From Planctomycetota bacterium (GTDB taxonomy: Bacteria; Planctomycetota; PLA2; JAEUHO01), in contig JASJDY010000062.1 in NCBI GenBank assembly GCA_030065025.1, forward strand, positions 1 to 34,610: a DNA stretch of 34,610 nucleotides. The letters run 5' to 3'. Below are positions 1 to 34,610 of the stretch, piece by piece. The position numbers and the translations under genes were made by a program. The notes beneath the pieces were generated by a model. The model searched no databases, was not told the origin of the DNA, and worked only from the letters and a program-made list of their open reading frames with translations. How positions within the stretch are numbered: the first letter of the stretch is position 1; each line of letters opens with the position of its first letter.

Positions 1-450
1 GCCCTCGTCGGGCGCTCGATGGGCGCGGGGCAGATCAAGACGGCGGAGCGGTCGGCCTGGCGGGCGGCGTACCAGTGTTGCTGGCTCTGCGTGGTCTGGA
101 GCCTGGTGCTGTTCTTCTTCGACGAGGAGATCGCCGGGCTCTGGGCCGAGGAAGCCGACGCCCAGGCCCATGCGGCGAGCTACTTCCGCATCGTCGCTCT
201 CTGCCTGGTGCCGCAGGCGGTGGCCCTGGTCATCGACGGCGCCTTCAGCGGGGCGGGCATGACGGTGCCGCCGATGATCACGGGCGTGATCTTCACCGGC
301 ATGCGGATCCCGCTGGCGTGGTGGGCCGCCTTCGACTGGGGACTCGGCGTCGACGGGATCTGGATGGTCATCACGGTGACGGCGGCGCTCCGGGGGGTCG
401 CCGTGGGCATCTGGTTCGCGCGCGGGACCTGGAAGACGCGCTCGGTCTGA
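1..450 (+). CDS. MATE-family efflux transporter, C-terminal part (5' end outside window)
   Basis: The frame is open from base 1 and ends at TGA 448-450, so only the last 149 residues are present. The segment begins ALVGRSMGAGQ, the loop typical of the MATE/NorM multidrug and toxic compound extrusion family (ALVGQ-x-LGAGQ). It is followed by hydrophobic stretches (CCWLCVVWSLVLFFF, IVALCLVPQAVALVID, a GAFSGAGMT-type loop and a final segment near the C-terminus). MATE proteins are inner-membrane antiporters that export drugs or metabolites using a sodium or proton gradient; the substrate cannot be inferred here. Met at 19 is an internal Met, not the start. The next gene reads the same way after an 87-nt gap. 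The family call is good; the specificity is unknown. Confidence 0.85.
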   Translation, partial: ALVGRSMGAGQIKTAERSAWRAAYQCCWLCVVWSLVLFFFDEEIAGLWAEEADAQAHAASYFRIVALCLVPQAVALVIDGAFSGAGMTVPPMITGVIFTGMRIPLAWWAAFDWGLGVDGIWMVITVTAALRGVAVGIWFARGTWKTRSV

Positions 451-537
451 ACCGTGGGCTTGGCTTCCGGCCGGACCTTGGGGTATCCCTTGTGCGTCCC
501 GCGGCCGAGGGAGGCCGCCCGGTAGGAGGAGTGAGCG

Positions 538-1008
538 ATGAACCAGAAGTTCCTGACGATGGTTGCGACGATCTGCGGCCTGGTGATGGTGGCCGCCCTG
601 TTGATCTTCCCCCTGGTCACGTGGGGTGAGGGCGATCACTCCGGCTCCGCCAGGGCCATCTCGGCTCCCTCCGGCAGCTTCCTGCTCATGTTCACGTGGC
701 TGGCCGTCGGTTTCGCCGGCTTCGTGTTCCTCAACAAGACGAAGGTCATCGGCATCGGCGAGAACGCCTGCCGCATGTTCTCGCTCCTCGGCTTCAAGCT
801 GGCGGCCTTCTTCTTCATCGCGATGCTGATCGACGGCGCGAACCGCGGCAGCTGGGGCATCGGCTTCTGGCTGGGCTTCATCGCGAGCGTGATCGGCGCC
901 TTCGCCATCTACCTCACCTTCAACCCGGACCTGGCCGCCAAGATCGCCGACGCCGCGAAGTCGGATGACAACGGCGGGGACAAGCCGGCGGAGTCGTCGG
1001 GGGACTAG
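538..1008 (+). CDS. Small integral membrane protein of unknown function
   Basis: This 156-residue protein has four likely membrane segments (about residues 7-27, 47-66, 80-98 and 104-126). The loop between the first two, about 20 residues long, is followed by a short motif FLNKTKV. The tail after residue 133 is polar and acidic (SDDNGGDKPAESSGD) and probably cytoplasmic. The ATG at 538 is well supported by TAGGAGGA at 523-530, a strong ribosome binding site at normal spacing. I do not recognise the family. The gene is separate from the upstream transporter, and nothing in the context assigns a job. No catalytic or metal-binding motif is visible. Confidence 0.75.
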   Translation: MNQKFLTMVATICGLVMVAALLIFPLVTWGEGDHSGSARAISAPSGSFLLMFTWLAVGFAGFVFLNKTKVIGIGENACRMFSLLGFKLAAFFFIAMLIDGANRGSWGIGFWLGFIASVIGAFAIYLTFNPDLAAKIADAAKSDDNGGDKPAESSGD

Positions 1009-1331
1009 GACCTCCATCCGCCGTCGTCAGCAGCCTGCCGATCCGTCCGGAGCCTCGGGCTTTCGACGGAGACCGAAGGCGAGGCGTGAACGACGGCGGT
1101 TGCTTCTCGGCGGATCGCCGGCCTCTTCGCCTTCGATTCGAGGTCGAGGCGGCCATGTGCCTGCACGCCGCTCGCCGGATGGACTGCACCCTCGCACTCG
1201 ATTCGACTGCGAGGCGCCATGGACGGCGACTGCACTGGGACGGAGCGGAGGCGTCCTCGCCTTCGGCCTGGATCGATTGCGCCGTGTGCGTGGCCGTGGC
1301 CGTGGCCGTGATGGTGTGACGCCTGACGGCG
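1009..1331. other. Gene-free stretch between convergent genes
   Basis: No convincing gene is seen. The DNA is rich in TTCGATTCGAGG/CGCCTTCG-type words and carries a short tandem array (GTGGCC three times, about 1290-1310). Short frames on both strands are Arg/Ser-rich and look like noise. Confidence 0.6.
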
Positions 1332-1340
1332 TCAGGCGTC
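1318..1340 (-). terminator. Hairpin overlapping the stop of the DUF3179 gene
   Basis: GACGCCTGAC (1318-1327), a GGC loop and GTCAGGCGTC (1331-1340) form a perfect 10-bp stem that includes the TGA stop at 1332-1334. There is no U-run on the minus-strand side, so it would be a U-less terminator or a 3'-end stabiliser. It lies between convergent genes and could serve both strands. Confidence 0.5.
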
Positions 1341-2411
1341 ACCCCATACCGTCGTCCCAGGGTGATTCGCGTACCACCCATACCACTCGCTCATCAGCCC
1401 GCGCAGCGGCGTGAGCCGCCTGCCGGCCAGGCGGCCCTCGACGCATGCGCCGTCCATCGTCCAGCGGCTACCCGTGTCCCGATCTCGCAGCACGCCCGCC
1501 TCGTCCCGCTCGAAGGCCAGCGTCCGCGCGCCCAGCCTCCGGTCGAACGCCGCCGCCGAGCGCGACGCCGCGTCGAACCACACCGTCACCGGCAGCGCGC
1601 CGAGCAGCTCCTCGACCACCGGCGTCTGCGCCAGCCGCTCGAACGGATAGGCGCGCGCACGCCCCTCCACCACGACGCCGTACAGCAGGGCATGCGGCGC
1701 GAAGCGCCCGTCCACGGTCTGGATGGTCGGCGTGAACGTCCGCGGAAAGCCCGCCGCGCCGCTGCGCGAGCCGTCCCGCGGGAAGTAGCCCTGGTCGCCC
1801 GGCTGGTCGATCCAGCGCTTCTCGCGCGCCAGCACGTCGGTCTCGGGGTGAAGCGCGCGCCAGTCCGCCCACGTGGTGTGCCGCCCCGTGGGGCTTCGGG
1901 CGAGGACGGTGCCCGCCATCTTCCCGGCGAAGCACTCGCCCGTCAGGTGCATCCAGAACGAGTTGCTCTGGTGGTCGTAGAGCACGGCCGTGCCCTGGTA
2001 GATGCCCTCGAAGCCGAAGGTCAGCCGCGTCCCTTCCACCACGGGATCGAAACCGATCCCCGACGAGCAGATCACTCAGTAGGTGACGGCGATGGGGATC
2101 CCGGCGATGACGTCGTTCACGACGTGGTGGTAGCTGATCATCGGCACCGGATAGGCCCGTGCGCGGCCGCCCAGCACCACGCCGAAGACCTCGTCGTCGG
2201 GGCGCAGCCACGTCGCCTCGTCGGCCGGCACCGTGCGCGGATCCGTCGCCGGCAGGAAGCGGTCGTGCTCGAGATAGAACTGCGAGAGCGGGAAGCGCCC
2301 GAGATGCGGCTCCGGCCGCGGCGTGGTGGCCTCCTCGTCGCCGGAGCCGGTCAGCCGCCACGCGCCGAACGCGAGCATCGCGAGCACCACGATCCAGAGG
2401 ACGACTCGCAC
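1332..2411 (-). CDS. DUF3179-family membrane-anchored protein, candidate selenoprotein (Sec112-x-x-Cys115)
   Basis: Read through the in-frame TGA at 2076-2078, this encodes 359 residues. The N-terminus (VVLWIVVLAMLAFGAW) is a single membrane anchor; the rest should be extracytoplasmic. Around the TGA the protein reads GGRARAYP...VVNDVIAG...AVTY-U-VICSSGIGFD, matching the DUF3179 pattern in which ...VTYCPLC...FD is conserved. The TGA therefore replaces the first Cys of CxxC, giving a UxxC redox-type motif. Similarity continues without a frame change downstream (LTGECFAGKMAG, HTTWADW). A second half-repeat (about residues 224-330) aligns with the first. The GTG start at 2409-2411 follows the hydroxylase stop by 5 nt; no strong ribosome binding site is seen. 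The function of DUF3179 is unknown to me; thiol or peroxide chemistry is inferred. The alternative is a nonsense mutation or sequencing error (TGC/TGT to TGA). Family call strong; Sec call probable. Confidence 0.8.
2043..2060 (-). promoter_or_regulatory. Candidate bacterial SECIS hairpin
   Basis: On the mRNA strand GGGAUCG (2060-2054), loop GUUU (2053-2050) and CGAUCCC (2049-2043) form a perfect 7-bp stem. The loop begins with GU, and its G is the 23rd nucleotide after the UGA. Known bacterial SECIS elements lie in the coding region directly after UGA, with a G in the first two loop positions and roughly 16-37 nt spacing (about 18 nt before the loop in E. coli fdhF). The stem encodes GIGFDP of the DUF3179 protein. 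Confidence 0.72.
2076..2078 (-). other. In-frame UGA, probable selenocysteine codon
   Basis: The mRNA reads ACC UAC UGA GUG AUC UGC, so the UGA stands at residue 112 between VTY and VIC. The frame is open for 111 codons before it (from the GTG at 2411) and 247 codons after it. The gene's real stop is also UGA (1332-1334), so recoding must depend on local context. Confidence 0.72.
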
Positions 2412-2416
2412 GCGAA

Positions 2417-3190
2417 CTACCGCGGCCGCCCCGTGCGGAAGACCACGTCCCACAGCGGCGAGCTCACGCCGTACATGCGCGTCCAGTACTTGTGATGGTG
2501 CGCGAGGTGCCACGCCTTCAGGAACTTGCCCCAGCGCGTCTTCGGACGCGCGTGATGCGTGTAGTAGTGCGTCATGTCGTAGACGATGTACCCGGCGAGC
2601 AGCCCCCCCATCGTGGCGAGCGCCTGGGCCAGCGGCAGCGGGATCAGAAGCAGGCCGAAGATGATCGCGCCAACGCCGAAGCCCGCGAGCGGCGGGAACA
2701 CCAGCCGCGTCGGATCCCACGGGTCGAGGTGGTGGATCCCGTGCGCGAGGAAGTGGAGCTTGCGGCCGAACGCGCTGCGCGGCCGGTAGTGGAAGAAGAA
2801 GCGGTGCAGCAGGTACTCAGTGAGCGTCCAGAGGACGAGGCCGCCGAGGGCCCACAGGGCCGCATATCCCCAGGCAAGCCCGGCCCACGCGATGGACCCG
2901 CCGATCAGCAGGGTCACCACCGGCACCCAGATGGCGAGGATCGTGCGCCACTGGGGGTGGCTCAGGGACTCCAGGAAGTCGCTGCGGAAGATGCGCACCG
3001 AGTCCGGCCAGCGGGTGGCGATCTTGTCGCCCGCCTCGAGGCGTGCCGCGTTCTCCTGCCGCGCGCGCTTGGGCGAGATGCCGTTGTGGACCCACGCGTC
3101 GTAGCCGTCGCCGACGTCCGCGACCTGCTCGAGGATCGGCTGCGAGAGATCCGGCGTGCGGGCCTCCTGCACTTGCGCTGCAACCGTCAT
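2417..3190 (-). CDS. Fatty acid 2-hydroxylase-like membrane enzyme (FA hydroxylase superfamily)
   Basis: This 257-residue protein carries the full di-iron His set of the fatty acid hydroxylase/sterol desaturase superfamily: HRFFFH (129-134), HFLAHGIHH (146-154), THYYTHH (207-213) and HLAHHHKY (228-235). The arrangement, including HHLDPWDPTRLVFPP and the KxLKxWHLxHHHK region, resembles the catalytic part of Scs7/FA2H, which 2-hydroxylates the acyl chain of sphingolipids. Hydrophobic spans lie near 84-105, 108-126 and 165-205. The family uses O2 and reducing equivalents at the membrane. No cytochrome b5 domain is fused. The chosen ATG (3190) removes an Arg-rich extension. The DUF3179 selenoprotein candidate starts 5 nt after the stop, so the two are very likely co-transcribed. 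The exact lipid substrate is not readable. Confidence 0.85.
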   Translation of the reverse strand: MTVAAQVQEARTPDLSQPILEQVADVGDGYDAWVHNGISPKRARQENAARLEAGDKIATRWPDSVRIFRSDFLESLSHPQWRTILAIWVPVVTLLIGGSIAWAGLAWGYAALWALGGLVLWTLTEYLLHRFFFHYRPRSAFGRKLHFLAHGIHHLDPWDPTRLVFPPLAGFGVGAIIFGLLLIPLPLAQALATMGGLLAGYIVYDMTHYYTHHARPKTRWGKFLKAWHLAHHHKYWTRMYGVSSPLWDVVFRTGRPR

Positions 3191-3247
3191 GCGTCCTCGC
3201 TCCACTCGGTCGACCGGGCGTCGGCGCGGATTGTACCCTTCGCCAGA

Positions 3248-3486
3248 CCGCATGTTGCGTGAAGCGCGCGTCGCCCTCGCGACAAGTCCTGTAGCGGCCG
3301 CGGGTTGCGCAGTCCGCAGCGGCGGATCAACTGCAACAGTGTGTTCTCGCGACGGATTCGCGTCCGAGGTCGAAGCCGAGGGGAGGAGGCGGGGCTGATC
3401 CCCCCTCTGACGAGCCTCGGCAATGAGATCGGGCGCGAAGACGAGCGAGAACCGCGCGACTCGGCCTGTGTTCATGCAACATGCGG
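3248..3486. repeat. Gene-free 239-bp segment bounded by 16-nt inverted repeats
   Basis: CCGCATGTTGCGTGAA at 3248-3263 is matched in inverted orientation by TTCATGCAACATGCGG at 3471-3486 (15 of 16). The segment fills the gap between two leftward genes. I see no target duplication or gene in it. It could be a small MITE-like element or a paired binding site in the promoter region of the hydroxylase gene. Confidence 0.45.
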
Positions 3487-3487
3487 G

Positions 3488-5035
3488 CTAGGGGACGAGC
3501 TTGCCCTTCGCGTCGTAGCGGACGACGAAGACGTCCATGTCGCCGAGGCTCTGCAGCAACACCTGCTTGCGCGATGGGTCCGCGTCGAACGAGCGGTAGA
3601 AGTTGCCGACGACCACGACGTCGCCGCCTGTGAGCGACGCCACGCCTTGCGCGCGCGTCATCTTGCCGGGTCCGCTGATCTTGGGGCCCAGCGCGTGCGC
3701 CCAGCGCACCTTGCCCTTGGCGTCGTAGGCGACGACGAACGCGTCGGTCGCGCCGCCCGTGCCGCTCGAGCGCAGGATGCGCTTACGGCGGCCGGGATCC
3801 ACGTCCATGTCGCCGTGGAAGCGACCCGCGACGACGACGTGTCCCGACGACGTGAGGCACAGGTCATTGGCCGCATCGAGCCGGTCGCCGCCGAAGGTGG
3901 CCGCCCAGCCATACGTGCCGTCTTCTTCCAGGCGCAAGACGAATGCGTCCCGTGCACCCTCGGTCTTGCGCTTGTCCTTCTTGGGGCCGGGATCGAAGTC
4001 GACGGTCGCGCTGAAGTCGCCGGCCGCGTAGACGACGCCCTTCTTGTCGGCGGCGAGCCCGCCACCGAGCACCTGGTCGTCCTGCGGGCCGCCCCAGGTG
4101 ACGACGCGGCGGTAGCCGCCGCTTCGATCCAGCCACAGGACGAACGCGTCCATGCCGCCCGCGGACAGCTGACTGCCGGCACTGCGCTTCGGATCGAAGT
4201 GGACCATCTCGCTGAAGCACCCGCCCACGAGCAGCCCGTCCTTCGGCGCCAGAGCGATCGCGTGGCCCTGGTCGCTGCCGCGGCCGCCGTAGCTCCGCCC
4301 CCACCGGAAGGCGCCGCGCTTGTCGAGACTGACGACGAAGATGTCGCGCGAGCCCTCCTGGCTGGTCACTTCGCGCGTGCCCGGGCCCGGATCGAGATCG
4401 ATCGTGCCCCGGTACATACCGACGGCGTACAGGTTCTCGTCCGCGTCGAATACGGCGCCGCGGATGCCCTCGCTCCACTCGACGGCCAGCTCCTTCGAGC
4501 CCTTCGGCGCGATGTCCTCGTCGCCGAAGCAGCGCGCCCACAGGAACTCGCCGTCGGGTGTGTAGCAGGTGATGAACGCGTCGCGCCCTTGCCCGGTGCG
4601 ATAGGTGTCCTCTTCGTCGGGCGGATCCTGGGGATCGAAGTCCATGGTGCCGGAGAAGTGCCCCGTCACGCAGACCACGCCTTCGTCCGAGACGGTGACG
4701 CAACGCGCGATGTTCGTGCCCGAGGCGCCGAGCCCGCGCACCCAGGCGAAGCGTCCGTCGGGTTCGTAGCGCGCGAGGAATGCGTTCATCCGTCGGAGAT
4801 CCGACGGCTTGTCGAGGCGTGCGCGTTGCGCCGTCTTCGCGGCGGTCGCCGGATCGAAGTCGCTGCGTCCGGTGTAGGCGCCCACGACGTAGAGCTCGCC
4901 GGCGGGTCCGGTCGCGGCGTGCATGGCCATATCGCGCTGGGTGCCACCGACGCGGAAGGTGCGCGGAGGAGGCTCGTCCTTGGCCGCCGCGATGGTGGCG
5001 GAGAGGAGGAGCAGGATGAGCACGCCATGGCGCAT
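3488..5035 (-). CDS. Secreted beta-propeller protein with SBBP-like repeats
   Basis: This 515-residue protein has a clear signal peptide (MRHGVLILLLLSATIAAAKD). The rest is about eight degenerate repeats of roughly 50-60 residues, each with a G-x-F/Y-x-G-x-x-D-F/L/V-DP strand, a [R/M]DAFV-x-x-[Y/L]-x-x-[D/K]G block and a WA/WGR..GG stretch. Examples are GHFSGTMDFDP, GMYRGTIDLDPG, GDFSATVDFDPG and GRFHGDMDVDPG. This matches SBBP-type (seven-bladed propeller) repeat proteins common in large-genome environmental bacteria, which usually sit in the periplasm or at the surface and are uncharacterised. No enzyme motif is seen. The ATG at 5035 fits the signal peptide; no clear ribosome binding site precedes it. 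The gene is followed by a 297-nt gap before the hydroxylase operon, so it is probably transcribed independently. Confidence 0.8.
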   Translation of the reverse strand: MRHGVLILLLLSATIAAAKDEPPPRTFRVGGTQRDMAMHAATGPAGELYVVGAYTGRSDFDPATAAKTAQRARLDKPSDLRRMNAFLARYEPDGRFAWVRGLGASGTNIARCVTVSDEGVVCVTGHFSGTMDFDPQDPPDEEDTYRTGQGRDAFITCYTPDGEFLWARCFGDEDIAPKGSKELAVEWSEGIRGAVFDADENLYAVGMYRGTIDLDPGPGTREVTSQEGSRDIFVVSLDKRGAFRWGRSYGGRGSDQGHAIALAPKDGLLVGGCFSEMVHFDPKRSAGSQLSAGGMDAFVLWLDRSGGYRRVVTWGGPQDDQVLGGGLAADKKGVVYAAGDFSATVDFDPGPKKDKRKTEGARDAFVLRLEEDGTYGWAATFGGDRLDAANDLCLTSSGHVVVAGRFHGDMDVDPGRRKRILRSSGTGGATDAFVVAYDAKGKVRWAHALGPKISGPGKMTRAQGVASLTGGDVVVVGNFYRSFDADPSRKQVLLQSLGDMDVFVVRYDAKGKLVP

Positions 5036-5136
5036 CGTGGGGGCTATTGCACTACCGCCGGGGAGTAGGCGTCAACGTCGGAATGCTCGTTTGCGCTCCT
5101 TGGGCGTGAATCGACCAGGGGTCGTGAATGAGGTGA

Positions 5137-5240
5137 CGTGCGCGTGAGCGTTTGCGTGCGCGTGAGCGTGGCGGCCGTGCGTTCGACGCAGAATCCAGGT
5201 CGTCACGCGAACGCTCACGCGAACGCGCTCGCGAACGCGG
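5137..5240. repeat. Low-complexity GCGTGAGCG/CGCGAACG tandem and inverted repeats
   Basis: The left part has GCGTGAGCGTTTGCGTGCGCGTGAGCGT (as two units). The right part has CACGCGAACGCTCACGCGAACGCGCTCGCGAACGCG (as three units). The two parts are partly complementary, so a long imperfect hairpin is possible. It lies in the 561-nt gene-free stretch 5036-5596. Confidence 0.6.
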
Positions 5241-5332
5241 ATCACGCCTACGCCCACGCACACACGCACATTGCTCGGCGCCCGACCCGTGGTGTGCGCC
5301 TCCGTCTCGAAGGGTCCCAGGGAGCATGGACG

Positions 5333-5490
5333 GGCCGGGCAACGTTCCCGCTCGCCGTGTCCCTTCGACTCGCTGCGCTCGCTCAGGGACCTCGTCTCGC
5401 GGATCACGATGCCCCTACATGTCTCCGGAGGTCTTCGTAGGGGCATCGTGAGCCTGAGCGACCGAAGGGAGTCGAAGGCGAACGTTGCCC
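5333..5490. repeat. Palindromic repeat element A1
   Basis: The outer arms are GGGCAACGTT (5337-5346) and AACGTTGCCC (5481-5490). The inner arms are CACGATGCCCCTAC (5405-5418) and GTAGGGGCATCGTG (5437-5450), a perfect 14-nt pair around a TCCGGA centre. The middle contains CTTCGACTCGCTGCGCTCGCTCAGGG, a module also found in the second repeat family. No coding content. Confidence 0.75.
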
Positions 5491-5503
5491 GACCCGTGCA
5501 TGG

Positions 5504-5576
5504 GTAGGGGCCCGGTCGGTTGGAAGGGCCGGGCAACCACTCCCCCTCGCTCCGCTCGGGGTCGGGATGCCCCTAC
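5504..5576. repeat. Palindromic repeat element A2 (short form)
   Basis: Ends are GTAGGGGC (5504-5511) and GCCCCTAC (5569-5576). The core GGGCCGGGCAACCACTCCCC is shared with element A3 at 13949. Compared with A3 this copy lacks the internal CGAGTCGC...GACTTCGTCT segment. It ends 20 nt before the isoaspartyl peptidase stop codon. Confidence 0.7.
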
Positions 5577-5596
5577 GAGGGCCAGCAGGCAGCCGC

Positions 5597-6532
5597 TCAG
5601 TCCGCCGCGATCCCGCCCACGAAGGGGGACTGGAGCTCCTCGTCCATGTAGGCCGTCGCCATCGACGGCGTGTTGAAGGAGAAGCCGATCGAGCCGTCGC
5701 GCCCGATCAGGATCACGCCGCCCCGCCCGTAGAAGCGCTCCTCGAACTCCTTCAGCGCCAGCCACGTCGCGTCCATCGCGTTGTGCTCGCGCGCCAGGTC
5801 GACAGCGCGTCGCGCGAGACCCATGCGCAACAGCGGCTCGCCCCAGCCCGTGCACGCGGCGCCCGCAGCCAGGTCGTCGGCGTAGTAGCCGGCGCCGGGA
5901 ATCGGCGTGTCGCCCATGCGCCCCGGCGGCTTGCCGCAGATGCCGCCCGTGGAGGCGCCCGCTGCGATGCGCCCGATGCGGTCAATGGCAACGGCGCCGA
6001 CCGTGTCGCCCGGCAGGTTCACGCCCGCATGCCCGAAGTCGAGACCGTCGCCGGGATCACGCTGGAGCGCGTCGACCAGGCGCGCGCGCTCGCGCTCCTC
6101 GATCAACGACTCGGGATCCACGGTGGGCACGCCGTGCTCGTCGAGGAACTCCATGCCGCCGAAGCCGGTCATGAGGACGTACTTGGTCTTCAGCACCTCG
6201 TACGCCGCCTCGATCGGGTTCTTGCGGTTGCGCACCGCCGCGACGGCGCCGCAGTCGAGCGTGGTGCCGTTCATCAGACCGGCGTCGAGCTCGACGTGCC
6301 CGCCGCGCGTGAGCACGCTGCCGGAGCCCGCGTTGAGGTTGCGGTCGTCCTCCATGGAGCGGACCGCGGCGCGCACCGCGTCGATCGCCTTGCCGCCCTC
6401 GACCAGGACCGCCCAGCCGGCCTGCACCGCGGTGAGGCAACCGAGACGGTGGACTTCCTTCTCCTCGGGCGGGATCGCCCAGGCTCCGGCGTGGACGATG
6501 ATGGCGGGACGGGGCGGGGGCGGCTTGTCCAT
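5597..6532 (-). CDS. Isoaspartyl peptidase / plant-type L-asparaginase (Ntn hydrolase)
   Basis: This 311-residue protein belongs to the type-2 asparaginase family, which hydrolyses L-asparagine and beta-aspartyl dipeptides after self-cleavage into alpha and beta chains. The nucleophile is Thr177, in GDTVGAVAID, which becomes the N-terminus of the beta chain. Downstream, ASTGGICGKPPGRMGDTPIPG and YADDLAAGAACTGWGE match the substrate-binding loops of E. coli IaaA. The alpha chain has IIVHAGAWA near the start and LNAGSGSVL. Asp176 replaces the Gly/His usually before the Thr, a minor variation. No signal peptide is visible, so it is probably cytoplasmic. The ATG at 6532 lies 41 nt from the divergent sigma factor start, so the promoters are back to back. 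Likely role: recycling of damaged or beta-linked aspartyl peptides. Confidence 0.88.
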   Translation of the reverse strand: MDKPPPPRPAIIVHAGAWAIPPEEKEVHRLGCLTAVQAGWAVLVEGGKAIDAVRAAVRSMEDDRNLNAGSGSVLTRGGHVELDAGLMNGTTLDCGAVAAVRNRKNPIEAAYEVLKTKYVLMTGFGGMEFLDEHGVPTVDPESLIEERERARLVDALQRDPGDGLDFGHAGVNLPGDTVGAVAIDRIGRIAAGASTGGICGKPPGRMGDTPIPGAGYYADDLAAGAACTGWGEPLLRMGLARRAVDLAREHNAMDATWLALKEFEERFYGRGGVILIGRDGSIGFSFNTPSMATAYMDEELQSPFVGGIAAD

Positions 6533-6573
6533 GGCTGGCCGCGTACTGTACGGACACGGGGCCCGAGGAGTGC

Positions 6574-7170
6574 ATGCAAGAACGGGATCGTCTCGATGCT
6601 GACGACATCCGCCGGATCCGGGCTGGGGACAGCGCTGCGTTCCGGGGGCTGGTCGCCCGGCATGCCCGGCGCGTGCACGACCTGGCCCGCCGCATGCTCC
6701 GGGACGCTCACGAGGCCGAGGACATCGTCCAGCACGCCTTCCTGAACGCATACAAGGCCCTGGATCGCTTCGACCTGGAGCGCCCGTTCCGGCACTGGCT
6801 GCTCAGGATCGCCAGCAATCTGTGCCGCAACCGCCTGGCCGCCCGCAAGGCGCGCCGCCGCACGCCCCCTCCGACCGGGGGCGACGAACCGCTACCCGAG
6901 CCGGCCGAACCCGCCAGGCCCCTCGCCGTACTCTCCGACCAGGAGGAGCGCCGCGAGGCCGTGCGCTCCGCGATCGAGACGCTGCCCGAGCGCTACCGGC
7001 TCGCGGTGGTGCTCTTCTACGTCCACGACTGCTCCGTACAGGAGATCAGCGAGATCGCCGAGGCGCCGCCGGCGACCGTGAAGACCTGGCTCCACCGCGG
7101 CCGCGCGGCGCTGCGCGGCCTGCTCGAGGAGCCTGAAACCCCGCCGGACGGCGGCGGTATGGAGGATTGA
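6574..7170 (+). CDS. ECF-type RNA polymerase sigma factor (sigma-70 family)
   Basis: This 198-residue protein has a region-2 core (AFRGLVARHARRVHDLARRML, EAEDIVQHAFLNAYKAL, FRHWLLRIASNLCRNRL) and a region-4 helix-turn-helix (LPERYRLAVVLFYVHDCSVQEISEI, ATVKTWLHRGRAAL). The layout and size are those of extracytoplasmic-function sigma factors. An acidic/proline linker separates the two. GAGGAG at 6565-6570 serves the ATG, with short spacing. The stop is 1 nt before the next ATG, and GGAGG inside the last codons (7161-7165) is that gene's ribosome binding site, so translation is coupled. ECF factors are usually held by a membrane anti-sigma encoded next door; the two following membrane proteins are candidates. 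Confidence 0.92.
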   Translation: MQERDRLDADDIRRIRAGDSAAFRGLVARHARRVHDLARRMLRDAHEAEDIVQHAFLNAYKALDRFDLERPFRHWLLRIASNLCRNRLAARKARRRTPPPTGGDEPLPEPAEPARPLAVLSDQEERREAVRSAIETLPERYRLAVVLFYVHDCSVQEISEIAEAPPATVKTWLHRGRAALRGLLEEPETPPDGGGMED

Positions 7171-7171
7171 A

Positions 7172-7588
7172 ATGACCACGCCCGAGGACCGTGAGCTGGA
7201 AGCCCTGCTGCGCGAGCAGACCCTGCTCCCGCTGCCGCTCGCCCTGGTGGGCCGCATCCTCGACGAGGTGCTGCCGGTCGAGCCGGTGCGGCCGTGGGCG
7301 CTGGTGGGACGCGCCGCCGCGGCCATCGTCGTGTTCTGCGCGTCGTGGCTTGCGCTCTCGGGCGACGTGCCCGCTTTCGCGGATGTGGCTCCTGAGACCC
7401 ATGTCGCCGCAGCGCTGCCGGCCCAGCTTCCCGCCGCCCCCGCCACGACGAAGGTGCTGGACGTCGCGACGGCGACCCCCGACGGGCATCCGGCGCTCTG
7501 GCTCGGCCTCGGCCTCGCGCTGCTGGCGGGCGGACTCGTTGGCGGCTGGCGACTCCACCGCCGTGCCGCGGAAGGAGGTGCGCAGTGA
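7172..7588 (+). CDS. Two-TM membrane protein, possible anti-sigma factor
   Basis: This 138-residue protein is coupled to the sigma factor. The first 42 residues (MTTPEDRELEALLREQTLLP...) are a short charged cytoplasmic region. A membrane segment lies at about 45-64 and a second at about 107-126, followed by a basic tail. The loop between them is Ala/Pro-rich. No zinc-binding HxxxCxxC anti-sigma motif is present, so the assignment as an anti-sigma rests only on position and topology. The last base of its stop codon overlaps the next gene's ATG (TGATG at 7586-7590). It could instead be a small structural membrane protein. Confidence 0.6.
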   Translation: MTTPEDRELEALLREQTLLPLPLALVGRILDEVLPVEPVRPWALVGRAAAAIVVFCASWLALSGDVPAFADVAPETHVAAALPAQLPAAPATTKVLDVATATPDGHPALWLGLGLALLAGGLVGGWRLHRRAAEGGAQ

Positions 7589-8142
7589 TGCATCTCGCCA
7601 CCGTGCTCGCTGCCGGCACCACCGAGCAGCTCGTCCAGGTCCTGCTGGTCGTCGTGCTGGGTGCGATCGGCTGCGTAGGCTTCGGCGCGGCCATGCTCCT
7701 GCTGCGCGTCATCCTGCCGGGTGTCGCGCGCTCGGCCGACGCATCGCTGGGTCGCATGCGTACCGGACGCTTGCTCGTCGTCGGCATCCTGCCGCTCGTG
7801 GGATCGGCCCTGCTCGCCCGGGGCGTGGAGCTGGCCAAGGTGGAGGCACTCGAGACCGCGTACCTGCTGCTCGTCGCCCTACCGCTCGCGCTGGCCCTGC
7901 TCGTCGGCGCCATGAGCGGCCTGCCGCACGTCGGCGCACGCGTGCTGCGCGAGGGCGCCGATCCCTCGCCCCTGGCGCGCGCGAGCATCGGCGGGCTGGT
8001 CATCGGCCTCGCCATGGTCAGCTGGGCCGCCCCGCCGCTGGGTGTCCTCGTAACCGTTCTGCTGGCGGGCTGGCTGCTCGGCATCGGGCTGGGAGGGCTG
8101 ATTCGTGAGCCCCGTCCGAGCCCGACGAGGTCTGGGGAGTAG
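7588..8142 (+). CDS. Multi-pass membrane protein of the sigma-factor cassette
   Basis: This 184-residue protein is very hydrophobic, with about five membrane segments (near residues 12-38, 60-78, 88-110, 128-146 and 148-170). It ends in a polar tail (REPRPSPTRSGE). I do not recognise a family. AAGGAGGT at 7572-7579 gives the ATG at 7588 good spacing; a GTG at 7585 is also possible. The 1-nt overlap with the preceding gene shows that it is the third gene of the ECF operon. The next gene starts 64 nt later. Confidence 0.6.
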   Translation: MHLATVLAAGTTEQLVQVLLVVVLGAIGCVGFGAAMLLLRVILPGVARSADASLGRMRTGRLLVVGILPLVGSALLARGVELAKVEALETAYLLLVALPLALALLVGAMSGLPHVGARVLREGADPSPLARASIGGLVIGLAMVSWAAPPLGVLVTVLLAGWLLGIGLGGLIREPRPSPTRSGE

Positions 8143-8206
8143 ATCGCAAACGCCATCCCAACAGATCGCGAGGGATCGCAGGATCGGTCGGCTACGATCG
8201 CGTCGA

Positions 8207-10804
8207 ATGAGTGAGCTCGGCGCCCTCGCCCTCCGTCTGTCGGAGGCGACCGACATCTCCACCGCCGCGGAGCGGCTCGCCGAGCACCTCCGCGAGCTGG
8301 CTCCCGGTGCGGGCGCGCGTGTCTACCTTCTGGCGCCGGGTGACAAGTGCGGCGCCTGCCCACGCGCGGAGCGCTGCCCCGACCAGGACTTCTGCTTCCA
8401 CCTCGAGGCAAGCCTGGGTGAGTTCAGCCGGCCGGTCATGCTCGACCAGCGCGTCCCGCGCGGCGGGACCTCGTGGGGCCGCGTGTACGAGTCGCCTACG
8501 GGGCCGCGCGCCGACGAGATTCCGCCGGAGCTCGAGGGACCCGCGGACGGGGACGACACGGTGGCTCTGATGCTGCCGCTCGAGGCCGGTGGCGAGACGG
8601 TGGGCGTCGCGGGTCTGAGGGTGCACGAGGAGCACGCGACGGAAGCCGAAGAGGAGATGCGCATCGCGTGCTTCCTCACGGCCACGGCCATTCGCCTGCT
8701 GCGGAGCCTGTCGACGGCGAGCCGGCGCTACGAGTCGCTGCTCATGGTCAACGAGCTCGGCCGCAAGGTGAACTCGATCCTCAACGACGAGCTGCTGCTG
8801 CGCCAGGCCGCCGTCGACGTCCACCGCACCTTCGGCTTCCACAACGTCATGATCTTCATGGTCGACGAGGAGCGCTCGACGCTGGAGCTGAAGGCCCAGG
8901 CCTCCCGCTACGCCAGCCCGATCCAATCGCACGAGCACGTCGCCGTGGGTGAAGGCGTCATCGGGCACGTCTATCAGACCGGCCGCACCGAGATCATCGA
9001 CGACGTCACGAAGGAGTCGTCCTACGTCCGCTGGTACGCCGATACGAAGAGCGAGATGGCGGTCCCGATCCAGATCGGCGGCGTCATCGAGGGCGTGCTG
9101 AACGTCGAGTCGGACGTCGTCGGCGGCTTCGGCACCTCCGACCGCCTGGTGCTCGAGACGGTCGCCAACCAGCTGGCGATCGCGATCGAGAACGCCCGCC
9201 TCTTCGGCATGGTCAAGGAGCGGGAGGATCGCTACCGCACGCTCGTGGAATCGAGCCCCGGCGCGGTGCTCCACCTCGACAGCGAGGGCCACCTGATCTA
9301 CGCCAACCCGGCCACGACGGACGTGACGGGCTACTCGAAGCGCGAGCTCCTCGCCAACTTCAAGCGTCTCGAGGACCTGACCGCCGACGAGGGCCGCGAG
9401 GACGTCCAGGCCGCGGTGGAGGACTCGCTCCGAGGCGAGAGCCGGCCCGACCTCGAGTTCCCGGTGCGCCACGCCGACGGCGGCCAGCGCTGGGTGATTG
9501 CGTCGCTCCAGCCCTTGCGCGGCGAGCAGGGCGACCTCCAGGGCGTCGTCGTGCTCGCCCGCGACCGCACGCGCGAGAAGGAGCTCCAGAACCAGCTCAA
9601 CCAGAGCGAGAAGCTCAGCGCCATCGGCACCCTCGTCAGCGGCGTCGCGCACGAGCTGAACAATCCGCTCGCCGGCATCCTCGGCTTCGCGCAGTTGCTC
9701 CTCGCCCGCTCCCCCGACGACTGGGGCCGCGGCGACATCGAGAACATCGAGATCAACGCCCGCCGCTGTCAGCGGATCGTCGAAAACCTGCTTGCCTTCG
9801 CCAGGCAGAGCCGCATGACGAAGCGCCGCGCGAACCTCAACGAGGTGATCGACTCGGTGCTCAACCTCAACGAGTACCAGTTCCGCATGGACAACATCGA
9901 GATCGAGCGCGATCTCGACTCGTCCATCCCGCTGTTCCCGATCGACGTCAACCGCTGGCAGCAGGTCTTCATCAACCTGGCGAACAACGCGCACCAGGCC
10001 CTGCTTGCGTCGAAGACGGCGCCGCGGCGCATCCGCTTCCACACGCGCAGCCAGGGCGACGCGGTCGAGATCCGCGTGCACGACAACGGCCCCGGCATCC
10101 CGCCCGACGTTCGCAAGCACATCTTCGATCCCTTCTTCACCACGAAGGAGTCGGGCACGGGTCTAGGACTGGGCATCTGCTTCGGCATCGTCGAGGAGCA
10201 CGGCGGCACAATCACGCTCGACGAATCCGTGGAGACGGGCGCCTGCTTCGTCATCAGCGTGCCCGTAGCGGAGGCTCGCGTGTTCCCCGTGGAGCTCCCG
10301 GGTGGTCCGCGCAAGCCCTCCTCGAACGTGGGCGCCGGCCAGACCGTCCTCATCGTGGACGACGACACGTACGTCTGCGACGTCGTGGCGCGCGTGCTCC
10401 AGAACCACGACTACACGACCGAAGTGGCCAACGACGGCGAGCAGGCGCTGCGCATGCTTGCCGGGCGGAGCTATGACCTCGTCGTCACCGACGTGCGCAT
10501 GCCCGGTGACTACGACGGCATCGACATCCACGACAAGCTGATCGCCCACGATCCGGAAGCGAACCGCCGGATGGTGTTCATGACCGGCAACCTGCTGGAC
10601 GGCCGCACCATGGAGCGGCTCCAAGCGCTCCACGTCTGCTGCGTGGAGAAGCCCTTCGACATCCACGCGCTGGCCGAGTCGGTCAACGAGGTGGGGCGCA
10701 ACGCCGCGGACGTGGCGCACCTCACCCTGAAGCCGCAGGCGAACGACGGGGGCCCGCCGGAGATCGTGGACCGCCGCCCGCCGCCGGAGGCGGCTGCGGG
10801 GTAG
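8207..10804 (+). CDS. Hybrid sensor histidine kinase with GAF-like, GAF, PAS, kinase and receiver domains
   Basis: This 865-residue protein has no membrane segment and is probably a soluble sensor. Order: GAF-like region (about 10-165) containing C48, C51, C57 and C63 (CxxC-x5-C-x5-C); GAF (about 185-335); PAS (about 340-455); HisKA with phospho-acceptor His482 in AHELNNP; HATPase with N-box N593, G1 DNGPG (626-630) and G2 GTGLGLG (650-656); receiver domain with DDD (718-720), phospho-acceptor Asp762, Thr793 and Lys815. All catalytic residues are present, so it should autophosphorylate and pass phosphate to its own receiver. No output regulator is encoded nearby. The four-Cys cluster could bind an Fe-S cluster or zinc (inference). 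The ATG at 8207 follows the membrane-protein cassette. Confidence 0.9.
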   Translation: MSELGALALRLSEATDISTAAERLAEHLRELAPGAGARVYLLAPGDKCGACPRAERCPDQDFCFHLEASLGEFSRPVMLDQRVPRGGTSWGRVYESPTGPRADEIPPELEGPADGDDTVALMLPLEAGGETVGVAGLRVHEEHATEAEEEMRIACFLTATAIRLLRSLSTASRRYESLLMVNELGRKVNSILNDELLLRQAAVDVHRTFGFHNVMIFMVDEERSTLELKAQASRYASPIQSHEHVAVGEGVIGHVYQTGRTEIIDDVTKESSYVRWYADTKSEMAVPIQIGGVIEGVLNVESDVVGGFGTSDRLVLETVANQLAIAIENARLFGMVKEREDRYRTLVESSPGAVLHLDSEGHLIYANPATTDVTGYSKRELLANFKRLEDLTADEGREDVQAAVEDSLRGESRPDLEFPVRHADGGQRWVIASLQPLRGEQGDLQGVVVLARDRTREKELQNQLNQSEKLSAIGTLVSGVAHELNNPLAGILGFAQLLLARSPDDWGRGDIENIEINARRCQRIVENLLAFARQSRMTKRRANLNEVIDSVLNLNEYQFRMDNIEIERDLDSSIPLFPIDVNRWQQVFINLANNAHQALLASKTAPRRIRFHTRSQGDAVEIRVHDNGPGIPPDVRKHIFDPFFTTKESGTGLGLGICFGIVEEHGGTITLDESVETGACFVISVPVAEARVFPVELPGGPRKPSSNVGAGQTVLIVDDDTYVCDVVARVLQNHDYTTEVANDGEQALRMLAGRSYDLVVTDVRMPGDYDGIDIHDKLIAHDPEANRRMVFMTGNLLDGRTMERLQALHVCCVEKPFDIHALAESVNEVGRNAADVAHLTLKPQANDGGPPEIVDRRPPPEAAAG

Positions 10805-10877
10805 TCCTTCGGGGGCACGGGCTACGGGTGACGGATGACGGGCGGGTAGAGGCACCGGCACCGGCACGGGCACGGTA
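10805..10877 (+). other. Short spacer with GGCACC tandem repeats
   Basis: A GGCACC/GGCACG run at about 10851-10875 precedes the kynA leader hairpin. No gene is seen. Confidence 0.4.
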
Positions 10878-10930
10878 GTAGGTGGTCACCACGCAGCGCA
10901 GCTAAGCTGCGCTGCATGGCGACCACCTAC
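10878..10930 (+). promoter_or_regulatory. Long hairpin enclosing the start codon of tryptophan 2,3-dioxygenase
   Basis: Outer arms are GTAGGTGGTC (10878-10887) and GACCACCTAC (10921-10930), 10 of 10 paired. Inner arms are GCAGCGCAGCT (10893-10903) and AGCTGCGCTGC (10905-10915), 11 of 11. The ATG at 10916-10918 lies between them in an internal loop, and no Shine-Dalgarno sequence sits at normal distance. It may mask the start (translational control). Alternatively the 23-bp inner palindrome may be a repressor operator. Confidence 0.6.
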
Positions 10931-12007
10931 TGGGACTACATTCGAGTCGAACAGCTCCTGCGCCTCCAGGGCGGCATCCCGGACGACGAGTCCGAGCTGA
11001 CCGACCACGAGGTCCTGTTCATCGTCGTGCACCAGGTCTTCGAGCTGTGGTTCAAGCTCGCCCTGCGAGAGCTCACGACCCTGCGCGACCTCTTCAAGCA
11101 GGACCCCGTGCCCGAGGAGAGCCTCTCCGGCGCCGTTGCGAGCATGGACAGGCTCGCGCGCATCTTCCGCTCGGCCGTCTCGCACTTCGAGGTGCTCGAG
11201 TCACTCAACACGCGCGATTACCTCGACTTCCGCGACAAGCTCTTCCCGGCGAGCGGCTTCCAGTCCGCGCAGATGCGCGAGATGGAGGTGCTGCTCGGCA
11301 TGAAGGACGAGGACCGCATCGGCCTCGGCGCGGACGGCAAGTACCTGGAAGCACTCAAGGATCCGACTGGGCAGTCGGAGTCCCCCGCCTTCGACCGCGT
11401 CCGCCGCCGTATGGCGGACACGCCCTCGCTGCTCAGGGCCGTGGGCACGTGGCTCCACCGCACCCCCATCCGCGGCTCGCAGCCGACCGATGGCGATGAC
11501 GAGGCCGTCGTCGACGCGTTCCTCGAGGACTACATGGTCGCGCTGCGCAAGGCCACCGACGAGACCGTCGCGCAAGTGCTTGGCACCGGGCTCATGCCGG
11601 AGGAGAAGGTGCACGCGCGCTACGACGCGGAGATCGAGCAGGCGCGCACCTTCTTCTTCTGCGAGGACCGCCGCCTGCGCCGCATCCGCGCGGCCGTGCT
11701 CTTCATCGAGAGCTACCGCGAGTTGCCGCTGCTGGCGTGGCCGCGCAAGATGCTCGCCAAGCTCGTCGAGCTGGAGCAGTCCATGGTCGTCTTCCGGCAG
11801 CGTCACGCGCGCATGGTCGAGCGCGTGATCGGGCGCCGCATCGGTACCGGCGGGTCGAGCGGCGTCGACTACCTGGACGAGACGGCGCTGAAGTACCGGG
11901 TGTTCAAGGACCTCTGGGCGGTGCGCACGTTCCAGATCCCGGCCGACGCACTACCGGTGCTCGAGGATCCGAGCCCGTACGAGTTCAGCGAGCGCTTCGA
12001 CGCCTGA
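10916..12007 (+). CDS. kynA: Tryptophan 2,3-dioxygenase
   Basis: This 363-residue heme enzyme opens the indole ring of L-tryptophan to N-formylkynurenine, the first step of the kynurenine pathway. Family motifs are clear: YWDYIRVEQLLRLQ near the start, DHEVLFIVVHQVFELWFK (His39 region), LNTRDYLDFRDKLFPASGFQS (98-117) and RQRHARMVERVIG followed by GTGGSSG (His297 is the expected heme ligand). It is somewhat longer than the common roughly 280-residue bacterial form because of an inserted middle region (about residues 150-200). No kynureninase or formamidase gene is adjacent. The start codon is inside a strong hairpin. The stop TGA at 12005-12007 abuts the stop of the convergent gene (TGATCA), leaving no room for a terminator between them. 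Confidence 0.93.
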   Translation: MATTYWDYIRVEQLLRLQGGIPDDESELTDHEVLFIVVHQVFELWFKLALRELTTLRDLFKQDPVPEESLSGAVASMDRLARIFRSAVSHFEVLESLNTRDYLDFRDKLFPASGFQSAQMREMEVLLGMKDEDRIGLGADGKYLEALKDPTGQSESPAFDRVRRRMADTPSLLRAVGTWLHRTPIRGSQPTDGDDEAVVDAFLEDYMVALRKATDETVAQVLGTGLMPEEKVHARYDAEIEQARTFFFCEDRRLRRIRAAVLFIESYRELPLLAWPRKMLAKLVELEQSMVVFRQRHARMVERVIGRRIGTGGSSGVDYLDETALKYRVFKDLWAVRTFQIPADALPVLEDPSPYEFSERFDA

Positions 12008-13795
12008 TCAGCGCGGCTCTGCCACCACGCGGAACCCCAGGTTCGGCTCGTAGCGGTAGGGCTGCTCCCTGCCGCGGAACGCGGACCGTGTCTCGCGCAC
12101 CGGCGTGTCGAACGCCCCGCCGCGATGGATGCGGTGACGGCCCCCTCCGGGTCCGGACGGGTTCTGGACGACGCTCTCGTCGTAGGGCCCGGCCCAGTCT
12201 GCGCACCACTCCGCGGCGTTGCCGATCATGTCGTACAGGCCCCAGGGGTTGGCGCGGTAGCGCGCGACCGCCGAGAGGCCGGCCCGCCGATCGCTGCCCG
12301 GGAACCAAGACCAGTCTTCGCGTTTCTCGGCACTCGCACGGATCCGCCTTGGCCACTCGGTTCGGGCCGCCGAGTCTGCGACGTTGGCGTACAGCGTCGC
12401 CGCGGCCCGCCCCCCCTGCCAGGGGAACGGTCCCGAGCTGCCCGCGCGGCACGCGTACTCCCACTCGGCCTCGGTCGGCAGTCTGTAGGTGTGGCGGCCG
12501 TCCTGTTTCGTGAGCCATGCGCAGTACGCGTTGGCTCCGTCCCAGGAGACGGACGTGACGGGGGCGGAGGCGGCCAGATGCCCGGAGAGCCCGGACGGCA
12601 CCTGACCGAGGTGGCTCTTCCGGAAGCGGCGATACTGCGCGTTCGTCACCTCGGTGATCGACATGTAGAACGGCTTGGTGATGACGACGTTGTGCGGCGT
12701 CTCGTCCTCGCCCCGGCCCGCCTCCCCCATCGGGGAACCCATCACGAACCCGCCCGGCGGGATGAGCGCGAGGCGCATGCCTTGTGCGTTCTGGATCGAG
12801 ACCGGTAGCCCCTGGCGGGATGCAGCATCGCGCTGCTGCACGGAGAAGGGGCGTCGCGGCACGGGCCGCTCGACGTTGCGCCCCTTCAGGATGCGACGGC
12901 GCATGGATCGCTCGAACGCCTCGCGCTGACGATCGAGATTGCGCTTCGTACGCTTGCGCCGGCTCTCGTTCAGCTGAGAGCAGCCGTACAGCAGGGCGAA
13001 GATGACGAGCGCGACGGTCCAGCTGCCGCCCTTCGACCGCTTGCGCCGCCAGGCCTTCTTCGTGCGGTGGGGCGCGTCCAACAGCGGGGGCGCCGTCCTG
13101 GGCGCCGGAGGCGGCACCGGCTCGTGCTCCGGTTCGGGCTCAGGATCCGGCTCCGGGACCGGCTCGAAGCGTGGCGGCGGCGGCGGCACCGACGGGACGA
13201 CCACCGGAGCGGTCGGCGCACGCGGCTCGGGCGCCGGATCCGGCACGGGATCCGAGACCGGCTCGAAGGACGCACGCTGCGGTTCGGGCTGCGGCGCGGG
13301 CTCGGACGTGCTGACCTCGCGCACCGGCGCGGCGACGGGTGCCTCTTCCTCTTCGCGCTCGGACGCCCGCTCGCGCCGGCGCTCGGCGCGCCATGCGTCG
13401 AAGCCCTGATCGATGACGGGCGCGATCTCGTCCAGCGACTCCCACTTGTCGGGGACGTGGTAGATCGTCGGGTGGTGGTGCCTGAGCACACGCTCGTAGT
13501 CGGCGCGGTAGCGTCCTGTGGCGTAGTACCACTCGGCGAACGCGCGCCCTGCGGGGCTGAGATGCTCCTCCGTCAGCCGTCCGTCCATGAACTGGATGAG
13601 GTAGTCGCGCCCCGTGTACCAGCGGCGTTGCAGCCGGGCGTACTCCACGTCCTGCTGCTCGTGGTGCCAGTCGCTCGTGAGCTCGCGCTCGACGCACCAC
13701 GCGAGAAAGATCCCGATGTGCGTGCCGCCGGCCTTGCGCGGAACATCGCCGGGCAGCTCGGCCCGATGCGCGTCGACCTCGTCGTAGACCCTCAT
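12008..13795 (-). CDS. Membrane protein with N-terminal DUF7832-like domain and C-terminal SUMF1/FGE-like domain
   Basis: This 595-residue protein has three parts. Residues 1-140 (THIGIFLAWCVE, GRDYLIQFMDGRL, YHVPDKWESLDEI) resemble the DUF7832 type seen in immunity-like or regulatory proteins. A long Pro/Glu/Ala-rich low-complexity stretch follows, then one membrane segment near residue 260 (VALVIFALLYGC). The C-terminal domain, from about residue 340, is of the formylglycine-generating-enzyme type: GGFVMGS, ITEVTNAQYRRF, PVTSVSWDGANAYCAW, YRLPTEAEWEYACRAG, NAAEWCADW and RGGAFDTP...FRG. The Cys pair used by real FGEs in the RGGSF region is missing (RGGAFDTPVRETRS), so sulfatase activation is unlikely. 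Such non-catalytic domains often serve binding roles. The ATG at 13795 was chosen because the upstream extension is Arg/Pro-rich with no homology. Confidence 0.82.
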   Translation of the reverse strand: MRVYDEVDAHRAELPGDVPRKAGGTHIGIFLAWCVERELTSDWHHEQQDVEYARLQRRWYTGRDYLIQFMDGRLTEEHLSPAGRAFAEWYYATGRYRADYERVLRHHHPTIYHVPDKWESLDEIAPVIDQGFDAWRAERRRERASEREEEEAPVAAPVREVSTSEPAPQPEPQRASFEPVSDPVPDPAPEPRAPTAPVVVPSVPPPPPRFEPVPEPDPEPEPEHEPVPPPAPRTAPPLLDAPHRTKKAWRRKRSKGGSWTVALVIFALLYGCSQLNESRRKRTKRNLDRQREAFERSMRRRILKGRNVERPVPRRPFSVQQRDAASRQGLPVSIQNAQGMRLALIPPGGFVMGSPMGEAGRGEDETPHNVVITKPFYMSITEVTNAQYRRFRKSHLGQVPSGLSGHLAASAPVTSVSWDGANAYCAWLTKQDGRHTYRLPTEAEWEYACRAGSSGPFPWQGGRAAATLYANVADSAARTEWPRRIRASAEKREDWSWFPGSDRRAGLSAVARYRANPWGLYDMIGNAAEWCADWAGPYDESVVQNPSGPGGGRHRIHRGGAFDTPVRETRSAFRGREQPYRYEPNLGFRVVAEPR

Positions 13796-13948
13796 CTGCG
13801 CCCCAGTCTCGCATGCGACCCCGCTCCGTGTCGGCAGGCGGGCGGGGCGGTACCAGGATACGGCGCGTGGGACCGTTTGGGCGGCATGGACGGGATGGGA
13901 GGCCCCCCGAACCCGCGGTGACGAGCGCTGGCCCCACGTAACGGCAAC

Positions 13949-14036
13949 GGGCCGGGCAACCACTCCCCCTCGCTGCGCCCTTCGAGTCGCTACGCTCCCT
14001 CAGGGACTTCGTCTCGGGGTCGGGATGCCCCTACAG
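13949..14036. repeat. Palindromic repeat element A3
   Basis: It runs from GGGCCGGGCAAC at 13949-13960 to GATGCCCCTACAGG ending at 14036. It includes CACTCCCCCTCGCT, CTTCGAGTCGC and CTCAGGGACTTCGTCT. It matches A2 at 5527-5576 plus an internal block. It lies in the 282-nt gap between the HEAT-repeat gene and the SUMF1-like gene, which contains no gene. Confidence 0.7.
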
Positions 14037-14038
14037 GT

Positions 14039-14054
14039 CTCCGTGCTTGCGGAG
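14039..14054 (-). terminator. Small hairpin downstream of the HEAT-repeat gene
   Basis: CTCCG (14039-14043) and CGGAG (14050-14054) around a 6-nt loop form a stem 23 nt after the stop codon of the leftward gene. There is no U-run. Weak candidate. Confidence 0.3.
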
Positions 14055-14077
14055 GCCACCGGGGACGTCGGGCGTGT

Positions 14078-15292
14078 TCACTTGTTGCGGAGGTACTCGA
14101 CTGCCTTGGCGGCCAGCTCGCGGACGCGGGCATCGACGAGGTCGTTGTCGGCGAAGCGTTCGAGCTGCGGAACGACGCTCGCATCGCCGAAGCGCGCGAT
14201 GAGCTTGAGCGCTTCGGTGTGCGTCTTGGGATTGACGAACGAATCGAGCTTCTCGGCGTAGCCGCGCGCCACGTACGCACGCTGGTCCTCGGGGATGCCG
14301 CGCTGCAGCCCCCAGTGCGAGCGCGCCCTGATGGCCACGTTCTCGTCGCCCAGGTGCACGAACAACGCGTCGATGACGGCGCGCGACTTGTCCTTCACCT
14401 GACTGAGCCCGTGATGAACCGCTTCGCGACGTTCCGCAGGACGCGTCGCCATCTCGATGAGCGCGGACTCGGCGGCAGGCGGCAGCGTCGTGCCGTGCAG
14501 CGCGCGCAGCGTTCCGCGGCGCACGTCCCGGGTGTCGTCGCGCAGCAACTTCGCCAGGACGCTCGCGGCCTCTCCCTCGAAGACGCCGCCAGTGTGCATG
14601 CGCACGACGCGCGCCAGGTGCTGGCGCACGAGCGGCGAAGCGTCATCGATCCGGGCCAGCGTGCGCTCGAGGTCGCCGGACTGCGCGCCGGTCGCGTGCA
14701 GCGCGTACAGCGCGGAGCGCCGAATGCCTGCGTGCTCGGACGACCAGAGATCGAGGACCGTCGCGCGGAAGCCGCTGCGATCGATCTCCGTGGCCCGCAG
14801 CGAGTGCAGCGCGCTCAACGCATACTCGACCGTCGTGACGTCGGTGCTGCGCAGCGCGGTGTCGAGCTCTGCCAGGCCTTCGCTCCTGAGTCCCGGGTCC
14901 TTCACCTGCAGGATCTTCTGGACCACCGCCTTGATGTGCTCGAGCACCTCGCCCTGGTGCTTGCGCAGGGCCGCGGCGCGAGCCGCTTCCTCGGGGTCCG
15001 GACTCGCCTCCCCACCATCGGGGGGTTCGGCCTGCTCGGAATCCGGCTGCGGCTCCGGCCCCGGGCGTGCGGTCTCCGGGGGCGGCTGCACACCGCGTAG
15101 GCCGGGCAGCGCGCTTCCGGCGTCGGCCTTCAGCCGCTCGACCTCCAGCTGCAGGTCCGCGACCTGCTCTTCGAGCGCCTCGCGCTCGAAGAACGGATCG
15201 TCGACTGACTCCTCGCGATCGAACCACACCACCAGCCATGCAGCGTTGCTAGCGAGCAGGAGCAGAAGGACGATCCAGGCTGTGCGCGTCAT
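14078..15292 (-). CDS. Membrane-anchored HEAT-repeat protein
   Basis: This 404-residue protein starts with an N-terminal anchor (IVLLLLLASNAAWLVVWF). A short coiled coil (EALEEQVADLQLEVERLKAD, about residues 38-57) follows, then a Pro/Glu-rich linker (about 65-110) and an alpha-helical solenoid from about 110 to the end. The solenoid has repeated pairs of helices such as RRSALYALHATG, RRGTLRALHGTT and RVRELAAKAVEYL. This is the appearance of HEAT or HEAT-like repeats, used as protein-binding scaffolds. No catalytic motif is seen. GAGG precedes the ATG at 15292. The function is unknown; it is probably an extracytoplasmic or inner-face scaffold depending on topology. Confidence 0.78.
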   Translation of the reverse strand: MTRTAWIVLLLLLASNAAWLVVWFDREESVDDPFFEREALEEQVADLQLEVERLKADAGSALPGLRGVQPPPETARPGPEPQPDSEQAEPPDGGEASPDPEEAARAAALRKHQGEVLEHIKAVVQKILQVKDPGLRSEGLAELDTALRSTDVTTVEYALSALHSLRATEIDRSGFRATVLDLWSSEHAGIRRSALYALHATGAQSGDLERTLARIDDASPLVRQHLARVVRMHTGGVFEGEAASVLAKLLRDDTRDVRRGTLRALHGTTLPPAAESALIEMATRPAERREAVHHGLSQVKDKSRAVIDALFVHLGDENVAIRARSHWGLQRGIPEDQRAYVARGYAEKLDSFVNPKTHTEALKLIARFGDASVVPQLERFADNDLVDARVRELAAKAVEYLRNK

Positions 15293-15363
15293 GGGACCTC
15301 GTCGCCAGGGTAGCTAGGCGGGTACCCTGGCGCATCCTGCGACCGCAGTGCGAGGTACGCCCG

Positions 15364-15732
15364 ATGATCACGATCTACCTGTGGCTGAACGCCGTGATGT
15401 ACCTGGGCCTCGGCGTGTGGTGCACGGTGGCACCGGACACGACCTCGAAGTCACTGGGCTTCGGCTTCACGAAGCCGGGCGCGCGGTCGGAGTACATCAC
15501 GGTGTACGGCGGCATGGAGTTCGGCATGGGCGTGTTCTTCCTGCTGTGCGCGCTGAACGACGCATGGCGCGACGCCGGCCTGCTCTTCGGCTTGTGCCTG
15601 TACGCGGGGCTCGCACTGTGGCGCGTCTACACCTTCCTCACGGTCGACGGGATCACCGGGTTCCCGCGCATCGCGATCGTGCTGGAGATCGGCCTGTTCG
15701 TCGCCGCGATCGTCTTGTGGCTGCGGCGGTGA
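15364..15732 (+). CDS. Small four-TM membrane protein, DUF4345-like
   Basis: This 122-residue protein has four hydrophobic segments (about 3-22, 48-68, 72-92 and 101-120). The second segment starts with YGGMEFGMGVFFLLCA, which resembles the YGG-x-E-x-x-G pattern of DUF4345 membrane proteins. The function of that family is unknown. It is divergent from the HEAT-repeat gene (71-nt gap) and convergent with moaA; the palindromic element at 15764-15922 fills the space after it and may end its transcript. GAGG at about 15351-15354 is a plausible ribosome binding site. Confidence 0.65.
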   Translation: MITIYLWLNAVMYLGLGVWCTVAPDTTSKSLGFGFTKPGARSEYITVYGGMEFGMGVFFLLCALNDAWRDAGLLFGLCLYAGLALWRVYTFLTVDGITGFPRIAIVLEIGLFVAAIVLWLRR

Positions 15733-15763
15733 CGCGCGGGGCGCACAGCGATTTGGCGCGGCC

Positions 15764-15922
15764 CCTGTAGGGGCGGCCGGAGGCGTCGCCGGAAGGCGAC
15801 GGCGAACGCCCGCCCGCGCATGTCGGGTGGCGCTACCATCCCACGCCACCCGTGGTCGCAGAGGGCGGGCGTTCGCCCTTCGACTCGCTCCGCTCGCTCA
15901 GGGCTCCGGCCGCCCCTACAGG
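15764..15922. repeat. Palindromic repeat element B1 (complete, MITE-like)
   Basis: Terminal arms CCTGTAGGGGCGGCCGGAG (15764-15782) and CTCCGGCCGCCCCTACAGG (15904-15922) are identical in inverted orientation over 19 nt. Second arms GGCGAACGCCCGCCC (15801-15815) and GGGCGGGCGTTCGCC (15863-15877) pair over 15 nt. Third arms GGGTGGCG (15825-15832) and CGCCACCC (15844-15851) pair over 8 nt. The spacers differ (a GGCGTCGCC-type hairpin on the left, CTTCGACTCGCTCCGCTCGCTCAGGG on the right). It lies between convergent genes and may act as a two-way terminator. Confidence 0.85.
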
Positions 15923-15950
15923 CTCACGACGATGCGGATGAACGAGGGTG

Positions 15951-16985
15951 TCACCCCCCGATGTAGCTCATCTCGATCTTCGGGAGATCGCGCGTGTCGT
16001 CCGAGCGGATCTCGGAGTAACGGTCGTCGCGTTTCGCCCAGATCGTCGCGATCGCTTCGCGCAGTCGCGCCGGATCCGCGTCCTCGTCCCGAATGAGCGT
16101 CTGGAGGTCGTGACCCTCGGTTGCGAACAGACACGTATACAGCTTGCCATCCGCCGAGAGACGCGCCCGGTGGCACGTGCTGCAGAACGGCTTCGTCACC
16201 GAGGAGATGAAGCCGATCTCGCCCCTGCCGTCGGCATAACGGAACCGCCGCGCCACCTCACCCGGGTAGTTCGGCGCGATGGGCTCGAGCGGTAGCTCCG
16301 CGGCGATGCGTTGGAACATCTCCCCCGCCGGGACGACGTCCTCGAGTCGCCAGCCGTTCTGCGTCCCGACGTCCATGTACTCGATGAACCGGAGGATGAC
16401 CGGCTGATCGCGGAAGTGCCGTGCCAGCTCCACGATCTGGTCGTCGTTCTGCCCCCGCTTGATGACCGCGTTCACCTTGACGGGTGTCAAGCCCTCCTCG
16501 ATGGCGGCGCCGATGCCCTCGAGGACGCGCGACACGGGGAAGCGCACGTCGTTCATCGCGCGGAACGTCTCGTCGTCGAGCGCGTCGAGGCTCACGGTGA
16601 CGCGGTCGAGGCCCGACTCCTTCAGCAAGCGCGCTTTCTGCGCCAGCATCGAACCGTTCGTCGTGAGCGCGATGTCCTCGATGCCGTCGATCGCACGCAG
16701 GCCGCGCACGAGCCACTCGAGCTCCTTGCGTAGGAGCGGCTCGCCGCCCGTGAGGCGCAGCTTGCGAACGCCCAGCGGGACACAGGCCTTCACGATGCTG
16801 CCGATCTCGCCGAAGTGCAGCAGCTCATCCCGCGGCATGAAGGCGAAGTCCCGGCCGAACGCCTCCTTCGGCATGCAGTACGGGCAGCGGAAGTTGCAGC
16901 GGTCCGTCACGGAGATCCGCAAGTCACGGAGCGGCCGGCCGCGGACATCGAGCGGTGAGGGGTGGGCTGCGTTCACGGCGGGCAT
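15951..16985 (-). CDS. moaA: GTP 3',8-cyclase MoaA (molybdenum cofactor synthesis)
   Basis: This 344-residue radical SAM enzyme converts GTP to 3',8-cyclo-7,8-dihydro-GTP, the first step of molybdopterin synthesis. The N-terminal Fe-S motif is CNFRCPYC (C30, C34, C37). The SAM region is LRLTGGEPLLR (76-86). The C-terminal cluster is C268, C271 and C285 (FCSTCHRARLSADGKLYTC). The protein ends SYIGG, the conserved Gly-Gly tail needed for catalysis. All elements are intact and the length is normal. It starts 16 nt after the stop of the thioredoxin-NHL gene, so it is probably the last gene of that leftward group. No other mo- genes are in the window. Molybdopterin would serve molybdoenzymes elsewhere in the genome. 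Confidence 0.95.
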   Translation of the reverse strand: MPAVNAAHPSPLDVRGRPLRDLRISVTDRCNFRCPYCMPKEAFGRDFAFMPRDELLHFGEIGSIVKACVPLGVRKLRLTGGEPLLRKELEWLVRGLRAIDGIEDIALTTNGSMLAQKARLLKESGLDRVTVSLDALDDETFRAMNDVRFPVSRVLEGIGAAIEEGLTPVKVNAVIKRGQNDDQIVELARHFRDQPVILRFIEYMDVGTQNGWRLEDVVPAGEMFQRIAAELPLEPIAPNYPGEVARRFRYADGRGEIGFISSVTKPFCSTCHRARLSADGKLYTCLFATEGHDLQTLIRDEDADPARLREAIATIWAKRDDRYSEIRSDDTRDLPKIEMSYIGG

Positions 16986-17001
16986 GATACGGGCGACCGA
17001 C

Positions 17002-19041
<2,040 letters not shown>

Positions 19042-19088
19042 CGTACGGCTGGCTCCGGGCCTGCGTCTGCGTGCGGGAGTGTGCCTAT

Positions 19089-20060
19089 CTAGTTCCGATA
19101 GTCGTCGTGGCACATCTTGCAGTTGTTCTTCAACGCCCCGAACAGCTTGTCGGCCTCCGCAGCATCGCTGGCGCGGATCGCCTTCTCGAGCTCGATCGCG
19201 AGCTCCTCGCCCTGCTTCAGGATGCCGAGGTACTTCTCGCCCTTCGCCTGGGTCTCGGTGTCGGTGCGACCCATCTCGCGATAGAGCTCCCAGAGCATGC
19301 GCGCCTCGTGCGGCGGCGAGATGTCCGGATGCTCGTCCGAGGCCTTCCAGCGCGACTCCTTCGCGATCTTGAGGTGATCCCAGCGGAGGTTGACGTCGAC
19401 CATGCCCGCACGCACGCCCTGCGGCGTGACCTTGCTCGGCAACGGTTTGACGCTCGCGAGCTTCTCGGCCGACGGCGCCTTGTAGGCCAGGATGTCGCGG
19501 TACAGGCCGTCGTAGTTCTTGCTCGTCTTCGAGATCTCCATCTCGTGGACGGCCTGATCGTTGGAGATCTTGTCCTCGCAGATGCGCAGCACCATGGCCG
19601 CGGCCGGCCCGCGGTGCTTGCCGTGATGGCAGTGCACGAAGACCGGCCCTTCGGTCTGCTCCAGGATGGCGGCGATCTGGAGAGCGCTCTCCTCGGGCAC
19701 GCCGTCGTAACCGATCGGGATGTGGATGTAGCGCAGGCCGTGCTTCTCCGCACCCTCGACGTCGGGGATGGCGCCATCCACGCTCAGGACCGTCGTGTAG
19801 CCGAGCGCCTTGAGGTTGCGGAAGGCGATGTCGCCGGCCGGCTGCGCACCCTGGCCGACGCGGTCGGACCAGCGGCGGTGGCGGTGGATGCCCTCGGGAT
19901 CACCGTGCTCGTCGTAGGTGACCTCGACCGCCGGTTCGGTGCTCGGCGGCGCCTTGGGGCTGTCGCCGGACGGGGTGGTCGCGTCCTCGCCTCCACAGGC
20001 CGCGAACGCGAGGCCGGCCAGGAGGACCGGAACGAGGAGGAAGAGGTTGCGCATGGTCAT
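19089..20060 (-). CDS. Lipoprotein fusing a Cys-dependent phosphatase domain to a cytochrome c'-like heme site
   Basis: This 323-residue protein starts with a signal peptide ending LAFAAC (Cys22 as the likely lipidated residue), so it should be anchored outside the cytoplasm. Residues 55-200 form a dual-specificity/tyrosine phosphatase-like domain: LSVDGAIPDVEGA, YIHIPI and the HCx5R signature HCHHGKHRG (Cys144, Arg150). Residues 225-323 are helical and end with NNCKMCHDDYRN: the CxxCH heme-attachment motif (314-318) placed at the very C-terminus and followed by YR, as in class II cytochromes c (cytochrome c'). The PTP domain may act on phosphate or bind another oxyanion. The fusion is unusual. 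A redox-sensing or electron-transfer role is inference. It heads a leftward group with the thioredoxin-NHL gene and moaA. Confidence 0.85.
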   Translation of the reverse strand: MTMRNLFLLVPVLLAGLAFAACGGEDATTPSGDSPKAPPSTEPAVEVTYDEHGDPEGIHRHRRWSDRVGQGAQPAGDIAFRNLKALGYTTVLSVDGAIPDVEGAEKHGLRYIHIPIGYDGVPEESALQIAAILEQTEGPVFVHCHHGKHRGPAAAMVLRICEDKISNDQAVHEMEISKTSKNYDGLYRDILAYKAPSAEKLASVKPLPSKVTPQGVRAGMVDVNLRWDHLKIAKESRWKASDEHPDISPPHEARMLWELYREMGRTDTETQAKGEKYLGILKQGEELAIELEKAIRASDAAEADKLFGALKNNCKMCHDDYRN

Positions 20061-20120
20061 CGATTTCCGCAGAGGTGCTTGGGAGGCTGTGGCCTCAGCA
20101 ACTGCCGTACCCCGTCCAAA

Positions 20121-20138
20121 GGCCCGATCTTCCGGGCC
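20121..20138 (-). terminator. Candidate terminator after greA
   Basis: On the minus strand GGCCCG, a 6-nt loop and CGGGCC are followed by TTTGGACGG. The stem is 6 bp with a short T-run. It lies about 80 nt past the greA stop. Confidence 0.45.
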
Positions 20139-20173
20139 CGGGCGTCGCCCTGGGACGTCAGGAGTCTCCGAAC

Positions 20174-20192
20174 CGTAACGCCGGGCGTTACG
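20174..20192. terminator. Palindrome close to the greA stop
   Basis: CGTAACGCC (20174-20182), one base, then GGCGTTACG (20184-20192): a 9-bp perfect inverted repeat 25 nt past the greA stop. It could be part of a terminator or a protein-binding palindrome in front of the phosphatase-cytochrome gene. Confidence 0.4.
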
Positions 20193-20216
20193 CGGCTACC
20201 CGGCGGCGGGATCTGC

Positions 20217-22394
20217 TCAGGCGAGGCCGTTCTCGATGGAGAGGACCTCGAGATCGCGGGTGTCGCCGTCCACGTCGAGCTTCACGTGCTCGCCGGGCCC
20301 GCGCCCCATCAGCGCCTGCCCGAGCGGGGTCAGGTAGTTGATGACGCCGTTGGCGACGTCCGTGTCCGGCGGGCCGAAGAGCGTGTAGGTGAGCTCCTCG
20401 CCGCCCCCGTCGCGGAGGCGCACGCGGGAACCGACGGAGACGGCGTCCGTGCGGACGATCTCCGGCTGGATCGCCACGGCACGTGCCAGGTCACTGCCGA
20501 GCGCGTCGGCCTTGGCCTGCAGCAGCGAGGCCTTCTCGCGCGCAGCGTGGTACTCGGCGTTCTCGCTGAGGTCGCCGAACTCGCGGGCGCGGGCGATCTC
20601 CTTGGCGTTCTCCGGGATCTCGACGTTCTTGATCTGGTCGAGCTCGGAGCGCCAGCGCTCCATGCCCGCACTCGTCATGTAGATGGTGCCGGTGCCGGGG
20701 TCCTCGCGGTCGGCGTGCACCGGCTCGCGAAGCGCATCCGGATGCTCGCGCAGGATCGTCTCGAGGAGCTTCTCGCGCGCACGGCCCTTCAGGCCGCGGT
20801 TCTGCCCGAGCATCTTCGTGAGGTGGTGCGCGGCGTCCTCGTCTGCGGCGGCCGAGGCCTCCTGAACGAGCTTCGCGTTCTTGTCGGTGAGGATCTCGAT
20901 GAGGCGCGTGACGGCCTTCTTGTCCGAGGCGCCCCCGCCGCGGCGTGCGCGGTACTCGACGGCGTCGATGACCTTGAGGACGCGCAGCGAGAGCGGCACG
21001 GCCTCGTACTCGCGACCGTGCCAGCGGCCGAGCTTGAGACCGCGGCAGTACCACGCATAGAGGTGCGGGTACTGGGCCGGCCTCGCGTCGATCTTGTCGA
21101 GCAGTCCCTCGAAGAGGTCACCGTGGCCCAGCTTGGACAGCTTCTCGCCGGCGACGCGGGCGGCAGCCGGGTCGTCCCGGAGCGCGAGATCGATCAGCTT
21201 GCCGGGACCGTCGTTCTCGAGCGCGAGCAGCGCACGCGCGGCTTCCGCGCGGGTCGGATCGTCGGGGATCTCGCTGACGGTGACGACCGGATCGGGCGTG
21301 AGGGCGAGTGCCTCCGTGAGGCGCTCGGTCGCGTCGACGCCGGTGACGGCCGAATGGGCGATGACCCAGCCGACGCGCTCGGCGGGATCCCGCGTGATGT
21401 TGAGCTCGCGCTCCGCCGCGGCGGCCAGGATCTCCTTGGCCTCGTCGTTCGTGGCGACGACGCCGAGCAGGTCCATGACGGCCTTCTGGCGGCCGGCGGC
21501 GGTCGCCTGGCCCTTGATGGCTCGGTCGACCTGCGACTGGAAGTCGGCCTGGGCGATGTCGTGGAACGTGATGCGCGGATCGCGGCCCGGGCCCACGTCG
21601 ATGCGCGGGTCGAGCAGCGCGTGCTTTTTCGCGTTCTTCCACCACGTGCTCCACGTGGAGGGCGCCACGGCATCGGGCACGAGCGCCTCGCGCACGTTGC
21701 GCAGCGGGCAGCTGTTGTTGTAGCGCGCGAGCACCTGCCGGATCATCTCCAGCGGCTCCTCCTTGGCGCGCTTGCGCAGGCCGCGGCCGTCGGCCACTGC
21801 CTGCACGCGGATGTCGTTGCCGTCGAGACGCTCGAGCAGCTTGGCCGCCGCTTCGACGTCCATCTCGTGGCCGGGCCGCGTGCGGAAGTCGATGACGCAG
21901 CGGCCTCGCTGCGGGTCGTACTCGACGATCTGGCCGACGCCCCAGCCGGACTTGTGGAAGACCCACGCGTCCTTCTCGATCTGCAGCAGCGAACGCAGCG
22001 ACTGGGCCTGGGTCTCGAGCTCGGCGTTGGTGCCGCCGCGCACGCCGCTCTTCTCGAGCAGCACCTCGAGATCCCCGCGATCGGGGTGCGCCTTCTGCGC
22101 CACCTCGATGACGCGTCCGCGCAGCGTGCCGTCATCGGGCGCGTAGCCGGCGATGCGACCGAGCACGGGCAGGAGCGCGTCCCAGCGCTCCTTTTCGGTG
22201 AGGTGGTCGTTGAGCAGCCCCAACAGGCTGCCCGCGAGGCGCTTGCCGCCCGACTGCTTGGCACAGAGGTCGGCAGCCTCGAGGAACGGTACGGGATCCT
22301 TGGGATCCGCCTCGAGGAGCTCGAGCCAGATGCGCTCGACGGCATCGGTGTCGCGAGCGATGATGGCGCGGCGAAGGTCGTCCCAACGAGCCAT
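20217..22394 (-). CDS. greA: Transcription elongation factor GreA with long N-terminal extension
   Basis: This 725-residue protein carries a complete GreA module in the last 153 residues: a coiled coil with the tip motif DLSENAEY (about 608-615), whose acidic residues reach into the RNA polymerase secondary channel to stimulate cleavage of backtracked RNA, and an FKBP-like C-terminal domain (GSRVRLRDGGG, YLTPLGQALMGR). Ordinary GreA is about 158 residues. The extra 570 residues start MARWDDLRRAIIARD and contain helical repeats and FHKSGWGVGQIVEYDPQRGRCVIDF, which resembles a small beta-barrel. Chlamydiae have a similarly long GreA of about 715 residues, which supports a PVC-type origin. The mRNA leader carries a hairpin (22429-22458) between tRNA-Arg and the ATG at 22394. 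The core function is certain; the extension's role is unknown. Confidence 0.88.
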   Translation of the reverse strand: MARWDDLRRAIIARDTDAVERIWLELLEADPKDPVPFLEAADLCAKQSGGKRLAGSLLGLLNDHLTEKERWDALLPVLGRIAGYAPDDGTLRGRVIEVAQKAHPDRGDLEVLLEKSGVRGGTNAELETQAQSLRSLLQIEKDAWVFHKSGWGVGQIVEYDPQRGRCVIDFRTRPGHEMDVEAAAKLLERLDGNDIRVQAVADGRGLRKRAKEEPLEMIRQVLARYNNSCPLRNVREALVPDAVAPSTWSTWWKNAKKHALLDPRIDVGPGRDPRITFHDIAQADFQSQVDRAIKGQATAAGRQKAVMDLLGVVATNDEAKEILAAAAERELNITRDPAERVGWVIAHSAVTGVDATERLTEALALTPDPVVTVSEIPDDPTRAEAARALLALENDGPGKLIDLALRDDPAAARVAGEKLSKLGHGDLFEGLLDKIDARPAQYPHLYAWYCRGLKLGRWHGREYEAVPLSLRVLKVIDAVEYRARRGGGASDKKAVTRLIEILTDKNAKLVQEASAAADEDAAHHLTKMLGQNRGLKGRAREKLLETILREHPDALREPVHADREDPGTGTIYMTSAGMERWRSELDQIKNVEIPENAKEIARAREFGDLSENAEYHAAREKASLLQAKADALGSDLARAVAIQPEIVRTDAVSVGSRVRLRDGGGEELTYTLFGPPDTDVANGVINYLTPLGQALMGRGPGEHVKLDVDGDTRDLEVLSIENGLA

Positions 22395-22488
22395 GGGCAC
22401 GTCTCCGAATCGTTGTGGTGAAGAGAACGGTCGGGCCGCCGGGCGCTGCCCGCCGACCCTTGGGTTTTTGCCGATTTCGTAGAACGAA

Positions 22489-22517
22489 CCCGGCGGCCCC
22501 ATGAAGGGACCGCCGGG
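22489..22517 (-). terminator. Terminator of tRNA-Arg
   Basis: CCCGGCGGCCCC (22489-22500) and GGGACCGCCGGG (22506-22517) pair at 11 of 12 positions around ATGAA. On the minus strand the stem is followed by TTCGTTCT. It begins 10 nt after the encoded CCA of the tRNA. Confidence 0.65.
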
Positions 22518-22526
22518 ATCGTCGTC

Positions 22527-22601
22527 TGGTACGCCCTAGAGGATTCGAACCCCTATCCCCGGCTCCGGAGGCCGGTGCTCTATCCCTTGAGCTAAGGGCG
22601 C
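22527..22601 (-). tRNA. tRNA-Arg (anticodon CCG)
   Basis: The full cloverleaf can be drawn on the minus strand. Acceptor GCGCCCT pairs with AGGGCGT (one G-U), followed by discriminator A and an encoded CCA (22527-22529). The D stem is GCTC/GAGC. The anticodon stem is CCGGC/GCCGG with loop CTCCGGA, giving anticodon CCG, which reads Arg codon CGG. The T arm is AGGGG-TTCGAAT-CCTCT. Neither the anticodon nor the structure fits tRNA-Sec. Confidence 0.95.
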
Positions 22602-22632
22602 GTGGGGTGGCTGATTCTAGAGGGCAATCGCC

Positions 22633-23760
22633 TCAACGGTAGTAGCGGCGCCCCCGCCTCGGCGGACGATCGCCGCCCTGCCCGTCTCGCGGGCCGTCCC
22701 GTCGCTCGCCGCGGCGTCCGCCGCGCCCCGGTCCGCGCTCGTCCCGGCGGCCGTCGTCACGTCCGCCCGAGCGGCCGCCGTCGCGCCCGCCGCCCCGGCC
22801 CCCACCACGGGCGGGACGTCCGGAGGCGCCCTTGTGGCCCCCGCGAGCGCCCTGTCCGCCGCGGCCTCCGCCCTGCGGGCGACTTGTGCGACGTCCACCG
22901 TGCCCACCGCGGCCTCGTCGCGGGCTGCCGCCCGTACCGCGCGGCCGCCGGCCACGCTCCTGCTGGGGCAGCTCGGCGTCCCACAGTTCCTTGTTGGCCT
23001 CGTAGAGCCGCTCCGCCTCGTGCACGAAGCGCAGATCGGCCGGGCCGAGCGCCAAGCTCTGCCCCGGCGCGAGCGTGCCGAGCTCGAGCGGGCCGATGCG
23101 CGTGCGCAGCAGGCGCCTGACCTTCATGCCCACCTTCGCGAAGACGCGCCGGATCTCCCGGTTGCGTCCCTCGAAGAGGGTCATCTCGAGGAGCGTGTCA
23201 CCGCGCTTCGGGTCGTAGGCCAGCTGCTTCACGGACGCGGGCGAGCTCTTGCCCTCGGCGAGCCACACGCCGCTCTCCAGCTTGGCGAGCTCCCGCCGGC
23301 CGACCCGCCCGCGCACGACCACGTGGTAGCACTTCTCCACGCGGTAGCGCGGATGGCAGATGATGTTGGCGATCGTGCCGTCGTTCGTGAGCAGGATCAG
23401 ACCGCGGCTCTCCGCGTCCAGCCGGCCGACGGTGTAGATGCGCTGGTGGCGGTCCGGCACGAGGTCCATCGCGCGCGGCCGCCCCTTCTCGTCCGAGTTC
23501 GTGCAGATGTAGCCGCTCGGCTTGTTGAGCAGGTAGTAGACCTTGCGCTCGGGCGAGACGCGCTCGCCGTCGAACATCACGACGTCTTCGCCGGCCGTCA
23601 CCTTGACGCCCATCTTCGTGACCGTCTTGCCGTTGACGCTCACGCGCCCTTGCTTGATGAAGGTCTCGCACTCGCGTCGCGAGCCTGCGCCGGTGGACGC
23701 CAGGAACTTGTGCAGGCGCTCAGGCTGCGGACCTGCATGACTCTTCTGGGCATCGGACAT
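22633..23760 (-). CDS. Pseudouridine synthase of the RsuA/RluB family with Arg/Gly-rich tail
   Basis: This 375-residue protein has an N-terminal S4 RNA-binding domain (LHKFLASTGAGSRRECETFI, 16-35). The synthase domain contains LLNKPSGYICT (77-87) and the catalytic motif GRLDAESRGLILLTNDG, with Asp115 as nucleophile. NREIRRVFAKVG is also conserved. RluB makes pseudouridine 2605 in 23S rRNA and RsuA makes 516 in 16S rRNA; this looks nearer RluB, but the target is not certain. From about residue 265 on, a tail of about 110 residues is almost only Arg, Gly, Pro, Asp and Ser (RGG-type, as in some RNA chaperones) and ends RRYYR. It probably increases RNA binding. GGAAAGG precedes the ATG at 23760. 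The stop is 31 nt upstream of tRNA-Arg. Confidence 0.87.
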   Translation of the reverse strand: MSDAQKSHAGPQPERLHKFLASTGAGSRRECETFIKQGRVSVNGKTVTKMGVKVTAGEDVVMFDGERVSPERKVYYLLNKPSGYICTNSDEKGRPRAMDLVPDRHQRIYTVGRLDAESRGLILLTNDGTIANIICHPRYRVEKCYHVVVRGRVGRRELAKLESGVWLAEGKSSPASVKQLAYDPKRGDTLLEMTLFEGRNREIRRVFAKVGMKVRRLLRTRIGPLELGTLAPGQSLALGPADLRFVHEAERLYEANKELWDAELPQQERGRRPRGTGGSPRRGRGGHGGRRTSRPQGGGRGGQGARGGHKGASGRPARGGGRGGGRDGGRSGGRDDGRRDERGPGRGGRRGERRDGPRDGQGGDRPPRRGRRYYR

Positions 23761-23844
23761 GGTTCGTTGCCTTTCCGTCCCGGTGCCTCACGGCGTGGGA
23801 CGTTCTTTTCCGATGCATGCAAGATAGCCGCGGCCCGCAGAGCC

Positions 23845-24747
23845 TCAAAGGGAGGCGGCGGCGATCGTCCAACCCTCGGACTCCAGGACCGTCGTGGTGG
23901 GCGGAATCCACGCCGTCCGGCCGGGGGGCACGTCGAACGTGCCGTGCTCGCCGTGCTGGATGAAGCCGCCGCGCGGGAAGAACACGACCTCCGCGTGCGG
24001 AGCCTTGATGGTGCCCGGCGGATGCAGGTCGATGGTGAAGTGTCCCGTCACCAGCCGGCGGCCGCCGGCCTCCAGCGGCGCCGGAACGGGCGTCCCGCGG
24101 GCCAGCACCTCGGTGGCCTGCTCGACGTGCAGCGCGCGCGACTTCCCTTCCGCATCCACGCGCCCGTGGTCGTCGAGGCGCCACGTGACGTCGGCCCGGT
24201 TCTGCACCTCGAAGAGCAGCGTCCCGGCGAGGATCGCGTGCACGGTGCCGGGTGGGATGTGGACCATCGTCGGCGGCTGCGCGCGCTCGGCCGCGCCCGC
24301 GTCGAGTCGCACGCGAGCGAGACGCTTGAGCCACGTGCCGGCCGAGGGCAGGTTACCGCGCAGGTCGACGTCCGGCGACGCGACGGCCACCTCGCCGCCG
24401 TCGGCGAGGGCGACCCAGGCCTCTTCCTTCACCTGCCCGCCGGACGCGGCGTCCGGATGGAGTTGCACGGAGAGATGCTCCGACGCGTCGATCACCTTCA
24501 GGAGCAGCGGGAAGGGATGGCCCAGGACGTTGCGCAGCGGCTCTCCGTTGAAGCGTCCGCCCTCGACCCGCGAGCAGTGCAGCTCGTCGTCGATGCCGTT
24601 GCCGCCCAGGTCGAAGAGCTCCCAGGACTCGCCGACCGGTCCGTCCGGCAGATCCTCACGCCCCAGGTCTTCCGCGAGACGGCGTCCGCCCCACGGCTTC
24701 TGCACGTAGTGCGGTCGGAGCAGCAGGGGCGGCAGGTCGGCGAGCAT
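23845..24747 (-). CDS. manA: Mannose-6-phosphate isomerase (type I, short form)
   Basis: This 300-residue cupin enzyme interconverts mannose 6-phosphate and fructose 6-phosphate, linking glycolysis to GDP-mannose and polysaccharide synthesis. The zinc ligands are visible: Gln95 and His97 (SVQLHPDA), Glu109 (VKEEAW) and His170 (HIPPGTVHAI). WGGRRL, GESWELFD and PFPLLLKVID are also typical of the short ManA found in Bacillus and many environmental bacteria. The length is normal for that group. It lies 84 nt upstream of the pseudouridine synthase and 82 nt downstream of the Pro-rich secreted protein, all leftward. A direct repeat of CGGTGTGTCGCC occurs in the spacer at about 24797-24821. Confidence 0.9.
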   Translation of the reverse strand: MLADLPPLLLRPHYVQKPWGGRRLAEDLGREDLPDGPVGESWELFDLGGNGIDDELHCSRVEGGRFNGEPLRNVLGHPFPLLLKVIDASEHLSVQLHPDAASGGQVKEEAWVALADGGEVAVASPDVDLRGNLPSAGTWLKRLARVRLDAGAAERAQPPTMVHIPPGTVHAILAGTLLFEVQNRADVTWRLDDHGRVDAEGKSRALHVEQATEVLARGTPVPAPLEAGGRRLVTGHFTIDLHPPGTIKAPHAEVVFFPRGGFIQHGEHGTFDVPPGRTAWIPPTTTVLESEGWTIAAASL

Positions 24748-24829
24748 GCACGGCCGTTGTACCCGGTGGCCGTCTCCAGCGAAACGCGCTCGCTACGGTG
24801 TGTCGCCCGGTGTGTCGCCTCGCGTTCCC

Positions 24830-25987
24830 TTAGCGCACGCCGCTGAGACGCACGCGGCGCTTCGGCGGGATGCCCCCGCGCGCGTCGCGGCTCGGCGCCG
24901 GACGCTTCGGCTTGGCCTTGGGCGGCTTGACGCCCCGCGGCTGCGCGGCCGGCGGCGGGAAGCCGTCGGGCGAGCCGGGATCCTCGGCGCGACCGGCCGG
25001 CGGCGGCCCCACGGGCTGCGGAGCAGCCGGGGCCGGCGGCAGGGCCTCGTCGGGTCCGAGCGGCGCGGGCGGCAGGGCGCCGGTGGGCGGCAGCGCACCG
25101 GTGGGTGCGTCCCCGTCGGGACCGCCATCCGGACTGCCGAACGGTGACGGCGCGGACGGCTGCGGCGCGGGCGGGCGCTGCGTGCCGTCGTCCTTCGGGT
25201 TGAAGGGCTGCGGTACGTCGTCCGGGAACGTGGGTGCCTCGGGCAGGTCCGCGTTCGGATCCGGCTTGGGCAATGTGGGCAGGCCGACGCTCTCACCGTC
25301 TTCGTACGCGCGCGCTTCCTCGTTGAAGCCGAGCTTGCGCAGCGAGTCGGCGAGCAGCTTGCGCACGATCATGTCGTAGGCGGGCGGCAGATCGGGCTGG
25401 AGGGCCTCGCGGAACGCTCGGGCCGCCAGCTGATAGCCCTGCGTCGAGCCGGCGCGCGCGTAGTTGCGGCCGCGCATGATCTGACGCCACACGGTCTTGC
25501 CGAAGCGGTGACCCGTCGCGCGGAACGAGAACACCTCGATCGCCGGCTTGCCGCGCACGACGTCGCGGATGCGTCCGGTGATCTCGAGACGGGTGAACGC
25601 GGGCAAGCGCACGAGCTCGGCGCGCTGCGCGTTCGTGCGGCGCAGGTAGAGGAACGGCAGGTCGCTCTTGAACGTGCGCTCTTCCCACATCGGGGCCCCG
25701 TCGGGCCACACGGAGAAGTTCAGGTGGCGCTGCTCCGAGAACGCGGTGTTCGGCGGGTAGTACTTGAACTGCCCGTCGGCCGTGTGGAACACGCAGAAGA
25801 AGGTGATGATGCGATCGCGGTAGTCGCGCGGACCGCGGATGACATCCGCCAGCGAGACGGCCTCGCCCTCGTCGAGTCCCCCCCACCAGCCTTCACCGCC
25901 GGCGGCCGGGACCGCGCCCAGGCCGAGGACGGCGACCAGGGCCAGGGCGAACAGGACCGGTCGGGCGTGGGCTGCGCGACGCCTCAT
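24830..25987 (-). CDS. Secreted protein of unknown function with Pro-rich C-terminal tail
   Basis: This 385-residue protein has a signal peptide (LFALALVAVLGLGAVPAAG, about 12-30). A globular region (about 35-230) has no family I recognise. It contains SLADVIRGPRDYRDRIITFF and LRRTNAQRAELVRLP, with beta-type spacing that could be an OB or nucleic-acid-like fold, but this is only an impression. Residues 165-225 (NYARAGSTQGYQLAARAFREAL...ADSLRKLGFNEEARAYE) look like a helical pair of the TPR sort. Residues 230-385 are low-complexity Pro/Ala/Gly/Asp with a basic end (KRRVRLSGVR). AGGAGG directly upstream makes the ATG at 25987 secure. The Pro-rich region probably spans the periplasm or contacts the cell wall. 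Confidence 0.7.
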   Translation of the reverse strand: MRRRAAHARPVLFALALVAVLGLGAVPAAGGEGWWGGLDEGEAVSLADVIRGPRDYRDRIITFFCVFHTADGQFKYYPPNTAFSEQRHLNFSVWPDGAPMWEERTFKSDLPFLYLRRTNAQRAELVRLPAFTRLEITGRIRDVVRGKPAIEVFSFRATGHRFGKTVWRQIMRGRNYARAGSTQGYQLAARAFREALQPDLPPAYDMIVRKLLADSLRKLGFNEEARAYEDGESVGLPTLPKPDPNADLPEAPTFPDDVPQPFNPKDDGTQRPPAPQPSAPSPFGSPDGGPDGDAPTGALPPTGALPPAPLGPDEALPPAPAAPQPVGPPPAGRAEDPGSPDGFPPPAAQPRGVKPPKAKPKRPAPSRDARGGIPPKRRVRLSGVR

Positions 25988-26083
25988 GCACTCCTCCTAT
26001 CGGTCCCATTGAACGGGCAAGGAGGGGCAATGCCAACGCAGAGGTGGTCGGGGCGTGAAGGCGAGGGCTTCCGAACAGGGCCG

Positions 26084-26293
26084 CTAATCGAGGTCGAGGA
26101 GGCTCTTGAGGCCGCCCATCACGTCGGCCTCGCTCGGGTAGGTCCCGTTGCGGATGGCGTCGCGGAGCTCCTTCAGGCGCTCCGGCCCGATCGGCTTCAG
26201 ATCGCTGTGCCCCTCCGAGCGCAGCACCTGGCGGCCGCGTGAGGCGGGAGCCCGGCGGCGGGGTTTGCGAACGGGTTTCGAGGTCGGCAACAC
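26084..26293 (-). CDS. FlgM-like (anti-sigma-28 C-terminal type) small protein
   Basis: This 69-residue protein starts at GTG 26293 (the frame is open further upstream but overlaps rsmD, so this start is a choice). The first half is basic (SKPVRKPRRRAPASRGRQ). The C-terminal half, IGPERLKELRDAIRNGTYPSEADVMGGLKSLLDL, matches the pattern of the FlgM family (ERLxxLRxAIxNGTY, then a helix), whose members hold sigma-28 inactive. No flagellar gene is near, and the usual length (about 90) is not reached. It could be a FlgM homologue or a protein with only a similar helix pair. Confidence 0.55.
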   Translation of the reverse strand: MLPTSKPVRKPRRRAPASRGRQVLRSEGHSDLKPIGPERLKELRDAIRNGTYPSEADVMGGLKSLLDLD

Positions 26294-26397
26294 GATATGG
26301 ATCCCAGGGGCTGGGCCCCGGCAGCGGGGCCTTGTCAAAAGGCACAATCGGACAGTACCGGGCCCCGCTTGACAGAACACGGCCCTGAATCGGGGGC
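26294..26397. other. Spacer with hairpin between rsmD and the FlgM-like gene
   Basis: GGCCCCG (26314-26320), loop GCAG and CGGGGCC (26325-26331) make a perfect 7-bp stem. No U-run follows on either strand. It may end the rsmD transcript or lie in the leader of the small gene. Confidence 0.45.
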
Positions 26398-26931
26398 TCA
26401 GGCCCGGGCGAGGAGGGCGTAGGCCGCCGAGGCGACGGCATTCCTGCGGACGACCGTCCAGGCCGGATCCTCCGGGAGGTCCATTCGTTCGGGGATCTTG
26501 AGCACGAGGAGCCCCTCGGGGCCCAGGCAGCCGAGCGCTCTGCGGATCAGGCGGGCGGCCCCGCCCCCCTCCCAGAGGGCATAGGGCGGATCGAGAAAGA
26601 CGAGGTCGAAGGGGCCCGCGGGCAGGCCACCCCGCGTGACGTCCCGGCGCTGGGCCCGGGCCTCCTCGCGGACCCCGGCGGCGTCGATCCAGGCACTCAG
26701 CGCCCGGACGGCGCGGGGGTCCTTCTCCAGCAGGAGCACCTCCGCGGCGCCTCGGCTGAGCGCTTCGAGCCCGAGGCCGCCGACCCCCGCGCAGAGGTCG
26801 AGGACGCGGGCGCCCTCGAGCCGCGGCGCGAGCACGCTGAAGAGGGAGGTCTTGAGCCGCCCCCCCACCGGGCGCGCCGAGCGCGCTTCCGGTAGCCGGC
26901 GGCCCTTGAAGCGTCCTGCGCTGATCCTCAC
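26398..26931 (-). CDS. rsmD: 16S rRNA (guanine-N2)-methyltransferase RsmD-like
   Basis: This 177-residue protein matches RsmD, which methylates G966 of 16S rRNA in the 30S subunit. The start is [13 protein letters not shown], followed by [15 protein letters not shown] (the RPTTDRVRE-type region). The SAM site is [20 protein letters not shown] (43-62), with acidic E69 after it. The catalytic motif is DPPY at 114-117. It is a normal short RsmD. The start is GTG at 26931. It reads leftward and is divergent from pdxJ, with 66 nt between the starts. Confidence 0.9.
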
Positions 26932-26997
26932 GAAAGCCCCACGCCAGCACTCTCCCCCCGACTGACATCGCCGGCGGCTGATCCCTATCTTCGCAGC

Positions 26998-27741
26998 ATG
27001 ATCCGTCTAGGTGTGAACATCGACCACGTGGCGACCGTGCGCAACGCGCGCGGCGAGCCCTTCCCCGAACCCGTTGCCGCGGCGCATGCGGCCGTCCTCG
27101 GCGGCGCTGACCAGATCACCGTGCACCTGCGCGAGGATCGCCGGCACATCCGCGACCTGGACGTGGAGCTCATCAGCTCCGGCGTGGCCGTCGACCTCAA
27201 CCTCGAGATGGCGTGCACCGACGAGATGATCGCGATCGCGAAGGAGATCCGCCCCGACCACGTCTGCCTCGTACCCGAGCGCCGCGAGGAAGTCACGACC
27301 GAGGGCGGCCTGGACGTCGCTGGGAACCAGGACCTGATCGCGAAGACGGTCGGAGAGCTCAAGACCGCGGGCATCGGCGTCTCGCTGTTCCTCGATCCGG
27401 ACGAGCAGGCGCTGCTCGCCGCGGGCGAGGTGGGCGCGGACGCCGTCGAGCTGCACACCGGCCGGTACGCCAACGCGAAGGGGGAGGGCGCGGTCATGCG
27501 CGAGCTGCTCGCCGTGCGCAAGGCCGCGACCACGGGCAAGCAGCTGGGCATGCGCATGCACGCCGGCCACGGCCTCGACTACCGCAACGTCTGGCGCATC
27601 GCCTCGCTGCCGGAGATCGAGGAGCTCAACATCGGTTTCGCCATCGTGTCGCGCGCGCTCTTCACGGGCCTCACGTCGGCGGTGCGCGAAATGCGCGATG
27701 AGATGTTGCGCGCGCGGGAGCTCGTGAGGGACGATCTCTAA
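26998..27741 (+). CDS. pdxJ: Pyridoxine 5'-phosphate synthase
   Basis: This 247-residue TIM-barrel enzyme condenses 1-deoxyxylulose 5-phosphate with 3-amino-2-oxopropyl phosphate to give pyridoxine 5'-phosphate, the last ring-forming step of the DXP-dependent vitamin B6 pathway. Hallmarks: [16 protein letters not shown] at the start, [49 protein letters not shown] and MHAGHGLDY. The length is normal. It uses ATG 26998 with no strong ribosome binding site. dapA follows 14 nt after the stop with its own GGGAGGG, so the two are likely one operon. Confidence 0.96.
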
Positions 27742-27755
27742 GACGGGAGGGTCCC

Positions 27756-28625
27756 ATGGCGGAGCGGACGATCCAGGGCACGGGCACGGCGGTCGTCACG
27801 CCGTTCACGAAGGGCGTCGTCGACACGGACGCGCTGACGCGGCTCGTCGAGGCGCAGATTGAGGGCGGCGTCGACTTCCTCGTGCCGTGCGGCACGACGG
27901 GCGAGTCGCCGACGCTCACCGATCCCGAGCGCAGCATCGTGATCGAGACGGTGGTGCAGGCCGCGAACGGACGCGTACCGGTCGTCGCCGGCACGGGCAC
28001 GAACGACACGCCGCACTCCATCGCCATGACGAAGGCGGCGAAGGCCGCGGGCGCCGACGCATGCCTCGCCGTCGCGCCCTACTACAACAAGCCCACGCAG
28101 GAAGGCCTCTACCGCCACTTCCGCGCGATGATCGACGAGGGCGGCCTGCCCGCGATGCTCTACCACATCCCGGGTCGCACGGGCATCCACATCACACCGG
28201 AGACGGTCGCGCGCACGGCGGAGGCCGGCGGCGTCATCGGCCTCAAGGAGACCGAGACCGTCGACCGCATCACGCGCATCCGCCAGCTGACGGACGTGCC
28301 GATCTTCAGCGGCGACGACGGCCTGACGTTCCCGATGATCGCGCTGGGCGCGGCCGGCGTCGTGAGTGTGGCGAGCAACGTCGTGCCGGCCCAAGTGAGC
28401 GCGATGGTGCGCGCGGCGCTGGCGGGCGACGTGGCGGCGGCGCGCGCGCAGCACGAGCGACTGGCGACGCTGTTCGACGTGATCTTCCACGAGCCGAACC
28501 CGCAACCGATCAAGGCCGCCTGCAAGCACCGCGGCCTGATCCCCGACGACGACTGCCGCCTGCCGATGGTGCGCTGCTCGGACGCGGTCCGCGCCGAGGT
28601 GATCGAGACGCTCGAAGCCCTGTAA
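27756..28625 (+). CDS. dapA: 4-hydroxy-tetrahydrodipicolinate synthase
   Basis: This 289-residue enzyme condenses pyruvate with aspartate semialdehyde in lysine and diaminopimelate synthesis. The Schiff-base lysine is Lys164 (GLKETE). Tyr136 (YHIPGRTG) and Thr47-Thr48 (CGTTGE) form the proton relay. It has the normal fold and length. GGGAGGG at about 27746-27752 gives ATG 27756 a good ribosome binding site. It is the second gene after pdxJ. The next gene, hsp20, starts 198 nt downstream and has its own promoter. Confidence 0.96.
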   Translation: MAERTIQGTGTAVVTPFTKGVVDTDALTRLVEAQIEGGVDFLVPCGTTGESPTLTDPERSIVIETVVQAANGRVPVVAGTGTNDTPHSIAMTKAAKAAGADACLAVAPYYNKPTQEGLYRHFRAMIDEGGLPAMLYHIPGRTGIHITPETVARTAEAGGVIGLKETETVDRITRIRQLTDVPIFSGDDGLTFPMIALGAAGVVSVASNVVPAQVSAMVRAALAGDVAAARAQHERLATLFDVIFHEPNPQPIKAACKHRGLIPDDDCRLPMVRCSDAVRAEVIETLEAL

Positions 28626-28743
28626 CGCCCTGGGCAACGCGCCCTGCCGTTTCGACAGGCCGCCTTGGCACAGGTCTGCGCGGACGTTTGCGCGGTCTCG
28701 AAGCAGAGGGCCGGAAATCAGGCCTCTGCGGCCCGCGGAGGTT
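28626..28743 (+). other. dapA-hsp20 spacer
   Basis: No gene is seen. CCTC-T-GCGG-C-CCGC-G-GAGG at 28723-28741 is a 19-nt palindrome with one wobble, directly before the -24 element. It may be an operator, or part of the promoter region. Confidence 0.4.
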
Positions 28744-28758
28744 TGGCACCCCCGTTGC
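28744..28758 (+). promoter_or_regulatory. Sigma-54 promoter of hsp20
   Basis: TGGCAC (28744-28749), five bases and TTGC (28755-28758) match the -24/-12 consensus TGGCAC-N5-TTGC, with GG and GC at the exact N10 spacing. It lies 66 nt before the hsp20 ATG. A second TTGGCAC near 28665 has the wrong spacing. Confidence 0.68.
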
Positions 28759-28823
28759 GCTAGGGCAGGCACCAACACGACGACAGGGTCCGCGCTGCGA
28801 GCCGGACCGAGGAGATGACAACC

Positions 28824-29255
28824 ATGGCAACCGAACTCATGAAGCGCGGCAACCGCGAGGTGTTCCCCTTCCCGGGCTTCGGACGCTTCTTCGACGACAT
28901 GCTCACGACCTGGCCCGCCCAGAACACGCGCGGCCTGCGCCCGGCGATGGACATCGTCGAGGACGAGGACAAGCTCACGGTGAAGACCGAGCTGCCCGGC
29001 ATCCCGAAGGACGAAGTGCACGTGATGATCGAGGACGGCGTCCTCACGATCACGGGCGAGAAGAAGAGCGACCGCGAGGAGAAGAACAGGAACTTCCATC
29101 TCGTCGAGCGCACGTTCGGCTCGTTCCACCGCTCGATCACGCTGCCCACGGGCGTCGAGGCCGACAAGGCCGAGGCTTCCTTCGTTGACGGGGTCCTCGT
29201 GATCGACATCCCGAAGAGCGAGCACACGAAGCCGCGCAAGATCGACATCAACTGA
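28824..29255 (+). CDS. Small heat shock protein, Hsp20 family
   Basis: This 143-residue alpha-crystallin chaperone binds unfolded proteins and keeps them ready for ClpB/DnaK. The alpha-crystallin domain runs from about 42 to the end: AMDIVEDEDKLTVKTELPGI, DGVLTITGEKK and GSFHRSITLP. ADKAEASFVDGVLVIDIPK is the conserved last part. The ATG at 28824 is preferred over 28815 because GGAG (28811-28814) would otherwise touch the start codon. A sigma-54 promoter lies 66 nt upstream. Two hairpins follow the stop codon, and clpB lies 178 nt downstream. Confidence 0.94.
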   Translation: MATELMKRGNREVFPFPGFGRFFDDMLTTWPAQNTRGLRPAMDIVEDEDKLTVKTELPGIPKDEVHVMIEDGVLTITGEKKSDREEKNRNFHLVERTFGSFHRSITLPTGVEADKAEASFVDGVLVIDIPKSEHTKPRKIDIN

Positions 29256-29261
29256 CCCCAT

Positions 29262-29287
29262 GTGCGTGTGCCCATCGGCGCACGCAC
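29262..29287 (+). terminator. Hairpin after hsp20
   Basis: GTGCGTGTGCC (29262-29272) and GGCGCACGCAC (29277-29287) pair over 11 positions with one wobble around CATC, 6 nt after the stop. No U-run. Confidence 0.5.
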
Positions 29288-29294
29288 GCCGGCC

Positions 29295-29326
29295 GGGCTC
29301 GTGCGTCCGCTTTGGAGCACGAGCCC
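29295..29326 (+). terminator. Second hairpin after hsp20
   Basis: GGGCTCGTGC (29295-29304) and GCACGAGCCC (29317-29326) are a perfect 10-bp stem with a 12-nt loop. With the first hairpin it should strongly reduce read-through into clpB. Confidence 0.5.
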
Positions 29327-29363
29327 GCGCCATGCCCGGACGATTCGTGCGTCGTCCCAGGAC

Positions 29364-29415
29364 CCTGTAGGGGCGGCCGGAGGGCGCGCGAAGCGCGGCC
29401 GAACGCCCGCCCGCG
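29364..29415 (+). repeat. Palindromic repeat element B2 (half element) in the clpB leader
   Basis: CCTGTAGGGGCGGCCGGAG is followed by a GGCGCGCGAAGCGCGGCC-type hairpin and CGAACGCCCGCCCGCG. It matches the left half of B1 except for the middle module. It ends 18 nt before the clpB ATG, so it is transcribed into the leader. Confidence 0.75.
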
Positions 29416-29433
29416 AACCACGAAAGACTCACG

Positions 29434-32028
29434 ATGAACCTCGACAAGCTCACCCACAAGAGCCAGGAAGCCCTCCAGGCCGCCCACGCCGCCGCACGCG
29501 AGGCGGGCCACCCGGAGCTGCTGCCCGAGCACCTGCTGCATGCCCTGCTCACGCAGGAGGGTGGCATCGTGCCTGCCGTGCTCACCAAGGCCGGGACGCC
29601 CGTCGAGGACCTCACGACACTCACGGCCAAGGAGCTGGCACGCCTGCCGTCGATGCAGGGCGGCAGCGAGCCGGGGCTCTCCCGCCGCCTCCACGACGTC
29701 ATCCAGGCCGCGCAGAAGGCCGCAGCGAAGACGAGCGAGGAGTACACCTCTACCGAGCACCTGCTGCTCGGCATCCTCAGGGAAGGCAGCGGCAACGCGT
29801 ACGACCTGCTCCGCACGCATGGCGCCGACGAGAGCGTCGTCGAGCGCGTGCTGCAGGAGGTCAAGGGCTCGCAGAAGGCGACGGACGCTTCGCCCGAGGG
29901 CCGCTACGCGGCACTCGAGAAGTACACCGTCGACCTCACGGCGCGTGCGCGCGACGGCAAGATCGATCCCGTCATCGGTCGCGACGACGAGATCCGCCGC
30001 GTCATGCAGGTGCTGGCACGCCGCACGAAGAACAACCCCGTCCTGATCGGCGCGCCCGGCGTCGGCAAGACGGCCATCGCCGAGGGCCTCGCACGGCGCA
30101 TCGTCGCAGGTGACGTCCCCGAAGCGCTCAAGGGCAACCGCCTGCTCGCGCTCGACCTCGGCCGTCTGCTCGCGGGCACGAAGTTCCGCGGTGAGTTCGA
30201 AGAGCGCATGAAGGCGCTGCTCGACGAGATCGAGAAGCACGCCGGCGACGTCGTGCTCTTCATCGACGAGCTGCACACCATTGTCGGCGCCGGCTCCGCG
30301 GAAGGCGCGGCCGACGCCGCCAACCTCATCAAGCCCGCGCTCGCACGTGGTGACCTCCACTGCATCGGCGCCACGACGCTCGACGAGTACCGCAAGCACG
30401 TCGAGAAGGACAAGGCGCTCGAGCGCCGCTTCCAACCCGTGTATGTCGGCGAGCCGGACTTCGAGGAGTCCGTCGCGATCCTGCGGGGTCTGAAGGAGCG
30501 CTACGAGGTGCACCACGGCGTCCGCATCCAGGACGCAGCGATCGTCGCGGCGGTGCGCCTCTCGACGCGCTACCTCCCCGACCGCCAGCTGCCGGACAAG
30601 GCCATCGACCTGATCGACGAGGCCGCCTCGGGCCTGCGTCTCGAGATCGACTCCGTACCGCAGGCGCTGGACACCGTGCAGCGTCAGGTCGCGCGCCTCG
30701 AGATGGAGCGCTTCGCGCTCGCCAAGGAGAAAGACCGCGCGAGCAAGGAGCGCCTCCAGCAGATCGAGAAGGAGCTCGGCGACCTCGGCGAGGAGAAGCA
30801 GCGCCTGACCGCCCAGTGGCAGGCAGAGCGCGAGGAGCTGCAGTCCGTCCGCGAGCTGAAGGAGCGCCTCGAGGAAGCGCGCGAGCGCCAGCAGCTGCTG
30901 GAGCGCCAGGGTCAGCTCGAAGAGGCGGCCAAGCTCCGCTACCAGGTGCTGCCGCGGCTCGAAGACGACATCCAGGAAGCCGACGCACGACTCGCCAAGG
31001 GCGGCGAGGGCCGGCTGCTGCAGGAGGAGGTCGACGAGGAGTCGGTCGCCAAGGTCGTCGGTCGCTGGACCGGCATCCCCGTGAGCCGCATGCTCGAGTC
31101 CGAGGGCCAGCGACTGCTACAGCTCGAGGACGAGCTGCGCGCTCGCGTGGTCGGACAGGACCAGGCGCTCGAGTCGGTCGCGCACGCGATCCGCCGCAGC
31201 CGCACGGGCCTGTCCGAGGGCACGCGCCCGCAGGGCAGCTTCCTGTTCGTCGGCCCGACCGGCGTCGGCAAGACCGAGCTCGGCCGCGCGCTCGCGGAGT
31301 TCCTCTTCGACGACGAGCGGGCGATGGTGCGCATCGACATGAGCGAGTACCAGGAGCGCCACAGCGTGGCGCGCCTGATCGGCGCGCCTCCCGGCTACGT
31401 CGGCTACGAGGAGGGCGGCCAGCTCACGGAGGCCGTGCGCCGGCGCCCGTACAGCGTGATCCTGCTCGACGAGGTCGAGAAGGCCCACCCCGAGGTGTTC
31501 AACAGCCTGCTGCAGGTGCTGGACGACGGCCGCATGACGGACGGTCAGGGCCGCACGGTCGACTTCACGAACGCGATCCTCATCCTCACGAGCAACCTGG
31601 GCAGCCAGCTGCTCGCCGAGGAGGAGCTGACCGCGTCGGAGATCGAGTCGCGCGTGGACATGGCGCTGAAGAGCCACTTCCGCCCGGAGTTCCTCAACCG
31701 CATCGACGACATCGTCGTCTTCCATCGACTCGGCAAGGACGTGCTCGCAAAGATCGTCGAGATCCAGATCGGCAAGCTCGCATGGCGCTTGGCCGAGCGC
31801 GGCATCAGCCTCGAGCTGACGGACGCGGCGAAGGCGCAGCTCGCCGACGACGGCTACGACCCGGTCTACGGTGCGCGGCCGCTGAAGCGTCTGATCGAGC
31901 GCGCGATCCAGAACCCGCTGGCGCGCAAGATGCTCGAGGGCGAGGTCGGCGCGGGCGACACGATCCGCGTCGACTTCACCAGCGACGCATTCACGTTCGA
32001 CACGCGCCCGCTTGCCGAGACCAGGTAG
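29434..32028 (+). CDS. clpB: ATP-dependent disaggregase ClpB
   Basis: This 864-residue AAA+ protein dissolves protein aggregates together with DnaK and Hsp20. The N-terminal Clp repeat domain (about 1-145) has [12 protein letters not shown] and [14 protein letters not shown]1 has Walker A GAPGVGKT (206-213). A coiled-coil middle domain follows (about 400-520: [32 protein letters not shown]). NBD2 has Walker A GPTGVGKT (about 607-614), and the D2 small domain is at the end. The middle domain and length separate it from ClpA and ClpC. The stop TAG (32026-32028) is inside a repeat element. Repeat B2 sits in the leader. The promoter is not identified; it is probably separate from hsp20. Confidence 0.97.
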
Positions 32029-32083
32029 GGGCGGCCGGAGCCCTGAGCGAGCGAAGCGAGTCGAAGGGCGAACGCCCGCCCGT
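32025..32083 (+). repeat. Palindromic repeat element B3 overlapping the clpB stop
   Basis: GTAGGGGCGGCCGGAG (from 32025) is followed by CCCTGAGCGAGCGAAGCGAGTCGAAGGG (as one module) and CGAACGCCCGCCCG. The middle module is the complement of the right middle of B1. TAG of the terminal GTAGGGG is the clpB stop codon. Confidence 0.78.
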
Positions 32084-32117
32084 CGAACGCAGCTGGTTGT
32101 CCGCCCGGGCGGGCTTT
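32074..32117 (+). terminator. clpB terminator
   Basis: GCCCGCCCG (32074-32082) and CGGGCGGGC (32106-32114) pair over 9 bp, then TTT. The left arm is the end of repeat B3, so the repeat provides part of the terminator. Confidence 0.5.
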
Positions 32118-32150
32118 CATCGGCACCTGCGGTGCCTCCTCAGGCCGCCG

Positions 32151-32627
32151 CTACGGCAACGCCATCCGATACGCCACGTTGCCGTGGACAGTCGCCCGGA
32201 AGCCCGCCGGTCGCTCGTCATCCTCCATCCGCACGAAGCCCGCCCGCTCGTAGAAGCGATGCGCAGCCCGGAAGCTCGGATGGCTGTCGAGCACGACCTC
32301 GCGCAGGCCCTCGGCCTGCGCCTCGGTGAGCAGCGCACGGAGCAGCCCGCTCCCGAGCCCGCTCACGCCGCGGTGCTCCGCGTCCACGAACATCGCGCGC
32401 AGGATGCCGATGTGCTCGTCGAGGTGATCAAGGGCAACGCAGCCGACGACGTGTTCGCCCTCGAGCGCGACCCAGAACGGCCGGCCGGCGCGCAGCGCAT
32501 CCCGCAGCGACGCGATCACGTCGGCCGTGCCCGAGAGCCCGTACTCGTCGGCGCGCACCTGCTCGATGAGGCGCACCATGCCCTCGATGTGGGCGTCTTC
32601 TCCGCGAACAACCGACGGCTTGCTCAC
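32151..32627 (-). CDS. GNAT-family N-acetyltransferase
   Basis: This 158-residue protein has the GNAT fold: VVRGEDAHIEGMVRLIEQ (beta1-alpha1), CVALDHLDEHIGILRAMFVDAEHRG with the acetyl-CoA loop RGVSGLGSGLLRALL (about 87-100), VVLDSHPSFRAAHRFYERAGF (beta5-alpha4), and an end GNVAYRMALP. The substrate is not predictable. The GTG start at 32625-32627 overlaps the SDR stop by 4 nt, so translation is coupled to the upstream dehydrogenase. Confidence 0.86.
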   Translation of the reverse strand: MSKPSVVRGEDAHIEGMVRLIEQVRADEYGLSGTADVIASLRDALRAGRPFWVALEGEHVVGCVALDHLDEHIGILRAMFVDAEHRGVSGLGSGLLRALLTEAQAEGLREVVLDSHPSFRAAHRFYERAGFVRMEDDERPAGFRATVHGNVAYRMALP

Positions 32628-33319
32628 TGAGGATTCGTAGCCCAGACGCTGGTCTCGGTGATGAACCCACGATCAGGCAGGGCAAGCATGTCCACGATCG
32701 CCTGCGCGATGTCGTCGGACTGGAGCTTCGTCGGGTTCGCCTTCGGCTGCATGCCCGAACCGAACTCCGTCTGGACCTCGCTCGGATTGATCTGCATGAC
32801 GCGAATGCCGTGCTGCCTGAGCTCGGTACGCCAGCACTCCGTGAGGCCGCTCAACGCGAACTTGCTCGACGCGTAGACGCTGCCGCCCGCGAAGCCCTTG
32901 CGAGCCGCCGTCGAGCCGACGTTGAGGATCGTGCCGCTCTTCTGGCTGATGAAGTGGCGCGCCGAGGCCTGGGCCGCGAGCAGCGCGCCGAGCACGTTGA
33001 TGCGCCACACGCGCCCCATGTCCGCCACGTCCGTGTCTACGAGCGTGGCGAACGTGCCGATCGCGGCGTTGTTCACGAGCGCGTCCAGGCCGCCGAGCTC
33101 GCGGATCGTGCCCGCGACGAGCGCTTCGACGTCGTCGGCGTCCGACACGTCGGCACGCATGCCGGAGCAGCCCAGCTCCTGGGCCGCCTGCTCCACCACC
33201 TTGCCGTTGCGCCCGCAGATCATCACGCGCGCGCCGGCGTCGATCAGCCGCTTGGCGGTGGCCTTGCCGATGCCACGCGACCCACCGGTCACGAGCACAC
33301 GTGCACCTTCGATCTGCAT
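32624..33319 (-). CDS. Short-chain dehydrogenase/reductase
   Basis: This 231-residue NAD(P)-dependent oxidoreductase has TGGSRGIG (11-18) for cofactor binding, LVNNAAIG (81-88), catalytic Ser136, and Tyr149 and Lys153 in YASSK. The R of TGGSRGIG and CGRN at 35-38 suggest NADPH. It resembles general 3-oxoacyl-ACP reductase-like members; the substrate is unknown. The next gene (GNAT) overlaps it by 4 nt. It starts 37 nt downstream of the PASTA-protein stop. Confidence 0.9.
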   Translation of the reverse strand: MQIEGARVLVTGGSRGIGKATAKRLIDAGARVMICGRNGKVVEQAAQELGCSGMRADVSDADDVEALVAGTIRELGGLDALVNNAAIGTFATLVDTDVADMGRVWRINVLGALLAAQASARHFISQKSGTILNVGSTAARKGFAGGSVYASSKFALSGLTECWRTELRQHGIRVMQINPSEVQTEFGSGMQPKANPTKLQSDDIAQAIVDMLALPDRGFITETSVWATNPQ

Positions 33320-33356
33320 GCGGATCTCCTCGCGTGGTCGCCGAGCTGGGTACGCG

Positions 33357-34610
33357 TCAGAACTTGAGCCTGAGGCGCACGGTGGAGCCGCGCGGAACCA
33401 GGGTACCGGCGGCCGGCGTCTGGGATCGCACGCGCGTGCCGATACCCGACGTCGAGACCGAGAAGCCGGCGCGCCTCAGCGTGTCCATGGCGCGGTTGAT
33501 GCTCTTCCCGGTGACGTCCGGAACGCGCACGCGCACGCCGATGGCCGAGCGGTAGCGCCAGGTGATGGTGACCGTGGAGCCGCGGGCCTTCAGCGTGCTG
33601 CCGAGCGGCGACTGGCTGATGATCTCCGTGCGCGTCGGTCCCGGGATGGCCGGTCCAGAGCGCACGCTGCGCACGTTGAACCCAAGGCTCTGGAGACGGC
33701 TACGGCCCGCATCCCGCGTCATGCCGATCACGCGCGGCACGGTCACGAACGGCTGCAGACCGGGGCCGACGAAGCGGTAGCGCGCCTCGACGGTGTGGCC
33801 GCGCGGCCGCACGGTGCCGCCGATCGGACTCTGCGAGATGACCTTCGTGCCGCCCGTCCCGAAGGAGATGGCGCGCAGGACGGCGTTGAAGCCGGCGCCG
33901 GTCAGGACCTGGCTCGCACGCTCCTTGGTCATGCCGACCACATTGGGCACGGGCACGAGCGGCGTGGGGGCGGCCTTCATCCGGTACCGGAAGCGCACGA
34001 GCGTGTTGCGCGCGATGACGCTATCCGCCGGATGCTGCTGCCAGATGACCTCGCTGACGCCGCCTGCGATGCGCGGGCCGATGCGCTCGGCCAGCGCCTG
34101 GAGGCTCGCGTCCTGGAGCAAGCTGATCGCCTGGGTGCGGGTCTTGCCGCGAAGGTCCGGCACCGTTGCGCGGTACGGGACGTAGTAGAGCACCTCGGTG
34201 CCGAGGCGCTTGCGTACGCCGGCGCGCGGATCCTGGCGGAACACGCGGTCGATGGGCTCGCCGGCGCCGGTATCCCGACGCAGACGGGGACGGAAGCCGG
34301 CCGCAAGCAGGCGCACGTGCGCCTCGGCGGGCCGCAGGCCGTCGACGTTCGGGACGGCCACGACCGCAGGCGTCCAGTTGCCGGGGGGGGTCGCGGCGAT
34401 CTCGACCTCCACGCGTGCGTTCGCACGGAGCAGGACGCCGGGGTTCGGATCCTGACCGATCACGGTGCCGGCCTGCCTGGACGACGGGCGCTCGATGATC
34501 CGGATGCGCACACCCATGTGCGTGAGCAGGTCGACGGCGTCCGCTCGGGTCAGGCCGTAGAGAGCCGGCATCCGTGCACCGCTCTGCATGCCGGCGGGCT
34601 TGGCGACGTC
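33357..34610 (-). CDS. PASTA-repeat protein (5' end outside window)
   Basis: The frame is open to the window edge; at least 417 residues are present. Six PASTA units are visible: RMPALYGLTRADAVDLL, VAVPNVDGLRPAEAHVRLL, ATVPDLRGKTRTQAISLL, VPVPNVVGMTKERASQVL, VTVPRVIGMTRDAGRSRL and VRVPDVTGKSINRAMDTL. Each is followed by [V/S]xxQxPxxGxxxxxGxxV. PASTA domains bind peptidoglycan and beta-lactams in Ser/Thr kinases (PknB/StkP) and PBPs. The N-terminal part (kinase or other) is not seen. The protein ends cleanly after the last repeat (VRLRLKF). Confidence 0.88.
   Translation of the reverse strand, partial: DVAKPAGMQSGARMPALYGLTRADAVDLLTHMGVRIRIIERPSSRQAGTVIGQDPNPGVLLRANARVEVEIAATPPGNWTPAVVAVPNVDGLRPAEAHVRLLAAGFRPRLRRDTGAGEPIDRVFRQDPRAGVRKRLGTEVLYYVPYRATVPDLRGKTRTQAISLLQDASLQALAERIGPRIAGGVSEVIWQQHPADSVIARNTLVRFRYRMKAAPTPLVPVPNVVGMTKERASQVLTGAGFNAVLRAISFGTGGTKVISQSPIGGTVRPRGHTVEARYRFVGPGLQPFVTVPRVIGMTRDAGRSRLQSLGFNVRSVRSGPAIPGPTRTEIISQSPLGSTLKARGSTVTITWRYRSAIGVRVRVPDVTGKSINRAMDTLRRAGFSVSTSGIGTRVRSQTPAAGTLVPRGSTVRLRLKF

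Follow-up and report, generated by a model that had tools for sequence, protein, structure and literature searches.

A planctomycete DUF3179 gene with a predicted selenocysteine codon: a new example within a recorded selenoprotein family

The question raised by this locus is whether a TGA that interrupts a DUF3179 gene is a stop codon or a codon for selenocysteine (Sec). In this study, we analysed the window (the whole stretch of 34,610 nucleotides from a Planctomycetota bacterium), in which an earlier note had read the TGA as Sec in a UxxC motif, followed by a hairpin of the bacterial SECIS type. The features of the locus are as follows.

1332-2411, minus strand: predicted Sec-DUF3179 coding sequence, 359 residues including U112, predicted GTG start at 2411, stop TGA at 1334-1332
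2076-2078, minus strand: in-frame UGA, predicted Sec codon (residue U112, motif Y-U-V-I-C); of 58 distinct homologues, 39 have TGA here and 16 have Cys
2067-2069, minus strand: TGC codon of Cys115, predicted partner Cys of U112, nearly invariant
2043-2060, minus strand: SECIS-like hairpin, 7-bp stem GGGAUCG/CGAUCCC (2060-2054/2049-2043), loop GUUU at 2053-2050
2417-3475, minus strand: FA_hydroxylase gene, with its end 5 nt ahead of the DUF3179 start; this adjacency is kept in several relatives

The frame from 2411 to 1332 has a single interruption, the TGA at 2078-2076 (codon 112). When the TGA was read through, the translation matched Pfam DUF3179 (PF11376) in one stretch over residues 54-353, with 210.7 bits against a cut-off of 27, and profile positions 5-292 of 292 were covered. 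The protein is a member of the family by this profile; no NCBIfam model matched it. The third-position GC of the frame was 0.946 before the TGA and 0.923 after it, and the other two frames were lower. The FA_hydroxylase gene lies directly upstream of DUF3179 in the lineage of the window. Elsewhere in the window, at 12008-13963, a DUF7832 domain and an FGE-sulfatase domain are joined in one protein.

DUF3179 copies were gathered both from named public genomes and from genomes related to that of the window at the level of the phylum or closer. Of these copies, 65 were aligned, 58 of them distinct around the site. The column of U112 held U in 45 copies (39 distinct), Cys in 17 (16 distinct) and H, N or S in one each, so that the UGA is aligned with the conserved redox Cys of the homologues (39 U, 16 C and 3 other among the distinct sequences). 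The nearest named relatives were Planctomycetota metagenome-assembled genomes (MAGs), and six at 63-68% identity all carried the TGA; a relative at 54% identity (L073) had Cys. More distant homologues were mostly from Acidobacteriota, including Bryobacterales. Orthologs from the same genus also carried the TGA, as did many separate public MAGs. No other in-domain stop was seen in the U copies of the set examined; homologues broken at other positions, which the earlier note had named as a sign against the Sec reading, were looked for and not seen. When U was counted as C, this column and W153 were the only invariant columns among 51 aligned sequences, an alignment that did not take in the single H, N and S copies. 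Sec is commoner than the Cys form of DUF3179 in the lineages sampled.

The Cys form shares the same domain and was found in a second copy in the genome of the window (contig C92, L001), and in Haloarchaea, Deinococcus and Thiothrix plasmid copies. Unlike the window gene, the C92 copy has Cys at the U column and no TGA. On the Thiothrix plasmid (L117:2511-3789), DUF3179 has a GDCCVxC (seleno)protein as its neighbour, with a thioredoxin-domain protein close by. In each of the genomes HRbin08 and HRbin10 (L074:4016-6661 and L079:4016-6750), an AhpC/TSA thioredoxin-fold gene is followed by two DUF3179 genes in tandem, both of which contain the TGA.

The hairpin of the window gene was then compared with bacterial SECIS elements. 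It begins 16 nt after the UGA and its first loop G is nucleotide 23, exactly where the earlier note had placed it. Published constraints are a loop of 3-9 nt, a stem of 4-16 bp, a G in the first two loop positions, a loop 16-37 nt after the UGA and a minimum free energy of -7.5 kcal/mol or lower (PMC13188914). The window hairpin falls within them, with the loop GUUU 22 nt downstream of the UGA, a stem of 7 bp and -10.8 kcal/mol. Like the bacterial SECIS (model in PMC13188914 Fig. 2; E. coli fdhF), it is a short coding-region stem-loop just after the UGA with a G at the loop start. Its 45-nt fold had z = -1.48, being equalled in stability by 17 of 200 dinucleotide shuffles, and the hairpin was equalled by 6 of 100 synonymous recodings. 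Taken alone, the window hairpin is only suggestive.

We therefore looked at the hairpins of the homologues. In each, the most stable hairpin whose loop has a G at position 1 or 2 was compared with synonymous recodings of the same codons. The distinct U copies had a mean of -10.1 kcal/mol compared to -5.2 when recoded (p 1.6e-10), whereas the non-U copies had -4.4 against -4.4 (p 0.98), p-values that overstate independence because the sequences are related. The aligned non-U copies, which did not include the plasmid copies, thus had no enriched SECIS-type hairpin. The minimum distance from UGA to loop was 16 nt at first, which missed the acidobacterial loop at 15 nt, and was relaxed once to 14 after inspection. 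Three registers were found: GUUU or AGUUUC at 21-22 nt (the group of the window), CGUGU at 20 nt and GGUCU at 15 nt (Acidobacteriota). The planctomycete loops GUUU, AGUUUC and CGUGU are unlike that of the bacterial SECIS model, and the acidobacterial distance is one below the 16-37 stated for it. Compensatory stem changes were counted in the first two registers, with 11 and 16 cells altered on both sides; none of 500 shuffles reached these counts, which were also far above slid controls. In a Cys ortholog of the same subfamily (L038 and L073, one sequence), most of the stem pairing is lost and the motif is otherwise the same, CVVCSSGIAFDP. One ortholog (L091) keeps the stem and has no G at the loop start. 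The set assembled here offers Sec orthologues that have the RNA hairpin and matched Cys orthologues that lack it. The claim that a TGA next to such a hairpin is not chance was upheld by the hairpins of the homologues and not by the window hairpin alone.

Next, the machinery for Sec was searched for in the genome of the window, an assembly that is 89% complete in 285 contigs. A complete selA was found, with selD just after it. The active-site codon of this selD (L018, G000:C201:23976-24893; motif GGUAAK) is an in-frame TGA, and the gene probably encodes a selenoprotein itself; a hairpin with a G-starting loop was predicted 22 nt after its TGA, not beyond shuffles. Neither selB (family profiles and a congener SelB query) nor tRNA-Sec (families and a congener tRNA query) was found in the assembly, where only other translation GTPases and ordinary tRNAs matched. 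By comparison, selB was over the cut-off in all five congeners and in all six other family members examined, and tRNA-Sec with a TCA anticodon was found in four of the five congeners. The expected machinery was thus recovered in part in this genome and more fully in its congeners, which contradicts an absence of Sec machinery and supports a lineage that uses Sec. Assembly incompleteness is the likeliest reason for the two missing genes, although losing both of these apparently unlinked loci at 89% completeness would be somewhat unlucky. Across genomes, selA or selB was present in 25 of 27 with a TGA-bearing DUF3179 and in 11 of 17 in which DUF3179 occurred solely without the TGA (p 0.04). The two TGA-bearing genomes with neither gene over the cut-off (G016 and G075) may reflect either incompleteness or loss of Sec use.

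These results were weighed against other readings of the TGA. If it were a true stop, the gene would be a pseudogene or would encode a truncated product of 111 residues, its second half a relic. The missing selB and tRNA-Sec speak for such a stop, but both the full DUF3179 similarity and the codon GC bias continue after the TGA, and 39 distinct homologues have TGA at exactly the U112 column and none elsewhere in the domain, which leaves this reading very improbable. Readthrough without Sec, in which a near-cognate or suppressor tRNA would insert Trp or Cys, is about as improbable. It would fit a genome in which tRNA-Sec was not found, but the DUF3179 gene itself terminates at TGA, the U112 column is Cys in other homologues, no copies other than those with TGA show enrichment of a bSECIS-type hairpin, and selA and selD are present. 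Least credible of all is a sequencing or assembly error that turned a Cys codon into TGA, since the same TGA, with a co-varying hairpin, is shared by same-genus orthologs and many separate public MAGs, dozens of genomes in all. On the homologue comparison, which establishes the case, the window gene is almost certainly a DUF3179 selenoprotein gene in which the TGA at 2078-2076 is decoded as Sec, and we infer that Sec is incorporated at U112.

The earlier note had also proposed DUF3179 as a new selenoprotein family, a claim that falls to the published record. Two reviews, PMC9312934 (2022) and PMC13188914 (2026), already count DUF3179 (PF11376, UxxC/T) among the selenoprotein families, and the earlier of them cites Zhang and Gladyshev 2007 for it. 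Selenoproteins in Planctomycetes as such were also known (PMC4807772). The listed protein and that of the window share the Pfam family, the UxxC motif and one Sec, with UGA replacing Cys. However, the listed protein comes from work on the Olavius algarvensis Delta1 symbiont, whereas the copies studied here come from Planctomycetota (the window) and Acidobacteriota and have UVIC or UVVC, and in some cases UxxA; the two are likened by listing, not by alignment. In the part of the literature that was searched, no paper named DUF3179 in Planctomycetota or Acidobacteriota. The window gene is a well-supported new example within a selenoprotein family already on record.

We also examined the architecture of the protein, which is made up of the following repeats.

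1812-2264, minus strand: N-terminal DUF3179 repeat, carrying U112 and C115; AF2 model pLDDT 95; nearest solved folds Rieske domains, none at E <= 0.001
1335-1739, minus strand: C-terminal DUF3179 repeat, homologous to the first, without the U/C pair; hhalign probability 99.8%

By profile alignment of its two halves, DUF3179 is an internal duplication. The structure model had a pLDDT of 88 for the whole protein and 95 for the first half, and a hydrophobic helix was predicted at residues 3-20, at the N-terminus. When the N-repeat model was compared with the PDB, the 15 best fold matches were all Rieske-fold proteins, including the NirD type, and the best match of the full model was PetC3 (probability 1.00, E 0.017). 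The Rieske-fold matches were consistent but weak, with best E values of 0.017 and 0.042 and all above 0.001. PetC3, NirD and Rieske ferredoxins are thus the nearest solved folds to the predicted repeat, but a profile comparison of DUF3179 with five Rieske ferredoxins gave no similarity (probability about 1% or less), and no PDB sequence was matched by the family profile. The model of positions 1335-2411 was also matched by a giant-virus protein, A0A1V0SD44 (Indivirus), at E 1e-6. The Rieske ligand pattern is CxH...CxxH. In the window protein there is no CxH before U112 (S93-Y94-H95), and the second motif is UxxC, not CxxH. DUF3179 is not a Rieske protein by membership, because this ligand set is incomplete.

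Taken together, a mechanism can be proposed for the protein. The hairpin at 2060-2043 would direct the decoding of the UGA at 2078-2076 by SelA, SelB, SelC and SelD. In the protein, U112 would stand in for the invariant active-site Cys of DUF3179, with C115 as its likely resolving partner, and the two may form a selenenylsulfide redox centre on the first of the two repeats. In three U copies (L030, L032 and L046), Ala replaces the second Cys (UPLA, UPVA); therefore, a selenenylsulfide to C115 cannot be universal, and their sequences suggest a different resolving thiol. The protein would be membrane-anchored, and its N-terminal hydrophobic helix suggests a domain that may face the periplasm. 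Its role may be that of a thiol/selenol oxidoreductase that takes electrons from a protein of the thioredoxin type, with both partner and substrate presumed. DUF3179 has a thioredoxin-type gene as its neighbour in HRbin08, in HRbin10 and on the Thiothrix plasmid, three genomes other than that of the window. The neighbour genes beyond the close relatives of the window are too varied to name a pathway. We consider the oxidoreductase role somewhat favoured.

A competing account of the function is that DUF3179 is a diverged tandem Rieske fold without the normal cluster, in which U/C112, H95 and C115 would lie in the former cluster-ligand loop and possibly bind a metal rather than form a dithiol-type centre. 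The fold matches to PetC3 and the NirD type point this way, and the spacing H95-x16-U/C112-x2-C115 resembles CxH...CxxH by count, but no match reached E <= 0.001, the profile comparison was negative and the Cys of the first motif is absent. We regard this account as unlikely, though not negligible. A still more speculative idea takes DUF3179 for a tandem Rieske-like fold that has no cluster. A selenol (Sec or Cys) would have replaced the iron-sulfur chemistry in the former ligand loop of the first repeat, and the protein would have diversified in its Sec form in both Planctomycetota and Acidobacteriota. To our knowledge, such a redox solution has not been described for the Rieske fold.

Returning to the selenoprotein reading, genes of this kind are often cut in two at the UGA by automated annotation, so that their products enter the record as two fragments or not at all. 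What this study adds to the recorded family is a large radiation of DUF3179 selenoproteins in Planctomycetota and Acidobacteriota, an internal duplication and a weak match to the Rieske fold. DUF3179 has been a family of unknown function, and the analysis provides it with a concrete hypothesis on both its fold and its redox chemistry.
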